Assembly: GCA_948468385.1 (NCBI GenBank)
Contig: CAOKHZ010000022.1
Coordinates: 1 to 64,000 of the forward strand
Origin: an uncultured Faecalicatena sp.
GTDB taxonomy: Bacteria > Bacillota > Clostridia > Lachnospirales > Lachnospiraceae
DNA length: 64,000 nucleotides
Reading direction: 5' to 3'
Shown here piece after piece: positions 1 through 64,000 of this stretch (the stretch's first letter is position 1; every line of letters begins with the position of its first letter). The notes beneath the pieces are model-generated. The model did no database searches. It was not told the origin of the DNA and was given only the letters and a program-made list of their open reading frames with translations. The position numbers and the translations under genes were made by a program.

Positions 1-78
1 CCTTGGAATTATAAGGTTTGCAACAAAAAATATAGTGGTAGATTTGACACTACCTGCTCATAGTAGGAGGTAAAAAAA

Positions 79-882
79 ATGAAATATGCATTTAAAAAGG
101 TAAGACGAATCATCCTGAATGATTTGCAGACGAAGAAACACAAGGTCACGTTCAACGACCTGAAAAACTTTTCCATCAAGGGCTCGCAGGAGACGGTCTA
201 CGCGGAAGGCTCCGACGGGGCGAAGCTGGCGGCCTTCGACATCAACAAGGTGGCGAGCATCGAGGCCAGCAACGGCGCGGTTGACGAGGGTTACATCGCG
301 TTGCAGGCAGGAAGCGAAGTCGTCAAGGTGACGAACGGCGCATCCATCTTAGTCCGCGAGGAATTCGAGGTAAAGGACGGCGATACCAAGGTAACCTTGT
401 CACACAAGGCGACGGGCAAGGCAGGCAATGAAATCCGCTACATCTACAAGGCCGACAAGAATGGCATGCCGGGTGAAGACTATGTACAGAAGGCCGCCGC
501 ATCCGCCACGGAATTCGCCTACTCGGCCGAAACCAAGGAAATCACCTTGCCGACGGGCGCGTTTGGCAACGGCGATACCGTTATCGTGGACTATTACCCG
601 ACTTTCTCGGAATACGAGGAAATCGCCAACGACTCCAACAAGTTCAGCATGTCCTGCGAGGTCATCGTAGACGCATGGTTCACGGACCTTTGTTCGGAAG
701 CGGACGTGCCGTTGCAGCTGTACCTGCCAAAGGGCAAGGTATCCGGCGAGGTCGACTTGTCCGCCGGCGACCAGGCGGCCGTGCAGAACATCAACATCGA
801 GTCCATGACCAGGGCGTGCGCGGGAAGCGGCAAGAACCTCTGGACGCTCAGGCGCTACGACATGTCCGACATCGTGGACTGA
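79..882 (+). CDS. phage tail structural protein (tail-tube-like)
   Basis: 267-residue soluble protein without signal peptide or membrane segment. Start chosen at 79 because AGGAGG lies at 65-70, eight bases before ATG. The sequence is rich in short beta-strand-like stretches and acidic residues, as expected of a virion structural protein. The main support is position: one gene upstream of a tape-measure protein, where tail tube or major tail proteins sit in siphophage and contractile tail modules. The C-terminal part (residues about 185-267) contains an EVIVDAWFTD segment and ends in RRYDMSDIVD. I do not recognise a precise family, so the tail-tube role is inferred from synteny. The left window edge cuts off the rest of the module. 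Confidence 0.5.
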   Translation: MKYAFKKVRRIILNDLQTKKHKVTFNDLKNFSIKGSQETVYAEGSDGAKLAAFDINKVASIEASNGAVDEGYIALQAGSEVVKVTNGASILVREEFEVKDGDTKVTLSHKATGKAGNEIRYIYKADKNGMPGEDYVQKAAASATEFAYSAETKEITLPTGAFGNGDTVIVDYYPTFSEYEEIANDSNKFSMSCEVIVDAWFTDLCSEADVPLQLYLPKGKVSGEVDLSAGDQAAVQNINIESMTRACAGSGKNLWTLRRYDMSDIVD

Positions 883-1018
883 CGGCCGGCATCCGTACCC
901 AAATGCCAATGCCAGTGCATGGAGGGCGATACACTTCCATGTACCACCCCTATTTAAGTTTTGATTGTTATCCATGATGCCCCGCGGCAAACGCGGGACA
1001 CAAGTTCCTCCTTTGTAA

Positions 1019-1042
1019 GGGGGCGGGCGTAATCTCGCCCCC
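1019..1042 (+). terminator. hairpin between tail protein and tape-measure gene
   Basis: Perfect 7-bp stem GGGGGCG/CGCCCCC with a 10-base loop, followed by CTCTTC. A smaller stem CCGCG/CGCGG lies just upstream at 982-996. Lying between two same-strand tail genes, it may attenuate read-through rather than end the operon. Confidence 0.5.
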
Positions 1043-1095
1043 TCTTCAAAACTCAAAACAAAAACTATATTCAAAATCAAAAGGAGAAAGCCAAA

Positions 1096-2217
1096 ATGAG
1101 TATATTGCAAGATTTAAAGAAATACCTGCCGAAAGTGCAGGACGCGCTTTCCGACTTGAAAGAAATCGATTCCTACCTAAACGAGATTAACCAGGCGGGA
1201 AGTGAACTGTCAAAAGCGGACTTGAACAAGATTAAGACCGCGTCTTTCAAAGCGGCCAGTGACTATGGCAAGGCCGCGACCGACTACCTCGCCGCCATGC
1301 GGGAAATTTCCCGCGCGGGATACGAGAACTCGGAAGAAATCGCAAAGCTGTCCCTCGCCTTACAAAACGCCGGCGACATGACGGCGGCAACCGCCAGCCA
1401 GTACATCGCGGCCACTGACGAGGCCTACCGTCTGAGCGGTTCCGTCATGGAACTGACGAAGGTGTTTGACGGTGCCAACCACGTTGCCAGCCAACATTCC
1501 ATCAACATGACAGAGTTGGCAAACGGAATGAAGCTCGCCGGATCCACCGCCGCCAACCTTGGCGTAGGGGCGGACGAGGCCACCGCCGCCTTGAGCACCA
1601 TGATGGCGGCAACAAAGCAAAGCGGCAGCGATGTCGCGAAAGCCCTCAAAGCCATCCTATTAAACACAAGGCAGGTAACAGACGAAACGGAGGGCATTAC
1701 CACCACGGGGCTTTCCCGCTACGAGGAAGCCTGCAACGCGCTGAACGTAAAATTACGCGAGACGAGAAACGGCGTGCTTTCGTTGCGTGACCCGATGGAA
1801 GTCCTTGGCGAGCTGGCCGCGGCCTACAACCGCCTGGGAAACATGGACGCACGAAAACAAAACCTTTTGGAATCCATCGGCGGCAAGGAAGCTGCCGCAC
1901 AGTTGGACGCGTTGCTCGGCCAATGGGAAATCTACGAGCGGATGCTTGGCGAGTACAAAGCCGGAGCCGGTTCTCTGGCCGAAGCCGGGGCAAAATCGGC
2001 ATCCTCGTGGGAGGGCTCGGCCAACCGCCTCGCCAACGCGTGGGCAGGATTCATCAGTTCCATCGCCGGATCGGAAGCCGTCATCAAAACGACCGACGCA
2101 CTCTCCGGCCTATTGGGCGGCCTGACCGCCATCGCGGAGAAAATGGAACAGTTGCCAGCACTCGGAACCGCCCTCGGGGCGTTCCTTTCATTCAAAAATG
2201 TCGGTGTGTCCAAATAA
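1096..2217 (+). CDS. tape-measure protein, N-terminal fragment
   Basis: 373-residue protein matching the core region of TP901-type phage tail tape-measure proteins, which set tail length and are threaded through the tail tube. Residues about 100-330 hold the typical alanine- and glycine-rich helical stretch with SINMTELANGMKLAGSTAA-like text and the NLLESIGGKEAAAQL segment. Start at 1096 is backed by AAGGAG at 1080-1085. The protein stops abruptly after the LSFKNVG segment; whole tape measures normally run to one or several thousand residues. The rest of a tape measure resumes at 4378 on the same strand beyond a gene-free stretch and three opposite-strand zinc-ribbon genes, so this is best read as the front half of a split gene. 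Whether it is still functional cannot be told from sequence alone. Confidence 0.75.
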   Translation: MSILQDLKKYLPKVQDALSDLKEIDSYLNEINQAGSELSKADLNKIKTASFKAASDYGKAATDYLAAMREISRAGYENSEEIAKLSLALQNAGDMTAATASQYIAATDEAYRLSGSVMELTKVFDGANHVASQHSINMTELANGMKLAGSTAANLGVGADEATAALSTMMAATKQSGSDVAKALKAILLNTRQVTDETEGITTTGLSRYEEACNALNVKLRETRNGVLSLRDPMEVLGELAAAYNRLGNMDARKQNLLESIGGKEAAAQLDALLGQWEIYERMLGEYKAGAGSLAEAGAKSASSWEGSANRLANAWAGFISSIAGSEAVIKTTDALSGLLGGLTAIAEKMEQLPALGTALGAFLSFKNVGVSK

Positions 2218-2795
2218 GAATAGCCGGACACCATGTTTTATATGGGAATATGCCGACAGCGCAAGATGTCTTTCCGTGGCAAGAGCGGAAACGTTTACTT
2301 GCGCCGTTTATGCGATACATGAACGTAAATAAAACGCGGACCCATTCGTCTGCGGGCCGATATGGCGTCAAAGCGTTGCCATTGAACCGCAACACCAAAC
2401 GACGCTGTCCCTGGTATTTGGGACACGGGGAATCTTGTGCCGCCACGCCAACGTACTGACGCGTTGTTTTTCCGACAACGTGACCGCTACGCCAGGCATG
2501 GTTCAAATGAGATCCGCAGGGAAGCCTCTCTTCGCGCCCATCCGCGCGACGTGGAACCCTCACAGTAATGAAATGGCCACAGCCGCCCAGATGCAACGCT
2601 GGCGGAAGAACATACATTCGGAGCTATGCCGAGACACGACGGTAAAAATATCGGGAGCGACCTTGTCCGCCCCCTTCGTGTCGTTTGGACTCCCGTTGCC
2701 GGAGTAGACGGGGAAGGCAACAACTCAGAAAAATAAGGAAGAGACAAAACAAAAATGCAGAAATGTAGAAATGAAGCACGAAAACGCGGACACGG
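2218..2795. other. gene-free interval inside the split tape-measure locus; possible structured RNA
   Basis: 578 bases with no convincing ORF on either strand, although base composition resembles the tail genes. Several local stems are visible by eye: TTTCCG/CGGAAA near 2270-2292, GTCCC/GGGAC near 2406-2424, GTTGT/ACAAC near 2463-2479. GACACGA (about 2633) pairs with TCGTGTC (about 2677), and CGGGAG (about 2653) pairs with CTCCCG (about 2690); these two pairings interleave, which would make a pseudoknot. I do not recognise a named RNA family. The alternative is decayed coding DNA. Confidence 0.3.
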
Positions 2796-3260
2796 TTAAA
2801 AGTCCGCGCCGCATTTATTACAATGGAAGTTCTTGCTGTTACGGCTCATGCTGAAAATGCCGAACATGTACGTGTGTGCCGCCTTGGAAAGGGTACTAAT
2901 CTTCTTCGTGTTAGTACTATGACAATAAGGACACTCGACTTTGGGCGAGCCGGAGGGAGAGGTGGTTTTACCGGCGGCCTTGGCGGCATCCCGAGCCGCA
3001 TCTATAGCTCGGCCTTCGGCCTGGATTTTTTCCCTAAACTGAGCCGAACGCTGATTAAATTCGGGCGAAGTCATAACATATTTTTCCCTTATATACTCTT
3101 TCAATTTGTCATATTCCTCACGTGAAAATTTATCACATTCCTCAGGAAACGGATACACGTTAGAGCCACAATACTTACATGTTTTTTCTTTCCATGGTGG
3201 TATTACTGACATCGCCCCACATTTTCTACAATAATAGCGATCCTCCCAAGCAGATTTCAT
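2796..3260 (-). CDS. small zinc-ribbon protein, copy 1
   Basis: 154-residue protein with four CxxC pairs (C11/C14, C28/C31, C110/C113, C147/C150), suggesting two zinc ribbons: one near the N-terminus, one at the C-terminus joined by a charged helical linker. The last 56 or so residues, starting KTTSPSGSP and ending HCNKCGADF, are identical in the two neighbouring paralogs, while the N-terminal part differs. The start at 3260 has AAAGGAG upstream on the minus strand. The stop codon sits inside a small hairpin (2784-2807). The gene faces against the tape-measure halves that flank it. No function is known to me; the ribbons could bind nucleic acid, protein or only metal. Confidence 0.7.
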   Translation of the reverse strand: MKSAWEDRYYCRKCGAMSVIPPWKEKTCKYCGSNVYPFPEECDKFSREEYDKLKEYIREKYVMTSPEFNQRSAQFREKIQAEGRAIDAARDAAKAAGKTTSPSGSPKVECPYCHSTNTKKISTLSKAAHTYMFGIFSMSRNSKNFHCNKCGADF

Positions 3261-3345
3261 AAAACAAGTTCTCCTTTCACCAAGTTTTAGCTTATTTTAG
3301 CATGGTTTCAGGAACAAAACAAGTAAACACGCATACGCAAACCGC

Positions 3346-3822
3346 TCAAAAATCCGCGCCACATTTATTACAATGGAAGTTCTTGCTGTTACGGCTCATG
3401 CTGAAAATGCCGAACATGTACGTGTGTGCCGCCTTGGAAAGGGTGCTGATCTTCTTCGTGTTGGTACTGTGGCAGTAAGGACACTCGACCTTGGGCGAGC
3501 CAGAGGGAGAGGTGGTTTTACCGGCGGCCTCGGCGGCTTCTCTAGCCGCCCACCAGGCACGATTTTTTGCTTCCCGTTCTTCCCGATATTTAAACGAACG
3601 CGGATCGAACTCCGGCGAAGTTTTGACATGTTTTTCTCGTAAATATTCTAACATTTCGTTAAATTTGTCCGGAGTATATTTATCACACTCCTCAGGAAAC
3701 GGAAACAATTCGGCACCACAATATTTGCATACCTTTTTATCTTTATCCTTTTTCATTATTAGTAACGAGTGAGAACCGCATTTTTTACAATAATAATCAT
3801 TTGGCCACTTAGAACTACTCAT
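3346..3822 (-). CDS. small zinc-ribbon protein, copy 2
   Basis: 158 residues from the start at 3822, chosen over the longer frame because GAAAGGAAGGG precedes this ATG on the minus strand. Same plan as copies 1 and 3: an N-terminal YYCKKC/CKYC ribbon, a charged linker with a PFPEECDKY box, then the constant tail with CPYC and CNKC. The N-terminal half is the most diverged of the three, with a lysine-rich MKKDKDKKVC stretch between the first two CxxC pairs. The distance to copy 1 is 85 bases and to copy 3 59 bases, so the three probably share a transcript or arose by serial duplication of a unit of roughly 540 bases. Function unknown. Confidence 0.7.
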   Translation of the reverse strand: MSSSKWPNDYYCKKCGSHSLLIMKKDKDKKVCKYCGAELFPFPEECDKYTPDKFNEMLEYLREKHVKTSPEFDPRSFKYREEREAKNRAWWAAREAAEAAGKTTSPSGSPKVECPYCHSTNTKKISTLSKAAHTYMFGIFSMSRNSKNFHCNKCGADF

Positions 3823-3881
3823 AAGACATCCCTTCCTTTCATTGTTTTGAACATACTTTACCATCGAACATGCGGACGCGG

Positions 3882-4349
3882 TTAAAAGTCCGCGCCGCAT
3901 TTATTACAATGAAAGTTCTTGCTGTTCCGGCTCATGCTAAAAATGCCAAACATGTACGTGTGTGCCGCCTTGGAAAGGGTACTAATCTTCTTCGTGTTGG
4001 TACTGTGGCAGTAGGGACACTCGACTTTGGGCGAGCCAGAGGGAGAGGTGGTTTTACCAGAAGCCTTATTGGCTTCTTCTGCCGCCAATTTTGCCATATT
4101 CGCCGCATGCCTTTCCTCACGATATTTAAATAATCGCGGGTCAAATTCCGCAGATGTTTTGACGTATTTTTCTCTTAAATACGCTTTCAATTTGCTATAT
4201 TCGTCATCCGAAAACTTATCACATTCTTCGGGAAACGGATATACTTTGAAACCGCAATACTTACATGCCTTTTCTTCCTTTTCGGTTAATAATGTAATAC
4301 CACCACACTTTTTACAATAATAACGATATTTCCACTTAGAACTACCCAT
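3882..4349 (-). CDS. small zinc-ribbon protein, copy 3
   Basis: 155 residues from 4349, where AAAGGAAAG on the minus strand gives a good ribosome site. The longer open frame reaching 4448 would overlap the downstream tape-measure half and has no such site. Four CxxC pairs as in copies 1 and 2; the linker holds the PFPEECDKFSDDEYSKLKAY-type box. The 3' 160 bases match copies 1 and 2 almost base for base, much closer than the 5' parts, which points to recent duplication or gene conversion. This is the promoter-proximal member of the array and lies about 30 bases from the divergent restart of the tape-measure frame. Confidence 0.7.
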   Translation of the reverse strand: MGSSKWKYRYYCKKCGGITLLTEKEEKACKYCGFKVYPFPEECDKFSDDEYSKLKAYLREKYVKTSAEFDPRLFKYREERHAANMAKLAAEEANKASGKTTSPSGSPKVECPYCHSTNTKKISTLSKAAHTYMFGIFSMSRNSKNFHCNKCGADF

Positions 4350-4377
4350 AGAACAGTCTTTCCTTTCTTTGGTTTGA

Positions 4378-7300
4378 TTGTATTTTATCATGGCTTCTTT
4401 TACAAGGCAAGTAGAAAACAGAGGCATCATCCAACATATGGATTCCAAACGTCCATATCAAACAGATAGCTTGATATTCCAGACAAAGGATGATGAAAAG
4501 CTGGACAACTGGACGGAAAAAATAACCGTGTTAAAAAAATCCTTCCATGACATCGGAAGTTCCGTGAGCAATGCAAGGCGAATAACGAAAGAAGAAAAAG
4601 GGAACTTTTGGAGCATTCTGAAAAGAGATTTATCTTCCAAAGAAGTGATTCCCGAACTAATGGGTGAAGATCAAATCCAAATGTATCTGGATTTGATTAA
4701 ATCACATGAAGAAATCCCCACAAAAAATAAGGGCAAAAAAAGAAAGAAAAACATTAGAAAAACATTTTCAGAGAAAGAGTGGGCAGAATATTTAAATATA
4801 GACCTAGACATAGACGAAGATAAAAAGTGGCTCATTGACTATGCAAAGTCCAAGCAAACCCGCTCCACCAAAGACATCATGGATAGGAACAAAAAGGCCC
4901 GCGAAGCAGCCGAGCAGCAAAACAAGGAAGTGGAAAAGACCTCCTTAAAGGCCAAGGCCGGGCAAATTGCACTTAACGGCCTGGCACTCGCGGGAAATGC
5001 GCTAGCATCATGGGGAATCAGCATATTGATCAATGGCATAACAACTGCCATCGACAACCTCGTCCACGCGCAGTCAAAAGCCATCGACTCCGCGGCCGAA
5101 GCCGCCAGTGAATACGACGCGGCAAAATCCAAGTTGGCAAGCATGAACGACGAATATGCGACACAAAGCCAGAAAATCAAGGAACTGGCGGTCTTGAAGG
5201 CCAACGGCTCCATCTCTCTGGAACAAGAAGCGGAACTTAGCCGCCTGCAAAAGCAAAATGGCACGTTGGAGCAACAAATCGGCCTGCAGGAAAGCCTGCT
5301 CGAGGTCAAGCAGAAAGCCTCCGCCGATGCAGCCAAGAAGGCCTCCGACACGGAGCAGACCTACATGGAGGCGATGCAGGAGGAACATGGCAGTTTTCTG
5401 GGAACGATAATCGGCGCGGCCGGATATGTCGGCACCTACACCGACCCGGAAACCGGGCTGACCACGTCGGCCGCCGCCAAATGGCAATCGCGGGACACGT
5501 CCGAACTCGGCCTGGCCAGGACGAACATCGAAAATCTGGAGCAATACCAGGCAGAACTAGAAAACGTGGAGAAACAGCTTGCCAAGAACCCGGGCGACTC
5601 AGGGCTTATTGAGCAGCAGCAGAAACTAAACGAGCAGATATTGGAAACGAAACAGAGCCTATACGAGTCCGCCGGACTCTTCCAAAGCTGGATTGACCAG
5701 AGCACGGACGCAAACGGAGCCATCATTTCCGGCTCGGAGGCCAACGTGGACGAATGGCTGGGCATGTTAAACGACATCAACAACGTCGGGAGGACCACGG
5801 AGGAAATCACCTGGAACAACCTGGAAACCTTCTTCCGCTCCTCCACCGGAAGCGTGATAGAAAAACGGCTTATCAACATCGCGAAGAGAAGCGGGAACGC
5901 CGCCGACGCGTTGGCCGAGTTCGAGCGAATCGGCCTGGATCTGGACGACATCGGCGTATCCGCCGACGCGTTTGAAAGATATTTTAACGAAATCATGGAT
6001 GCCGCCAAAGAGACGGGCGAGGCCTTGTCAGGCTTCGAAAACACCCTTTCCGTGTCCGACGTGACCGCTGCCTTTTCCACGGCCAACGCGGGGGACGCCT
6101 ACAAGACCATGGCCGACAACCTGGAAAAAGCGAACGAGCTTTACAAGAAGGGCGAAATCGGCACCGATGAGTTCCAGGCCATGGCACAATGGCTAACGGC
6201 GGAAGATTTACGGCAGCGGGAAGAGGATTACAAATACGATGCCACCGCCTACCAGAAGGCATGGGATGAAGCCTACCAGAAAGTCTCGCGGTGGTTCAAT
6301 ACAGAAAATGCGACCGACGGCGTCTGGAACTTCGCCGAAGACCTGGCGGCAACCGCGCCACAACTATTTGATGCCATTGACAGAAACACGAACACGTTGA
6401 ATCTTAGCGAGGAATTTCAGAGCACCGCGCAGGCGGCCAAGGAACTCGGCGTGAGCGTGGGGGTCGTGGAGACCCTCCTGCACCGCCTGGAAGATTATGG
6501 GTTCGAATTTGACGGCATTTTGTTCAGCGGCGAGGAAATCAACCGCTACAAGTCTGCCCTCGACGGCATCCGGGACATTTACGACAACATGGCGGAAGGA
6601 AACGCCAAGGAACGGCTCAGCGGATTACTTGAGGGTTGGGACGCGGAATATGAAGGCTGCATGGCAGACCTTTCCACCCTGACCGAGGAAAAGCGGATCC
6701 GCATCGAATTCGAGTACGACCTCGCGATCATGGAACAAGAAATCCAGGCATTGCAAGCCAGGGCGAGAGCCGAAGGAGGACAAAACTCCGAGACCAACGC
6801 CTCCATCATCGCCGGGAATGAAACCTACATCGAAACTGCAAAGCGGGGAGTGGGACTTGACCAACTGCCGGAAGACGCGATGCCGTCCTATTTCACGGAA
6901 TCAAACGAACGCATAAACGAATTATATGGCGAGTTGAAAGAAACCAGCCATGGAAGCAACGAGTACTTCGAAATCCAGGCCAAAATCGTCAACGAACAAG
7001 ACATGCAAAAGGAGCTTCTTGATACGTTCTCCGGCCTGCACCCGGAAATCAACGCGGAAACCGATCCTGAAACCGTTCGCGGACAGTGGGAGGAATTTTT
7101 ACAAAACCCGCAACACTTTTACCTGGAAGGAACCTTTGACAACACGTCCATGAATGAACAACTGGAGGAATTCATGGCCGAAGCCACGGCCGGCTCCGAA
7201 ATCACCTTCCACGCCAACGTGGACGGAATGGAGCGCGAAGTCACCGCCCTGAAAAACGGGGACGGCAGTATCAGCTACAGCGCGAACATTGACAACGCGA

Positions 7301-10300
7301 TGGAAACACTTGACATGGTGGAAAATGAAGACAAGACGATAAGCTACACGACAACCGGGGTGGACGAAGTGGAGACTTCGACAAAAGAGGTGGAAGATTT
7401 CATTATATCGCTTCCAGATTCATATCCGATTCAATTTCGCATCAATACACAAGATCTCTTTCAGAGCTTCAAACTTATTGGTGATAAACTTGCATCGTTC
7501 CTAACGCCCAAGACCATCCCCGTCTCGGCAGTTCCCGTCCCGGCATCCGGCACGTCAAACGCCGCGGGAAAAACGTCAGCGGGCGGCCAGAGGGCGGGAA
7601 ACGCGAAGAACGTGGGCAAGGGGCCTAAACCCATGGCCGTCGCCGACGGCACGGCAAGTGGCTTCATCCCGGTATCAGAACCATCCGGCCACGCACACGC
7701 GGCCGGCACCCTGCAAGACACCGACTGGCTGGATTCCGACTGGAAGACGGGCGAATCCCACACCGCCCTGACCGGCGAGCTGGGACGGGAACTGGTCGTG
7801 AAGGGCAACCGCTGGTGGACGGTCGGCGACGACGGGGCGGAATTCTCCAAAATACCGCGAGGCTCCATCGTGTTCAACGCGAACCAGACCAGGCACCTAT
7901 TGGAAAACGGGCGCATCCATACCCGCGGGCGCGCGCTTTCATCCGGCACGGCCTATGCGGACGGCACTTCCGAAGGAACGGAAAAAGTATTCGACTGGAT
8001 TGAAAAATCCATATCCAACATTGAGCGGGTCATCAACTCCATTGCCGACAAAGCAAAATCCGTGTTCAGCCTATGGGGCGAGCGCAACTCGTCACTGGAA
8101 AAGCAGCTTGAGGAGACAAGGCGTCAGATTGCCATCCAGCAACAAGGATACGACAAATACATGGAAAAGGCACATTCTTACGGCCTGGACTTCGAGACCG
8201 AGCTCAAGGTGGCCATCGGCGGCATCGACATCAGCACGATTACCGACGAGGCGCTCGTCGAGAAAATTGAGGGCTTCGAAGAATGGATGAACAAGGCACG
8301 CGACTGCCAGGAGGCCATCGATGAATTGAACGAGACCGTGAAGGAGCTGGAAAGCCAGCGGTTTGACAACCTGACGGACGAATTCGAAGAAACGCTGGAC
8401 GCGTTCGACCACCAAAAGAACATGTTGGACGCACAGATTTCACAAGCCGAAGAACTGGGGCTCATGGCAAGCGAGAAATACTACCAAGCCATGGCGGACA
8501 ACGAATCAAAACGGCTTGCAAAGCTTTCCGAGGAACGCGACGAGCTCGTAGGAATTTTAGACATGCTGGTGGCAAAGGGCATCATTGCCCCGTACAGCAG
8601 CGCGTGGCATGACATGCGCGCACAGATTGACACAGTGTCCGAGTCCATCCTCGATGCAGAAACCGCCTGCGCCAAATTCAACAACGAACTACGGCAGATT
8701 GGCTGGGAACGGTTTGACAAAGTGCACGATTCCATCGAAACACTGACCAAGGAGGCAGACTTCCTTGCGGATGTCTTGTCCAAGGAAACATTGCATGATA
8801 AGGACGGGAAACTGACAAACGCCGGGCTGGCCAAGATGGGAATGCACGGCACGAACTACAACATTTACATGGAGCAGGCGTTAAATTATGCGCGTGAACT
8901 GCAAAACGTGGAAAAAGAGCTCGAAAGCAATCCATATGACGAGACGTTACAAAAACGCAAGCGCGAACTGCTCAAAAACCGGCAGGACATGATTCGGGCG
9001 GCACAAGGCGAAAAGCAGGCCATCGTGGAGATGGTGAGGGACGGCGTTGATCTGGAACTGGACGCGCTGCAGGAACTGATTGACAAGTACGGCGACACGC
9101 TGGACGCGAGGAAGAACCTATACGACTACCAGAAACGGATAAGCAAACAAAGCGAGGAAGTTTCCTCCCTGCAAAAGCAGTTGTCCGCCTACGCCGGGGA
9201 CGATTCCGAAGCGGCAAAGAAAATCATACAAGAGTTAAACGTCAGCCTGAAGGACGCGCGGGAAGATCTGGAGGAAACCGAATACGACCAGTACATTTCC
9301 GACCAGAAACGGCTGCTCGACGACCTTTATTCCGAATATGAGCAGGTCGTGAACCAACGGCTTGACGACGTGAACCTCTTGTTGAACGAAATGATTGACA
9401 ACTTAAACGGAAACGCTTCCACCATCCACGCGACGCTGACGGCGGAAGCCGAGCGGCTGGGATTTTCCATTTCCACGGAGCTTGAAGGGCTTTGGAACGT
9501 GGAAAGCCTCGGCGAGCGAGGCATCCATGAGGTGCTTGGCAACTATAACGGCAACTTCCTGACGTTTGCCGGAATCTTCTCGCAGTACAAGGAAGACAAC
9601 TTTTCGCAGATGAACGGGGTGCAGGCCGCGCTGGGAGGCATCGGCTCGGGCGTCACCGCCCTCGTAAACGCCGCGAACCAAAAAGCGCAGGCCGACCTGC
9701 AAAAACTGGAAGCGCAATCCGGGCAAGGCCTGGGACAAGGCGCGGGCGGTAGCGGAAATCAGGGTGCGAATGGCAGCGGCAACGCACAACAAGGCAATGG
9801 AAATACGAATCCGAACGGCGGACAAGCGCAACAAGGCGCGGGCGGCGACGGCATTCCCCGCGTCGGGGAGCGGGTCACGTACACGGCCGGCAACTACACG
9901 GCGGATTCCTGGGGAAATGGCGCGTGGGGAAACCGGCATCGGAACGAAGCCGTCTACATCACGAGCATCAACCCGGGCGCGCCGAGGCCGGTACACATCA
10001 GCACCGGGAACCGGCTTGGCCAGGGCGACCTGGGCTGGGTGGAACCCCACTCGCAACTCTGGGGTTTCGCCAAAGGATGCGATAACGTGCCAAGGGACAT
10101 GCTGGCCGTCACGCAGGAAGAAGGCGCGGAACTCGTTGTCAGGCCGCAAAAAGGAGAGTTCACGGTCTTGAAAAAATATGACGCGGTCATTCCCCGCGAC
10201 CTGACCAAGAACCTATTCGCCTGGGGAGCCATCAACCCGAACCAGTTGGCGGCGCAAGGCATGACGCCGCACGCCGCGGCCTACGAAGGAGCGGAGCAAT

Positions 10301-10527
10301 CCAATCGGCACATGCTGAAACTTGGCAAGAGACAGGAGTCCGCACAAGCACAAACCGTGGTGCAGAATTTCGACAACATCCGCTTCGAGATGCCAAACGT
10401 GAAAAACTACGGCGAACTGGTTCGCCAGATGCAGGCGGACAACCAGTTCGAAAAGCTAATACAGTCCATGACCATCGACCGGCTGGCGGGAAGGAACTCG
10501 CTTGAAAAATTCAAATTCCGGTTTTAA
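4378..10527 (+). CDS. tape-measure protein, large C-terminal part
   Basis: 2049-residue open frame with long coiled-coil stretches and the landmarks of the rear of a clostridial tape measure. Residues about 195-215 are a hydrophobic helix (GQIALNGLALAGNALASWG). Residues about 1100-1190 carry the GHAHAAGT...LVVKGNRWWTVGDDGAEF box, and about 1780-1825 a Gly/Gln/Asn-rich linker. The C-terminal region has KGCDNVPRDMLAV...ELVVRPQKGEF. A tape measure of this size would span a long tail. A stop codon lies immediately upstream (4375-4377). The first codon is TTG, the first ATGs are at 4390 and 4438, and none has a clear ribosome site. This part therefore may not be made on its own unless it is joined to, or reinitiates after, the N-terminal piece. 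The first 160 residues are lysine-rich and more AT-rich than the remainder. Confidence 0.7.
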   Translation: MYFIMASFTRQVENRGIIQHMDSKRPYQTDSLIFQTKDDEKLDNWTEKITVLKKSFHDIGSSVSNARRITKEEKGNFWSILKRDLSSKEVIPELMGEDQIQMYLDLIKSHEEIPTKNKGKKRKKNIRKTFSEKEWAEYLNIDLDIDEDKKWLIDYAKSKQTRSTKDIMDRNKKAREAAEQQNKEVEKTSLKAKAGQIALNGLALAGNALASWGISILINGITTAIDNLVHAQSKAIDSAAEAASEYDAAKSKLASMNDEYATQSQKIKELAVLKANGSISLEQEAELSRLQKQNGTLEQQIGLQESLLEVKQKASADAAKKASDTEQTYMEAMQEEHGSFLGTIIGAAGYVGTYTDPETGLTTSAAAKWQSRDTSELGLARTNIENLEQYQAELENVEKQLAKNPGDSGLIEQQQKLNEQILETKQSLYESAGLFQSWIDQSTDANGAIISGSEANVDEWLGMLNDINNVGRTTEEITWNNLETFFRSSTGSVIEKRLINIAKRSGNAADALAEFERIGLDLDDIGVSADAFERYFNEIMDAAKETGEALSGFENTLSVSDVTAAFSTANAGDAYKTMADNLEKANELYKKGEIGTDEFQAMAQWLTAEDLRQREEDYKYDATAYQKAWDEAYQKVSRWFNTENATDGVWNFAEDLAATAPQLFDAIDRNTNTLNLSEEFQSTAQAAKELGVSVGVVETLLHRLEDYGFEFDGILFSGEEINRYKSALDGIRDIYDNMAEGNAKERLSGLLEGWDAEYEGCMADLSTLTEEKRIRIEFEYDLAIMEQEIQALQARARAEGGQNSETNASIIAGNETYIETAKRGVGLDQLPEDAMPSYFTESNERINELYGELKETSHGSNEYFEIQAKIVNEQDMQKELLDTFSGLHPEINAETDPETVRGQWEEFLQNPQHFYLEGTFDNTSMNEQLEEFMAEATAGSEITFHANVDGMEREVTALKNGDGSISYSANIDNAMETLDMVENEDKTISYTTTGVDEVETSTKEVEDFIISLPDSYPIQFRINTQDLFQSFKLIGDKLASFLTPKTIPVSAVPVPASGTSNAAGKTSAGGQRAGNAKNVGKGPKPMAVADGTASGFIPVSEPSGHAHAAGTLQDTDWLDSDWKTGESHTALTGELGRELVVKGNRWWTVGDDGAEFSKIPRGSIVFNANQTRHLLENGRIHTRGRALSSGTAYADGTSEGTEKVFDWIEKSISNIERVINSIADKAKSVFSLWGERNSSLEKQLEETRRQIAIQQQGYDKYMEKAHSYGLDFETELKVAIGGIDISTITDEALVEKIEGFEEWMNKARDCQEAIDELNETVKELESQRFDNLTDEFEETLDAFDHQKNMLDAQISQAEELGLMASEKYYQAMADNESKRLAKLSEERDELVGILDMLVAKGIIAPYSSAWHDMRAQIDTVSESILDAETACAKFNNELRQIGWERFDKVHDSIETLTKEADFLADVLSKETLHDKDGKLTNAGLAKMGMHGTNYNIYMEQALNYARELQNVEKELESNPYDETLQKRKRELLKNRQDMIRAAQGEKQAIVEMVRDGVDLELDALQELIDKYGDTLDARKNLYDYQKRISKQSEEVSSLQKQLSAYAGDDSEAAKKIIQELNVSLKDAREDLEETEYDQYISDQKRLLDDLYSEYEQVVNQRLDDVNLLLNEMIDNLNGNASTIHATLTAEAERLGFSISTELEGLWNVESLGERGIHEVLGNYNGNFLTFAGIFSQYKEDNFSQMNGVQAALGGIGSGVTALVNAANQKAQADLQKLEAQSGQGLGQGAGGSGNQGANGSGNAQQGNGNTNPNGGQAQQGAGGDGIPRVGERVTYTAGNYTADSWGNGAWGNRHRNEAVYITSINPGAPRPVHISTGNRLGQGDLGWVEPHSQLWGFAKGCDNVPRDMLAVTQEEGAELVVRPQKGEFTVLKKYDAVIPRDLTKNLFAWGAINPNQLAAQGMTPHAAAYEGAEQSNRHMLKLGKRQESAQAQTVVQNFDNIRFEMPNVKNYGELVRQMQADNQFEKLIQSMTIDRLAGRNSLEKFKFRF

Positions 10528-10561
10528 CAACACGCACGATGAAGATTCATGCGCCTAAGAT

Positions 10562-10585
10562 GGGGGCGGCCAATCGGCCGCCCCC
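10562..10585 (+). terminator. terminator after tape-measure gene
   Basis: Perfect 10-bp stem GGGGGCGGCC/GGCCGCCCCC with AATC loop, followed by a T/C-rich run. It closes the tail remnant; no further tail gene follows it. Confidence 0.8.
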
Positions 10586-10665
10586 TCTCATTTCTAATTC
10601 ATTTCTATTTCGTTTCTATTCCTTTTCTATTTCCGTTTTTATGCACTTTCTCCGCTTTTTTCCTC

Positions 10666-12228
10666 TTAATGCTGTATCTCCACCCGCAGTGCCGCCATCA
10701 TTGCCATCAGCATCGGTGCACCATATTTCGCGTATTCGGATACCAATTCCACGTCATGATTCTCAAGGCACCGGGTATTTTCATCAAATATCATCACCTG
10801 CTGACTTCCCGGCGTGGATGAGGGCCACTGTGGAATGGACTGGTTGTTCGGATTTCCACTCCTTGCGAACGCCATCGCGGCGGAGAAAATTTGTTCCTCC
10901 AGCTTCTCCGTCACCCCTTCCATCTGCGTCATAGGAACTAGCTCACAATTATGGAAGAAAAACGGAACGTCCGCACAATGCCACGGCAGACTGCTGCCAT
11001 TTAACGGCAGGTTCTGGTTGAATAAATATACGTATGTATTTTCATTCACCGCCGTCCGCTTTTCCACGTAGTCAATCTCCGGCCCCCGGAAAATAAAGTC
11101 CAGGCCAACCAAGTCGCACAGCGGCCTCTCCGGATACGCCTTTTGAAACAGCGGAATAAGCTTTTTGACTCCTTCCTCCCCGATACGTTCCTTCAACATG
11201 GCCTTCTGGGTGTCTTCCGGCATCGCCTTCATCGCTTCCCTATTTTTCAGGCCAAATCCGGTAAATTCCGCGAACACGCTTCCCACCATCAGCGGAACAT
11301 GTGCCGTCTCTGGACGAAATCCGTTTTCACAAGGCTCCCCGACATAATGCGCGTTTGGTTGTGGAGCACAGCCGACGTATTTCCCTTGCTTCTGGAATTC
11401 TGGCTTTAATTTCTTATAAGCCGCCGCCAACCGGTCATACGCGACGGTTTCCAACTCATGAACGTTCGAAATCCCTAGCTCCTTCATCATCGCTTCGACC
11501 AGTTCTTTTCCGCTTCCCTTCGCGTCGGCAAGCATCGGTCCAATCACGCCGCTCATGTTGATGCCTTTGGCGAACAGCCCGTCCGCCGCCGGAGTCTGCA
11601 AAAGCGTCGTCACCTTCGCCCCGCCGCCGGACTGGCCGAACACCGTCACGTTTTCCGGGTCGCCGCCAAAGGCCGCAATATTTTCCTTCACCCAGCGAAG
11701 CGACATGATCAAGTCGTTCGTCCCATGATTTCCCGAATCCTCGTATTCCTCGCCAAAATCAGACAAATCCAGATAACCAAGAACATTCAGCCGGTGGTTT
11801 ACTGTGACGACCACCACGTCGCCAAACCGACTCATGTTCTCCCCCTCGTAAGCAATATGCTCGATGGCAGAACCGGACTCGAACCCGCCGCCATGGAACC
11901 ATACCATTACCGGGCGTTTCTTGTCATCACAAGAAGGAGTCCACACGTTCAAATTCTGGCAGTCCTCGTTCATCACCCAATAACGGTGCGGCACCTGCAG
12001 TTCCCCGTTCGGTTTCCCCAATTCCAACAGCGGGCACACGTAGCCAAAGCTCGTCGCGTCGAAAATCCCGTCCCACGCGTCCACCTCCTCCGGTGCGTGG
12101 AAACGCCTGCTCTTCGCGTAGGGAATCCCCTTGAAGACGGAAATCCCGTCATAAGAATACCCCTTCACCTTTCCTTTCATGGTCTGCACCACGTTCTTCT
12201 CCTCCGTACAGCAAAATTGTTTTTCCAT
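10666..12228 (-). CDS. type B carboxylesterase (carboxylesterase/lipase family)
   Basis: 520-residue alpha/beta hydrolase. The start at 12228 is preferred because AGAGGAG precedes it. The family signatures are clear: oxyanion HGGG at residues 112-115, EDCQNLNVW at 88-96, and catalytic Ser200 in FGQSGGG. The histidine of the triad is probably the one in SLPWHCADVPFFF near the C-terminus. Length is normal for the family. It hydrolyses ester bonds; the physiological substrate (acylated sugars, xenobiotics) cannot be told. There is no signal peptide, so it acts in the cytoplasm. It appears monocistronic, ending against the tail remnant. Confidence 0.85.
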   Translation of the reverse strand: MEKQFCCTEEKNVVQTMKGKVKGYSYDGISVFKGIPYAKSRRFHAPEEVDAWDGIFDATSFGYVCPLLELGKPNGELQVPHRYWVMNEDCQNLNVWTPSCDDKKRPVMVWFHGGGFESGSAIEHIAYEGENMSRFGDVVVVTVNHRLNVLGYLDLSDFGEEYEDSGNHGTNDLIMSLRWVKENIAAFGGDPENVTVFGQSGGGAKVTTLLQTPAADGLFAKGINMSGVIGPMLADAKGSGKELVEAMMKELGISNVHELETVAYDRLAAAYKKLKPEFQKQGKYVGCAPQPNAHYVGEPCENGFRPETAHVPLMVGSVFAEFTGFGLKNREAMKAMPEDTQKAMLKERIGEEGVKKLIPLFQKAYPERPLCDLVGLDFIFRGPEIDYVEKRTAVNENTYVYLFNQNLPLNGSSLPWHCADVPFFFHNCELVPMTQMEGVTEKLEEQIFSAAMAFARSGNPNNQSIPQWPSSTPGSQQVMIFDENTRCLENHDVELVSEYAKYGAPMLMAMMAALRVEIQH

Positions 12229-12333
12229 ACAAAAGCTCCTCTCTTTGAAAATTATGCCCAGGAGCACCCCTTAACACATGCCCCAGATGGGCGGGCGGAC
12301 TCTGCGAGTCCGTCAAGGTATAAAATAATGGCA

Positions 12334-13911
12334 TCACGCCAATACCATCTTCTCAATCACACAACAATGCGGCTTGTTTTTATCATCCTTGTCGTAGTTC
12401 ACGCCGACCAGTAGCGCTTCTCCCGAATACCCTTCTAATGCTTGTGTATACTTTCTCTCCTTAATCTGCTCAATGGCCGCATGGGCAGACTTGTCGTACT
12501 TCAACTCGACCACGATTGCCGGCTTGTCGCTAAATGGCAACGGCAGGAAAACGATGTCCGCAAAGCCCCGCCCCGTCGGTAGCTCCCGAATCATCTTGTA
12601 ATCCTTCCTCGCACTATAATATGCGAGGCCTATGGCGCACCCCAAGGAATTCTCATCATTGTACGTCAAGATGGAAGCCACCTCCATGTGCGCTATGTCA
12701 AGCCCTTCCGCGACCCTTTTCTCATCGCAGAGAAGCGTGTCCTCAAGGAGCCGCTCAGAAGCTTTCAAAACCTTCATGACCTCCGGCCACCCGCCGACAC
12801 TCATCGCATTTTCAAATTCCTCGACAATCTCCTTATTCGGAATAAACGCCTCCTTCGCCTGGGAGTCGTAGCCAAGATAGCCGAGGTGAATGAGTAATGT
12901 CAAAATGTCGTCCTTCGTCTCAAAATTTCTCATGTCGTTTTGAAAGCTACGCGTATTCACCCTGACATGTTCTCCGCCAAGCATTTTCACGATATCAGCG
13001 CGAAGCCCGTCAAAATCCATGTCCATGTATACTTTCAAGGCCTCGTAAGTCTCCGTAGACGTCCAATAATTTTCGAAATCCTGACAACTCATTGCCTCTA
13101 CCACGGATTTTGGGTTATACACATGTTTAAACTTCTTAAGCATGTAACCGTCATACCAACTGCTCGTCCGGGCAAAATCCATGCCAAACCGCTCGCATAA
13201 CGCCTTTACCTCGTCTTCCGTAAAGCCGGTATATTCCTCCAACACCTTTTGATTCGTCATCGAATATTCCCGAAACATGTTCAATGCTGAATGCTGCCCA
13301 TATTTCTTCACCGGTAAAATCCCCGTCATGTAGGCAAGCGCGGCATAGGTCTGGTCCTTTAGGAGGTTGCGCAAAAAATCAAGGTATTGCTTTTGCAATC
13401 CTTCTGATTCCTGACGTTCACGCATCACGCAATCCCACTCGTCAATCAAGAAAATAAACTGTTTCCCGGTTTCCGCGTAAATCTGCTCCAGGGCCGCGGC
13501 CAGAACGGTCTCCTGTTCGGAAAACAATTCCCCATACGCTTTCCTTAAATCCTTGATTACCAGTTGCTCCAGATATTCCGTCATATCCTGCTTTTTCGCA
13601 CGAATGAGAAACTGCTGCATGTTCAGATAAATCACGTCATACTGATTCAAATGTTCCTCAAACGAAGAATCCTTTTCTATTTTCAAACCCGCGAACAATT
13701 CCCTGGAATCACAGCCACGGCCATAATACGCGGCCAACATTTCCAACGCCATTGATTTTCCGAAACGACGTGGCCTGCTGACACAAGCATACTTTTCTTT
13801 TGTGTTAAGAAGTCTGTTCGTACATGCAATCAACCCCGTTTTGTCCACATATATTTCGGAACGAATCGATTCCCAAAACCCTCTGTTTCCCGGATTCAGA
13901 TAAATTCCCAT
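12334..13911 (-). CDS. AAA-ATPase-like / PD-(D/E)XK nuclease-like protein
   Basis: 525 residues from the start at 13911 (GGGAGGTG upstream). The N-terminus, GIYLNPGNRGFWESIRSEIYVDKTGLI, and the Walker-A-like RPRRFGKSMAL match the large family with a predicted AAA-ATPase domain followed by a PD-(D/E)XK-fold domain. The ELKYDKSAHAAIEQI stretch near the C-terminus carries the E-x-K of the nuclease-like fold. The middle holds an LIDEWD Walker-B motif. The family is common in many copies in gut anaerobes and often sits in accessory DNA; its role is not established. Full length, with no sign of decay. Confidence 0.8.
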   Translation of the reverse strand: MGIYLNPGNRGFWESIRSEIYVDKTGLIACTNRLLNTKEKYACVSRPRRFGKSMALEMLAAYYGRGCDSRELFAGLKIEKDSSFEEHLNQYDVIYLNMQQFLIRAKKQDMTEYLEQLVIKDLRKAYGELFSEQETVLAAALEQIYAETGKQFIFLIDEWDCVMRERQESEGLQKQYLDFLRNLLKDQTYAALAYMTGILPVKKYGQHSALNMFREYSMTNQKVLEEYTGFTEDEVKALCERFGMDFARTSSWYDGYMLKKFKHVYNPKSVVEAMSCQDFENYWTSTETYEALKVYMDMDFDGLRADIVKMLGGEHVRVNTRSFQNDMRNFETKDDILTLLIHLGYLGYDSQAKEAFIPNKEIVEEFENAMSVGGWPEVMKVLKASERLLEDTLLCDEKRVAEGLDIAHMEVASILTYNDENSLGCAIGLAYYSARKDYKMIRELPTGRGFADIVFLPLPFSDKPAIVVELKYDKSAHAAIEQIKERKYTQALEGYSGEALLVGVNYDKDDKNKPHCCVIEKMVLA

Positions 13912-14034
13912 AAGGCACCTCCCCATTTTAAATGCGGCTGGTGCAACACTCACGGCAGATTTCATCGGCCGTAAGTATAAAATCAGCACCAATCATTTCT
14001 ATCATCAATTATAAGTGTAGCACATCCGTCACCC

Positions 14035-15402
14035 TCACGCAGTCTGCCTTTTCCCGCTTATCTTCCGATAAACGACCGCGAACGTAATCACATGCGCGAC
14101 CAATGTAATAAGCCAGGAAACCGGATACGTGATATAAAGCATTTCCGTGGTATGGTGCGTCTGGAAAACCGTGGCAATCCAAATCAACCGCAGGCCGCAA
14201 GCTCCCACCAGGGAGACGATCATCGGCACGACGGACCTGCCAATGCCACGCAACGCCCCCACCATGCAGTCCATCATGCCGCAGAGGAAGTAAACGGTGC
14301 AAATATATTTCATCCGCGCCAGCCCAGCCTCCACCACCGCCGTGCTGGAAGAATAAATGTGCAGCAAAGGCTTTCCGAAAATATACGCCAGATTTCCCGT
14401 GACGAGGCCAATGACCATGACAATCAACTGGCATTCAACCAAAACTTTGAGAATTCGTTTCTTCTCCCCCGCCCCGTAATTCTGCCCGGTAAACGTAAGC
14501 GCCGTTTGGTGGACGGAATTCATGGCCAGATAAACAAAGCCCTCCAAGTTGGCGGCGGCACTGTTGCCGGCCACCACCGTGCTGCCGAAAGAATTTATCG
14601 CCGACTGGATGACGACGTTGGAAAGGGAAAAGACGGAGCCTTGCAGGCCCGCCGGCACCCCGATTTGCACCACCCGCAGCAAAATGCGCCAATCCACTCC
14701 CAGCCGCCGAAAATCAAAATGCAGGATTCCGTTGTCGCGAACCATGTAAGCCAAAACCAACGCCGCGGAAATGTACTGCGAAACCGCCGTGGCGATTGCC
14801 ACTCCGGCCACGCCCATGGAAAACCGGACTACAAGGAGGAGGTTTAAAAGGACATTGATCACTCCCGCAACCGACAGATAACAAAGCGGCGTTTTCGTAT
14901 TGCCTGAAGCCCGAAGGATAGCCGAGCCATAATTAAATACCATGCTGGCCGGCATGCCTAAAAAGTATATTTTCAAATAAAGTGCCGCCAAATCAATCAC
15001 GTCATGGGGGGAACCCATCCACCCAAGGATGGTTCCTGAGGCAAAAAATCCCAGTATGGCAATGGCCACGCCGCAAATGAGACTCAACGTGATGCTTGTA
15101 TGGACGGCCTTGGAAATACGCTCCTTCTCTCCCGAACCATAACACTGGGCCACGACGACGTTTGCCCCGACGGACAACCCCATGAACAAACTGACCAGCA
15201 AATTAATCAACGACGACGTGGAACCCACGGCCGCCAACGACTCGTTGCCCGCATAACGTCCCACGACAATGATGTCCGCCGCGTTGAACAACAATTGCAA
15301 CACGCCGGAAAGCATGACCGGTATCGTAAAAGCCACCATTTTCCCTAACAGCGGACCGTGCGTCATGTCCACTTCTTTCGTTTCCATCCTGCCAAGTCCC
15401 AT
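14035..15402 (-). CDS. MATE family efflux transporter
   Basis: 455-residue membrane protein with about 12 transmembrane helices in two homologous halves. The N-terminal text ...FTIPVMLSGVLQLLFNAADIIVVG and the internal repeat after residue 235 (GVPAGLQGSVFSLSNVVIQSAI) are typical of MATE exporters, which expel cationic compounds using a sodium or proton gradient. AGGAGAGG lies just before the start at 15402. Length is normal. It stands alone between the AAA/nuclease-like gene and the AT-rich region before the debranching enzyme, so the substrate is not hinted at by neighbours. Confidence 0.88.
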   Translation of the reverse strand: MGLGRMETKEVDMTHGPLLGKMVAFTIPVMLSGVLQLLFNAADIIVVGRYAGNESLAAVGSTSSLINLLVSLFMGLSVGANVVVAQCYGSGEKERISKAVHTSITLSLICGVAIAILGFFASGTILGWMGSPHDVIDLAALYLKIYFLGMPASMVFNYGSAILRASGNTKTPLCYLSVAGVINVLLNLLLVVRFSMGVAGVAIATAVSQYISAALVLAYMVRDNGILHFDFRRLGVDWRILLRVVQIGVPAGLQGSVFSLSNVVIQSAINSFGSTVVAGNSAAANLEGFVYLAMNSVHQTALTFTGQNYGAGEKKRILKVLVECQLIVMVIGLVTGNLAYIFGKPLLHIYSSSTAVVEAGLARMKYICTVYFLCGMMDCMVGALRGIGRSVVPMIVSLVGACGLRLIWIATVFQTHHTTEMLYITYPVSWLITLVAHVITFAVVYRKISGKRQTA

Positions 15403-15545
15403 TTTCCTCTCCTGCCTCCCCCTATTTATCTTTCGGGTTTTCCCAAACCATTTTCCTTAACCTACTTTCTTGATATATCCATGCATCATAAGCATACACA
15501 CATCTTTTGACGCTTTCATCATTATATACCATACAAAAAAAGATG

Positions 15546-15703
15546 CAAGTTTTTCACACGATTTTCCTTTTCTTTTATTTAAAATTAAATTCTTTAAAAT
15601 TAAAATATTAAATTTAAAACAAGTTTTTCACACGATTTTCCTTTTCCTTTATAATTAAAATATTAAATTTAAAACAAATTTTTCACACGATTTTCCTTTT
15701 CTT
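15546..15703. repeat. three AT-rich repeats upstream of glgX
   Basis: The 18-base text TTTTTCACACGATTTTCC, followed by a T-rich tail, occurs three times (starting near 15550, 15624 and 15679). TTAAAATATTAAATTT-type sequence sits between the copies. The interval 15403-15779 has no gene. The repeats lie 80-230 bases before glgX and could be regulator sites or simply a local amplification. Confidence 0.8.
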
Positions 15704-15743
15704 ATTTATTAAAATTTGTTATACTTATCTCGTCATTCACCAT

Positions 15744-15787
15744 AAGGAAACTTAATCATGAAAGAAAGGAAACTTAATCATGAAAGA
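15744..15787 (+). repeat. 22-bp tandem duplication of the glgX ribosome site and start codon
   Basis: Two exact copies of a 22-base unit (15744-15765 and 15766-15787), each holding AAGGAAA, CTTAATC and ATGAAAGA. The duplicated ATG at 15758 is out of frame with the glgX start at 15780. Confidence 0.9.
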
Positions 15788-15793
15788 CGATAA
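15758..15793 (+). CDS. 11-codon upstream ORF overlapping the glgX start
   Basis: The first copy of the duplicated initiation unit opens a frame reading MKERKLNHERR and then stop, ending 14 bases inside glgX in another frame. It has the same ribosome site as glgX itself, so ribosomes could start here and either compete with or reinitiate at the real start. Whether it is translated is inference. Confidence 0.35.
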   Translation: MKERKLNHERR

Positions 15794-17897
15794 AATCATC
15801 AGTTCCATGGGAAGCATCCACATGATTCCCATGGACAAAGTCGCGGGCTTCGACGTCCGCCCCGGCTTGTACGAACTAAACGGGGCAACCGCCATCCCGG
15901 TAGGCGTCAATTTTACGGTACATTCCTTTCAGGCCACGTACTGCGAGCTTCTCCTATTTCACCGCGCGGAAAACGAGCCATATGCCGTCCTGCCCTTCCC
16001 CGAACATTACCGGGTCGGGAAGGTCTATTCCATGATCGTGTTCGGCCTGAACATCGAAGATTTTGAATACGCCTACCGTCTTGACGGCCCTTATGACGTT
16101 TCCAAGGGACTTCTGTTCGACAAGAACAACATCCTTTTGGACATTTACGCCAAGGCCGTCACCGGGCAAAGCGTCTGGGGACATTCCCCGACGAAGGGTG
16201 CTTTTTATAAGGCGCGCGTGGTCAAGGATGACTTTGACTGGGGAAAAGAGCCCAGGCCGTTAATCCCGATGGAAGACTTGGTCATCTACGAAGCGCACAC
16301 GCGCGGATACACTAGGCATCCCTCCTCCGGGGTAACGCATCCGGGCACGTTCGCCGGCCTGATGGAAAAGATTCCTTACTTGAAGGAACTTGGCGTCAAC
16401 GCGGTAGAACTGATGCCGATATTTGAATTTGACGAAATGAAGGACAATCGGATCGTCGACGGCAAACCGCTTGTCGATTATTGGGGGTATAATACCGTAA
16501 GCTTTTTCGCACCCAATACAAGCTATGCGGGAGTGACCGAGTTCAACCACGAGGGCGCGGAATTAAAGACTTTGATTAAGGAATTAAATGAAAACGGCAT
16601 CGAATGCTTTTTGGACGTCGTGTTCAACCACACCGCCGAGGGAAATGAATTGGGACCATGCTTTTCGTTCAAGGGATTTGACAACAACATTTACTACATG
16701 CTTACCCCGGACGGCTATTACTACAATTTCAGCGGTTGCGGCAACACGCTCAACTGCAACCATCCAATCGTGCACCAGATGATCCTGGAATGCCTACGGT
16801 ACTGGACGATCACTTATCATGTGAGCGGGTTCCGCTTCGACCTCGCAAGCATTTTGGGACGCAACGAGGACGGCTCGCCCATGAGCAGCCCGCCGCTTCT
16901 GCAAAGCCTCGCCTTTGACCCAATCCTGGGCGACGTGAAGCTAATTGCCGAGGCCTGGGACGCGGGCGGCTTGTACCAGGTGGGCAGCTTCCCCGCATGG
17001 AACCGCTGGGCGGAATGGAACGGCAAATACCGCGACGACATGCGCAATTACTTAAAAGGGGACTTAAGCCTGGCTCCCGTCGCCTCCAGGCGCATCATCG
17101 GCTCGCCGGACTTGTACGACCCGAACAGCCGGGGGTTCAACGCCTCCATCAACTTCTTAAACTGCCATGACGGATTCACTTTATGGGACATGTATTCATA
17201 TAACACAAAACATAATGAAGCCAACGGTTGGAACAATACCGACGGCGGCGACGACAATCGAAGTTGGAACTGCGGCACCGAAGGAGAAACCAATGACGAG
17301 GAGATTCTTTCCCTGCGGCAAAAGCTCGCCAAAAACGCCATGACCGTCCTGCTGATGAGCCGTGGAACGCCGATGTTTCTGGCCGGGGACGAATTTTTAA
17401 ACACGCAATTCGGGAACAACAACGCCTACTGCCAGGACAACGAAATTTCCTGGCTGAACTGGGACGACTTAAAGAAAAACCGGGAACATTTCGAATATGT
17501 GAAGCACTTGATACGACTTCGCCAAACGCATGACGTCATCCGCCGCTTTTCCGGCAACTGTTCCATGAGGTATCCGGAAATCCAAGTCATGGAGCCGGAT
17601 CACTCCACGCAAGTGTTACGCGTGATGTACGCCGGGCGAAATCCCAAAAATACCGGCGACGACTTGGTTCTTCTCGCGATTAACGTGTTCTGGGAATCAC
17701 AAGAATTTTATCTTCCCGACCTACCGCACCCAATGGAGTGGTTTTTGGAGGCGGACTCTGCCAAGACCATTCTTCCAGGCGGCATTCCCGGTGCAAACGG
17801 CGCGGTATTGATGGAAAACCGCCAGGTTCGCATGGAACCACGCTCCACGATGGTGCTGACCGGAAAAATACATTTGGCAAACTCGGAACAAAAGTGA
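15780..17897 (+). CDS. glgX: glycogen debranching enzyme / isoamylase (GH13_11)
   Basis: 705-residue cytoplasmic enzyme that cleaves alpha-1,6 branches of glycogen or of maltodextrins derived from it. An N-terminal CBM48-like beta domain covers about residues 30-125, followed by the GH13 barrel. Conserved region text includes DVVFNHTAEGN (279-289). Catalytic Asp354 lies in GFRFDLAS, Glu391 in AEAWD and Asp464 in NCHDG. The C-terminal beta domain is present and length is normal. Start 15780 follows the second copy of a duplicated AAGGAAA/ATG unit. A strong bidirectional terminator lies downstream and no other glycogen gene is adjacent, so it is a single-gene transcript. Confidence 0.93.
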   Translation: MKDDKIISSMGSIHMIPMDKVAGFDVRPGLYELNGATAIPVGVNFTVHSFQATYCELLLFHRAENEPYAVLPFPEHYRVGKVYSMIVFGLNIEDFEYAYRLDGPYDVSKGLLFDKNNILLDIYAKAVTGQSVWGHSPTKGAFYKARVVKDDFDWGKEPRPLIPMEDLVIYEAHTRGYTRHPSSGVTHPGTFAGLMEKIPYLKELGVNAVELMPIFEFDEMKDNRIVDGKPLVDYWGYNTVSFFAPNTSYAGVTEFNHEGAELKTLIKELNENGIECFLDVVFNHTAEGNELGPCFSFKGFDNNIYYMLTPDGYYYNFSGCGNTLNCNHPIVHQMILECLRYWTITYHVSGFRFDLASILGRNEDGSPMSSPPLLQSLAFDPILGDVKLIAEAWDAGGLYQVGSFPAWNRWAEWNGKYRDDMRNYLKGDLSLAPVASRRIIGSPDLYDPNSRGFNASINFLNCHDGFTLWDMYSYNTKHNEANGWNNTDGGDDNRSWNCGTEGETNDEEILSLRQKLAKNAMTVLLMSRGTPMFLAGDEFLNTQFGNNNAYCQDNEISWLNWDDLKKNREHFEYVKHLIRLRQTHDVIRRFSGNCSMRYPEIQVMEPDHSTQVLRVMYAGRNPKNTGDDLVLLAINVFWESQEFYLPDLPHPMEWFLEADSAKTILPGGIPGANGAVLMENRQVRMEPRSTMVLTGKIHLANSEQK

Positions 17898-17990
17898 ACT
17901 CCCCCGCGTCAGGTCTACGCTCCGCTTCGGTCGTTGCCCGCGGGAATAAACCCTCTTTTCCATTATTATTTTCCATTTTTAAATTTCCAA

Positions 17991-18021
17991 AATGGGCAGG
18001 CTCAAACAACGCCTGCCCATT
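17991..18021. terminator. bidirectional terminator between glgX and GH3
   Basis: Perfect 11-bp stem AATGGGCAGGC/GCCTGCCCATT with a 9-base loop, T-rich on the plus side and A-rich before it. It lies between convergent genes. Confidence 0.85.
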
Positions 18022-18101
18022 TTCCCCTTCTTTCTCTTACGCAATACATCCCGCCAACATGATGCCATGTCCATAATCAAACAGATTTCGCCCGCCGCAA
18101 A

Positions 18102-20837
18102 TCACTCCATCGTCTCTTTCATGTCCTTCCATGCGAGCGAGCTTAACAAGTATTTCAGCACGCCCATCGCGCACTTCTGCACGTCGCCCAACGGAAGATG
18201 TCTGCCGCGCTCGGTTCCATGGTAGGTAATCGTTTTCGAACCGTCCGCTTCTTCGGCCACCTTTGCGATGCCCGCATCAATGTATTTTTGCGCGCGTTCT
18301 CCAATTTCCGTACCCACCGCCACATTGGCCACGTAAACATCCTTTCCGTCTTTCTTTGGCAAAAACGATCCCCAGTTTTCCACGGCCTGCCGCATCATGC
18401 CGCCGTAAGCCATGTTGACGATTTCATCGACCGAACCGTCCTCCAAAAATACCGGCTTCGCGCCATACAACGCGTTTTCAAAATATTCCACCTGAAGTCC
18501 GCCCATAATCAGGTCATTGCCCGCATGCATGTCGTTCGGCTTGTAAGACTGCGAACCCCAGTCGGTCATGAACATACCGGCAAACTTCCATTCCCCGCGC
18601 ACGATGTTTTCCAATAGTTCCTTGTTTTCCGAGCTGTGATGCCCGTTAATCTGGTTATAGGAGGTCATGATCGTCCCCGGTGCCGCCTCGCGAACCGCAA
18701 TCTCAAATCCCTTGAGATAGATTTCCCTAAGTGCCCGCTCGGAAACGGAAGCGTTGGAAGTCGAACGATCCAGCTCTTGATTGTTGCAGGCAAAATGCTT
18801 GATGGACACTTTGCAGCCCTCGTGTTTTTGTACGCCACGCGTGAAGGATGCCGCACATTTTCCAGACACCAGCGGGTCTTCGGAATAATATTCGAAGCAA
18901 CGGCCGCACAGCGGATCCCTATGAATGTTCATGCCGGGTCCCAAAACAACGGTTTGATGGTAGGCCTCCATTTCGCAGCCAAAACCGTCGCCGACCTTTT
19001 CTAAAATTTCCATGTTCCAAGTCTGCGCCAACGGAATGCCGACCGGCCAGCCCGCCGTCGGAAATCCGCCAATATGCAGCCCTGCCGGCCCGTCCGTCAT
19101 ATAGGAATACGGAATGCCAAGGCTCTCCACATATTGCCCGGTCGTCTGTCCCGAAGAACGCGGTGCCTCGACCACGGACACTTTCCTTTTCATACGTTTC
19201 TCCACCGGATGCGGGGTCTCGTTGGCCGTACCGGTCACGAGACGAAGAAGCGTCGGCGTGTCCAGCGACGCGACAAATTCTTCCAGTGTCACGCGTCCTT
19301 CCGCCACGTCAAGAAGCGTCGCGTCAGGCACGTTTCGCACGGTCACGATTTCCTCCGGACACGGATAAGAAAGCCTTTTCAAACCCTCTTCGCTGCATGG
19401 CTCATAGGAATTCCCCTCCGCCACGTACGTCACCGTTTTTGCCTCGGCCGCCACGCGCAAATCTTCCGTCGTAAAGTCCGCCGCGCAAAGTGCGACAACC
19501 GGCGCCTCACAAGCCTCATATGTAATCGCGGGTGCCTTGATTAATTCCAGTTCCTTGTCACACGCCACCTGCCTGCTCATCTGCTGCGTCACGACCTCGC
19601 CGTCCAGACGAAGCACGCCCGCGACTTTCGTGTCCCGGCTGTGCCTTCCGACGCGCACCAGATAGTCGCCCGCCTCCATCACGTAGGCGCTACGCTCCTC
19701 GTCAAACGAAGCCAGGCTTTTGGTCGGAATCGTAATGGCCAACGTCTCGCCCTCTCCCGACGCCAGTTCCTTCGTCTTACCAAAGCCTCGCAATTCCTGA
19801 TACGGCTGTACAAGCTTGCCGTCTTGTGGCGCGGACACATATACCTGCACGACCTCCTTGCCTGATACCTCTCCTATGTTGGTCACCTGCACCCGCAGGC
19901 AAATTTCTTCCGCGTTGGCGGTCACTTCCTTCGTCTCCATCGTAAACGCCGTGTAGCTTAAGCCGTAACCGAACGGATAATACGGCTTGATGCCGAAGCT
20001 GTCAAAGTAACGGTACCCGACATAAATGCCCTCGTTATAATCCTCCTGCAGCGTGTCCCCGTCATTGGCGGAAAATGTCGCCGAGGCCGGGTAGTCCTCG
20101 TAATTTGCCGCCCAAGTATCCGTAAGCCGCCCCGACGGGCATACCTTGCCGGAGAGGATGTCGCACAACGCCCGGCCTGCCTCCATGCCCAGAAGGCACA
20201 TGAAAATGACCCCGTCCACGCCCTCTATCTCGTCAATGAACTTCGGATCCATGACCGTGGTGTTCAAAACGACAACCGTATGGGCAAAGTTCTTCGCGAT
20301 TTTCTCCAGATTCCTTCGCTCCATGTCTGACAATAGGAAGTCACCTTTTTCATTTTTACGGTCGAAATTTTCCCCCGTATTTCGGCGAACGACATAAACC
20401 GCCGTGGATGCCGCTTTCGCTTCCTCTATTTCTTCATCCGTAACCTCCGGCTCGTCAATCAAAATCGACATGCCACTCCAAAAGCGGTCAATCGGGCTTA
20501 ACGTCGTGTCCTCGTCATTTGCTTTTTTACTGGCCGCCAAAAACTTGTTGAGCCATTTTTGCGACGTGGTGACGTAGCCGCCCTCCTCCAGTCCTTGCTT
20601 CACATTGATGGCATAAGGCGGAAAGACCGAGCCGCTTCCGGTTCCGCATAGTATCGTGTCAACCGCCCCCGCCCCGAACAAGGCGATTTTTTCCTCCCGC
20701 ACCGGCAGCGCGCCCTCGTTTTTTAACAGCACGATGCCCTCGTCGGCCCCCTGACGGCAAGTGTCGGCCGCTTCCGGTGCCGGAAGCGGGCCGTAGTTGC
20801 CCTCAATCATTTTCTTCATCATCTCTTCATGATCCAT
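18102..20837 (-). CDS. GH3 beta-glucosidase with permuted domain order
   Basis: 911-residue glycoside hydrolase family 3 protein. The usual order is reversed: the alpha/beta C-terminal-type domain comes first (GIVLLKNEGALPV at about residues 34-46). A fibronectin-III-like domain follows (about 310-420), and the TIM-barrel domain lies at the end (about 570-860). The nucleophile is Asp759 in FMTDWGS; KHFACNNQE is the barrel motif that normally precedes it. This arrangement is known from Ruminococcus and Butyrivibrio beta-glucosidases. AAAGGAGGT before the start at 20837 is strong. There is no signal peptide, so it cleaves imported oligosaccharides in the cytoplasm. Single gene, convergent with glgX. 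Confidence 0.92.
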   Translation of the reverse strand: MDHEEMMKKMIEGNYGPLPAPEAADTCRQGADEGIVLLKNEGALPVREEKIALFGAGAVDTILCGTGSGSVFPPYAINVKQGLEEGGYVTTSQKWLNKFLAASKKANDEDTTLSPIDRFWSGMSILIDEPEVTDEEIEEAKAASTAVYVVRRNTGENFDRKNEKGDFLLSDMERRNLEKIAKNFAHTVVVLNTTVMDPKFIDEIEGVDGVIFMCLLGMEAGRALCDILSGKVCPSGRLTDTWAANYEDYPASATFSANDGDTLQEDYNEGIYVGYRYFDSFGIKPYYPFGYGLSYTAFTMETKEVTANAEEICLRVQVTNIGEVSGKEVVQVYVSAPQDGKLVQPYQELRGFGKTKELASGEGETLAITIPTKSLASFDEERSAYVMEAGDYLVRVGRHSRDTKVAGVLRLDGEVVTQQMSRQVACDKELELIKAPAITYEACEAPVVALCAADFTTEDLRVAAEAKTVTYVAEGNSYEPCSEEGLKRLSYPCPEEIVTVRNVPDATLLDVAEGRVTLEEFVASLDTPTLLRLVTGTANETPHPVEKRMKRKVSVVEAPRSSGQTTGQYVESLGIPYSYMTDGPAGLHIGGFPTAGWPVGIPLAQTWNMEILEKVGDGFGCEMEAYHQTVVLGPGMNIHRDPLCGRCFEYYSEDPLVSGKCAASFTRGVQKHEGCKVSIKHFACNNQELDRSTSNASVSERALREIYLKGFEIAVREAAPGTIMTSYNQINGHHSSENKELLENIVRGEWKFAGMFMTDWGSQSYKPNDMHAGNDLIMGGLQVEYFENALYGAKPVFLEDGSVDEIVNMAYGGMMRQAVENWGSFLPKKDGKDVYVANVAVGTEIGERAQKYIDAGIAKVAEEADGSKTITYHGTERGRHLPLGDVQKCAMGVLKYLLSSLAWKDMKETME

Positions 20838-20965
20838 GAAACGTTACCTCCTTTGACGTTTTGTTGATATCATTATATCCCAACTTGCCAAAAATCCAAA
20901 TGCCATTTTGCGATAATGAAACTATCATTTTATGTCATTTTAAAGTTGCTCGGCATGGTGATGCC

Positions 20966-20997
20966 CGTTACAATCCAGCCCGCGCTGGATTGTAACG
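20966..20997. repeat. perfect intergenic palindrome
   Basis: A 14-bp perfect stem with a 4-base loop (arms begin CGTTACAATCC and end GGATTGTAACG). It sits between the divergent GH3 and DUF1836 genes, without a T-run. Related CCCGTTACAAT text recurs near 51666. It could be a dispersed palindromic element or a large operator. Confidence 0.7.
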
Positions 20998-21085
20998 AAT
21001 TGTGGCGAGACTCATAACTTTTTTCGCAAAATGCTTGTCTTATGGTTTCAAATACTATATAATACATACATCGAGGTGATAAAAC

Positions 21086-21685
21086 ATGAAAATTGATTCT
21101 GAAAATATTTTACAGAGCATTCTGGAAAGCTTGTCCCGCATCGACTATATTCACGAGGGCGACATTCCAAACATTGACTTATACATGGACCAGGTGACCA
21201 CACTGATGGAAACCCAGCTGTCCCACACGAAGCGGCACGGCGATGACAAGATTCTGACCAAGACCATGATTAACAACTATGCCAAGAACAACCTCCTCCC
21301 GCCGCCAGTCAAGAAAAAGTACTCGAAAGAGCATGTGATTGTCCTGATTTTCATCTACTATTTTAAGAACATCCTTTCCATCAAGGACATAGAGACGCTC
21401 CTGCAGCCCATCATCGGCAGTCACTTCCAGACCGACGACGGGTTGAGCCTGCCTGACATTTACAATAAAATTTGCTCCATGGAAATCGAGCAAATCGCCC
21501 CACTGCAGGAAGAGATGAAACGAATCTACGCCCAGGCACAAGAGAGTTTCGCGGACGCTCCGGACAAGGAACGGGAGCAACTACAGCTATTCTCCTTCAT
21601 CTGCAGTTTGAGTTTTGACGTATACGTCAAGAAGATGATTATCGAAAAACTTCTGGACGATTTGACGGAAAACCCGCAAAAATGA
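21086..21685 (+). CDS. DUF1836 family protein, MerR-like helix-turn-helix
   Basis: 199 residues. The middle part, ILTKTMINNYAKNNLLPPPVKKKY, is the recognisable DUF1836 signature and resembles the DNA-binding helix-turn-helix of MerR-type proteins. It is followed by the KDIETLLQPI helix. The family is widespread in Firmicutes and thought to be regulatory, but no target is known. The gene stands alone, closed by the strong terminator at 21777-21819; the promoter must lie in the divergent interval shared with GH3. Confidence 0.8.
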   Translation: MKIDSENILQSILESLSRIDYIHEGDIPNIDLYMDQVTTLMETQLSHTKRHGDDKILTKTMINNYAKNNLLPPPVKKKYSKEHVIVLIFIYYFKNILSIKDIETLLQPIIGSHFQTDDGLSLPDIYNKICSMEIEQIAPLQEEMKRIYAQAQESFADAPDKEREQLQLFSFICSLSFDVYVKKMIIEKLLDDLTENPQK

Positions 21686-21776
21686 TTTTAAACGCAACGG
21701 AACAATCCATAATCACCTTCGACACCGAAACCGATTTTTTCTTTATGTATCGTATCGCCATACTCCTTTTATAGAA

Positions 21777-21819
21777 CCAGCCCACCGGTGCAAGACACGT
21801 ACCGGCGGGCTGGTTTTTT
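21777..21819. terminator. terminator between DUF1836 and TrpR-like gene
   Basis: 13-bp stem with one mismatch (CCAGCCCACCGGT against ACCGGCGGGCTGG) followed by TTTTTT. The genes converge here. Confidence 0.88.
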
Positions 21820-21827
21820 CACAATTT

Positions 21828-22130
21828 TCAGTTTTCAATCGTCCCTTTGTTAATCCGTTCAAACGTCATGTCATAACCGTCATTACCATAATTAAGCGAC
21901 CGGTTCACCCGACTGATGGTCGCCGTGGAAGCCCCCGTCTTCTCCGCGATTTCCAAGTACGTCTTCTGCTCCCTGAGCATCTTGGCCACCTCGAAACGCT
22001 GCGACAAAGACAAAAGCTCGTTCACCGTGCATATGTCCTCGAAAAATTTGTAACACTCTTCCTTGTCCTTCAGACTAAGTATGGCGGCAAATAGATAATC
22101 CACCGCGTCCGTCTTGATTTTCTTGTTCAT
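21828..22130 (-). CDS. YerC/YecD family TrpR-related repressor
   Basis: 100 residues from 22130. The upstream ATG at 22145 overlaps the GAGGAG ribosome site and is unlikely. The whole protein is the TrpR-like fold: ELLSLSQRFEVAKML is followed by a helix-turn-helix with YLEIAEKTGASTATISRVNRSL. These proteins are found across Firmicutes as small DNA-binding regulators; despite the TrpR kinship, tryptophan sensing is not established. It is preceded by the sugar operon on the same strand, separated by an inverted repeat at 22159-22194. Confidence 0.88.
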   Translation of the reverse strand: MNKKIKTDAVDYLFAAILSLKDKEECYKFFEDICTVNELLSLSQRFEVAKMLREQKTYLEIAEKTGASTATISRVNRSLNYGNDGYDMTFERINKGTIEN

Positions 22131-22158
22131 GCCCTTACTCCTCACTGCCGTAATCCAT

Positions 22159-22194
22159 GCCTGCCAGGCTCGCGTCGCGCCTTGCCCGGCAGGC
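22159..22194 (-). terminator. inverted repeat after the sugar operon
   Basis: GCCTGCC/GGCAGGC arms with a GC-rich interior, 134 bases after the GPH transporter stop and ahead of the TrpR-like gene. The T-run is weak. Confidence 0.4.
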
Positions 22195-22327
22195 CTAATC
22201 TCTTCTTAGATTTTAGCACAGTGAATTCTTAAAGTCCACTACTTTCTGAAAAATTCCAGACACCTTTTCTTGCCCGAGACGCGGCATATTGCACGCCTTG
22301 ATTTTTCATTCCCGATTTTGAACGTCT

Positions 22328-23821
22328 TCACCCTCTCATTGCCTGCCTGCTCTTTTGCACCTCCACCATCCGTTCCTTATTTAAATCATAGAATTTCATA
22401 GCGATAATGTTGCAAATCCACCCTAGCATAGGCAGCCCCATGACCAAAAACATACACATCCAGAATTTTGGCCAGGTCGCCTCGTCGCCCAACTGCGGGA
22501 CGCTATTTATGTACCCCACAAAAGTGATGGAAACGGCCGCCACCGTGGAGCCCAGCGAGGAGACCAATTTATCCACAAAGGAGTATATCCCTGAAATTAC
22601 CGCGGGCATATACCTTCCGGAACGGGTATGCTCGTAATCCACAATATCCGCCCTCATCGCGGAATTGGCCGTGGTCAAAATCATCATCGAACCACTCTTT
22701 GCCAGATTCAATATCGCCCACAATACGAGGGGAACGCCCACGACGCCCAATTTCTGCATACCGTGCGCCCCGCCCAGCAACAAACAAAACCCGACGGCCG
22801 CCCCCGCGATTCCGATGCTGATCCACGACCAGACAACCGTACATTTCTTTGCACCCCATTTGGAAATAAAAATACCGCCACCAAACGCAAAGGCGATTCC
22901 GACAATCTGCGTGAAATTTCCCGCCATTGTCGTCGCCGCATAACTTCCAATCAAAACGCCGTTGAGCAATGTAAGAATGATGGTCTGCGTCCCGGTCTGC
23001 TGTGCCAACTTGTTTGCCACGCCCGTCAGCATATACATCTGCACGTTTCTATTACTCTTGAACATTTCCCACATGTCCCGGAAAGACACATGCTCCTTTT
23101 TCTGCCCGGAAGACGCAACTGCAAAAGTTTCTTTTACGTCCACTTTTGCCACGCCTATACACGAAAGCAACACGAGGACAAACGAAAACACGGCGTACCA
23201 CAACACTAATTCCGCCAACATTTCTATGCTGTATTGTTGATGATACCTCGGCAAGATGGCGAACGTCGTGATGTTCATAAAAACAATGGGGATAAGATAA
23301 GAAAAAACCGTTCCAACGACTCCCACCATCGCCCTTTGCCTTGGCTCATTCGTAATAACAATCCCGACCGTTCCGCCGCCAACGCTGTTGATGCTATATC
23401 CCAGCAAGAACACAAAATATGCCAGAATAAATATAGCCAGGCCGGCCAGGCCCTCGAATTTTCCGGCGCACCACGTGTACAGCAGCAACGCTCCGGCCAT
23501 ACATACAAGCCAGCCCGCCAACATGAAAATCCTGATTTTACCTCTCCTTGGACTCATTCTTTCGAAAACGCCCGCGATTGCGGCATCCATCGCCCCAAAA
23601 CAAATCCTCATGACCGTCAGCACGACGCCCGCCAGCGCCATCTTTATGCCATAGCCCTCCACGGCTATCATGCTGGCATATCCCATCAGGATATAAAATG
23701 CCACGTCCGCACCATTGTTCGCCATTCCAAGCACGATTTCCCATGTCGCTGCTTTTTGATAACTGACGCCGCCGTCATCCACGTCGCTTTTGCGGTTCCT
23801 AATAAAGCTATCTTTTTGCAT
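22328..23821 (-). CDS. GPH family sugar:cation symporter
   Basis: 497-residue, about 12-helix membrane protein of the glycoside-pentoside-hexuronide group (MFS_2-type). Family text includes the MSPRRGKIRIFM loop between helices 2 and 3 and MRADIVDYEHTRSGRYMPAV in the second half. It imports glycosides or oligosaccharides with sodium or protons. It is the last gene of a minus-strand operon, starting only 5 bases after the deacetylase. Substrate is probably the beta-glycoside processed by the GH1 enzyme four genes up; that is inferred from context. Confidence 0.88.
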   Translation of the reverse strand: MQKDSFIRNRKSDVDDGGVSYQKAATWEIVLGMANNGADVAFYILMGYASMIAVEGYGIKMALAGVVLTVMRICFGAMDAAIAGVFERMSPRRGKIRIFMLAGWLVCMAGALLLYTWCAGKFEGLAGLAIFILAYFVFLLGYSINSVGGGTVGIVITNEPRQRAMVGVVGTVFSYLIPIVFMNITTFAILPRYHQQYSIEMLAELVLWYAVFSFVLVLLSCIGVAKVDVKETFAVASSGQKKEHVSFRDMWEMFKSNRNVQMYMLTGVANKLAQQTGTQTIILTLLNGVLIGSYAATTMAGNFTQIVGIAFAFGGGIFISKWGAKKCTVVWSWISIGIAGAAVGFCLLLGGAHGMQKLGVVGVPLVLWAILNLAKSGSMMILTTANSAMRADIVDYEHTRSGRYMPAVISGIYSFVDKLVSSLGSTVAAVSITFVGYINSVPQLGDEATWPKFWMCMFLVMGLPMLGWICNIIAMKFYDLNKERMVEVQKSRQAMRG

Positions 23822-23826
23822 AATCT

Positions 23827-24720
23827 CTACCCTTTCTTTTTATCCGCCATTTGCAATGTGCCTTCGTTAAAACAAATCTCGTAGAAACCTTCCGCATTCT
23901 TTACAATATTTCTACCATTTTGAAAAAACTGATATTCCTCATTCAAATCTAACTCGACTTTTAATATAGTCCTCTTTTCAAAAAACGCCGGAACATCCCA
24001 CAAAATGTTTTCCGTTTTATTTTCTCGTATGGCGGTTTCTACAATCTTTTGCGCGCGCCAGTATGCGCATACTTCCCCAAAAGGTGCAACCCAGATATTC
24101 GTTTTAGCGGTTTCGGCCAACACGCCCTTTAACACCTCTTGTGGAATGGGCTCATATCCCGTCCCGATTCCCTCTATTGCGTGTATCATAAATACGACCC
24201 ACGCTTTTTCCTCAACCGCCTGTTCAATCAGCTCTTTATATGTAATGACGTCCGTGTCGCTTGTTGCTACGAACGACGGTATTTTATACCAATCCACGTC
24301 ATCTTCATATTTTAAAATGACTTGTTCCTCGTCACCCGCTCGAGCGCCAATATGCGTGTTCTGCAAACACCTTATTTGACCGTCCGTTACAAACGAATAC
24401 GGATACGCATATGTCAAAACGGCGCTCTCATACCGTTTTTCCAAAAGACTCTTAGACTCTACCACTTCCTCATATGCATCATATTCTTCTCCGGCAATCG
24501 GCAGCTTGTGGCGCATGGAATGATTTCCTAGTTCATGCCCATCTATCCATGCTTTTTTCCATATTTCTTCAAAGTCATTTTGCTTACCCGTCAGAAAAAA
24601 AGTACCCTTTTTCTTAAACCCATCCAAAATGCGAAGTGCAATCTTTGCCTGTGAAACATCACCATCATCAAATGTCAATGAAAGTGCTCCCTCGTAGCCA
24701 TTCCATGGTAAAATTCTCAT
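23827..24720 (-). CDS. polysaccharide deacetylase family protein
   Basis: 297 residues with the NodB-type fold. The TFDDGD motif (Asp18, Asp19) and HELGNHSMRH supply the Asp-His-His metal site. There is no signal peptide or membrane anchor, which is unusual for peptidoglycan or chitin deacetylases and suggests a small intracellular sugar or glycoside substrate. Fifty bases separate it from the glycosyltransferase upstream and five from the transporter downstream, so it is an operon member. The C-terminal third (after about residue 210) is a short appended domain I do not recognise. Confidence 0.85.
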   Translation of the reverse strand: MRILPWNGYEGALSLTFDDGDVSQAKIALRILDGFKKKGTFFLTGKQNDFEEIWKKAWIDGHELGNHSMRHKLPIAGEEYDAYEEVVESKSLLEKRYESAVLTYAYPYSFVTDGQIRCLQNTHIGARAGDEEQVILKYEDDVDWYKIPSFVATSDTDVITYKELIEQAVEEKAWVVFMIHAIEGIGTGYEPIPQEVLKGVLAETAKTNIWVAPFGEVCAYWRAQKIVETAIRENKTENILWDVPAFFEKRTILKVELDLNEEYQFFQNGRNIVKNAEGFYEICFNEGTLQMADKKKG

Positions 24721-24770
24721 TACTGCCTCCCTATTACAATGTCAAGTGAACGCCCTAACAAATACCCTTT

Positions 24771-25796
24771 TTAATTACCGGCGTCTTTCTTGATTGTCTT
24801 TTCGAAAAATGCCTTTGGATATTTCAAAAATCCCGTCACAAATTGCATGGTGTGTTCTATTCCTTTCTCCGGATGAGCATTTGAAGGTTGCAATGGGTTC
24901 ATATATTGTAGATACTCCTCCAGCATATTTGCCACTTTGCAAACATCATCGCAGGAAACTTCCGACGAAAACATAGTCGTAGTCGCTATATACGCAATCA
25001 GTTCCCACATCAAATCACTTATGTCCAATTTCGTTTGTAACCCCTTGTCGAATAAAACCCGAAGACCTTTTGCATAACTCATGATTGTTTCCGGCTTGAC
25101 CACTTTTTGAATCACCGAATTTGACTTCAAGTTATATTGATACCCTTTAAATCCAGGCAGATAGCAAATCGTATCCATTTTGTCAAAACATTCCAAATTA
25201 AACAACGTGTCACTGGCAAACGGGATGGCTTCATTAAACTTCAAATCATTGTTTCGTATGAAATCCGTTCTATAGAATTTGGTCGTAATTCCGAGACCCA
25301 TTCCATAGACATACTTTCTGCTATCCCAATTTGACGTATGGACAATTACGCGCTCATCTTCCTCGTCGAGATTCGTTGCATTTGTCACACGAAACCGCGC
25401 GTTCTTTGTACCGTTCAGTTCATACCTGAAAGATACAATCTGCGCTCCTGCAGATTCAAGCTCCTGAATAGCCTTTTCACATACGTTTGTTTCATACGCG
25501 TCATCTATATCCAAAAAACCTATATATGTACCAATAACTTGACTTAACGCGTAATTTCTTGGACTCGCAGGACTATTGACGTCATTGTTCAGAGTGAAAA
25601 TTTTAATATTTTCTTCTGAATCAATAATTTCATTAAACACATCCACATCTCTTTCAGGAGAATTATGAAATACCACCAACCACTCAATATTGTCAAATCC
25701 CATTGTTTGAGTTTTCAATGACATATATGCCTTTTCTACTAATTCACGCTCCATGTTATGACATGGTGTTATAATGGATACTTTTCTCTTTTTCAT
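24771..25796 (-). CDS. family 2 glycosyltransferase
   Basis: 341 residues from the ATG at 25796, which has GGAGG seven bases upstream; a GTG 15 bases earlier is less likely. The N-terminus KVSIITPCHNME is the GT-A nucleotide-sugar fold and GFLDIDDAYE supplies the DxD-type metal site. There are no membrane segments. The C-terminal half resembles teichoic acid or capsule transferases in style. In this operon with hydrolases and an importer the acceptor is unclear. Confidence 0.83.
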   Translation of the reverse strand: MKKRKVSIITPCHNMERELVEKAYMSLKTQTMGFDNIEWLVVFHNSPERDVDVFNEIIDSEENIKIFTLNNDVNSPASPRNYALSQVIGTYIGFLDIDDAYETNVCEKAIQELESAGAQIVSFRYELNGTKNARFRVTNATNLDEEDERVIVHTSNWDSRKYVYGMGLGITTKFYRTDFIRNNDLKFNEAIPFASDTLFNLECFDKMDTICYLPGFKGYQYNLKSNSVIQKVVKPETIMSYAKGLRVLFDKGLQTKLDISDLMWELIAYIATTTMFSSEVSCDDVCKVANMLEEYLQYMNPLQPSNAHPEKGIEHTMQFVTGFLKYPKAFFEKTIKKDAGN

Positions 25797-25915
25797 CCGT
25801 TTCCTCCACACTGCACATTTATTTCTATAACATGCATAGTCATTTTCCTAATTATGGGCAACAGCAGCTTCCAATGCAACAACATTTAAAGAATTACATA
25901 TGTAACCTATATTCA

Positions 25916-27229
25916 TCATTCCTTCTCCCCTCTTTCTCTCATGGCACCCAAAAATTCCAGACTCGGTTTCGGCATACGTTTCTGGGTCTTGCGGTCAACC
26001 GCCACCAATCCGAACTTTGGACCGAATGCTTTCTGCCATTCGTAGTTGTCCAACAACGACCAGTAGAAATATCCCTTTACCGGGATTCCGTCTTTCATAC
26101 AGCGTTTTACACCATAAATCGCACGCTGGATAAATTCCATCCTCCGCTGATCATCTTCCGTCGCCACACCGTTTTCCGTGATATAAAGATCCCCGTGGAA
26201 ATCTTTGGACACTTTTCGAATAACGTGCTCCAACGCTTCCGGATATAATTCATACCCTGACTGTGTCAAATCCGCGCCTGTCGGAACCGGAAGAGACGCG
26301 TCCGCTCCTACCAGTTCTCTGGTATAGTTTTGCACTCCGATGAAGTCATCGTTTTGGATTCCCGGCAAATAATGGCGAAACTCTTCGTCCCACAACCTTT
26401 CCATTATCTTTTCCCCACCAGGCAACACTTGAAAATCGTGAAGGCTCAGCGTCAATCCTACCTTGATTTGCGGGAAACGTTCTTTGATTGCATCCCGTGC
26501 CGCCTCATGTGCTTTGAGAACCAGTTCATCTCCATGCGGCGTACAAGCACTGTGGAAATTGTTCACCGTCATCCCCTCCGGAAGGTCGAACACTTTTCGG
26601 CTTTCCTCCATCATCGCTTTCTGTAATTTGACCATCGCCTGTACATCCACGCCAATCTGTAAGTTTTCCGATGCATTCTGATTCGCCTCGGCACTCTGAC
26701 GCATGGCATTCTTGGCATAATTCTCCATGATTCTCGCAATCTGCAGCCGCATATTTGCCTCGTTGATGGTATTGATATAACGAATCTCTTTTCCCAGACG
26801 TTCAATCACGTAAATGCAATACGCCTTAAAGTCTTCCACGATGCTGTCAACTTCCCAGCCGCCTTTCGTAATTATCCACTTCGGACTGGTAAAATGGTGC
26901 AGCGTTACCACCGGCTCTAACCCATATTTTTTACAGCAGGCAATCACGTCACGGTAGTGTTCCACCTCATTGTCGTCAAATACGCCTTCTTCCGGTTCAA
27001 TCCTTGCCCACTCGACGGAAAAACGATAAGCGTTATAGCCAGCCTCCGCCATCATCGCGATATCCTCTTCATACAAATGATAATGATCCACCGCATCCAA
27101 ACTGGGTTCTTCATATGTAGTATACTTCATCTGCTCCATAGCCCATGAGTCACTGTGGATGTTGTTGCCTTCCACCTGATGTGCCGCCGTCGCCGCTCCC
27201 AACAAAAAATCCTTTGCAAATTTTTTCAT
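25916..27229 (-). CDS. GH1 beta-glycosidase
   Basis: 437-residue glycoside hydrolase family 1 enzyme. The N-terminus FLLGAATAAHQVEG is the family signature. Acid/base Glu157 lies in TINEANM (the usual NEP is NEA here) and nucleophile Glu352 in ITENG. The AYRFSVEWARI segment is also typical. GGAGGAG before 27229 is a strong ribosome site. There is no signal peptide, so it cleaves imported beta-glucosides or beta-galactosides, phosphorylated or not. Although no PTS gene is seen, the partner transporter is a GPH symporter, which favours unphosphorylated substrates. Confidence 0.92.
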   Translation of the reverse strand: MKKFAKDFLLGAATAAHQVEGNNIHSDSWAMEQMKYTTYEEPSLDAVDHYHLYEEDIAMMAEAGYNAYRFSVEWARIEPEEGVFDDNEVEHYRDVIACCKKYGLEPVVTLHHFTSPKWIITKGGWEVDSIVEDFKAYCIYVIERLGKEIRYINTINEANMRLQIARIMENYAKNAMRQSAEANQNASENLQIGVDVQAMVKLQKAMMEESRKVFDLPEGMTVNNFHSACTPHGDELVLKAHEAARDAIKERFPQIKVGLTLSLHDFQVLPGGEKIMERLWDEEFRHYLPGIQNDDFIGVQNYTRELVGADASLPVPTGADLTQSGYELYPEALEHVIRKVSKDFHGDLYITENGVATEDDQRRMEFIQRAIYGVKRCMKDGIPVKGYFYWSLLDNYEWQKAFGPKFGLVAVDRKTQKRMPKPSLEFLGAMRERGEKE

Positions 27230-27296
27230 AACATTCTCTCCTCCTGATGAATTACAATTTTCACATGGTAAATAGCAGTCTCTTTTCTTCCCTTTC

Positions 27297-27503
27297 CTAT
27301 ATTTTCTTTAATTCTTCAATGCACAAGTCAAGATTTTCCTTCGGTATCTTAACTTGCGGAAATGCACATAGAGCCCTTAACGAAAATCCTTTTACCATGT
27401 TTATCTTAGGATTCTCGGCAATCCCTGACAAATGTCGATTCATTATTTGTCTGGCCTCTTCATTTTTTAACAATTCACCGATTTTACTATTTTCATCAAA
27501 CAC
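27297..27503 (-). CDS. small protein resembling a glycosidase C-terminal appendage
   Basis: 68 residues with a GTG start at 27503 behind GGGGGTG. The text IMNRHLSGIAENPKINMVKGFSLRALCAFPQ reminds me of a short domain often found at the extreme C-terminus of gut-bacterial glycoside hydrolases; here it is a free-standing gene 67 bases before GH1. It may be a regulatory or assembly partner. The resemblance is from memory and uncertain. Confidence 0.45.
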   Translation of the reverse strand: MFDENSKIGELLKNEEARQIMNRHLSGIAENPKINMVKGFSLRALCAFPQVKIPKENLDLCIEELKKI

Positions 27504-27733
27504 TTCTTACACCCCCTTCCATTCACACCATCCCCCAATCAAATTGCCCCATTCCCTTACACGTCTGTTGATTTCTTCATTTAAATTTATTATAATGACT
27601 TTATAGGTGGTTTCATTATATAAATTTTATATAAAAAAAACAAACTACATATCGTCTTTCATTGTTGACTTTGCAACAAATAAAGGGATTTTGTCGACGA
27701 TTTAATAAAAACTTTATTTAACAAGGAGAACCC

Positions 27734-28279
27734 ATGAAATCTGATATACGTGTACGCCATACAAAGGAACGAGTAAAGAACGCGTTCTTTCAACTCCTGG
27801 GCGCAAAAGAATTTTCTCAAATCACCGTGACGGAGCTCTGCCAGATGGCCGAAATCAACCGCACTACCTTTTACAAACACTATTTGGACATGGATGATTT
27901 ACTAAGAAAAACAGAAGACGATATATTGGAGAATGCCAAAGAACAATGGAAACGTCTGCACCCTATAAACACCTTGGAAGGCATGGAGGGCATTTTTTCA
28001 GATTTGCAAACCAAACAATATCAGTTTGTCTCCCACATTTTTCAGGCGGATCCTCTGTTCTCATTCAAGTTATCCGAAATAATCTGCCAAAGCATCGTGC
28101 CAAATTATGCCGACACTTCCTATACCGCGCAGGAGCAGGCCCTAATCCACCGAATCATGGTCTATGGCTATGGCAGTGTCACGCGAAACTGGCTGCTGTC
28201 CCCGCAAGACGACAGAATGTCCGCACACCAGCTTGCCGAATTTTTATTTCAGTTAACCAAAAAACTTACAAATTCCTAA
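27734..28279 (+). CDS. TetR/AcrR family regulator
   Basis: 181 residues. The N-terminal 55 residues form the TetR helix-turn-helix with ITVTELCQMAEINRTTFYKHY, a perfect family match. The C-terminal part is the small ligand and dimer domain. CAAGGAGAA precedes the start. The gene diverges from the GH1/GPH operon across 230 AT-rich bases, so control of that operon is likely. The ligand is unknown. Confidence 0.88.
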   Translation: MKSDIRVRHTKERVKNAFFQLLGAKEFSQITVTELCQMAEINRTTFYKHYLDMDDLLRKTEDDILENAKEQWKRLHPINTLEGMEGIFSDLQTKQYQFVSHIFQADPLFSFKLSEIICQSIVPNYADTSYTAQEQALIHRIMVYGYGSVTRNWLLSPQDDRMSAHQLAEFLFQLTKKLTNS

Positions 28280-28312
28280 AATCAACTCCTAAACTGGTTC
28301 ACACCAGGTTTA

Positions 28313-28347
28313 CCATATGCCCCCGCACCAACGGCGGGGGCATATGG
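28313..28347 (+). terminator. terminator after TetR gene
   Basis: Perfect 14-bp stem (CCATATGCCCCCGC and its complement) with a short loop. There is no long T-run, but the stem is very stable. Confidence 0.75.
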
Positions 28348-28461
28348 CAAGAAACTGTTAAGAACTAATTTTACGGTTTCTTACCACTTGTCGCCCAAAA
28401 TCGACCGACCATCGCAAACTTATTGATAATATCATGCATTTTCCCTATACTGATACCCGAA

Positions 28462-28591
28462 GACCAAAGAACGCTCACTAAGTGCTCTTTAGCGCAAGGA
28501 AACTCCGCACGGCTAGGCTCGTAAAATACCTCGCCAAGAAGTGCGGAGTACATTCGCACATAAGTGACCAAAGAACGCTCACTAAGTGCTC
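28462..28591. repeat. 26-bp direct repeats flanking a hairpin upstream of LytTR gene
   Basis: GACCAAAGAACGCTCACTAAG and following TGCTC occur at 28462-28487 and 28566-28591. Between them lies a segment with CTCCGCAC/GTGCGGAG inverted arms. The second copy ends 22 bases before the start of the LytTR gene. Each copy contains the palindrome CACTAAGTG (near-symmetrical). The repeats could be regulator sites or a small insertion with duplicated ends. Confidence 0.75.
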
Positions 28592-28613
28592 ATTGTAAGG
28601 AGGTGATGCTAAA

Positions 28614-29054
28614 ATGCAAGTTGAAATACGTATTGACAGTTCCTGCACGAAGCCAAAAATCATCCTCATGACGGCCGCCATGACGGAAGAAACCAACCGT
28701 CTCATTGCGATGTTGTCCGAAGACGTTCCACACATTATTTCCGGCAGCAGGGACGACAAAGTCGAGGTGCTTGAACAAACGGACCTGATTCGCGTTTATG
28801 CGGGCAATGGAAAGGTCTTCGCGGTGACCGACAAGGGGGAATACGCCCTTCGCCTCCGGCTTTACGAATTGGAAGAACGTTTGGATGCCAGGCAATTCGT
28901 CCGCATCTCGAATTCAGAAATTGTCAACCTGAAGAAAGTCAGCAACTTCGACTTAAGTTTCACTGGAACGATTTGCGTCAAGCTACAAGACGGCACGGTA
29001 ACTTACGTTTCCAGACGCTACGTTCCAAAAATCAAGAAAATATTGGGACTATAA
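28614..29054 (+). CDS. LytTR-domain DNA-binding regulator
   Basis: 146 residues. The N-terminal 45 residues are a short unassigned strand-rich part and the C-terminal 100 are a LytTR domain (FVRISNSEIVNLKKVSNFDL, YVSRRYVPKIKKIL). There is no receiver domain. AAGGAGGTG precedes the start. Such stand-alone LytTR proteins are typically paired with a DUF3021 membrane protein, as here, and often autoregulate; the direct repeats immediately upstream are candidate sites. Confidence 0.9.
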   Translation: MQVEIRIDSSCTKPKIILMTAAMTEETNRLIAMLSEDVPHIISGSRDDKVEVLEQTDLIRVYAGNGKVFAVTDKGEYALRLRLYELEERLDARQFVRISNSEIVNLKKVSNFDLSFTGTICVKLQDGTVTYVSRRYVPKIKKILGL

Positions 29055-29070
29055 AAGGAAGGTGAAAAAA

Positions 29071-29559
29071 ATGAAGAAAGAAATGAACATCAAAAAAGAA
29101 ATAATTTTACGCGGCCTTTTAGGGATTCCGATCGGAATTGCCATCGGTTATTTCATCACCATCATACTTTCCCTCATCTGGGGAAACGGGCATTATTCTC
29201 CCTGCGTGCCTTCGCTCACCTCCCTCATGGGCAGCGAAATCGGCGCGGTCGTCCTGCAAACGGCACTCTGCGCCCTATTAGGCATCAGTTTCGGGGCGAC
29301 CTCCGTCATTTGGCAAATCGAGCACTTAGACCTCGTAAAACAGACGGGAATTTATTTTCTAATCAACTCCGTCGTCATGATGCCGGTCGCGTATTTCTCG
29401 TACTGGATGGAACACAGCCTGACTGGATTCCTTCGATATTTTGGGATTTTCGTCCTGATTTTCGCCATCGTGTGGGTGACGCAATTTGCCATGGGCAGAC
29501 GCAACGTTGACGAGATGAATGCAAAGTTGCACGATGCACAACAAAAAATGAACAAGTAA
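29071..29559 (+). CDS. DUF3021 membrane protein
   Basis: 162 residues from the ATG at 29071 behind AAAGGAAGG; the GTG at 29062 lies inside that site. Four hydrophobic helices, then a short charged cytoplasmic tail. The family is a known partner of LytTR regulators and probably holds or releases the regulator in response to a membrane signal. Sixteen bases follow the LytTR stop, so the two are co-transcribed, and the hairpin at 29596-29615 ends the unit. Confidence 0.87.
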   Translation: MKKEMNIKKEIILRGLLGIPIGIAIGYFITIILSLIWGNGHYSPCVPSLTSLMGSEIGAVVLQTALCALLGISFGATSVIWQIEHLDLVKQTGIYFLINSVVMMPVAYFSYWMEHSLTGFLRYFGIFVLIFAIVWVTQFAMGRRNVDEMNAKLHDAQQKMNK

Positions 29560-29595
29560 AAATCGAACTTGGCACCAAAAAAATCCGCATGCGGA

Positions 29596-29615
29596 GGCCT
29601 TTCGCAAGAAAGGCC
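29596..29615. terminator. terminator between DUF3021 and MATE genes
   Basis: Perfect 8-bp stem GGCCTTTC/GAAAGGCC with GCAA loop, followed by CCTTCTT. Convergent genes. Confidence 0.8.
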
Positions 29616-29647
29616 CCTTCTTAGATTCACCCATTCGGCAATCCCTC

Positions 29648-31039
29648 TCACACGCCCCTTTGCATCGCAAACGTCACGCCCGCCGACATCATCGCGGACA
29701 AGGGCAGTGCGTACCAGATTCCTTCCAATCCATATACGTGATTCAGAATTGCCACCAAAGGAACAAGGCAGACCACGTAATTGCACGCCGTACACGCAAG
29801 CGCCCGATATTTCTTCCCCACGGCCTGCAAATACGTCGTCAAGACGTACTGCAAGCCATTGAAGACAAGCCCCGCGTTGACAATCGCCAGCACATGGCCG
29901 CCCAGTTTTACGGCCTCCGCTTCCGGCGTAAAGAGACACATCATCCACCCAGAAAAGGCAAGCGTCACACAAAACACGACCATGCCATAGCCCGCCACCG
30001 CAAATGATGCCGCCGTAAGCGTCTTACGTACCCGCATGGCCTTCCCCGCGCCCTTGTTGTAGCCGATAATCGGCTGCATTCCCTGCGTCAGGCCGGTAAC
30101 GGGGAAAATAAGGAACGTATTAATCTTGCTCACGATTCCATAAACGTTAATGGGCAGGTTTCCATACCGTCTCAAAAAACGATTCACGACAATAATGGAA
30201 ACGGCCGCTCCCGACATTTGTACAAGGGACGGCAAACCGGTCAGAATGATTTCCCGCAGGCAACGCGGATTTGGAATGAAATGCCGCCACGACAGCCGCA
30301 ACACGCTCCTCCCGGAAAAATAGAAAAAATATATGCTCATACCCATAGAAATCACTTGCGACAATACCGTCGCCCCAGCCGCGCCCCCGACGCCCCAGTG
30401 AAATCCGAAAATGAACAGCACGTCCAGCACGACGTTCGCCGTCACGGGAATCACCCAAATATACATCGCATATTTGCCGTCCCCTTCCGCCCGAATCAAG
30501 CTGGAAAATCCGGTACTTGTCACCGCCCCCAACAAGATGATGCTCATATACTCCCTTGCATACGGCAGAAGTTCTTCCGTGATTCCCATCGCGTACAACA
30601 ATTCGTCCAAAAACAGAAGTCCAAAAATGGTGACGAATATCGCCACCATGTAAAACGTGCCAAACGTCTGCGCGGCGACCCGCGTGGCTCCCTCGTAATC
30701 CTTCTCTCCCAGTGCACGCGACATGACGCACGCTCCCCCGCTTCCCAGCGTCGAAGAAACCGCCGACAAAAAAATGAATAACGGAAACGAAACCGACACC
30801 CCGCCGACCGCGTCCATTCCAGCACCCACGGAAATGAACAGCGTGTCAAACAGATTATACAAATTATACGCCATGACCCCCACGATGGACGGTGCGGCCA
30901 TTTTCCAAAGCAGCTTCTTTATCGGCATGGTTCCCAGAAAATCACGGTTCCTTGTTTCGTCTTGCAGCCCCTTTCCTCCATGCGCTTTTGTTTCGCCTTG
31001 CATGTTCTTCTTCCCACGCGCTTTTGTTTCGTCTTGCAT
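29648..31039 (-). CDS. MATE family efflux transporter with repeated N-terminus
   Basis: 463-residue, 12-helix MATE exporter (FLGTMPIKKLLWKMAAPSIVG opens the core; STLGSGGACVMSRALGEKD is a family loop). The first 33 residues are three imperfect 12-residue repeats starting MQDET, MQGET and LQDET, rich in Lys, Gly and Glu. At DNA level they are 36-bp repeats that also duplicate the ribosome site. GGAGGAGGAAC precedes the ATG at 31039 and GGGAAGAAGAAC precedes an in-frame ATG at 31003, so two initiation points are possible. The tail is expected to be cytosolic and dispensable for transport. Confidence 0.87.
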   Translation of the reverse strand: MQDETKARGKKNMQGETKAHGGKGLQDETRNRDFLGTMPIKKLLWKMAAPSIVGVMAYNLYNLFDTLFISVGAGMDAVGGVSVSFPLFIFLSAVSSTLGSGGACVMSRALGEKDYEGATRVAAQTFGTFYMVAIFVTIFGLLFLDELLYAMGITEELLPYAREYMSIILLGAVTSTGFSSLIRAEGDGKYAMYIWVIPVTANVVLDVLFIFGFHWGVGGAAGATVLSQVISMGMSIYFFYFSGRSVLRLSWRHFIPNPRCLREIILTGLPSLVQMSGAAVSIIVVNRFLRRYGNLPINVYGIVSKINTFLIFPVTGLTQGMQPIIGYNKGAGKAMRVRKTLTAASFAVAGYGMVVFCVTLAFSGWMMCLFTPEAEAVKLGGHVLAIVNAGLVFNGLQYVLTTYLQAVGKKYRALACTACNYVVCLVPLVAILNHVYGLEGIWYALPLSAMMSAGVTFAMQRGV

Positions 31040-31043
31040 GTTC
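30982..31043 (-). repeat. 36-bp tandem repeat at the MATE gene start
   Basis: GCGCTTTTGTTTCG and following CTTGCATGTTC recur at 30982-31007 and 31018-31043 (one base different). A third, degraded copy lies toward 30960. The unit encodes 12 residues and includes a ribosome site and ATG. Confidence 0.85.
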
Positions 31044-31063
31044 CTCCTCCCCGTCCCACCGTC

Positions 31064-32077
31064 TCATGTGTCTCCACGTTCCAGCCCCTTCAGGCATTTT
31101 TCAATCTGCGCCTTTGCCCACGCTCCCTGCATTCTCGCATACACGAAGCCATAACGGAACGTCTCGGATGCCATGATCACGCAAATGTACATGCGGTAAA
31201 GCAAAAATCTCTTCGCATCCGCTTTCGTGTACGCCGCTCTCCCGCTCGCCTTTAAGTAAGCGTCCAAAAATTCCTTCTCCTTCCGTATGTCATCCGTCAT
31301 GATAAAGGCCGCTGGAAAGTCCGCCATCGGATCGCCCCAAAACGCACGTTCAAAATCCACGATGCCCTCAATTTCATAGCCATTTTCTCCTTCTTTGACA
31401 AAAATGTTTCCCTCGTGGCAATCGTACTCCACGAGCGCGGGGCCATCGCACTCTTCCAAATAAGAAAGATTCTCCTTCAGGACTTCCTCAATCCTCTGGT
31501 ATGGGATTTTCACCTTGTGCTCCCTGGCATCCGCGAGGATTTGCCGAAACATCCGGGAAAACGCTTCCTTCCATGTGGAATATTGACACGCCGGGTCATC
31601 GCTGAAATATCCATAATACCCGCCCCTGACATGGTGGATTTGCTCCAGGCACCTTGCCAGTTCGGCTTTCACCCGCCCCAGGTTCTCCGCCTCCATCTTC
31701 TTCGAAACCGCCGAAAGCGGCACCCCCTCCAAAGCCGTCATGAAAAAATAATTACTTTTGATATGCGTTTTACTAAAATCATGTGCCAATACTTCCGGCA
31801 CCGGCACGCTCGTCTGTTCCCGAATCAACCGGTAACATTCCACTTCCGTCGGCATCACGTCCCTCTCATAGGTAAGCAACGTCGTTCCCGGTACCACGCC
31901 TACCTTCAGAACGACTTTGTCTCTCCCCGCGTTCGTAAGGCGAACCAAATAGATGGCATTAAACATCCCGCCTTTTAATTCCTCGATACCGGACACCCGT
32001 GCGGACTCTCCAAAATTGACTCTGACCAGTTTTTTAATTTCTACTTCGGACAATAAATTTTTCGTTCGACTTTTCAT
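31064..32077 (-). CDS. aminoglycoside phosphotransferase-like kinase
   Basis: 337 residues from 32077, where AAAGGAG is well spaced; the open frame reaching 32260 has no support. This is the APH/choline-kinase fold: an ATP-binding N-lobe, then the catalytic loop YDCHEGNIFV (HxGN type) and the metal-binding IVDFERAFWGD. Members phosphorylate small hydroxyl compounds (aminoglycosides, homoserine, sugars). Nothing shows that this one confers resistance. The gap to the MATE gene is only 24 bases, so they are probably one operon, which would fit detoxification. Confidence 0.8.
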   Translation of the reverse strand: MKSRTKNLLSEVEIKKLVRVNFGESARVSGIEELKGGMFNAIYLVRLTNAGRDKVVLKVGVVPGTTLLTYERDVMPTEVECYRLIREQTSVPVPEVLAHDFSKTHIKSNYFFMTALEGVPLSAVSKKMEAENLGRVKAELARCLEQIHHVRGGYYGYFSDDPACQYSTWKEAFSRMFRQILADAREHKVKIPYQRIEEVLKENLSYLEECDGPALVEYDCHEGNIFVKEGENGYEIEGIVDFERAFWGDPMADFPAAFIMTDDIRKEKEFLDAYLKASGRAAYTKADAKRFLLYRMYICVIMASETFRYGFVYARMQGAWAKAQIEKCLKGLERGDT

Positions 32078-32329
32078 CATCGTCTCCTTTCTCACCACAA
32101 ACATTCCAAGAGATTTCCCCGCGTTGAACGATGGCAGGGCTTTCCCCATGGCTTCTGAACCAATACTACCATAAACCAGATTCAAAAACCATTTTCTCAA
32201 AGGACACGTTCTTTTCCTTAGAGGACATGGATTGGACTCGCTTGCCCATTCACTTCCCATGTTCGTTCATGGTCAAGCCTTCCCTCGAAAGGCCACCCTA
32301 CTGCAGGAAATGAAATAATTCATCGTATA

Positions 32330-32363
32330 AAAAAACTACCCTCCGTCAGGAAAGTAGTTTTTT
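32330..32363. terminator. bidirectional terminator
   Basis: AAAAAACTAC/GTAGTTTTTT arms around a small CCT/AGG inner stem. The A and T runs allow use from either side. It lies between the reductase gene and the APH-like gene. Confidence 0.75.
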
Positions 32364-32404
32364 AATTAGTTCCCACATCCATAGAAATCGTTACTATTCA
32401 CAAT

Positions 32405-32450
32405 AGCGTCGGTGTACGGATGGCAACACGCCATCTGTGCGCAAACGCTA
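32405..32450. repeat. dispersed palindromic element, copy A
   Basis: Imperfect hairpin, 15 of 20 positions paired, with GATGGC-AACAC-GCCATC at its tip. The left arm text from 32406 to 32430 recurs, with two changes, at 47553-47577 and, inverted, at 54104-54127. Confidence 0.75.
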
Positions 32451-32458
32451 ACCAGAAA

Positions 32459-34417
32459 TCAAATTCCAAGCGCGACTCTTCTCCCCGCCTCCGTGGCATT
32501 TACGATTTTTCCGATGCTTGCCGCGTCACCTATTACATGTACCGGTTTACCAAGTTTTTCAAGTTCCGCGCTCAGCTCGTTCACGCTCTTTGAACCCATG
32601 GCGACAATCACGGTATCCACGTCGGCAATCACGTTCGTCTCACCGTTCTGCTCATAAGACACACTGTCCCCGGTAATCGCGGTCACCTTCGCGCCACAGT
32701 GAACGTCAATCGGCTTAGACTGAATACGCGCCATGAGATAATCGCGATTCGCAGTGGCATCGCCCATGTCAAGATTCGGCAACATTTCCAAAATCGTAAT
32801 CCTGCGATCGGCCAGTCCTCGATAATCATGCTTTGGCGAAATGAATTCCGCGACCTCGCAACCCACGGAACCGCCGCCGATGATGACGGCATTCATGCCC
32901 GCCGGAGCCTTCCCAGCCAAAACGTCCCACGCAGATATGATATTTTTATGTCCACTGTTCATAATCCAATCCGGCATGACAGGTTTCGCCCCGGTCGCCA
33001 CGATGATTTCATCTGGATTCAGTTCTTGAACGGTTTCCACCGTGGCCTCCGTATTCAAACGTACCTCCACGCCCGCTCTCTCCACTTCGTCAATCATCCA
33101 TTTCAACCCGCAGGACAGTTCTTGCTTTACCGGCGGAAGATTCGCCAGAATGAACTGCCCGCCAAGCTTGGAAGCCTTCTCGAACAATACGACCCTATGC
33201 CCTCGTTTTGCGGCCGTGGCCGCCGCCTCCAGTCCCGCAGGGCCGCCGCCTATGACGGCAATCGTCTTTTCATTTTCAGCCGACTCGATTTTCTTCAACG
33301 TATAGTCGGCAATACCCGGATTCATCGTACATTGCATGGTAATTCCCAACGCGGAAGTTGCAAGACAATGCAGGCATCCGATGCATGGACGAACCTCGTC
33401 AAATCTACCGTCCAACGATTTCCTGGTCCACTCCGGATCGCTGATGTGTGCCCTGCCGATATATACGAAATCCATACGGCCTTGTTCAATCATAAGATCC
33501 GCGACCCACGGTTCCTTGATTCTTCCGACCACTCCGAACGGCATCTTGACTGCTTTTCGTATAATGTCGGAATAAGGCGCGTTTAACGCCCTCGGCTTGC
33601 CGGTCGGGGGCAACAAGGTTCCCACGTCGTACAACGTGCCATTGGAAAAATGAACATAGTCCACTCCAACACTCTCAAGCTGACGAATGACAAAAATATT
33701 ATCCTCCGCGGTAGTACCTCCCTCCTCGCAATCATCCACCGAAAGACGCACGCTAATCGGGAAATCCTCCCTGACGGCACCGCGCACCGCCTTACAAACT
33801 TCTACCAGAAACTTTGAGCGTCCCATAATCGTCCCTCCATACTCGTCCGTCCGGTGGTTGACGACCGACGACAAGAACGAACCAAGCAGGGCATGCCCGT
33901 GCGCGGCATGAATTTCAATCGCGTCACAGCCCGCTTTCTGCGCGCGAAGCGCGGCATCAACATACTTCTGGACGTAACGCGCAATGTCGTCCTTCGTCAT
34001 CTCAATCGGGGTTTCCAACGGATTCCATACATGCGCGATTGGAGTGCAGGATAATGGCATCCGTCCCCCGTTAATCTGCGAATTCGCAAACGGTCCGCCC
34101 TGAATCAGCTGCACGGAAAGCTTCGTCCCATACTTATGTAAGGCATCCGCCAGTTTCTTAAATCCCGGAATCTGGGAATCATCATAAATGCCGAGAATCG
34201 TGGCATCATACAAGTGCTCCCCGTCAACTTCCGCGGCCTCCGTGGTAATCAAGCCAATCCCGCCCTTCGCCATATCCTCGTAATATTGGATAATGTCCTC
34301 GCTCATGGAGTGGTCGGCCTTAATGTAGTTCGTCTTCATCGGGGGAAGAAAAACTCTGTTCTTGACCGTCATGCCGCGAAAGGTAATCGGCTTTTCAAGA
34401 TTTGGATAAAGTGACAT
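32459..34417 (-). CDS. old-yellow-enzyme-type NADH:flavin oxidoreductase (2,4-dienoyl-CoA reductase-like)
   Basis: 652 residues from 34417, behind GAAGGGAG. The N-terminal 370 residues form an FMN-binding barrel with IEIHAAHGHALLGSFLS and NHRTDEYGG. The linker carries CIGCLHC and a later cysteine (CTMNP), as in the 4Fe-4S enzymes. The C-terminal part is an FAD/NAD(P) domain with the dinucleotide motifs AVIGGGPAGLEAA and AVIIGGGSVGCE. Such enzymes reduce enoates, dienoyl-CoA or bile-acid-like enones in anaerobes; the substrate is not deducible here. Two operator-like palindromes just upstream and the divergent TetR gene suggest substrate-induced expression. Confidence 0.88.
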   Translation of the reverse strand: MSLYPNLEKPITFRGMTVKNRVFLPPMKTNYIKADHSMSEDIIQYYEDMAKGGIGLITTEAAEVDGEHLYDATILGIYDDSQIPGFKKLADALHKYGTKLSVQLIQGGPFANSQINGGRMPLSCTPIAHVWNPLETPIEMTKDDIARYVQKYVDAALRAQKAGCDAIEIHAAHGHALLGSFLSSVVNHRTDEYGGTIMGRSKFLVEVCKAVRGAVREDFPISVRLSVDDCEEGGTTAEDNIFVIRQLESVGVDYVHFSNGTLYDVGTLLPPTGKPRALNAPYSDIIRKAVKMPFGVVGRIKEPWVADLMIEQGRMDFVYIGRAHISDPEWTRKSLDGRFDEVRPCIGCLHCLATSALGITMQCTMNPGIADYTLKKIESAENEKTIAVIGGGPAGLEAAATAAKRGHRVVLFEKASKLGGQFILANLPPVKQELSCGLKWMIDEVERAGVEVRLNTEATVETVQELNPDEIIVATGAKPVMPDWIMNSGHKNIISAWDVLAGKAPAGMNAVIIGGGSVGCEVAEFISPKHDYRGLADRRITILEMLPNLDMGDATANRDYLMARIQSKPIDVHCGAKVTAITGDSVSYEQNGETNVIADVDTVIVAMGSKSVNELSAELEKLGKPVHVIGDAASIGKIVNATEAGRRVALGI

Positions 34418-34434
34418 AATTTCAGCTCCCTTCT

Positions 34435-34467
34435 TTACCTTGGTAATGATATATTTTACTCTGGTAA
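34435..34467. promoter_or_regulatory. paired operator-like palindromes
   Basis: TTACC-TT-GGTAA at 34435-34446 and TTACT-CT-GGTAA at 34456-34467, 21 bases apart and so on one face of the helix. They lie just upstream of the reductase start, between it and the TetR gene. Confidence 0.55.
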
Positions 34468-34543
34468 TATTGTAATATGAAAGCATCTGATTGTCAACAA
34501 ATTTTTATCTCATTTTTATTCCATTTCATGCTATAATAGTAGC

Positions 34544-34583
34544 GTCAACATACGGACAACGGCATGCCGTACGAACCCTGACG
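34544..34583. repeat. intergenic inverted repeat, second family
   Basis: GCGTCA/TGACGC outer arms around the palindrome CGGCATGCCG. Text of this element (GGACAACGGC, TGCCGTACGAACCCT) has a relative at 57377-57410. A TATAAT box lies just upstream at 34532-34537. Confidence 0.55.
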
Positions 34584-34642
34584 CGAACCAAATTTTCAAT
34601 TATTTAGTATAAAGAAATTTATCATTAATAAGGGAGTTCATC

Positions 34643-35230
34643 ATGGAAATGAAAAATCAGATTATTGTTACCGCTTATGAAATGTTTCAAGAAAATGGCT
34701 ACGACAATGTCACAGTAAACGACATTTGCCAAAGATGCAACATCACGAAACCGACCTTTTACAGATACATCGAATCAAAGGATCAGTTACTGGCTTATTT
34801 TTATGAAAACATTGCCGCCGAAATCACGGAGCAATTTATGAAAATGCTAGCCGCCGACAATTATTGGGAGCAATTTTGCATGGGCTTTGACATCATCCTG
34901 CAGCATTCCCGTCGATTCGGAGCCGATTTATACTCTCATCTTTTTATCAGTAACCTTAAAGAAAACAAAGGGACTTTTGATTTTAACGACATGCTGACAC
35001 AGACAATGACTTCCGTGCTGTCCAAGGCTCAGAGACATGGCCAGGTGCGAAATATGAATGATGCGGGCGAACTCTACATGGCATGCGCCAACATGTGCTT
35101 TGGCTATGGTATTTTATGGTGCCTTAATAAAGGACAAAACGACTTGCTTGGAGATTTTCGCGTCGCGTTGGAAAACGTCTGTGACGTGGACGAGGCCTAC
35201 CGCGCCAAGAGGAATTTACCATCAGCCTAA
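34643..35230 (+). CDS. TetR/AcrR family regulator
   Basis: 195 residues with the TetR helix-turn-helix (VTVNDICQRCNITKPTFYRYI) at about residues 22-44, then an all-helical ligand domain. AAGGGAG precedes the start. It is divergent from the flavin oxidoreductase, with which it shares a regulatory interval holding two matched palindromes; repression of that gene and of itself is the simple model. The ligand is probably the enzyme's substrate. Confidence 0.88.
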   Translation: MEMKNQIIVTAYEMFQENGYDNVTVNDICQRCNITKPTFYRYIESKDQLLAYFYENIAAEITEQFMKMLAADNYWEQFCMGFDIILQHSRRFGADLYSHLFISNLKENKGTFDFNDMLTQTMTSVLSKAQRHGQVRNMNDAGELYMACANMCFGYGILWCLNKGQNDLLGDFRVALENVCDVDEAYRAKRNLPSA

Positions 35231-35233
35231 CGT

Positions 35234-35317
35234 GCAGGCTTACTCATCAAAAAGCAGAGCCATCAATTTGTGATGCATGCTTTTCACAAATCATCGGCTC
35301 TGCGTCTGGATGCCTGC
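35234..35317. terminator. large stem-loop after TetR gene
   Basis: Inner arms GCAGAGCC...TTTGTGA and TCACAAA...GGCTCTGC (35254-35303), and outer arms GCAGGC/GCCTGC. It sits between convergent genes and could terminate both ways. Confidence 0.6.
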
Positions 35318-35352
35318 CTCTTTGATGACGGCTACTTGTAGGCTTGTATCAC

Positions 35353-36501
35353 TCACCTCGCGCATCCCCCATACATCTTCCGATAAGCCGCCGGGGTCAT
35401 ATGGAACACTTCCTGGAATCTCTTATAAAACCCGGTCGTCGCCCGGTATCCCACGGCCCTCGCCACTTCCTCCACCGAAAGTTTCGTCCCGTTCAGAAGC
35501 GTCGCCGCCTCCTCCATCCTGATTTTCCACAAAATGTCCGTGAACGTCCCGCCTCCGGACGCCTCCGCAATTTTACGGCGGAGCTGCCGGCCACTGTACC
35601 CCATCAAAATCGCCAATTCCTCAAGATTCGCGTCCTCTATGTGGCTTCGGACATAGGCGGATACCTCCTGCAAAATCCCCTCGCCCGCCCGTTCCAGACT
35701 GCCACGATTCAAGCCAATCAAAAGCAATACAAGAATGCTTTTAATGGCCGAACTTTGATATGTGCTCCCCCAATACGCTTCTCGCACAAGCGCGTCCACC
35801 AACCGCCCCGTTTGCAATTTCGTGTCGCCCGCGCCCCGAAAAACATAAAGCTCGTCCTTCTTCCTTAAGAGTTCCACGAAATCATTCCCGTCATCTCCCT
35901 CTAAATCCGCCGCAAAATCCGTTCCCCGACCTTCCTCGTCTTCTTCCATCCGACGAAGCATTTCCCGCATCATCGGGCAGGGAATAATGATTTTCAAAAC
36001 CAAATCCTCTTCCCGACTGGGAAGCATGGCGTGCACCATCCCCGGAGTCAGGATACACAAATCGCCCTCCGACAAATTTAGCACGTCCTCGTCCCCCATG
36101 ACTTTCTGACCGCATCGTCCCCGCCACACGTAAAGCATCTCATAAAAATCATGGCCATGGAAATACGGCATCTGGCACATCGTATGCTTACGGATGCTAA
36201 ATTCTGCCGAAACCCGCACCAAGGTTTCCCTGATGGAAAACGAAAACACGTCCGCGTCCCTATTTCCATGGGCGGCAAGCCATGCGGCCACGTCCATATC
36301 GTCCGTTGAGTCATTGACCTTTCCAGCAGTTCCACTCTCCAATCGTCGTCCATAAAAGACCCTGATTTGCCGCATGACGTGGTCGGCATTTTCAAATTCC
36401 TCGGCGACGGCTTCCGCCAGCCCGTCGCCAAGCCGGTATACGTCCTCCGCCTCCTGCCGTTCAAACTCTGCCGCCAGCTTCGAATCTATCAAGCAATTCA
36501 T
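35353..36501 (-). CDS. AraC family regulator with cupin sensor
   Basis: 382 residues. A cupin-like ligand domain (about 90-170; HGHDFYEMLYVWRG, EGDLCILTPGMVHAM) precedes the double helix-turn-helix at about 280-380 (LEELAILMGYSGRQLRRKI, VEEVARAVGYRATTGFYKRF). The ATG overlaps the stop of a 43-codon ORF (ATGA), and no ribosome site of its own is visible, so its translation may depend on that ORF. The upstream partner on the same strand is the redox operon; no sugar gene is adjacent. Confidence 0.87.
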   Translation of the reverse strand: MNCLIDSKLAAEFERQEAEDVYRLGDGLAEAVAEEFENADHVMRQIRVFYGRRLESGTAGKVNDSTDDMDVAAWLAAHGNRDADVFSFSIRETLVRVSAEFSIRKHTMCQMPYFHGHDFYEMLYVWRGRCGQKVMGDEDVLNLSEGDLCILTPGMVHAMLPSREEDLVLKIIIPCPMMREMLRRMEEDEEGRGTDFAADLEGDDGNDFVELLRKKDELYVFRGAGDTKLQTGRLVDALVREAYWGSTYQSSAIKSILVLLLIGLNRGSLERAGEGILQEVSAYVRSHIEDANLEELAILMGYSGRQLRRKIAEASGGGTFTDILWKIRMEEAATLLNGTKLSVEEVARAVGYRATTGFYKRFQEVFHMTPAAYRKMYGGCAR

Positions 36502-36629
36502 CTTTCGTCCAACTGCTTTCTACTGATTACAATGGAGACAAATCCCGGCGACACGATGTCCGTCATCGTATGCCCAGGACGCATGCATTGGCGCACTTCC
36601 TCCTGCAACTGTTCCTTCATTTCTGCCAT
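36498..36629 (-). CDS. 43-residue ORF translationally coupled to AraC gene
   Basis: Reads MAEMKEQLQEEVRQCM and ends ISRKQLDER. GGAGG lies nine bases before its ATG at 36629, and its TGA overlaps the ATG of the AraC gene in the ATGA arrangement. It could be a small protein or a leader that sets AraC translation. No family recognised. Directly before it lies a 39-bp tandem repeat. Confidence 0.55.
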   Translation of the reverse strand: MAEMKEQLQEEVRQCMRPGHTMTDIVSPGFVSIVISRKQLDER

Positions 36630-36642
36630 ATCTTCATTCCTC

Positions 36643-36720
36643 CGTTCATTTTCTTTCGATTTTCACGCCACGCTCACTCCTCGTTCATTTTCTTTCGATT
36701 TTCACGTCACGCTCATCCCT
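36643..36720 (-). repeat. 39-bp tandem repeat between ferredoxin gene and 43-codon ORF
   Basis: Two copies (36643-36681 and 36682-36720) with CGTTCATTTTCTTTCG and TTTTCACG in each; the second contains the stop codon of the ferredoxin gene. On the coding strand each unit ends in an AACG(A)GGAG ribosome-site-like end. Confidence 0.85.
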
Positions 36721-37600
36721 CCTCCCTTACGGATTGCACCAAATTGGAACGTTTGCAAAATCCTGACGAAATCGCCTTTGTCGGACACACGGCCTTGCAT
36801 TTGCCGCATCGGATGCATTCCGGCCCGTTTATGTCTTTCGTGACCTCGACGGCCATGGAGCAGGCGCGCTCACATCTTCCACATCCGATGCAGGCGTTTT
36901 CATCCAGCTTCATCTGGTAGAAACCGAACTTGTTAAATATGGAATAAAACGCACCCAGCGGGCAAAGATACCGGCAAAACGGCCGACTGACAAACATGGA
37001 CGAAATCAAAATGACCACCAGAACCATGACCTTCCAGTCGAATAAGACACCTATCAACTCCCGCAACCGCGGATTGGCCGCCATCAGGGGCAGACCTCCT
37101 CCCAACGTTCCGGCGGGACAGATATATTTGCAAAAATAGGGAATGGCAACCCCGTTTTCCGACACGGCAAATATAGGCAGCACGATCACGAACACAAACA
37201 AGACGACGTATTTCAAATACCTCGCCGGTCTGTCAACCCTTTTCGGCACGTTCCACTTCGGAACGGGAATTTTATACAGCAAATCCTGAACAAGGCCAAA
37301 CGGGCACAGCATCCCGCAGGCCAGCCTGCCCAGCACGATGCCAAAAAGCATCAGCGAGCCCAGCACGTAAAACGGGAAATGCCGCCCACCCAGCGCCGCC
37401 TGCAAGGAACCTATCGGGCACGCGCCCAATGCGCCCGGACAAGAATAGCAATTCAAAACCGGAACGCAAAACGCCTTACTTTTCCCGGTAAATATTTTCC
37501 CCCTGGCAAATCCGACGGCATACCCGTTAATTATCACGGCAGAAAGAATCTGCACCATGCGCTGAACAGAAATCCTTTTCCTTCTTCCGTCGTTTCTCAT
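36713..37600 (-). CDS. NapH/CcoG-like membrane ferredoxin
   Basis: 295 residues from the ATG at 37600, which overlaps the TGA of the small CXXC gene (ATGA); the longer frame to 37729 would swallow that gene. About five transmembrane helices carry CYSCPGALGACPIGS, CGMLCPFGL and CRYLCPLGAF, followed by two 4Fe-4S motifs (CIGCGRCERAC, CIRCGKCKAVCP). It passes electrons across or along the membrane. The three-gene set with a thioredoxin lipoprotein and the small CXXC protein recurs in clostridia and probably delivers reducing power to extracytoplasmic disulfides; that role is inferred. Confidence 0.88.
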   Translation of the reverse strand: MRNDGRRKRISVQRMVQILSAVIINGYAVGFARGKIFTGKSKAFCVPVLNCYSCPGALGACPIGSLQAALGGRHFPFYVLGSLMLFGIVLGRLACGMLCPFGLVQDLLYKIPVPKWNVPKRVDRPARYLKYVVLFVFVIVLPIFAVSENGVAIPYFCKYICPAGTLGGGLPLMAANPRLRELIGVLFDWKVMVLVVILISSMFVSRPFCRYLCPLGAFYSIFNKFGFYQMKLDENACIGCGRCERACSMAVEVTKDINGPECIRCGKCKAVCPTKAISSGFCKRSNLVQSVREEG

Positions 37601-37749
37601 CCGATTCCCACGCATTCCAGACATATCCTCACCGCCTTTTGCAAAACGTCCAAATGCTCTTGCCTCGCCAGGCCAGCCCCAATAAAGAGAAGGGACATGC
37701 CAAATGCCGTAAACCGGACGACCCTCCATTTAAAATTGGCTCTATTCAT
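37597..37749 (-). CDS. CD1871A-type small CXXC membrane protein
   Basis: 50 residues: MNRANFKWRVVRF, one transmembrane helix (TAFGMSLLFIGAGLA), then EHLDVLQKAVRICLECVGIG. The ICLEC-VGIG ending is the hallmark of the CD1871A family. Its start overlaps the end of the thioredoxin gene (ATGAATAG) and its stop overlaps the next start (ATGA), so the three genes are tightly coupled. The CxxC may relay electrons between the ferredoxin and the lipoprotein. Confidence 0.85.
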   Translation of the reverse strand: MNRANFKWRVVRFTAFGMSLLFIGAGLARQEHLDVLQKAVRICLECVGIG

Positions 37750-38341
37750 TATCAATTTCCTCTTCCCCCATGGATTTCAAAGTGGCATTGATGCCCGCCA
37801 AAAAAGCCTCCCGTGTATCTTCCTGACGGCCTATAATCTCGTCACCGACGATGTTCCCGTCCTTATCCACGAAAATCGTGGTCGGCGTGTACATAATTTC
37901 TCCGCAGACTTCTGCAAGATCGCCGTTTCCGCTGACCAACGTAATTCCCGTAAACCCGGCTTCCTCAAGAATCCGTTCGGTGTCGGCCTTCCCCCGTTCT
38001 CCGTCAAAATTCACGGTAATAATCTGCACGTTGTCAGGCAAGGATTTCGCAAGCTCTGCAATTTCCGGCATTTCGTCCACGCACGGGCCGCAACCCACGG
38101 ACCAAAAATTGATGACCGTCACGTCCTTCTTTGCCAAATCGTCCTGGGTAAATGTTTCTCCGTCCAACGTTGTCGCTTCAAAAGATTTCAATTCACCCAA
38201 TTGACGTTTCTCGCTCGACTCATCCTCCGACCGGCTTCCACCGTAATGATTGACCGGTGCCCCGCTACCAGAACACCCCGTCATAAAAATACCAAACATA
38301 AGCATCGCACTAAACAATACGACTGCGTTCTTTTTTTTCAT
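37742..38341 (-). CDS. TlpA/ResA-like thioredoxin lipoprotein
   Basis: 199 residues from 38341. A lipoprotein signal with FMTGC places lipid-modified Cys23 at the outer face of the membrane. A thioredoxin fold follows, with the active-site Cys84-Gly-Pro-Cys87 (VGCGPCVDEMPEI) and the cis-proline region MYTPTTIFVD. It reduces extracytoplasmic disulfides with electrons probably supplied by the two downstream membrane proteins. AAAGGAG lies 12 bases ahead, slightly far. First gene of the operon. Confidence 0.9.
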   Translation of the reverse strand: MKKKNAVVLFSAMLMFGIFMTGCSGSGAPVNHYGGSRSEDESSEKRQLGELKSFEATTLDGETFTQDDLAKKDVTVINFWSVGCGPCVDEMPEIAELAKSLPDNVQIITVNFDGERGKADTERILEEAGFTGITLVSGNGDLAEVCGEIMYTPTTIFVDKDGNIVGDEIIGRQEDTREAFLAGINATLKSMGEEEIDNE

Positions 38342-38441
38342 AAAATTCACATGCTCCTTTCCATCATAAATATATCCCCAACAACGGCCTCTCGCCAAAT
38401 CCAAGTTTACCACAAACTCGCTTTCATCAAGCCGCTTTCCG

Positions 38442-39701
38442 TCAAATATACCATGCGGGAATCTGCAATATATTTTCCCGCAACGCTCCCACCTCCGGGC
38501 AATTGCACAAGACTGCCCCCGTCCCCCTCTTCTTCCCGGGAATCTGGTCCAACACGGAAAATGCCGCCGTCATAATCGCCTTGCCCTGCCCGTTCTTCTT
38601 AATCTCAATCGGATACAACGTTCCGTTTTCCTCGATAATCAAGTCAATCTCGGCTTCTACCTCCATCAACTTCCCATCCTCTTTCACCTTTTTCTTATCC
38701 CTTCCCCGATAATAAGATACAAAATGCCGATAGTCCATCCCCTCGTTGGAAAATGATTTCAGAATTTCAGACACGACGAACGATTCAAATATATGCCCGC
38801 TCATCGCACCGTAAGCCAAATTCTCCGACGTCAACCACCTCGTCAAGTAGCATACGAGCCCCGTGTCCCGAAAATATAACTTCGGTGATTTCGTCGCCCG
38901 CTTTAAAACATTTGACGTGTATGGCTCCAACAAGTAGATAATTCCCGACGCTTCCAAAATAGAAATCCAATTTTTAACCGTTCCCATGTCCTTTCCAATC
39001 TCGGACGCTATGCTACTATAATTTAGCACCTCCCCGGTTCTTGCCGCCGCCGCGATCATAAACTGGCGAAACACGTTCAAATCCTGCACCGCCGCCAGTT
39101 CCCGGACATCCCGCTCCATGTACGTCTTGACATAATCCGCATAAAAGGCCGCCCACTCCTTGTCCGTGTCCTGAAGCTCCGGGTAACTCCCCCTATGAAT
39201 GATTTCCCATATATTTTCCGGCCTCTTTACCGATTTTTTCCGTTCCAACACGTACTCCATCGTCGGAAGAAAACGCCGGTTGAACGAATCCCCCATACTC
39301 TCACGCATGGACAAACCGGAAAGCTCGATGATGCCAATCCGCCCGGACAAAGATTCCGAAACATGTTGCATCAAATGGAACGGCTGGGAACCGGACAGAC
39401 AGAACAAACCCCGCCCCTCGCTCTCGTCACATTTGATTTTCATATAACGAAATAATTCCTGCGCCCTCTGCACCTCGTCAATCGTCACCGGAGGCGGGTT
39501 CAACGTCAAAAACATGTCGCCAGCTTCACGCGCCTGCTGCTCCATAAACGGGTCGTCCAAGGACACGTACCGCCTATCTGCGAACACCTTTTTCAGAAGC
39601 GTGGATTTGCCCACTTGCCTTGCCCCCGTCACCAGTACCGCCTTATAGGTCTTCTCGTATTTTAACAACCGCTCCTCCAAAGCCCGTGAAATATACTTCA
39701 C
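38442..39701 (-). CDS. DUF4143-type AAA ATP-binding protein
   Basis: 419 residues from a GTG at 39701 behind GAGGTG; the open frame to 39770 lacks a site. Walker A (VTGARQVGKSTLL), DDP and VTIDEVQ Walker B. The C-terminal DUF4143 domain contains EAEIDLIIEENG...IEIKK, resembling a PD-(D/E)XK nuclease fold. The family is abundant in gut anaerobes; its role is unclear, possibly tied to toxin-antitoxin or defence-type functions. It stands alone between the redox operon and the hairpin at 39796. Confidence 0.85.
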   Translation of the reverse strand: MKYISRALEERLLKYEKTYKAVLVTGARQVGKSTLLKKVFADRRYVSLDDPFMEQQAREAGDMFLTLNPPPVTIDEVQRAQELFRYMKIKCDESEGRGLFCLSGSQPFHLMQHVSESLSGRIGIIELSGLSMRESMGDSFNRRFLPTMEYVLERKKSVKRPENIWEIIHRGSYPELQDTDKEWAAFYADYVKTYMERDVRELAAVQDLNVFRQFMIAAAARTGEVLNYSSIASEIGKDMGTVKNWISILEASGIIYLLEPYTSNVLKRATKSPKLYFRDTGLVCYLTRWLTSENLAYGAMSGHIFESFVVSEILKSFSNEGMDYRHFVSYYRGRDKKKVKEDGKLMEVEAEIDLIIEENGTLYPIEIKKNGQGKAIMTAAFSVLDQIPGKKRGTGAVLCNCPEVGALRENILQIPAWYI

Positions 39702-39795
39702 ACCAAACACCTCGCTTTTGCTTTTAGCCTCCGGCCAACACTCACTCTGATTAGCCAGAAAGATACACATAAATCTGCCAATACTTCCATTAAAA

Positions 39796-39838
39796 AATCA
39801 CGGCAGATTCGGAATCAAATTCCAAATCTGCCGTGATT
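39796..39838. terminator. long hairpin upstream of DUF4143 gene
   Basis: 14-bp perfect arms AATCACGGCAGATT/AATCTGCCGTGATT with a small inner stem. It lies upstream of the DUF4143 gene on its strand, so it may be the end of the GPH transporter transcript or a regulatory structure. Confidence 0.6.
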
Positions 39839-39958
39839 ATATCATAATATATTCTACAATTCAACCTTTTATTCCCTCGTTTATGCCTCTTTTCCCGTCT
39901 GTGCAAATAACAATTCAAAACTAACACACGCCCCATGGGCACGAAATTGTAACAAATC

Positions 39959-40019
39959 GGGATGCATCGGCCAGATTTACTTGCATCCCCCGAGCCGGTT
40001 GGCACAGTGACCGGCTCGG
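39959..40019. terminator. double hairpin after the GPH transporter
   Basis: GGGATGCA/TGCATCCC at 39959-39989, then a perfect 10-bp stem CCGAGCCGGT/ACCGGCTCGG at 39990-40019. It follows the 3' end of the sugar operon. Confidence 0.7.
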
Positions 40020-40060
40020 AGCCAAACAGTAACGCGCAGCGCCGCATATCGACACATTTT

Positions 40061-41425
40061 TTAATATCTTCCCGCCAATTTTTCCTCCGCTTCCTCGCGC
40101 GTGATGTCGCCGGAATTGGCTGCCGCCATAATCTGCACCGTCTTATCCCGCAGCTTGTAACAAGAGAAAATCACCATGGAAACCGCCGCCCCGACAACCG
40201 GCGACAAAATAAACAACACCCAAATCGCATTGACCGCGGATTCCGGCTGAACCGCCGCCTCGCCGGACACAAAGCCAAATAGCCCTAAAAGAATCATCGC
40301 GAGCGCCCCCGGAACGGCGTTCATGAACTTAAACACGAACGTCTGAATCGAATACGCCGTCCCCTGCAAACGCTTTCCGGTAATATATTCGCCATACTCC
40401 ACGAAATCTCCGGTAAATTGCAGTTGCAATACAAGCTGAAACGCGAAAAAGATACAACGGATAAGCATTAAAATCAAAAACACGGTCACATTCTCATACC
40501 CGACAAAGAAACAAACCACGTTCATCACCGTCTGGCCGACAACCCCCACCATCAGCAGATGGAACTTGTCAAACCTGCGGGTCAATGCGGGCATCAACGC
40601 CGCGACAAACAACGAAGGCAGTGCCAGCATGACGGAAATAATGCTGACCATCCCCATGTCGCCCAGACACCAGATGGCAAAATAATTCAACACGGCATTT
40701 GTCATGCTGGTAAAGCTTAGCACCATGATTCCCAAGAATCCAATTCTCAAATATTTATTTTCTTTCACGTAATCTGCCATCTGTTTCAGCCCGACTTCCT
40801 CTTCATCCTTATTGACATAACGTTCCCTGGCAAACCGGCTCATGAAAAGCATCATCACCGCCGCTGCCACCGCCACGATTATGGCCGTGCCCGTCGCCCC
40901 GATGGTCGGATACAATTGTGGCGCCGCCACCATGATTGCCAGCATCGCGATGGCACTAAGCACCGTGTTCCGGGACATGATGCCGATTCGCTCATGCACC
41001 TGGTCCGTGACGGCAGACGTCATGGCAAAAATCGGCACGTCGCACATCGTATAAGCCACGTCATACAGCAAATACGCCACGAAGGACCACCCGATTTTCA
41101 TGCTTACCGGCATATTGCTTGGAACGGCGAACAATAGGATCACCGTCAACGGAAGCATAATGTTGGATGCGCGCAGAAACGGCAAAAACTTGCCGCCCTT
41201 TAGATTCAGCTTGTCCAAAATTGCCCCGAAAATCGGATCGTTTACCGCGTCCCATACCCGGGCAATGAGAAACATCACGCCGACCGCCACGGCCGTAATC
41301 CCTATGTCGGTCAAATAAAGCTGTAAATAACTTCCCACATATGTGTTCACGATTCCTTGTCCCGCCATAAACAAGGCAAATCCCCACCGCTCGACCCTGC
41401 TTGTCCTAAATACTTCCTTACTCAT
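40061..41425 (-). CDS. GPH family sugar:cation symporter
   Basis: 454 residues and about 12 helices, with the GPH signature RVWDAVNDPIFGAILDKLNLKGGKF after the first helices and AMTSAVTDQVHERIGIMSRN. It imports di- or oligosaccharides or glycosides. It starts 3 bases after the ChbG-type deacetylase and ends the operon. The neighbouring alpha-glucosidase suggests isomaltose- or sucrose-like substrates, or amino-sugar disaccharides given the deacetylase. Confidence 0.88.
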   Translation of the reverse strand: MSKEVFRTSRVERWGFALFMAGQGIVNTYVGSYLQLYLTDIGITAVAVGVMFLIARVWDAVNDPIFGAILDKLNLKGGKFLPFLRASNIMLPLTVILLFAVPSNMPVSMKIGWSFVAYLLYDVAYTMCDVPIFAMTSAVTDQVHERIGIMSRNTVLSAIAMLAIMVAAPQLYPTIGATGTAIIVAVAAAVMMLFMSRFARERYVNKDEEEVGLKQMADYVKENKYLRIGFLGIMVLSFTSMTNAVLNYFAIWCLGDMGMVSIISVMLALPSLFVAALMPALTRRFDKFHLLMVGVVGQTVMNVVCFFVGYENVTVFLILMLIRCIFFAFQLVLQLQFTGDFVEYGEYITGKRLQGTAYSIQTFVFKFMNAVPGALAMILLGLFGFVSGEAAVQPESAVNAIWVLFILSPVVGAAVSMVIFSCYKLRDKTVQIMAAANSGDITREEAEEKLAGRY

Positions 41426-41428
41426 CTC

Positions 41429-42316
41429 TCATCCCCCGCTTTCTGATTGTTTTGCCATCTCCTTCTGCAACTCTGCCACCGTCATGCGTCTTTCACATGT
41501 CGCCTCATCATAGCGAATGCTCTCAAATCCCGCCGTTTCAAGTGCCATGCAAAGTTCCGGCGAGGAAAAAATTTCCGTCTCCCGCGCACGGCTCCTTGCC
41601 ACGTCCGCGCCGCTCACCCCGGCATTTCCCGTGCGCCGCATTTCCTCCGTGTCCAGGGACGGATGTATCACGATGAAATACTGCCCGTCCGGCACCGCCC
41701 CAAGCCATGCCGCCATGTCCCCCGCATGCTCCAACAGCCTCTTCATGTTCGGCAACAAGTGATAAAAATACATATGGTCGACCAATCCCTTTTTACGGGC
41801 AAATTCTTCCATAGCCTCGTCCATCCCCGGTACGCACGCCTCGGAAAACATATGGGAATCTATGTAGCGGATGTCAAACCCCAATTTGTGCAACCGCTCC
41901 AGCTGTGCCTCCACTTCCCGCATAATTTGTTCCACCGTCGGTTTCGTCTGCAGAAAAAGCGACGGATCCGGCAAAAAATACCCGTTCTCGTCCACGAGCG
42001 GATTGACTTGCCCCACTCTTGCAGGTAAACTTTCCCGCCCCTTTCCCGCAAGCAAATTGCCTTGTTCCATTCCCGCATACGGCGAGCCGACCGGTCCCCA
42101 TTTCACCCGATCCCACTCCGCGTTCAGCGTCGTGTGCATGCCAAAGCAAATATCCTTTCGACATGCGAGCATCTCCGCCGCGCTTTCCACGAACGGCCCG
42201 CAGGCCATGACCGAGACGTTTCGAATGATTCCTGCCCCCACTACCCGCTCGATTGCCTGATTCGCGCTATTACTGCTGCCCAGGTCGTCCGCCCTCGCGA
42301 TTAACTGCTTCTTCAT
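41429..42316 (-). CDS. ChbG/HpnK (YdjC) family carbohydrate deacetylase
   Basis: 295 residues. The LIARADDLGSS motif (Asp10, Asp11), CFGMHTTLN and YIDSHMF supply the metal site. The family removes N-acetyl groups from chito-oligosaccharides or related glycans. It is cytoplasmic. In the operon it lies between the esterase (212 bases, containing an 18-bp repeat array) and the transporter (3 bases). Confidence 0.87.
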   Translation of the reverse strand: MKKQLIARADDLGSSNSANQAIERVVGAGIIRNVSVMACGPFVESAAEMLACRKDICFGMHTTLNAEWDRVKWGPVGSPYAGMEQGNLLAGKGRESLPARVGQVNPLVDENGYFLPDPSLFLQTKPTVEQIMREVEAQLERLHKLGFDIRYIDSHMFSEACVPGMDEAMEEFARKKGLVDHMYFYHLLPNMKRLLEHAGDMAAWLGAVPDGQYFIVIHPSLDTEEMRRTGNAGVSGADVARSRARETEIFSSPELCMALETAGFESIRYDEATCERRMTVAELQKEMAKQSESGG

Positions 42317-42371
42317 AACTGCTCACGCTCCTCTCTGCTTTAAGCACTAAGCGTCTGTATTTTAGACGCTT

Positions 42372-42462
42372 ATGTTTATAGTTTCCTCTATGTTTATAGT
42401 TTCCTCTATTGTTTTTAATTTCCTCTATGTTTATAATTTCCTCTATGTTTATAATTTCCTCT
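42372..42462 (-). repeat. five-copy 18-bp tandem repeat
   Basis: ATGTTTATA(G/A)TTTCCTCT repeated five times (the third copy is altered and 19 bases long) between the esterase stop and ChbG start. On the coding strand each unit carries AGAGGAAA, a ribosome-site-like string. Confidence 0.9.
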
Positions 42463-42528
42463 TTACCACAAATACCTTACCAAGTTTCGGGATGGGCTTT
42501 CTCACTAAATTCGCGATTTCTTCACTCA

Positions 42529-43437
42529 TTAAGTGTTCAATGCCAGTTGCTTTCGCTCAAAAAATTCCAAAATCGGCAGCACGTTCTTCTCCTCCAAATA
42601 TTCCGGCCCGGCTCCGGCATGCGGCGTGTCATGCAGAATGTCCAGTATCAGATCCCCCTCCGCGAAATAACCGGAAGCTTTCAGTTTCTCATAAAATTCA
42701 ATCGACTGGTGCACGGGAACCGCCGGATCCTTGTCGCCATGCTGTAAATAAAATGCCGGTGGATGCACCGAAATATAATTGTCCGCACTCGCCTGCACCG
42801 CCAACTGCGGATTTTTCCGCGGATTGCCTCCCAAATACCCATGTAGCGCCTTTTTCATGGATGGCATCATTTTTATATACCAGGGAGCGGTCAAAATCCA
42901 GTCTGGAAAATTTAAAAGCGGACAAAGCGCCGCTACCGCGTTTACATGGAAATCCGCCTCCTTGCCCAGGCTGTCAGCCCCTTCCATTCCCACGATGGTG
43001 ACAAGGTTTCCACCCGCCGATGTTCCATAAAGGAAGAAATTCTCTTCCTGCAAACGAAGCCGCGAAGCATTTTTGCGCAGATAAACCACTGCTTGCTTCA
43101 AGTCCTCCGACTCCGCCGGATAAGAAACCGCCGGCGTCAGCCGGTAATTTACCGATACCAGGACAAAGCCCCGTCCCAACGCGTGAAATCCCGGATACAC
43201 GTGCCAGTCCCTCTTGTCGCACATGGCAAAACCACCCCCATGTACCAAAATCAACACCGGATAGGACTCTTTTGCCATCCCGTTTGGATAATAAATGTCC
43301 ATTTTCTGGAGCGAATCTTTGCCATACGCCACGTCCAGCTTTTTCTCGCGTATCCAGTCCACCCTCGGCACCGGAATCTTCGGCCCCATGTCAATCCATT
43401 CCTCTACAAACTTCGTTTTCCTAATTGGTGGTGTCAT
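42529..43437 (-). CDS. alpha/beta-hydrolase esterase
   Basis: 302 residues. Oxyanion HGGGFA at about 66-71, nucleophile in YGTSAGGN, histidine in LHDTPHAGAG near residue 276. It resembles acetyl-esterase or BD-FAE-type carboxylesterases that deacylate sugars or small esters. Its start overlaps the last 17 bases of the GH13 gene, so the two are translationally coupled. It could remove acyl groups from oligosaccharides before hydrolysis. Confidence 0.86.
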   Translation of the reverse strand: MTPPIRKTKFVEEWIDMGPKIPVPRVDWIREKKLDVAYGKDSLQKMDIYYPNGMAKESYPVLILVHGGGFAMCDKRDWHVYPGFHALGRGFVLVSVNYRLTPAVSYPAESEDLKQAVVYLRKNASRLRLQEENFFLYGTSAGGNLVTIVGMEGADSLGKEADFHVNAVAALCPLLNFPDWILTAPWYIKMMPSMKKALHGYLGGNPRKNPQLAVQASADNYISVHPPAFYLQHGDKDPAVPVHQSIEFYEKLKASGYFAEGDLILDILHDTPHAGAGPEYLEEKNVLPILEFFERKQLALNT

Positions 43438-45133
43438 TTTCCTTTACCTCCATTATCACGCACTCGTACGCCGCCAGCCGTCCCTCTTTCAAATACGCGC
43501 TCCGCTCGACGTTCCCCAGCAGATGCCGCGCCTCTTTTGACCGAAACCGCTCCGGCACCGCAAACGCCGTCGTCACATCCGCAAAATTACAGCAAACGAA
43601 TAACGTTTCTTCCTTCCCGATGCGAAAATAAGCAAACACATTTTCATTTCCCACTTCATAAGGCTCGTATCTGCCATATACCGACACCGGATGCCGATGC
43701 CGTACCTTGATGAGTTCCCTATAAAACGACAATATGGAATCCGCACGCCCCGCTTGTTCCTCCGCATTAACGTACGCATGATTGGGATGAACGTCCATCC
43801 AAGGCGTCCCCGTGGTAAAGCCCGCCCCCGGTCCGCCATTCCACTGCATGGGAATCCGCGCGGTGTCCCTGCTTTTCAGGCTGATATAATGAAGCATCTG
43901 CTCCTTTGTAAATCTTTTCTCCCTCGTATAACGTTCATAAGCATTGATGCTTTCACTGTCTCGAAGCTGCGCCGGACTCGTAAACCGCATGTTCGTCATC
44001 CCCAGCTCGTCCCCCTGAAAAATAAACGGCGTTCCCTGCAACATCAGCAAACAAGCCGCCAACATTTTCGCCGACGTTTCGCGCAACTCTCCCTCGTCCC
44101 CGAGGCGTGACAACATCCTCGGCTGGTCATGATTGTCCCAGAACAAGGCGTTCCACCCACGCCCGTAAAGTCCCTCCTGCCACTTCGTCATTACTTCTTT
44201 CAACCCCGTAAGCGGTATCGTTTTATCATTCCACTTGAACGTCTCCCCGCCGTCCAAATCCATGTGTTCAAACTGAAACACCATGTCCAGTTCGCTTCCA
44301 TTTGCGTTGGAAAATAGCACGGCATTTCCGAGCGTGGTGGCCGAGGCCTCCCCTACCGTCATGACGTCCCTGCCCGCCCAGACCTCCTCCTTCATTTCCT
44401 TCAAATACTCATGCACCTTCGAGTTTGCGGCAATTCTCGCGCGCGGGTCATGGTATCCGCTCGCCCCCACCGGGCCGTCTGAAAAGTCATTCCCCTTGGC
44501 AATCAGGCTGATCACGTCCATCCGGAATCCATCCACGCCCCGGTCAAGCCACCGCCGCATCATCCCATAAACTTCCTCGCGCAAGGACGGATTCTCCCAA
44601 TTCAAATCCGGCTGGCGGGAGGAAAAAAGATTCAGATAATATTGCCCGCTCTTTTCATCCCACGTCCACGCCGAGCCGCCAAACAGCGCGCCCCAGTTAT
44701 TCGGCGGGCATCCGTCTTTTTTGGCATCTCTCCAGATATAATATTCCCGCTTTGCGGCGTGCCTCCCTTCCAACGCGTTTAAAAACCACGGATGCTCGTT
44801 GGACGAATGATTGACCACCAAGTCAATCACCACCTTCAGCCCCCTTGCATGCGCCTCCTTTAACAGCGTCTCAAATTCCTCCATACTCCCATAGCATGGG
44901 GCTATGGACTCATAATCACTGATGTCATATCCGTTGTCATAGCCGGGGCTGGGATACATGGGCGAAATCCAAACCACGTCCACCCCCAACCAGACCAGAT
45001 AATCCAGCTTGCTCATAATCCCTTTGATGTCACCAATTCCGTCCCCGTTCCCGTCACAAAAGCTTTTGGGGTAAATCTGGTAGACCACGCTTTCCTTCCA
45101 CCAGGCTCGTCTTTCCATCTCCTTATTCTCCAT
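43421..45133 (-). CDS. GH13 alpha-glucosidase (oligo-1,6-glucosidase type)
   Basis: 570 residues. The family motifs are all present: DLVVNHSSNEHPWF, nucleophile Asp206 in GFRMDVIS, acid/base Glu262 in TVGEAS and Asp336 in WDNHDQPR. The QIYPKSFCDGNGDGIGD opening is typical of the GH13_31 oligo-1,6-glucosidase/sucrase group. It is cytoplasmic and acts on small alpha-glucosides brought in by the GPH transporter of the same operon. The ribosome site is weak (AGATGAAGAA). The full-length catalytic and C-terminal domains are present. Confidence 0.92.
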   Translation of the reverse strand: MENKEMERRAWWKESVVYQIYPKSFCDGNGDGIGDIKGIMSKLDYLVWLGVDVVWISPMYPSPGYDNGYDISDYESIAPCYGSMEEFETLLKEAHARGLKVVIDLVVNHSSNEHPWFLNALEGRHAAKREYYIWRDAKKDGCPPNNWGALFGGSAWTWDEKSGQYYLNLFSSRQPDLNWENPSLREEVYGMMRRWLDRGVDGFRMDVISLIAKGNDFSDGPVGASGYHDPRARIAANSKVHEYLKEMKEEVWAGRDVMTVGEASATTLGNAVLFSNANGSELDMVFQFEHMDLDGGETFKWNDKTIPLTGLKEVMTKWQEGLYGRGWNALFWDNHDQPRMLSRLGDEGELRETSAKMLAACLLMLQGTPFIFQGDELGMTNMRFTSPAQLRDSESINAYERYTREKRFTKEQMLHYISLKSRDTARIPMQWNGGPGAGFTTGTPWMDVHPNHAYVNAEEQAGRADSILSFYRELIKVRHRHPVSVYGRYEPYEVGNENVFAYFRIGKEETLFVCCNFADVTTAFAVPERFRSKEARHLLGNVERSAYLKEGRLAAYECVIMEVKENDTTN

Positions 45134-45184
45134 TTCTTCATCTTTTTCCCATGCGCCCTTCTTCGCATTCCCTTTCTTTTTTGC

Positions 45185-45994
45185 TCACGTCTCTTTCGGA
45201 ACCGTAATCAAAATTCTCTTATATTTCGCACACCGTCTTCCCTGCGTCGTTCCATACTCCGCCGTACCGTCCACAATCTGCCTGGCACAAGTCAAATACT
45301 CGTCCACATACGACTTTTCCACCGGATAGCCATGATGCCCGGGCCATATGGCGTCATAAGCCTCCTTAAGCGCCTTCAACCGCTCCATGGACTCTAAATA
45401 CGTCTTTGGCGGACAGCTCTCTTTTTCAAAATGAAGCAAGACTCCCCACTCACAAACCGAATCCCCACTAAACAGCATGCGCGCCTCGCGATCCAAAAAG
45501 CATACGCATCCCGGAGAATGTCCCGGGGTCCAAATCACCTCCACCTCCCGGCCGCCCAGTTGGAATACCTTGTCATCCCCGAAATAATGATAATTTCCAG
45601 ACGTGTCAACCCTTCGTAACTTTCTTGTCAAAACATCCACCAACATCCGCATCGGGGCCGGCATTTCCGCCGTCAGCAGTTTCAACGTATAAGCCGGGTC
45701 GGCATGAAGGGCAAACGTGGGCCTATCCGCCTCGTGAAACCAGATTTCCCCGAAACAATGATTGCTGCCTATGTGATCCACATGCGCATGGGTATTTGCC
45801 ACAATGACGGGAAGCTTCGTCAATTCCATGACCGTTTCCTTAAACCCACGGTACCCAAGCCCGGTGTCAATCAGAAGCGCGCGCTCCTCCCCGCAAAGCA
45901 GGTAACACAAGCCTTGATTTATCGGTGTCTTTTCTTCAATTAAATATGTATTTCCGTTCAATTGACGAACATGGTATGTTTTTGCCATTCTCAT
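45185..45994 (-). CDS. MBL-fold metallo-hydrolase
   Basis: 269 residues. The metallo-beta-lactamase motifs are complete: NTHAHVDHIGSNH, TPGHSPGC, SGDSV and WPGHHGYP. Such proteins hydrolyse lactones, thioesters or similar bonds; the substrate is unknown. AAGGAAGTGG precedes the ATG at 45994. It heads the transcript running through GH13, esterase, deacetylase and transporter, so it may act on the same compound. Confidence 0.87.
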   Translation of the reverse strand: MRMAKTYHVRQLNGNTYLIEEKTPINQGLCYLLCGEERALLIDTGLGYRGFKETVMELTKLPVIVANTHAHVDHIGSNHCFGEIWFHEADRPTFALHADPAYTLKLLTAEMPAPMRMLVDVLTRKLRRVDTSGNYHYFGDDKVFQLGGREVEVIWTPGHSPGCVCFLDREARMLFSGDSVCEWGVLLHFEKESCPPKTYLESMERLKALKEAYDAIWPGHHGYPVEKSYVDEYLTCARQIVDGTAEYGTTQGRRCAKYKRILITVPKET

Positions 45995-46014
45995 CCACTT
46001 CCTTTCAAAAAAAT

Positions 46015-46064
46015 GAACCGCGTTCCTTTTTGTATGACCCCATTTTACAAAAAGAACGCGGTTC
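46015..46064 (-). terminator. very strong hairpin between AraC and MBL genes
   Basis: About 19-bp stem (GAACCGCGTTC...TTTTTGTA paired with TACAAAAAG...CGCGGTTC, one bulged C), followed by TTTTTTT on the minus strand. It probably terminates the AraC transcript and could attenuate read-through into the sugar genes. Confidence 0.85.
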
Positions 46065-46166
46065 TGTATTTCATTATTTTAATGTATATGTCAATATTTT
46101 AATCTTGAAATTTGGGGAACAAAGAAGTTCGTTTGCAAAAAACTCGCGCCAAGCCGTACAAGAATA

Positions 46167-47510
46167 CTACCATGATATCATAAACCGTTTTCGATATTCC
46201 ATCGGCGTCATGTCCATCACTTTTTTAAACAACGTAATGTAATAACTCTGACTGGAAAATCCATACAAATAGGCAATCTGTGAAATCGCATAATCCGTAT
46301 GCCGAACAAAATAGCTGGATTCCTGAATCTTTCGCATCGCGACATAATTAGAAAACGTAATTCCCGTCTCCTTCTTAAACCGCGCGGACAAGTACGCCGC
46401 ATGCACGCCGGCATACTCCGCCGCCTCTTCCAGCGAAATCCTTTTATCCAGACGATTTTCAATATAATGAATCGCCCGCATGACTGGTGCCGAATATGTC
46501 TGTTCCAACCGTTTCTTAACCAGCTCGACGAACTGCAGCAAAACATTTTCCTCAAACGCCAGTACCGCGTTTCTCGAAGTCATGTCCTCTATCTTCTGCG
46601 TCAATGCGTCACTTAAGGAAAATGCGTCATCCGCGCCAACGCCCGCCTGAATGGCCGCCCTTGCCAAAAAGGCAATCGAACCAATCATGGAGTTCTTTGC
46701 GGAACGCAACGGGTCTTTTGCCAACACGGCCTTCTCCCCTTGCGACGTGATCGCCCGCAACGCTTTCAACGCCTTTTTGCCGTCCCCTTTCGCGACCGCC
46801 TTCGTCAATTCCTCTTCCAACGCATAGGGGCTGTGCTGGAACATCGCTTCCCGGTTCTCGTATATGCTGTCATAATATTTCCTCGGCTTGGTAATCCTGA
46901 AATCCACCCCCAATGCCTCCCGCCTCTGGTCAATAAAATCATAAGCCAATATAAGAACCGCCAAGAACGGTTGCTCCGATGCCTCGTCCACTTGTTCCGG
47001 TGCCTCGCCCGCCGGCTCCTGCATGATGCTCCCGCCCTCCACCAGGAAAAACTCGCGTTGTCCGCGCGACTCCCATTTCACGAAACAGTTCTGCCACTTT
47101 TCACACAACAACAACGTCTCTTCCAATCTCATCCCTCGTTGTCTCGTCATGACGGCCAAAAACTGCCCCACGCCGGCATACGCGGTGCGCGCCATCCCAT
47201 CCGCCTCCAGTTCGCACGCATCAACATTACCAAATCCAATCTCTGCCATTCTTACCGTATTCGCCTTAATCCCGCCCGTTCCGATCTCATTCATTTCCAT
47301 CTCGCTCGTTCTTATCTTGCTCGTTCTTATCTTGCCCGTACCCGGAATGCGGATGCCAAGTCCGGAATTCAACGTCATCTCGTCAACAAACACGTCGAAC
47401 ACATTACTCAATACATACAATGAAACCGCCGCGCACCAACCCCCGTATTCCTTTGCCGCCTGATACATGAGTCTTTGTATCTTATCTCGCAATACGTCAC
47501 TATTTTTCAC
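46167..47510 (-). CDS. AraC family regulator with pentapeptide-like insert
   Basis: 447 residues. The C-terminal 100 residues are the AraC double helix-turn-helix (LEEAAEYAGVHAAYLSARF, ISQIAYLYGFSSQSYYITLF). The N-terminal sensor region is unassigned and carries eight consecutive five-residue repeats at residues 60-99: KIRTS, KIRTS, EMEMN, EIGTG, GIKAN, TVRMA, EIGFG, NVDAC. Two of them are exact 15-bp DNA repeats. It lies upstream on the same strand as the MBL/GH13/transporter genes and is their likely activator. Confidence 0.85.
   Translation of the reverse strand: MKNSDVLRDKIQRLMYQAAKEYGGWCAAVSLYVLSNVFDVFVDEMTLNSGLGIRIPGTGKIRTSKIRTSEMEMNEIGTGGIKANTVRMAEIGFGNVDACELEADGMARTAYAGVGQFLAVMTRQRGMRLEETLLLCEKWQNCFVKWESRGQREFFLVEGGSIMQEPAGEAPEQVDEASEQPFLAVLILAYDFIDQRREALGVDFRITKPRKYYDSIYENREAMFQHSPYALEEELTKAVAKGDGKKALKALRAITSQGEKAVLAKDPLRSAKNSMIGSIAFLARAAIQAGVGADDAFSLSDALTQKIEDMTSRNAVLAFEENVLLQFVELVKKRLEQTYSAPVMRAIHYIENRLDKRISLEEAAEYAGVHAAYLSARFKKETGITFSNYVAMRKIQESSYFVRHTDYAISQIAYLYGFSSQSYYITLFKKVMDMTPMEYRKRFMISW
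47304..47333 (-). repeat. in-frame 15-bp repeat in AraC gene
   Basis: GCTCGTTCTTATCTT twice in tandem, with partial copies on both sides, inside the region encoding the five-residue repeats. Confidence 0.85.
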
Positions 47511-47552
47511 GACAACTCTCCCTAATTCAGCAAATCCTTTTTAATTTCACTA

Positions 47553-47577
47553 GTGTCGGTGTACAGATGGCAACACG
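47553..47577. repeat. dispersed element, copy B
   Basis: 25 bases matching the left arm of the 32406-32430 element with two changes (GTCGGTGTAC, then GATGGCAACACG). The partner arm is missing. It ends just before the stop codon of the gene at 47581. Confidence 0.7.
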
Positions 47578-47580
47578 AAA

Positions 47581-48156
47581 TCATTTTTCAAGTCCATCAT
47601 TTCCAATCAACCGTTCCAAAAATTTCCTTTCGGAAATTTTCTCCCCTTCTTCCGTAAAAAAGTCAATGCCGTCAATTCCATCCTCCGTCACGACTATGAA
47701 GGAATTCTCCGGTTCCATGCGAAACACCGTTTCCTCCCCGTCCGTTTTAACCACGACTTTGTTGATGCTTTCCGAATTTAACGACAAATAAATTCGATTT
47801 GAACGAAAAAGCCCATCTGATTGAAGCATCACAGAAGGATTGTCCATCCCCAACATCCCATCCATCCCCCTTATCCAACAATCGAAGAAGGGGATTTTCT
47901 CATAATATACATAATGGGCATCTTGCCGTCCACCGTAACGCCCCAAAAACACCATTATCTCCTCTTCCCTCACCCATAAAATTTCGGTGTAATTTTCTGG
48001 AAACTGCTCATAAAAGGCCGCTTCCAAATCCACGCCCTTATAAAAATGATGTTGCGCCTGATTATGGTTCCGCGTGAAAAAATAAAGCAGGCTGACACAT
48101 AAAATGATGACAACGGCTATGACGACAGCAAGAATGCCTCTATTTCTTTTCTTCAT
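47581..48156 (-). CDS. membrane-anchored protein, paralog of 54218-54763
   Basis: 191 residues from the ATG at 48156, chosen because it matches the start of the paralog; no ribosome site is clear. One N-terminal transmembrane helix (GILAVVIAVVIILCVSLLYF), then an extracytoplasmic domain rich in beta strands. Conserved text shared with the paralog includes YKGVDLE, FYE-FP-NYTE-LWVREE, YYEK-PFFD and RSNRIYLSLN. No family recognised. The two paralogs bracket the agr-like locus and share sequence upstream (around 48333-48420 here), so they are probably co-regulated. Confidence 0.75.
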   Translation of the reverse strand: MKKRNRGILAVVIAVVIILCVSLLYFFTRNHNQAQHHFYKGVDLEAAFYEQFPENYTEILWVREEEIMVFLGRYGGRQDAHYVYYEKIPFFDCWIRGMDGMLGMDNPSVMLQSDGLFRSNRIYLSLNSESINKVVVKTDGEETVFRMEPENSFIVVTEDGIDGIDFFTEEGEKISERKFLERLIGNDGLEK

Positions 48157-48553
48157 GATATTATAGATGAAAAAACGCCCATCACCGACAACTTCGTACC
48201 GATAAAAAACTCCACATACATCCAATTTTCAGATTCAGCAAAGCTTTTGTTCATGTAAACCACCCTTTCTAAATTTTTCCGTATTTTCTTTCAAAATTTA
48301 TTCCCCTTGGTATCTTGTCAAATACTTTTTCATAATACCACAATGGTTTCCCCTATTCCACCATTTTGGTCTAAAACGCCATTTTTGAGTATGAACCTGA
48401 AAATTTCATGCGTAAATTACCTTTTCTTCCATTGACACGCCCGAACCCATCCTTCCACAACCGTGTCTTGGACTGAAAATTGTTCTCTCATCTCACACCC
48501 TCGCAATTTAAAGCACATAAGTGTTGATATCAACATTAAACATGATACACTCT

Positions 48554-48991
48554 CTACCAAGATTGCATTCCAAACCTATTACGATAATACCATGAAATGG
48601 CGTTTGTTCCAAATACCAAAAGACAAAAAATCAAATCCCACAAATTTTCCATCCCTAAATTTGACAAATATACCCGCGACACAAGTAAAACAGCTATCAT
48701 TCCATAGTTCATGACAAACTCCGTTATTCTCCACTTCCTTCTTTCCTTTTCGCGGCATTCCTCTTTACAAAATCCCCACCACGATATCAAATTAGGAACA
48801 ACAAGAATTACATCCACAAGAACAATCCATCCCATACTTTCCTTATGATTCGGCACTGCCCAAACCCAAACAAAAATTGATATCAGCAAGCCTGCATAGG
48901 TAATCCAATTCACGATTTTGCAAACAGTCTCTTTTGTTGAGTTTCCACGCAAACCAAAAAAATCCAACAAACCACCCAATATTTTTTTCAT
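48554..48991 (-). CDS. small four-helix membrane protein of unknown function
   Basis: 145 residues with about four hydrophobic helices and charged loops (CKEECREKERRKW in the middle). No known motif. It lies 77 bases after the secreted protein on the same strand but beyond a hairpin at 49029-49061. Could be an immunity or transport partner of that secreted protein. Confidence 0.65.
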   Translation of the reverse strand: MKKILGGLLDFFGLRGNSTKETVCKIVNWITYAGLLISIFVWVWAVPNHKESMGWIVLVDVILVVPNLISWWGFCKEECREKERRKWRITEFVMNYGMIAVLLVSRVYLSNLGMENLWDLIFCLLVFGTNAISWYYRNRFGMQSW

Positions 48992-49028
48992 CTGATTTCC
49001 TCCTCTAAAATTTTTCTAAAATTTTGTC

Positions 49029-49061
49029 AAGCCGCGTAAAAACATCGTTTTCACGCGGCTT
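49029..49061 (-). terminator. terminator after the secreted-protein gene
   Basis: Perfect 9-bp arms AAGCCGCGT/ACGCGGCTT with a 15-base loop, followed on the minus strand by GACAAAATTTT. Confidence 0.7.
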
Positions 49062-49068
49062 CATTCTC

Positions 49069-49707
49069 TTATTGAGCTCCAAAAGAGGCCGTACTACCAA
49101 CACCATCAGGCATCGGTGTCACATACATGATAATTCCCGTTCCATTCGACTTCACTTGACCAATCTGAGCTTTATAGGACACCACCTGCAAATTCGCAAC
49201 AAAAGCCGCTATCCTACATGCCTGCCCCAAGACAGACTGTGCCTTCGTCAATTTACTCAACACATTCGCCAGAATAGTCAAAGGATGCAAATTAGCAAGC
49301 GCATTGTACAAATCATCTGCCTGCTCGTTATTCATATAAATCAAGACCATTCCCGTTGCCCAAATCTCAACCTTGCTTTGCCCCCTTGCTCGTGTGGAAG
49401 CAAAATAAATGGTCATCTTAAATTCATCATCAATAACCGCCCCCTGAGTTTGCACTGCCTCATTGATTCCGTCAATGTTCCCCTGCACAAATTGTATCGT
49501 GTACTCAGAATACCCCGCTTCCCGCGCCCGCTCCGCATTCATCGACATGGTACCATCTTCATTTTTTGAGAAAAACCTCTCGATTCCTTCCACGTCAATC
49601 ACGTTTGCAGTTTCCTCGGCCGGTGCCGCCAATGCAACCGTACTCATAGATAAGATTGTTGCCCCAACCAAAACCAATGATAATAATCTCTTTGAAAATT
49701 TCTTCAT
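49069..49707 (-). CDS. secreted protein of unknown function downstream of AgrD-like gene
   Basis: 212 residues from 49707 (GGAGG eight bases upstream). A clear signal peptide runs from MKKFSKRLLSLVLVGAT to a probable cut after VALA. The mature part has a negatively charged start, a mixed middle and the hydrophobic stretch LANVLSKLTKAQSVLGQACRIAAFVA (split here: LANVLSKL, SVLGQACRIAAFVA), followed by a short glycine-rich end. No family recognised. It is the first large gene downstream of the AgrD-like peptide on the same strand, so it may be an output of the system. Confidence 0.7.
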   Translation of the reverse strand: MKKFSKRLLSLVLVGATILSMSTVALAAPAEETANVIDVEGIERFFSKNEDGTMSMNAERAREAGYSEYTIQFVQGNIDGINEAVQTQGAVIDDEFKMTIYFASTRARGQSKVEIWATGMVLIYMNNEQADDLYNALANLHPLTILANVLSKLTKAQSVLGQACRIAAFVANLQVVSYKAQIGQVKSNGTGIIMYVTPMPDGVGSTASFGAQ

Positions 49708-49872
49708 CAAATATACCTCCAATTTTCTAGCGTACTCGCTTCATTCCAATTTTCTGTAAACTTTCATATGCTGTCTAACCACGTTCCCTCTTCGATTCAC
49801 AATATTCCACACTGAACTCACCTCTTTCCTGAAACGCGCATCTTCAATAATCACTGCCACTTGCTTTCCTGT

Positions 49873-50028
49873 CTACTTCCTGCTCCTGCACTCGCTCTTT
49901 TGCGCTACCTCTTTCAACTCCTCGGGGATCTTCGGATCATACAATCCCATTACCATACTTTTTTCTACGGAACGTCCCCCCATTTTAACAACATAACGCC
50001 CAATCCATTTCTTCATCTCCATCCTCAT
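49873..50028 (-). CDS. AgrD-like cyclic autoinducer precursor lacking a core cysteine
   Basis: 51 residues from 50028, behind GAGGTGA. The layout is that of AgrD: an amphipathic leader (MEMKKWIGRYVVKMGG), a short core, then an acidic proline tail (DPKIPEELKEV). The core reads SVEKSMVMGLY. AgrD peptides usually have a Cys (sometimes Ser) that closes the thiolactone or lactone ring. Here the aligned position is Met, and the nearest nucleophile is Ser24 (or Ser20); the only Cys is in the tail. It sits divergent to the AgrC-like kinase and 2.6 kb from AgrB. Too short for standard gene callers. Confidence 0.7.
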   Translation of the reverse strand: MRMEMKKWIGRYVVKMGGRSVEKSMVMGLYDPKIPEELKEVAQKSECRSRK

Positions 50029-50113
50029 TTGTTTTCACCTCACTTTCTCGTCTGTATTTTGTTACCCCTATTATACACGACAGCCTCTTGTTTTTAACAA
50101 ATTTTCTTAAACG

Positions 50114-50170
50114 ACGGTTTGCAGTTCCTAAGCGTAGCTATTTTGCTAAAAACTAACGTTTGCGCTTTCT
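50114..50170. promoter_or_regulatory. LytTR-box-like direct repeats between agrD-like and agrC-like genes
   Basis: ACGGTTTGC at about 50114 and AACGTTTGC at about 50155 are 41 bases apart, about four helical turns. AgrA-type LytTR proteins bind direct repeats of this style. A related ACGGTTAAG lies before the agrA-like gene (51733). Confidence 0.35.
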
Positions 50171-50243
50171 CAAATGTATCTCGCAAATTATCAACAATCC
50201 GTGCCTTCAAACAATTTAACAATATTTTCTAGAAAAGCATTGC

Positions 50244-50264
50244 AACATAAAAGCTTTTTATGTT
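50244..50264. promoter_or_regulatory. palindrome in the agrC-like promoter
   Basis: Perfect 9-bp arms AACATAAAA/TTTTATGTT around GCT, overlapping the probable promoter of the kinase gene and 36 bases before its start. Confidence 0.45.
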
Positions 50265-50299
50265 ACTATACATAAAACATAAGAATGAAGGACGAAATC

Positions 50300-51613
50300 A
50301 TGGAACTATTACCTACTATCCTTACAAACACTCTCGTTTATTTCATACCGCTCTGCTGTCTTTTGCCATTCAAGATGCGCCCAAAGGAAAAAGTAATACT
50401 TTTCCTCATCCTTTTAGCAAACATCACTCTTATGGTATATGTTTTGGGAAATATCGGAGTGATTCTTTTGCTTATCACCACCGGCCTATATATTTCTACT
50501 ATTCGCCCAAAGCATCTGTTAAATTTTTGTTCTCTGATTGCAATTTACATGTTCTGTGCGGTTTTTGATAATGTATATTCCTTATTTCTATATACATTAT
50601 TGAACGTTCCAGTTTACTCTATAAAAAAAGACACCTTATCATATTTGATTTCTGTGGCTACCTTTATTCTGCTTTTGGCCATTATATGCCCTCTGCTTGC
50701 CAAGCTCATCAAACACCTGACGCGAAAAATAAACGTGGCATATTCCATGCGCCTATTCCTTCCCATCCTGATGAACCTCGTGTTTTGCCTTTTTATTTTC
50801 CTATTTAACATCATCGCGGGAGAGAAAGTAGGATACACCACCGAAATTGTCACCTTCAACTGCATTTTGTTCGGCTGCTATTTTATCGTTAGCAGCATCG
50901 TGACCATCTTTAGCATAAAATCCTATTTTTCCATGAAAGAGATGCAAATGAAACAAGATTCTTTTGACGCGCTGCAACGCTACACGGAACAAGTGGAAAA
51001 TACATATGACACATTGCGTTCTTTCAAGCACGATTATCACAACATCATGCTCTCCATGTCCCATTATGTCGAATCAGGGGACGTGGAAGGGTTAAGAACG
51101 TTTTTCGATAAAACGATTACCCCCATAAACAAACAAATTTCCACGGACACCGCCCACTTGAACCAATTAAAGAAACTGGGTATACCAGAGCTCAAAGGAC
51201 TTCTCACCAGCAAGTTATTATATGCGGCTGACCGGGGCATCGCCGTGAAGATTGACGTTCACGACGAGGTTTCCACCCTCCCAATGAATACCATCGACCT
51301 CGTTCGGGTGACGGGCATCCTGCTTGACAACGCAATCGAAGCCGCTTTGGAGAGTGATACGCCTACCATCTTGTTTTCCGTAATTTCATTGGAAAAAGAA
51401 CACCTTTTTATCATCAAAAACACATTTGTTGACAAGGGAATCCCCCTCTCCTCCATCCGCCAGCCAAACGTATCTTCGAAAGGGAAAAACCGGGGTGTCG
51501 GATTGTACAACGTAAACCAAATCCTCAAAAAGCAAAAGGACGTCCTCTGGGAAACAGAAACGAGCGAAGGCATGTTTATCCAACGCCTGCAGCTGCCAAA
51601 AAGTTGTACATAA
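50300..51613 (+). CDS. AgrC-like GHKL histidine kinase
   Basis: 437 residues from the ATG at 50300 (AAGGA upstream; the ATG at 50285 has none). Six or seven transmembrane helices occupy residues 1-205. A dimerisation segment with phosphoacceptor His244 (SFKHDYHN) and the GHKL ATPase domain follow, with Asn344 in GILLDNAIEAA and the glycine box GVGLYNV. This is the architecture of AgrC, the membrane receptor of cyclic peptides. The AgrA-like regulator gene follows 284 bases downstream, with its own promoter-like sequence. Confidence 0.9.
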   Translation: MELLPTILTNTLVYFIPLCCLLPFKMRPKEKVILFLILLANITLMVYVLGNIGVILLLITTGLYISTIRPKHLLNFCSLIAIYMFCAVFDNVYSLFLYTLLNVPVYSIKKDTLSYLISVATFILLLAIICPLLAKLIKHLTRKINVAYSMRLFLPILMNLVFCLFIFLFNIIAGEKVGYTTEIVTFNCILFGCYFIVSSIVTIFSIKSYFSMKEMQMKQDSFDALQRYTEQVENTYDTLRSFKHDYHNIMLSMSHYVESGDVEGLRTFFDKTITPINKQISTDTAHLNQLKKLGIPELKGLLTSKLLYAADRGIAVKIDVHDEVSTLPMNTIDLVRVTGILLDNAIEAALESDTPTILFSVISLEKEHLFIIKNTFVDKGIPLSSIRQPNVSSKGKNRGVGLYNVNQILKKQKDVLWETETSEGMFIQRLQLPKSCT

Positions 51614-51732
51614 ATCTGGACAATGCAGCCCCGTCTTACCGAAGACTAATTAAACATATGGGGGCGCCCGTTACAATTTGTCCAACGCTGGCGTAAATGT
51701 GATTTGCAACTACGCTTATGCGCCCAAAAGCG

Positions 51733-51778
51733 ACGGTTAAGAAATTATTTTTCATTTTACATATAACGGGTGTATACT
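51733..51778 (+). promoter_or_regulatory. agrA-like promoter with LytTR-box-like motif
   Basis: ACGGTTAAG at 51733-51741, close to the AgrA binding consensus. A TATACT -10 box is at 51773-51778, with TTCATT at -35 position. A 120-base leader follows, with GAGTTCC (51789) and GGAACTC (51851) able to pair. Confidence 0.4.
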
Positions 51779-51897
51779 AATACTATCTGAGTTCCCAATT
51801 CATGCCTACGGCACGAAGCTCACCCTTTAAGACACAAAACCGCACGGCTTTGGAACTCGCCCTCCAAACTTACACAGAATGAAAGGAGCTACCCGCC

Positions 51898-52620
51898 ATG
51901 TTAGACGTATATATCTGTGAAGATGACAAAAGCCAGCTTGACCTTTTTTCCAACTATATTTCAAACACCATTCTAATAGAAGACTTTGACATGCGGCTAG
52001 CCTTGTCCACACAAGATTACCACGAATTGTTAAAACTCTTTTCCCCTTCTGGAAACATCGGGGTATTTTTCCTCGACATCGACTTGAAGTCGAACCTCAA
52101 CGGCCTCGAACTTGCACAACGTATCCGCAAACTGCAGCCACGCTGTTTTATCATATTCATCACTTCCCACGTTGAATGCGGGATGGAAACATTCCGATAT
52201 AAAATAGAGGCGTTAGACTTTATCTGCAAGGGTACCCCTGACGAAATCAGAATGAAAATCAAAGATTGTCTATATAACATTGATGAAAAAATCCGTTCCG
52301 ACCCTAAAAGTTTTCACTTTAACATCGGGGAACGGTATATTTCAATACCGTTTAACGAAATCGTATTTTTCTGTACATCAGATAACTCACACAAGGTCAC
52401 GTTGTACACCATGAACAAATTGACCGAATTTTTCGGAACCTTAAAGGAAATCGAAGCAAACCTTGACAAACGCTTTTACCGCTGCCATCGCTCATGTATC
52501 ATCAACAAGGACTTTATCGACAACGTGGATTATGACACGTCCATCGTGTACATGAAAAACGGCGGGGAATGCCCCATTTCCTTCCGTTTAAAGGGTGGAC
52601 TGAAAAGACTGTTGCGCTAA
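51898..52620 (+). CDS. AgrA-like LytTR response regulator
   Basis: 240 residues. Receiver domain with the acidic pocket CEDD (8-10), phosphoacceptor Asp60 in FFLDIDL, conserved Ser90 and Lys111 (FICKGTP). C-terminal LytTR DNA-binding domain (about 137-238; FFCTSDNSHKVTLYT, FYRCHRSCIINKDFI). AAAGGAGC precedes the start. It pairs with the upstream AgrC-like kinase and convergently meets agrB, from which it is separated by a hairpin. Confidence 0.92.
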   Translation: MLDVYICEDDKSQLDLFSNYISNTILIEDFDMRLALSTQDYHELLKLFSPSGNIGVFFLDIDLKSNLNGLELAQRIRKLQPRCFIIFITSHVECGMETFRYKIEALDFICKGTPDEIRMKIKDCLYNIDEKIRSDPKSFHFNIGERYISIPFNEIVFFCTSDNSHKVTLYTMNKLTEFFGTLKEIEANLDKRFYRCHRSCIINKDFIDNVDYDTSIVYMKNGGECPISFRLKGGLKRLLR

Positions 52621-52630
52621 AAAATCGCGC

Positions 52631-52651
52631 GGAGGCGGCCAAGCCGCTTCC
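52631..52651. terminator. hairpin between agrA-like and agrB genes
   Basis: GGAGGCGGC/GCCGCTTCC arms with a 3-base loop (one G-T pair), followed by TTCTTGTTT. The genes converge here. Confidence 0.6.
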
Positions 52652-52658
52652 TTCTTGT

Positions 52659-53219
52659 TTACTTTTTCACTCTCACACACGGCAACAACGTCACCGCCTC
52701 GAATACGATTGCAATGAGCAACAAGTACGGTATCTTCTTCAGCATCACGTAACTTCCCACCGTGGTGAGGAAATATCCGGCGGAAAGCACCATGGTGTTC
52801 CTCCGCGCCTTTACATAGTTTTCCTCCGACAATGGATTATTCTTTGTCCCCTGCGGTCCCAATAGCACAAAAACGACAATGCACACAACGTAAAGCCCCA
52901 TCACCACCCAAAACGGAACCACCATATGTCTCGACAAAAAGGAACCGCCAATGACAAACACACCAGTAGACAAGAGACACGCCGAGCTCGTCTGGAAATG
53001 CAGGCCGCCCATGTTCATTTTCAGTAAGCCAAACGCCAAAAATAGCACCGCCCCTTCTTTAAGCACTCCCATAAGTCCCGCAACAACTAAAATGACCGCC
53101 GTCATCCAAACATTATGAAAAAGCACCTGAAGTCCCAGCCGCATTTTCATTTTGTCTAACTCCGACCATTCCCCGTCCACGTCCATGTACTCCATTACGT
53201 GATTTACAATCCACTCCAT
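52659..53219 (-). CDS. agrB: AgrB peptide-processing membrane protease
   Basis: 187 residues from 53219. AgrB is the cysteine protease that cuts AgrD and closes its ring. The motif MGGLHFQTSSAC supplies catalytic His74 and Cys81, with the same seven-residue spacing known from staphylococcal AgrB. Four to six transmembrane helices follow. It starts 31 bases after the ZIP gene and is probably co-transcribed with it. No AgrD gene is adjacent, unlike most agr loci; the only candidate is the 51-codon ORF at 49873. Confidence 0.88.
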   Translation of the reverse strand: MEWIVNHVMEYMDVDGEWSELDKMKMRLGLQVLFHNVWMTAVILVVAGLMGVLKEGAVLFLAFGLLKMNMGGLHFQTSSACLLSTGVFVIGGSFLSRHMVVPFWVVMGLYVVCIVVFVLLGPQGTKNNPLSEENYVKARRNTMVLSAGYFLTTVGSYVMLKKIPYLLLIAIVFEAVTLLPCVRVKK

Positions 53220-53250
53220 CTCCCATCCCTCTCTCAATAACACGCCGCCC

Positions 53251-54033
53251 CTACCCCAACGCCACATCCATCGCCAGCATGACCGTGAAGCCAAGTGCAA
53301 AAGACAACGTCCCCAAGTTGGAGTGACATCCCACGGACATCTCGGGAATCAGCCCTTCCACTACCACGTACATCATCGCCCCCGCCGCAAAGCCGAGCAA
53401 ATAAGGCAGTGCCGGAACAACGAGACCCGCCGCCAGGATGGCCAATAAGGCGGCTATCGGCTCCACGATGCCAGAAAGCATGCCACGCAGAAACGCGGAA
53501 GATTTCTTCATCCCCGCCGCTCTCAACGGCATGGAAATAATCGCCCCCTCGGGAAGATTCTGGAGCGCGATTCCGATGGAAAGCACCAGCGCTCCCGTCA
53601 GGGTAACCGTGCCATTTCCGGTCAATCCGCCGGCGAACACCACGCCCACCGCCATCCCCTCCGGTACATTGTGCAGCGCCACGGCAAGCATCAGCATGGT
53701 GGTTCTTTTTAAAGGCACCCTTGGTCCTTCTGGTTCGTCACAATTCTGATGCAGATGAGGAATCACTCGATCCAAAAACAACAAGAACAAAATGCCGAGC
53801 CAAAATCCTGCCGCCACGGGCACGAACGCCCACCGCCCCCAGTCCGCCGACTGCTCTATCGCCGGTATCAAAAGGCTCCAGATGGAAGCCGCCACCATGA
53901 CTCCCGCGGCTAATCCCGTCAACACCCTTTGCAAAGACATATTAAAAGTTTCTTTCATAAATATTACGCAGGTGGCTCCCAGAGCCGTGCCAAGAAAGGG
54001 AATCAAAATAACCCGTATCGCCTCGCCTACCAT
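53251..54033 (-). CDS. ZIP family divalent metal transporter
   Basis: 261 residues from 54033 (GGGAGGTGG upstream). Eight helices in the ZIP plan: the metal-binding helices carry ALHNVPEGMAVGV and ALQNLPEGAIIS, and a histidine-containing loop (HLHQNCDEPEGP) precedes them. It imports zinc, iron or manganese. Located just upstream of agrB in one operon. A zinc importer next to AgrB is probably coincidental. Confidence 0.9.
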   Translation of the reverse strand: MVGEAIRVILIPFLGTALGATCVIFMKETFNMSLQRVLTGLAAGVMVAASIWSLLIPAIEQSADWGRWAFVPVAAGFWLGILFLLFLDRVIPHLHQNCDEPEGPRVPLKRTTMLMLAVALHNVPEGMAVGVVFAGGLTGNGTVTLTGALVLSIGIALQNLPEGAIISMPLRAAGMKKSSAFLRGMLSGIVEPIAALLAILAAGLVVPALPYLLGFAAGAMMYVVVEGLIPEMSVGCHSNLGTLSFALGFTVMLAMDVALG

Positions 54034-54083
54034 GTTCCACCTCCCATACAAAACAGTCTCCACATATCGGCAACCATTAGCAT

Positions 54084-54127
54084 CGGGGTACAGATGGGTT
54101 AAAGCGTGTTGCCATCTGCACCCCGAC
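54084..54127. repeat. dispersed palindromic element, copy C (inverted)
   Basis: Stem CGGGGTACAGATGG/CCATCTGCACCCCG. On the minus strand it reads GTCGG(G)GTGCAGATGG-CAACACGC, the same text as copies A and B. Confidence 0.75.
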
Positions 54128-54217
54128 GTTAACTTCATTTTAAGTATGCCCCTGATTGCATGGAAATAAAACCAATATTACGACCCTAAACGCCCTCAAA
54201 GCAAGGAATACCCACGA

Positions 54218-54763
54218 CTAATCCAAAAATTTCTCTTCTGAAACTTTCTCACCGTCCTTCGTGTAAAAGGCGACGTCATCAATCCCATCCTCCGTTATGA
54301 TTATGAAGGATTCCTCCGGCTCCACGCGAAACACCATTTCCTCCCCACCTTTCGCGACCACCGCTTTGCTAATCCACTCCGGGTTTAACGACAAATAAAT
54401 CCGGTTCGAACGAGCCCCTCCGTCCGTTATAAGCATCAAGGAAGAATCGTCCGCCTCCAACAGCCCATCCGTCCCCCTTGTCCACCAATCAAAAAATGGA
54501 GCCTTTTCATAGTAGACGTAACGTGTACCCTGCCGTTCGTCCAAACGAGCCAAAAACACCATCAAGTTTTCTTCCCTCACCCACAAAACCTCCGTATAAT
54601 TTCCGGGAAATTCCTCATAAAAAGTCTCTTCCAAATCCACGCCCTTGTAGGGAAAACGACGTGTCTGTACATAATGCCGCACCAGAAAATAGCATGGATA
54701 AATACACAGCAGAATGAGAATGACCATAGCGATAACGATGATATTCTTATATTTTTTCTTCAT
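54218..54763 (-). CDS. membrane-anchored protein, paralog of 47581-48156
   Basis: 181 residues from 54763 (GAGAGGGATT upstream). N-terminal transmembrane helix (IIVIAMVILILLCIYPCYFL), then the same extracytoplasmic domain as its paralog: YKGVDLE, FYEEFPGNYTEVLWVREE, YYEKAPFFD and RSNRIYLSLN. Identity to the paralog is roughly half by eye. No known family. It lies on the far side of the agr-like locus, 6 kb from the paralog, with a shared upstream segment. Confidence 0.8.
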   Translation of the reverse strand: MKKKYKNIIVIAMVILILLCIYPCYFLVRHYVQTRRFPYKGVDLEETFYEEFPGNYTEVLWVREENLMVFLARLDERQGTRYVYYEKAPFFDWWTRGTDGLLEADDSSLMLITDGGARSNRIYLSLNPEWISKAVVAKGGEEMVFRVEPEESFIIITEDGIDDVAFYTKDGEKVSEEKFLD

Positions 54764-54837
54764 AATCCCTCTCTTTCATCATGATTTTCTTTGCGAGCCC
54801 CGCACCAAAGCCAAGTACAAGACATTCTTCTATTTTC

Positions 54838-54935
54838 CAAATATTTCCATATGATAATACCACGATACTTGCCTTTTTTCCAATATTTTGGCATAAAACG
54901 TCATTTTTAAGTACCAACCGGGAATCTTCCACAAA
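54838..54935 (-). promoter_or_regulatory. upstream segment shared by the two paralog genes
   Basis: The stretch AATACCAC...TTTTGG...TAAAACGTCATTTTTAAGTA resembles 48333-48420 upstream of the other paralog (TAAAACGCCATTTTTGAGTA). The similarity is outside the coding parts. In the 48.3-kb copy TTGACA lies on the minus strand near 48315-48320. Confidence 0.5.
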
Positions 54936-55114
54936 AAACACATGGCACAATCCGTTTGTAAAACAAGACCGCTATGATTTTACCGCCGGATGTAGTGCAA
55001 TACCCCGCGGCAGTCACCAGAATGTCCATGCAAGCACAAGGTGAATTGCCGCTTGCGGCAAGAAAGGGTGCCCCGGGGCATGGCCGCCTGGCTCGTCGCC
55101 CACGGGAATAAAAA
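54936..55114. other. gene-free interval with small hairpins
   Basis: No gene seen. TTGCCG-CTTG-CGGCAA (55046-55061) and a few GC-rich inverted stretches could be the end of the MFS transcript. Confidence 0.4.
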
Positions 55115-56359
55115 TTACTCTGAAATTCTTTTGAAAATGTTTCTTGCGCGAATGGCAATCATAAGCGATACAATACCCGAAAACAAAACGACGACGTATT
55201 CGTATCCTTTACAAATTTCAAACAAGACACCATATAATGCATTGCCCAATGGCTGTGTACACATGGAAACGGTAAGAATGACGGCAATCACTTTCCCGAC
55301 TAAATTTTGTGGAGTTTCTGCCTGGATAAAAGACATCATCTGCACGGTAAAGATTGTTGAAAATACCATGATGACAAAGCAGCATACAGTTATGACGATG
55401 TAATTTACCATTCCTGATGAAAACAAAACCAATGTGGCACTGATGGGAAACACGCATAGCGCGCAAGCGATTACCAGACTGCCTGATTTTTGAATATTCA
55501 GCTTGTTGGCAAAAATACCCGCGCCAATTCCCCCGGCCAACCCTCCGGCCGCCAACGCCCCTTCCGCAAAGCCATAAAGTCTGTTTGACTGTGAAGCGTC
55601 TAAATTTAATACCTCCGTTACCAAGTAGGGCAATGCGACAATAATCATTGCGGATAGGAACAAATTAATTCCACAGATTACAAGAAGGGTTTTTCCAATG
55701 GCAGGTTTTTCTTTTCGGATAAAGCGAACGCTCTCTGCAAAATCCGTCCTCGCCATCTTTAACATGCCGCCGTCCGAAACTTGTTTCTGAAATGGTATTT
55801 TAATGAATATTTCCATGACTGCTGACAAGGTAAAGCATGCCACGCAGACCCACAATATCGTCTCCAACCCATACGCACTATATAAAACGCCTCCGAGTAC
55901 AGGTCCTACTAAGGATGCAAAAGAGCTGATGGTATTTATAATAGAATTTGCCGCCATAAAATGATCCTGATTGACAAGCGCGGGGATGCTTGCCTGCACG
56001 GATGGCTGATATGCACCCGCAATTCCATACAAAAGCATCAAGGTAACCGTCAGAAGGAGAACGAGATTCGCACCATTCATGAGCATGGAAAAGGCCAGGA
56101 TGACTGCCGCCGTAAAGAAATCCAAGATTACCATGATATTTCTTTTATTTACCCTATCTGCAACAATACCTCCAATCGGAGACAATAGGATGGCCGGAAT
56201 AAAGGCACACGCCGTAACGGTTCCGTAAAGTGCCGATGAGCCCGTCAAATTTAACAAATACAGCGGTAACGCAAATCTAATTGTTGCATTACCGAACAAG
56301 GAAATAACCTGACCGATGATGACCAGCGTAAAATCCTTTGAAAATAATTTTTGATTCAT
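55115..56359 (-). CDS. MFS efflux transporter
   Basis: 414 residues with 12 helices. The loop after helix 2 (IGGIVADRVNKRNIMVI) is the MFS signature, and the N-terminal LFSKDFTLVIIGQVISLFGNA opening resembles macrolide or enterobactin exporters of the MFS_3 type. It lies 64 bases downstream of the TetR gene, with an operator-like palindrome in that gap, so drug- or metabolite-induced expression is likely. Substrate unknown. Confidence 0.87.
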   Translation of the reverse strand: MNQKLFSKDFTLVIIGQVISLFGNATIRFALPLYLLNLTGSSALYGTVTACAFIPAILLSPIGGIVADRVNKRNIMVILDFFTAAVILAFSMLMNGANLVLLLTVTLMLLYGIAGAYQPSVQASIPALVNQDHFMAANSIINTISSFASLVGPVLGGVLYSAYGLETILWVCVACFTLSAVMEIFIKIPFQKQVSDGGMLKMARTDFAESVRFIRKEKPAIGKTLLVICGINLFLSAMIIVALPYLVTEVLNLDASQSNRLYGFAEGALAAGGLAGGIGAGIFANKLNIQKSGSLVIACALCVFPISATLVLFSSGMVNYIVITVCCFVIMVFSTIFTVQMMSFIQAETPQNLVGKVIAVILTVSMCTQPLGNALYGVLFEICKGYEYVVVLFSGIVSLMIAIRARNIFKRISE

Positions 56360-56377
56360 ACTCTAAACCTCCATATA

Positions 56378-56394
56378 ATACCGCATGTCGGTAT
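56378..56394 (-). promoter_or_regulatory. TetR operator candidate before MFS gene
   Basis: ATACCG-CATGT-CGGTAT, a perfect palindrome with a 5-base spacer, 18 bases upstream of the MFS start. The half-site ATACCG recurs in the promoter region of the TetR gene (57133-57138). Confidence 0.6.
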
Positions 56395-56423
56395 GTATTA
56401 AACTAAAAATATATCTGCCCATT

Positions 56424-57086
56424 TTACGAGGCAGATTTGTTTTTTTGATAGATAGATGCCAGTTCCTGCAATCTTTCTAACATTTCGCCATCTACAACGT
56501 CCAGTCCAAAGCCTTGCATCATCTGGTCAAATACCATAAACTTACGGTAGGATTCTTCCTCGGAGCTGTCAAATATCATAGGATTCATCCAGACATTTGC
56601 CGCAAGTAAAATCAGTTCAGCCAACTGCTCTGGATAATCCGTCTCAATGGTGCCGTCTGAAATACCCTGCTCAATAATCGGCAAAATATAGTTTGGCGCC
56701 GCGTTATCTATGGTATCGTGCAAAAGGCTGAAAAGAAGCTTCGGGTTATTATGAAAGTCCGGAGCCACTGTAAAAATGTCGTTCTGTACCGGCCGGCTGA
56801 TGGATTCCCTGAAAATTGTTTTCAGCTTTTCTTTGCCGCTAAGATCCGAACGATCGCGAATGACCGCAAGCATCTGATTCGATTCGGCCGTCATCCTGTC
56901 CGTAACGGCGACTAAAATTTCTTCCTTCGACTTAAAATGATGATAAATGGCACCTTTACTAAGACCACCTAAATTATCGATAATGTCCTGAATGGAAGTA
57001 TGCTCATATCCCTTTTCCATAAACAAGCGAAATGCGACGTCCAATATTAAATGAACCGTTTCTTCCGGATGCCTATTTCTTGCCAT
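56424..57086 (-). CDS. TetR/AcrR family regulator
   Basis: 220 residues from 57086 (AAGGAGGTG upstream). The TetR helix-turn-helix is at about 27-50 (TSIQDIIDNLGGLSKGAIYHHF). A longer helical C-terminal domain follows. It precedes the MFS exporter on the same strand and probably represses both; palindromic ATACCG/CGGTAT sites lie before each gene. Confidence 0.9.
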   Translation of the reverse strand: MARNRHPEETVHLILDVAFRLFMEKGYEHTSIQDIIDNLGGLSKGAIYHHFKSKEEILVAVTDRMTAESNQMLAVIRDRSDLSGKEKLKTIFRESISRPVQNDIFTVAPDFHNNPKLLFSLLHDTIDNAAPNYILPIIEQGISDGTIETDYPEQLAELILLAANVWMNPMIFDSSEEESYRKFMVFDQMMQGFGLDVVDGEMLERLQELASIYQKNKSAS

Positions 57087-57124
57087 TGTTTTCACCTCCT
57101 TAACATACCATGAGCATGTATTCT

Positions 57125-57154
57125 ACAATATCATACCGACGGTCTGTTTGTCAA
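57125..57154 (-). promoter_or_regulatory. TetR gene promoter with operator half-sites
   Basis: TTGACA (minus strand, 57154-57149), an 18-base spacer, then TATTGT. The spacer contains ATACCGACGGTCT, which resembles the downstream operator. Confidence 0.5.
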
Positions 57155-57376
57155 GCCTTATTTCACCGTGATTCATGATTCATTGTAACAAACGTTATTG
57201 TTCAGCCCGCGTTGATTCCGTTTATCCATCCAAAAGTCATTTTTCTCATGCCTCCTGATCCTTTTTCTCTCATTCCAGCCATATTACTTAGTTGCTAACT
57301 CAAAAATGCCACCGTCAAAGTAAATATCGACGCCAAGGCACACCTCATGGATTCCCATGGAAACTGCCACCCATCC

Positions 57377-57410
57377 GTTCAATGGACACGGCGCTCTGCC
57401 GTACAACCCT
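57377..57410. repeat. intergenic element, second family copy
   Basis: GGACACGGCGCTCTGCCGTAC and following AACCCT resemble 34553-34578 in order and content. The interval 57155-57452 contains no other feature I can support. Confidence 0.45.
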
Positions 57411-57452
57411 TAAAGTATTTTTCATAGGATACCATTCCCTCCTTTAATATGA

Positions 57453-57665
57453 CTATATCTATGGTATTTCTATTCACCGCTCATTCTTGTTGCCGTCCTC
57501 ATTTACGGAAAAGGCTTAAAAGAGCGAAATGTGCAGATTGGAAATGATGATGTCATACATGCTTTGGAAAGATATAAAGGCGACTTTCAGAATGAACTCC
57601 GAGCCTGCAACCGCTTTCAAATATTGATAATTTTTTTCAAAACTGTCCTCCCTTTCCTTTTGTAA
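57453..57665 (+). pseudogene. coding-like fragment without start
   Basis: A 70-codon open stretch reads a transmembrane segment (LWYFYSPLILVAVLIY) followed by GKGLKERNVQIGND and DDVIHALERYKGDF, which looks like real protein. No ATG in frame and a stop just upstream; probably the remnant of a membrane protein gene. Family not recognised. Confidence 0.35.
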
Positions 57666-57692
57666 AAATTTAGTTCACTGCTTGATTCAATC

Positions 57693-57980
57693 CTACGACC
57701 TATTTTTTATAACTAAAGTTTCCCCCTCAACAATCTGTTCTATTTGCCTTGAGTAATTTAAATTATAACCATTTACTCCCACATACTCCTCATATGAATC
57801 TAATATTATATTTATAAGTGCTCTTTTTTCCTCAAAATTCAAAATAGTTTCTCGATAATATTGTAAAAATGTTTCAATTCTTCTGAAATCTGAAACTTTC
57901 CACACCCAGTCTTGTGTATAAGCTTCTCCTGGACTTAAATCTAAATCCCGTATTAATTTTTCACAAGGTTTTATAATCAT
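57693..57980 (-). CDS. small protein of unknown function
   Basis: 95 residues from the ATG at 57980 (GGTAAGG upstream), acidic and aromatic, no membrane segment, no motif. Located at the edge of the decayed Rhs island, where small immunity genes are common; a guess only. Confidence 0.5.
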   Translation of the reverse strand: MIIKPCEKLIRDLDLSPGEAYTQDWVWKVSDFRRIETFLQYYRETILNFEEKRALINIILDSYEEYVGVNGYNLNYSRQIEQIVEGETLVIKNRS

Positions 57981-58061
57981 CAAACCTTACCTTTTTTCAA
58001 ATTTTCTTGACAACTCAAAACAATATAGCCATAACAAACAACGCACCTCTACTTCACAAAT

Positions 58062-58535
58062 CTACATTACCACCTCGTCCATGATTTTCACTACCTTCTC
58101 ATCCTCCACCACGATTTTTATGAACCTTCCCGCCAAAATCGCATGCTGATCCTTCAAATCCACCTGACTCACGACCTTGTTCCCATCCGGCCTAAGATAC
58201 TGCACCGTGAGCGGATACGCCACAACCACTTGTGCTACGCCTTCGTACACCGCATCGTATTTTTTATTTTTCACATTTCTCAAAGCACATAACCAGAGAA
58301 ATATATACGCTCCCACCCCCATCATGAGTGCTCCCCCATAAAACACTCCGGCAAGTATCATCTTCGACCTATCAACAGCCAATATCATCATCCCAATCAT
58401 ATTCGCTCCGGCTATCAAACCAAACCCCAATGTCGCCAATCCATTCTTTTTCCAAACTTCCTGGACTTTGCGTTTCCGATATTCTTCACTATCCAGTTTG
58501 CATAACGGTTTTAATTCCATTCTCCCAAACTCCAT
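58062..58535 (-). CDS. membrane protein X, copy 2 (paralog of 59250-59717)
   Basis: 157 residues. N-terminal LCKLDSEEYRKRKVQEVWKKNG is followed by two hydrophobic helices and a soluble domain with VYEGVAQVVVAYPLTVQYL and FIKIVVEDEKVVKIMDE. The paralog at 59250 has the same plan with about half of the residues shared. No known family. It follows a decayed copy of gene Y (58562-59180), mirroring the intact Y-X pair upstream, so the pair was duplicated. It may be an immunity or accessory protein in the Rhs island. Confidence 0.75.
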   Translation of the reverse strand: MEFGRMELKPLCKLDSEEYRKRKVQEVWKKNGLATLGFGLIAGANMIGMMILAVDRSKMILAGVFYGGALMMGVGAYIFLWLCALRNVKNKKYDAVYEGVAQVVVAYPLTVQYLRPDGNKVVSQVDLKDQHAILAGRFIKIVVEDEKVVKIMDEVVM

Positions 58536-58561
58536 GTTCCTCGACTCTCCTTTTCATCTTT

Positions 58562-59180
58562 CTACTGTGGAAATATTGTTTCGAACAATTTTTTCCATTC
58601 CGCTTCATCCATCTCACATTCATCACCGGACACCGTCACGACCACCTCAATCATCCGCTTGTCCCCATATGTATTCCCTTCAATACTCCTTTTGATGCTT
58701 TCTTCCACGATATCCACATACATCCGTGCTCCAATACCCCCATCCCGCAAGGCCTATCACCATCGCAATCATTGCATACGAACCACCCATCATACAAAAA
58801 AGTGCTATCGCCGCAATATTCTTGTCCCTGACCCTCTCAAACTTGCGTTTCCGATAATCCTCTCCGTACACTCTATGTAAAGGCGACAACTTTTTATCAG
58901 ACATCGGATAAACCCCCGTGTCCGTTTTCATGTCAAACTTTTTGTCTAACTCCATATTTATCGCCATGTCCGGCCTTCTGTTCACCCCCAAATCAGGTGT
59001 CGAACTTGATTTCACATTCGGCACGATGTCCGATTTTATGCTTTGCATCACCTCCGACTTCAGTTTTTCCGGCCAAATCCTTGTCTGCATAAGTTCCTTT
59101 TCCGTGAAATAAAGGAAAAAGAAATATCCCAGATTATATTGAATTTCTGAGACTACTCTTATAATCTCCCATTCCAGCTG
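58562..59180 (-). pseudogene. chimeric remnant of gene Y fused to X-like sequence
   Basis: The upstream part (to about 59180) reads SEIQYNLGYFFFLYFTEKEL, matching AEIAYFVCNAGYFLFIFFTEKE of the intact gene Y. Then comes LHRVYGEDYRKRKFERVRDK plus a hydrophobic helix, matching the N-terminus of gene X. The last part, in another frame, is MYVDIVEESIKRSIEGNTYG and ends WKKLFETIFPQ, matching the C-terminus of Y. A deletion or recombination between the two tandem genes is the simple explanation. No intact frame. Confidence 0.75.
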
Positions 59181-59249
59181 TCACTTTTCTATATTTTTAC
59201 ATCACAGATTTTTTCATCCGCATCTTTTCTCCATGGCTACCTTACTGTT

Positions 59250-59717
59250 TTATTCTATCACTTTTACAATCTCATCATCTTCCGTTACTATTTTTACAAA
59301 CGTTCCTACCGAAAGAATTCTTTGTCCCTGCAAATCCACTTGTTTCATAATCACATTTCCATCCACATCAAAATATTGCACAGTCAACGGATATGCAACA
59401 ATCACTTGCGCCATTCCCTTATAAACAGCATCCAATTTTTTACTTTTTACATTTTTTTCCGCATTTATCCACAGAAATATATATGTTCCAACTCCTATGA
59501 TGAACATAACCCCATAAAACATTCTGGCAAGTAATCTTGCCGACTCATTTACCGCTACTATCAAAGTCACTTTTGCAATCACACTAACGAACAAAACAAC
59601 CCCCAATGTAGCCAATCCGTTTCTTCTTCTAACTTCTCTGATTTTCCATCGTCGATATGTTTCACCATCTACTTTACATAATGATTTTAATCCAGTTTCT
59701 GCAAACGTCACACCCAT
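59250..59717 (-). CDS. membrane protein X, copy 1
   Basis: 155 residues, with the LCKVDGETYRRWKIREVRRRNG opening, two helices and a C-terminal domain ending FVKIVTEDDEIVKVIE. Paralog of the protein at 58062. It follows gene Y by 20 bases and is probably co-transcribed. No family recognised; the helices and conserved acidic end suggest a membrane protein with a cytoplasmic domain. Confidence 0.75.
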   Translation of the reverse strand: MGVTFAETGLKSLCKVDGETYRRWKIREVRRRNGLATLGVVLFVSVIAKVTLIVAVNESARLLARMFYGVMFIIGVGTYIFLWINAEKNVKSKKLDAVYKGMAQVIVAYPLTVQYFDVDGNVIMKQVDLQGQRILSVGTFVKIVTEDDEIVKVIE

Positions 59718-59737
59718 TGCTTCTTTTCCTCATTCTT

Positions 59738-60994
59738 TCACTGCGGAAGTATCGCTTCAAATATCCTTTTCCATTCAGATGCGTCTATTTGATATTTTTT
59801 ATCTGAAACGATTATAATCGTTTCTATAATTTGTTCCTCACCATAGGTATTCTCGTCAATACTCCTTTGAATGCTTTCTTCCACAATATCCTTATACATC
59901 TGCGCTGTTCCTTCTGAAAGTTCTAAATCCGTCTTTTCATCACATACCTCTTCAAAATTATTTTGCAATGTCTGAAATATGTTTGCAGATGTTAAACTTA
60001 TCTTCACATTATACTTCTCATAATCTTTTGTAGTAGCTTCAATAACATCATAGTACGCCAAGCGTTTTATTCGTGTCGCTTTTTCTGCTAAAATCGGCTC
60101 TATTGTTTCTAAAACACTCTCATCCACATCTGGGAAACGCCCGTGCAAAAGTCTACTTATTTTTTCTGACATACAGTTCAAAATAGATTCTTCCATGTCT
60201 TTGCCTTGGATTATAGAATTCAAGTCAATTTCTTCATGTACAACTGGTTCTTGCGTATATTTTCCTGCCCTATAGTTTTCTGACAAATACCATACCCAAG
60301 AAATCACTACTGTTCCTGCGATAAGCATAATTATCATAACACGATGAACCGTTTTTCTATCATGATTTTGTCTTTTTTGTAATCCATTAAAAGCTTGAGT
60401 CCCCGTACCAAAAAAATTCTCCTTTTCTTCTTTGTACATCGCTTGAACCGATAATGGCTGGCTCTCTTTTTCAGCCACTGCATCCATCGCTATCGCCTCC
60501 GCTCGCCATGTCGTACTCATGGTTTCCTTCTCCGTGAAGAAAATAAACAAAAAATATCCTGCATTGCACACAAAGTAGGCAATCTCCGCCCTGACGAGCC
60601 AATCATAGGCAGTTGACCAATCTTGTAGTGCAAGGACAAACAAAATAGAATATAAAGCCAATCCCGCCATCCAAGGCAGTAAGAAATATCCGCAACGTGA
60701 ATGCTCCACTTTGCGATTTTCCTTTTTAAACCGCAAAAGATGTACGCCAATATTTATTGCGATATACACATAACATGCAGAAATACATCTATCATCTGGA
60801 AAATTCGTCAACAACTCCGGCACAAATTTCATCATTAAAATATGAAATCCAATAAAAAAGAGTATCTCTATTGCAAAAATCATATTTACATCTACCATCC
60901 TTTTGGGATGAAGAGTATCATTACGGATACTTTCGGCAATATGTATCGAACCAAATGTTACTAATAATAAAATAAAAATTGTATAAAGAAACAT
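59738..60994 (-). CDS. large membrane protein Y of unknown function, next to an Rhs tip
   Basis: 418 residues. Five or so hydrophobic helices in the first 155 residues, then a hydrophilic stretch, another helix at about 220-240 (VMIIMLIAGTVVISWVWYL) and a C-terminal domain ending MYKDIVEESIQRSIDENTYG and EWKRIFEAILPQ. Its ribosome site AGAGG overlaps the stop of the Rhs fragment upstream, 2 bases between genes, so it sits exactly where immunity genes of Rhs toxins are found. Whether it neutralises that tip is unknown; the size is unusual for immunity. Confidence 0.75.
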   Translation of the reverse strand: MFLYTIFILLLVTFGSIHIAESIRNDTLHPKRMVDVNMIFAIEILFFIGFHILMMKFVPELLTNFPDDRCISACYVYIAINIGVHLLRFKKENRKVEHSRCGYFLLPWMAGLALYSILFVLALQDWSTAYDWLVRAEIAYFVCNAGYFLFIFFTEKETMSTTWRAEAIAMDAVAEKESQPLSVQAMYKEEKENFFGTGTQAFNGLQKRQNHDRKTVHRVMIIMLIAGTVVISWVWYLSENYRAGKYTQEPVVHEEIDLNSIIQGKDMEESILNCMSEKISRLLHGRFPDVDESVLETIEPILAEKATRIKRLAYYDVIEATTKDYEKYNVKISLTSANIFQTLQNNFEEVCDEKTDLELSEGTAQMYKDIVEESIQRSIDENTYGEEQIIETIIIVSDKKYQIDASEWKRIFEAILPQ

Positions 60995-60996
60995 TT

Positions 60997-61868
60997 CTAT
61001 TCCTCTCTTTCACTATATGTCAGCAAAATAGCAATACTATTTCGCTGACATATATAATATATTCTTCCATATCCCCATCGCATGAAGCTATGCTCTTCAT
61101 TAATAACGTGTTCATTTTCTATAGCTATTTTCTTAAGATTCTGTTCAGCAGTCCCGAATATCTCTCTATACATAGCACTATTTGATTTGCTCGACACAAG
61201 ATTACCCACCTCACCTAGATAATTAATCATCGTGCTACCTATCGCCTGGGAAATTTTAGTATTATGTTTTATTTTAGCACCTATAGTATTTATTCTGTTC
61301 AATGTTTTTGTAACAACCGTTCCAAAATAGTTCATCGCGTCCACCGTGCCCGATGTCAAGGTGCCATATGGATCGTAGCTGTAACTGTTCGTCAGCTTTC
61401 CGTCATCCGTCACGAGTCCGGTCACGCTGCCGCGCCCGTCATACATATAGTAACTCTTTTCGTCGTTTTTTTCAACACCGATTCGCTCGCCATTTCCGCT
61501 TTCCCCGTAGGTGTTGTCTATCTGGAACACGCGGTTGTTGTCGCCGTCATACATTGCCGCCATCAAGACCGTGCCGCCCTGACTCACGACCGCCAGACGG
61601 TTCTCCGTCGTGTATTCGTATTTCACCGGGTCGGCGTTGTTCGTGCAGTCCTGCTCCTGAACCAGATTGCCGTCGCCGTCATACTGATACGTCGTTCCCG
61701 GGTCGCCCCAGATGCGCGTGTGTCGTTGCCCACCTTGTCATACTCGTATTTGTGAACGACGGTCTTATTTCCGTCCGACTTCTCCGTGCAATCGTCATAC
61801 TACTCGTCCCAAATTAAATCTTCCCGCAAACCCGACTTCAGTTCTGCTGCAATCCCGCATTTTACTTG
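60997..61868 (-). pseudogene. Rhs repeat protein, broken C-terminal fragment 1
   Basis: YD-repeat text (YEYTTENRLAVV, MYDGDNNRVF, YYMYDGRGSVTGL, YSYDPYGTLTSG) identifies an Rhs core. Upstream, readable pieces such as AAELKSGLREDLIWDE continue to about 61868, but a TAG (61800-61802) and a two-base insertion near 61730 interrupt the frame. After YDPYGTLTSG the usual core end is missing and an unrelated tip of about 110 residues follows (TLNRINTIGAKIKHNTKISQ and so on). So this is a truncated, probably silent tip that could be recombined back into an intact Rhs gene. Confidence 0.8.
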
Positions 61869-62336
61869 TTAATCTGTCATTTTTTGATAGTTCTCTATCT
61901 TATCTAGTAAAAAATATTAACGTTTTACAATCATAGCACCTCAAAATAAAGCTTTGTCTTATCAAAAGGTCGCAGTTTCTTTGGAATTCTTCCTAATATT
62001 TTTTATATACCAATTTATATATTCCCAATTGCCTTTTTGCAAAAATTATTATATTATTTATATCTGAGTCATTAATTATTTTCATAAACAATACACTTTC
62101 ATTTTTAGTAAATCTTCAAAACTTGTAAAGTAAAGAAAGTGAGCTTTTCACTACCACTTAAAATATTACACATATCCTTCTATTTTTTTCAATCTATTCC
62201 GCATCACACCTTATGGGACAAATATCACATCTAAAATTTTCTAACTTTTACACAAACAACCGAATTCTTTACATGATTTTCCAAGTTTCCTCATGATTGA
62301 TTTTCTAAACATTCTTGCTCACGCTATAAGAATAGG
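61869..62336. other. AT-rich gene-poor interval in the Rhs island
   Basis: No gene supported. A 40-codon minus-strand stretch near 62000-62120 (including KNESVLFMKIINDSD) reads like protein but has no start or site and may be a decayed gene end. Confidence 0.4.
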
Positions 62337-62993
62337 CTATCTTAGTTCATGTACTGAAACATGTCCTATCCCATTTACAAAAAAAACATGAACAAAAAAA
62401 CACTCATCACCATTATAGCACTGTAATAATAAAATAAGTTTGTTCAACAATTTCTCTTCCAAAGAAACTGATTCATCGTCATTGATAAATAGCGAGCTTT
62501 TCAAATTAAATGCAATCTCGTTTTCATAAAATTCATACCCACAATTTAGCAAATCAACTATTTCCATGGCTAACAAATCATTAAGCGTGTTAATCGCAAA
62601 TCTTTTTTTAATGATTTTCTCTAATTCTACAATATCATCTTTTGTCAACTGTCGTTTCGTTAAATACTTTTGTAAAATCTCTCTTGTATGTAGCAGCCGA
62701 TTTTCCACTAATTTCTTCGGAATTTGCATCAAATAAACAAAAGACTCTTCTTCAATCCCTGATAGAACCCTATAAAATTTATGTACTTGCTCATCACATT
62801 GCTCGATACTCAAATCTTTTATCTCTGCCAATCTAGTTACAATTCCCCATACTTCCAGGTATTTTACATACATGGCCGTATCTTTTAACATTCCATGTAA
62901 CATTTCTATTGCAAATTCATAAAGTTTTTCTCTCCCTATTTCTCCGTCTTTATATTGTTTCAATCTTTCTTTTATTAATTTTTTAACATCCAT
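62337..62993 (-). CDS. candidate immunity protein of the second Rhs tip
   Basis: 218 residues from 62993 (GGGAAGGGG upstream). All-helical, soluble, charged, with a C-terminal FFVHVFFVNGIGHVSVHEL end. It begins 65 bases downstream of the Rhs tip on the same strand, where the cognate immunity gene always lies in Rhs/CDI-type toxins. No family recognised, so the call is from position. Confidence 0.6.
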   Translation of the reverse strand: MDVKKLIKERLKQYKDGEIGREKLYEFAIEMLHGMLKDTAMYVKYLEVWGIVTRLAEIKDLSIEQCDEQVHKFYRVLSGIEEESFVYLMQIPKKLVENRLLHTREILQKYLTKRQLTKDDIVELEKIIKKRFAINTLNDLLAMEIVDLLNCGYEFYENEIAFNLKSSLFINDDESVSLEEKLLNKLILLLQCYNGDECFFVHVFFVNGIGHVSVHELR

Positions 62994-63058
62994 TATAACC
63001 CCTTCCCTTTTAGCTAAGATTTTACAAATAATACCTTTTAATGTTAGTTTTTCAAATC

Positions 63059-63725
63059 TTATTCATGATAATAAGAATCTGTCCCATTTTTCCAATAATG
63101 CCTTTCATAAACCTCCCCCTCTGGAGTTTCCCACGTTTCCATCACCTTTCTCCATTTACCTGGGTTTTCCCCCTTATTTTCTAGAAAATCTTTAAAATCT
63201 TCACTTTTAACTTTGGCAGTATCCTTTCGTAAAAGTGTATCTTCTCTCGGATTTCCTCCATCTGGTCTTCCTTTCTTATAATAATCGTTTTCCGACTCTC
63301 CATTTTCGGTTTCGCCCTCTGTTGATTGCGAAGTATCTTCTTCCTCATCTTGATTATCGGACTGGCTTTGATCCATCAACCATGTTACCGTTAAATACAT
63401 CACAGCCACCGTTCCTACCGCCTTGCTCTTATGTCCGGTCGGATCCTTATAATTCAACGGATTGTTCAATGCATAAACATACCGATTCCTCGTCAATGGG
63501 AATGGTAACTTGCCATCCTCCGTATCCTCCCGGTTCACGTCGTTGACGTACTCCGTCAGGGTATAGCCCTTGGCGTTTACGCCGCCCTTTACGAGCGAGG
63601 CAAGCTCCTCCTGCGGGCTGTCGCCGTTTTCCAGACGCTCGTAAATCGTGCGGTTGCCCACCTTGTCATACTAGTAATTGTGGACGACGGTTTGTTACCG
63701 TCCGACTTCTCCGTGCAGCCTGTCA
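63059..63725 (-). pseudogene. Rhs C-terminal fragment 2 with variable toxin tip
   Basis: The core end YVYALNNPLNYKDPTGH is the conserved junction of Rhs proteins. A hydrophobic helix follows (AVGTVAVMYLTVTWLM), then an acidic linker and a tip ending EDFKDFLENKGENPGKWRKV, ETPEGEVYERHYWKN and a final YYHE. The tip is a plausible toxin domain but I cannot name it. Upstream, KVGNRTIYERLENGD is readable, but a TAG at 63671-63673 and a lost base break the frame at nearly the same point as in fragment 1. The nominal start codon in the open frame is GTG inside the core and is not a real start. Confidence 0.8.
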
Positions 63726-63775
63726 GTTCCCAATTGTCATTTACCTATCGAAGATATTGGAATATTATGTCCCTC

Positions 63776-64000
63776 TCAATTCAAAAGTATATTTTCATAA
63801 ACAATAGCATTCATACCATCTTCTACCCTTTTCTTATAATTTAAAATAGGCTCTTTAAATTTTTCATTTTTATTAATAATCCACACAACTACATTATAAG
63901 AATCACTAATCATTTTTTTTAAATTATCACAATATGAAACATCACTTTCAACCCCAATTGCAATAATTCTAAAATTGATATTATATTTTACTATCAATTC
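63776..64000 (-). CDS. partial protein at window edge, unknown
   Basis: At least 74 codons, open to the end of the window, so the start lies outside. Residues include IVKYNINFRIIAIGVESDVS and EPILNYKKRVEDGMNAI; no motif recognised. Position suggests another immunity or toxin-tip gene of the Rhs island. Confidence 0.45.
   Translation of the reverse strand, partial: ELIVKYNINFRIIAIGVESDVSYCDNLKKMISDSYNVVVWIINKNEKFKEPILNYKKRVEDGMNAIVYENILLN

Follow-up and report, generated by a model that had tools for sequence, protein, structure and literature searches.

A genomic segment from an uncultured Faecalicatena species of the Lachnospiraceae carries what, by its gene content, is a complete set of Agr-type quorum-sensing genes, with a signal precursor (AgrD) whose core has no cysteine. 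The best reading of the sequences is that its AgrB probably closes a lactone through a serine, Ser24, located one residue outside the usual ring position. We consider it fairly likely that the locus encodes a complete, self-regulating circuit of a cysteine-free Agr class, with a Ser24 lactone ring most likely of six residues.

Within the window (the whole 64,000-nucleotide stretch of DNA that was analysed), all four genes are present as open reading frames, in an order and on strands that differ from agrBDCA, as the first-pass annotation had described. agrD (49873..50028, minus strand) encodes the 51-aa precursor, agrC (50285..51613, plus strand) a membrane sensor kinase with a GHKL ATPase domain, agrA (51898..52620, plus strand) a LytTR response regulator, and agrB (52659..53219, minus strand) a peptidase/cyclase with His74 and Cys81. 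A terminator-like stem-loop, recognised by consensus match only, lies between the convergent agrA and agrB (52631..52651, plus strand). These parts resemble those of staphylococcal agrBDCA, which likewise has an AgrB His/Cys peptidase, an AgrD with leader, core and tail, an AgrC kinase and a LytTR AgrA. Unlike the single staphylococcal operon, the window genes are interleaved on two strands. This order, earlier called scattered, is a shared layout: in ten genomes, including the window's, from six genus codes, agrB shares a strand with agrD while agrC and agrA occupy the opposite one.

AgrB matches PF04647 (E = 6.2e-27, above the curated cut-off). His74 and Cys81, which had been reported as retained, are invariant in all 107 aligned AgrB rows, a set that includes the window's own AgrB and a few genes entered more than once (such as L045/L125 and L056/L136). 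The kinase and regulator match NF046015 and NF046049, both below the cut-offs of these models; AgrC scores 201.7 bits (E = 2.2e-59) against a cut-off of 500 in the AgrC model NF046015, and AgrA carries a Response_reg and a LytTR domain. The window's own genome, an assembly that is approximately 94% complete, yielded no further AgrB or AgrD-like gene. Within this assembly, a usual AgrD or AgrB hidden elsewhere is rejected on these grounds, including the canonical cysteine-containing AgrD that could have paired with this AgrB. A stretch close to agrB in G006 that had looked like a second agr remnant (26 residues, including a stop) matched nothing of the agr type on rescanning. Searches of phages and plasmids for AgrB returned two Listeria phage records, at 27% identity, and no plasmids.

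On sequence comparison, the 51-aa peptide is an AgrD under constraint. The peptide itself matches no model of Pfam or NCBIfam and is out of reach of TIGR04223, which four of nine class members match weakly (best E 0.011). The failure of curated AgrD models would fit an orphan decoy, a decayed AgrD or a chance open reading frame, as would decay in related loci, where agrB is shortened to 100 codons (G002) or agrC is split into two ORFs (G011). Such readings are nevertheless very improbable. Orthologues of the 51-codon frame occur in three of the 11 other genus genomes that were searched (G006, E = 6.1e-13; G011, 5.1e-11; G002, 3.9e-7), the remaining rows having E values of 0.27 or worse, and, beyond the four genomes of its own genus, the peptide can be recognised in further genera of the family. 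A profile of 25 AgrDs with their ring residue at -5 from the tail, searched against the segment set, recovers the window AgrD weakly, at 14.8 bits (E = 6.5e-3), and for a second profile of 17 such AgrDs the single own-genome match at E<=1 is the window agrD (E = 0.04); both profiles include the G117 row, which has the class motif V-G-K-S ahead of its Cys. NG86 estimates of dN/dS are 0.23 against G006 and 0.19 against G011, and YN00 gives 0.52 for the sole computable pair, with dS near saturation. A ribosome-site-like stretch, GAGGTG, precedes the agrD start in the window, G006 and G011, a promoter and double box are kept upstream, and a complete set of B, C and A genes adjoins agrD. The decoy suggested in the first-pass annotation is thus disfavoured by conservation, constraint, promoter evidence and gene context.

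The precursor runs ...VEK-S24-MVMGL into the tail YDPKIPEEL, which is of the P-x-x-P type. The usual ring position is occupied by Met25, as previously claimed, with Ser at -6 and no Cys anywhere upstream of the tail. Unlike staphylococcal AgrD, the window core therefore lacks a Cys and has its candidate nucleophile at -6 rather than -5. Two serines, Ser24 and Ser20, had been proposed as the only residues able to close a lactone. Ser20 is rejected, being Ala in G002, G116 and G153. Ser24 is invariant in the four genus genomes that have the peptide, and is exchanged only with Cys in a nine-row alignment of the class: the only core Cys of G153 stands exactly at the position of window Ser24, while residues -5 to -3 vary. 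Among the three readings offered earlier, the serine lactone is consequently the best supported.

The conservation of Ser24 could also have another origin. AgrB might trim the tail and release a linear peptide, Ser24 being merely part of a V-G-K-S recognition motif. The V, K and Ser of this motif are jointly conserved, and five of the 49 AgrDs with Cys at -5 likewise have Ser at -6, including the relative G117, where V-G-K-S is followed by the usual Cys. Conservation at -6 may therefore partly reflect a leader motif rather than a nucleophile. A linear product remains improbable, as the -6 residue is always Ser or Cys across the class alignment regardless of variation at -5 to -3, and Cys stands at -6, with the nucleophile absent at -5, both in G153 and in G693, a genome outside the family. 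Linear staphylococcal AIPs are also reported to be inactive (PMC12312760).

A census of AgrD cores near AgrBs points in the same direction as Ser24 closure. The -5 residue is Cys in 49 of 77 distinct cores, Ser or Thr in 16, and neither in 12. In this last group the -6 residue is Ser in ten cores and Cys in one, together 11 of 12, against 8 of the remaining 65 (16 when Thr is counted), in a sample enriched for the window's class, 10 of the 12 having first been reached via the window family or the class profile, and with an AgrD call absent for 25 of the 107 AgrB rows. Seventeen of the 77 cores, in this same class-enriched sample, are Cys-free over the nine residues before the tail, and 16 of them have Ser at -5 (7) or -6 (9). 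In the AgrB tree, all nine AgrBs with Ser(-6) and the single one with Cys(-6) fall in one 19-row branch (SH-aLRT 95). The three rows of this branch without an AgrD call have, by eye, Ser (L140, L133) or Cys (L147) at -6, and the remaining six belong to the Cys(-5) type. A search across the phylum matched seven other genomes, six with Ser or Cys at -5 and one with Ser at -6 (L237, G942).

If the tail is removed in the usual register, the ring would probably span six residues, S24-L29. Gly is common at -2, in 8 of 10 Ser(-6) cores, 6 of 16 Ser/Thr(-5) cores and 2 of 49 Cys(-5) cores, and would permit a five-residue ring, S24-M-V-M-G28, were AgrB to cut one residue earlier, after Gly28. Five residues is the usual ring size (PMC12312760), and the excess of Gly in Ser(-6) over Cys(-5) cores is consistent with this shifted cut in an otherwise identical system. 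However, the same cut in the Ser/Thr(-5) cores with Gly(-2) would leave four-residue rings, the aromatic +1 residue and the P-x-x-P tail stand in the usual register in most members, and a six-residue ring is listed for Clostridium acetobutylicum (PMC12312760; PMC10301443). We regard the five-residue ring as unlikely. Gly(-2) was also considered as an independent mark of serine rings, since it occurs in 12 of 15 Ser-type Cys-free rows versus 3 of 54 Cys-type rows (Fisher p 2e-8). Its independence fails, as supported tree branches yield only two independent pairs (sign test median p 1).

The locus also has features expected to bring it under its own control. In the agrD promoter, a double box of the AgrA/LytTR type, ACGCTTAGG-N12-TCGTTTAAG (50106..50135, minus strand), is a putative AgrA site followed after 30 bases by the -10 element TATAAT (50070..50075, minus strand). 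It alone in the genome fits, without any mismatch, a pattern that was itself derived from that site and its relatives, and its spacing is identical before agrD in G006, G011, G116 and G406. A weaker AgrA-type double box, ACGCTTATG-N12-ACGGTTAAG (51712..51741, plus strand), lies in the agrA promoter, with the -10 element TATACT 31 bases behind it (51773..51778, plus strand). Its score of 14.6 is inside the range of maxima from ten shuffled windows (13.7 to 18.7), and equivalent, higher-scoring sites occur upstream of agrA in G006 and of both agrA copies in G011. TATAAT or TATACT stands 29-31 bases behind the double box at the five sites in the matrix (agrD of the window, G006, G011, G116 and G406) and at four sites outside it (agrA of the window, of G006 and, twice, of G011). 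A separation of 12 bp is the usual published spacing of LytTR repeats (PMC6193735), and direct-repeat sites at the own agr locus are a trait shared with staphylococcal AgrA (PMC4227749). The related loci of G002 and G153 yielded no double box. At <=3 mismatches, the pattern has nine matches within the window, with 8.0 expected by chance. A wider regulon is rejected, as the 35 genome sites at <=2 mismatches are fewer than those of the reversed-pattern control (94). Of these 35 sites, 30 were read, and only the two at the agr locus have a -10 element at 29-31 bases. One further box-like site (L184) has TATCAT at 32 bases.

Two genes behind agrD are candidate outputs. The next downstream encodes a 217-aa protein with, by eye, a signal-peptide-like start (49069..49722, minus strand), and has a counterpart beside agrD in G006 (L025:2627-3265). 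No terminator-like site separates it from agrD. Two same-strand promoter-like sites do lie there (49875-49847, 49777-49749), so that co-transcription with agrD is only possible. The second encodes a 145-aa membrane protein, again by eye (48554..48991, minus strand), and proteins resembling it are encoded downstream of agrD in G006 and G011. The signal might mainly control an exported-protein/ABC-transporter operon behind agrD, as in a bacteriocin-like module, and be no global switch, a role compatible with the favoured circuit that we consider possible, if somewhat doubtful. The restriction of the -10 spacing, among the 30 sites read, to the two at the agr locus agrees with it, as does the neighbourhood of agrD in other genomes. 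DUF2712 matches there exceed the cut-off in G406 and G036 but not in G001, and DUF5027 matches exceed it in G036 but not in G116. G036 also has an ABC ATPase behind agrD, ABC-type genes were recognised by eye in G116, G406, G001, G153, G261 and G078, and G002 has a radical SAM/SPASM protein approximately 1.1 kb behind agrD. Against this role, no bacteriocin was identified, and the genes downstream in the window have no Pfam match above cut-off.

The favoured circuit would operate as follows. AgrB would use His74 and Cys81 to cut the 51-aa AgrD before the YDPKIPEEL tail. Studied AgrBs work by acyl transfer, and here the acyl group would move from Cys81 of AgrB to the hydroxyl of Ser24, forming a lactone that is most likely S24-M-V-M-G-L29. 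The exported signal would bind AgrC, which would phosphorylate AgrA. AgrA would then bind the two 9-bp direct repeats, 12 bp apart, to activate agrD and agrA, and perhaps also the exported-protein gene behind agrD.

The serine lactone and the six-residue ring each have precedents. Ser is listed as the ring residue in the Staphylococcus pseudintermedius AIP, RIPT[STGFF], and in Clostridioides difficile agr2, NSA[SSWVA] (PMC12312760); unlike the window peptide, both have five-residue rings with Ser at the usual ring position. Six-residue rings are represented by the C. acetobutylicum AIP, [CVLVTL], and a related clostridial six-membered group (PMC12312760; PMC10301443), which differ from the window in a Cys-closed ring, separate agrBD and agrCA operons and a LanM-like partner gene. 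The Fsr system of Enterococcus faecalis is similar in that its signal, GBAP, is a serine lactone with a ring of more than five residues. However, that ring has nine residues and fsrD lies within fsrB (PMC3673130), whereas the window agrD is 2.6 kb from agrB and Ser24 stands six residues before the tail. A serine lactone combined with a six-residue ring was not found in the literature searched.

More broadly, these systems may form a separate Agr lineage across the Lachnospiraceae, a proposal to which we give about an even chance. The nucleophile would have shifted outward by one residue, with Ser replacing Cys, the products would be six-residue lactones, mostly S-x-x-x-G-[LMVI], many loci would have agrD divergent from agrC and agrB opposite the kinase and regulator, and exported-protein/ABC output genes would lie behind agrD. 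The class yields a clear and cheap prediction, consisting of one serine and one mass, and the window and G153 provide a natural Ser/Cys pair for studying AgrB's choice of nucleophile and ring size. If the proposal is true, thiol-based chemical trapping would overlook such lactone signals. Cys is the feature by which Agr signals are usually recognised, and the existence of Cys-free cores means that oxygen-ester chemistry could underlie part of the clostridial signalling in the gut.

The four agr genes lie where the first-pass annotation had placed them, with agrD at 49873..50028(-), agrC at 50285..51613(+), agrA at 51898..52620(+) and agrB at 52659..53219(-). Domain models support AgrB, AgrC and AgrA. 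A rival partner elsewhere in the genome, which would have displaced the proposed pairing of this AgrB with a Cys-free AgrD, was sought and did not appear: PF04647 detects one AgrB in the 4.25-Mb assembly (94% complete), and a 17-member profile of AgrDs that carry the ring residue at -5 (counting core positions back from the AgrD tail) matches only the 49873..50028 reading frame at E<=1 (E=0.04). A second profile, of 25 AgrDs of the -5 kind, matches the peptide at 14.8 bits; one of its 25 members (G117) has a V-G-K-S motif in common with it.

Conservation of the 51-codon reading frame, on which its standing as a gene had been made to depend, was borne out: 3 of the genus's 11 other genomes have a match at E<1e-6. 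The invariant residues of the resulting four-row alignment include K23, S24, G28 and Y30-P35. With dS near saturation, NG86 dN/dS for agrD is 0.23 against G006 and 0.19 against G011, and YN00 gives 0.52 for the single computable pair.

The window peptide has Met25 at the usual ring position, -5, and Ser24 at -6. Among 107 AgrB rows, an AgrD was called for 82 and none for 25, and removal of repeats left 77 cores, aligned in register by their +1 residue and P-x-x-P tail. These comprise 49 with Cys(-5), 16 with Ser or Thr(-5), 10 with Ser(-6), one with Cys(-6) and one other. Ser or Cys occupies -6 in 11 of the 12 cores that lack Cys, Ser or Thr at -5, against 8 of the remaining 65 (16 if Thr is counted); the Fisher p of 1e-7 for 11 of 12 against 8 of 65 is nominal, as the rows are related. 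Only L028 and L106 among the 12 came to light purely by way of AgrB. The window's family, or a profile of its class, was the first route to the others, although the AgrBs of five of these (G116, G406, G153, G085 and G175) are also in the AgrB list. Two observations count against reading -6 as the ring position: Ser(-6) also precedes the usual Cys in 5 of the 49 Cys(-5) cores, G117 among them, and L106 has neither a -5 nucleophile nor Ser or Cys at -6.

Outside this census, Ser(-6) was read in G036, G261, G182 and G144, Ser(-6) next to Thr(-5) or Ser(-5) in G093 and G078, and Cys(-6) in G693. A core Cys occurs elsewhere in G036 (-3) and G085 (-2). Five Lachnospiraceae AgrDs near AgrB (L085, L053, L061, L080 and L118) have Ser(-5) and Gly(-2) and lack Cys; they are a separate group, probably forming five-residue serine lactones. 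Four other AgrDs (L115, L077, L127 and L030) have Ser(-5) directly followed by Cys(-4), either of which may close the ring.

A quick maximum-likelihood tree was computed without bootstrap from 105 AgrB rows, leaving out one repeat and the truncated AgrB of G002. All nine of its Ser(-6) rows, together with the single Cys(-6) row, fall within one 19-row branch (SH-aLRT 95). Six other rows of the same branch are Cys(-5), and three lack an AgrD call: L140, L147 and L133, whose -6 residues are by eye Ser, Cys and Ser, respectively. The tree does not establish a single origin. The seven split-layout AgrBs it contains fall together, with support of 88, except G093 (L133), which is placed just beyond that group.

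Gene order was mapped at 17 loci with AgrB, AgrC, AgrA and AgrD profiles, weak AgrDs being called by eye. The order agrD(-) agrC(+) agrA(+) agrB(-) is found in the window and G006, while in G011, G002, G116, G406, G153, G036, G078 and G093 agrA, agrB, agrC and agrD alternate in strand and agrB sits between agrA and agrC. Every one of these ten split-layout genomes, which span six genus codes (g1, g106, g143, g26, g68 and g83), has agrD divergent from agrC, and agrB on the opposite strand to agrC and agrA. In G332, G175, G001, G144 and G085, agrB and agrD lie together, divergent from agrC/agrA. The 13 kb fetched for G261 gave no AgrB call; the 8 kb for G182, where the peptide is at the contig end, gave no call for AgrB or AgrC. 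G002 agrB is shortened to 100 codons. In G011 the first agrC is split into two reading frames and adjoins a second agrC/agrA pair, which has a double box of its own and sits at the end of the contig (L026:7496-9301). The neighbour of agrB differs among relatives: upstream of it, G006 has a phage-type amidase and holin, judged by eye (L025:7301-9087), and the window a ZIP transporter.

The agrD promoters of the window (50106..50135(-)), G006, G011, G116 and G406 have in common a pair of 9-base direct repeats with a 12-base gap, followed 29-30 bases on by TATAAT. Published LytTR repeats are described as mostly 12 bp apart and upstream of -35 (PMC6193735), and paired repeats upstream of P2/P3 as bound by AgrA (PMC4227749). 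A weight matrix built from the five agrD sites scores 14.6 before agrA in the window (51712..51741(+)), 19.9 in G006, and 19.3 and 18.3 before the two agrA copies of G011, none of these four sites having contributed to the matrix; TATACT follows the agrA-side boxes at 30-31 bases. Ten shuffled 64-kb windows reach maxima of 13.7 to 18.7, and because two further window sites score as high as the window's agrA box or higher, the case for that box lies in its position and spacing. Scanned with the consensus at <=3 mismatches, the window yields 9 matches where 8.0 are expected. Genome-wide, at <=2 mismatches, there were 35 against 94 for the reversed control, and the sole perfect match was the agrD site, itself a source of the pattern. 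Among the 30 of these 35 sites that were read, only the two at the agr locus have a -10 at 29-31 bases. No double box was found at the related loci of G002 and G153. A weaker AgrA-type double box elsewhere in the window's genome (L184, G000:C11:80648-80676) has TATCAT 32 bases behind it and precedes a gene whose start is glycoside hydrolase-like by eye; it is a possible extra target.

Behind agrD, G116, G406, G036 and G001 have ABC-type genes and genes for exported or lipoprotein-like products. Ten proteins were tested against domain models, the remaining genes being judged by eye. DUF2712 matches pass the cut-off in G036 and G406, with a sub-threshold match in G001; DUF5027 likewise passes it in G036 and stays beneath it in G116. 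G036 also has an ABC ATPase. About 1.1 kb behind agrD in G002 (L027:7510-9851), a radical SAM/SPASM protein and a by-eye ABC ATPase form an arrangement that resembles peptide-modification clusters. The window's agrD is followed instead by a 217-aa protein whose start resembles a signal peptide and by a 145-aa membrane protein, neither matching a family above cut-off. No terminator-like site was seen between agrD and the 217-aa gene, but promoter-like sites are present there; the two may be co-transcribed. Two mutually similar membrane-anchored proteins, matched by eye (KGVDLE..FYE.FP.NYTE.LWVREE), stand one on each side of the agr locus, at 47581-48225(-) and 54218-54763(-), which suggests a duplication or insertion around it.

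Among the signals listed in a 2025 primer (PMC12312760) are five-residue Ser rings in S. pseudintermedius and C. difficile agr2, a six-residue thiolactone in C. acetobutylicum and the nine-residue lactone GBAP. Clostridial agr systems are predicted in a 2023 paper to have six-membered, Cys-closed rings (PMC10301443), and 199 rumen bacterial genomes carry agrA/agrB according to a review (PMC10838665). In the literature covered, on AgrD lactones, serine, ring size, gene order and Lachnospiraceae, neither a Ser-type six-residue signal nor an interleaved two-strand agr layout was met. The window system is therefore judged to be a variant of known Agr signalling.
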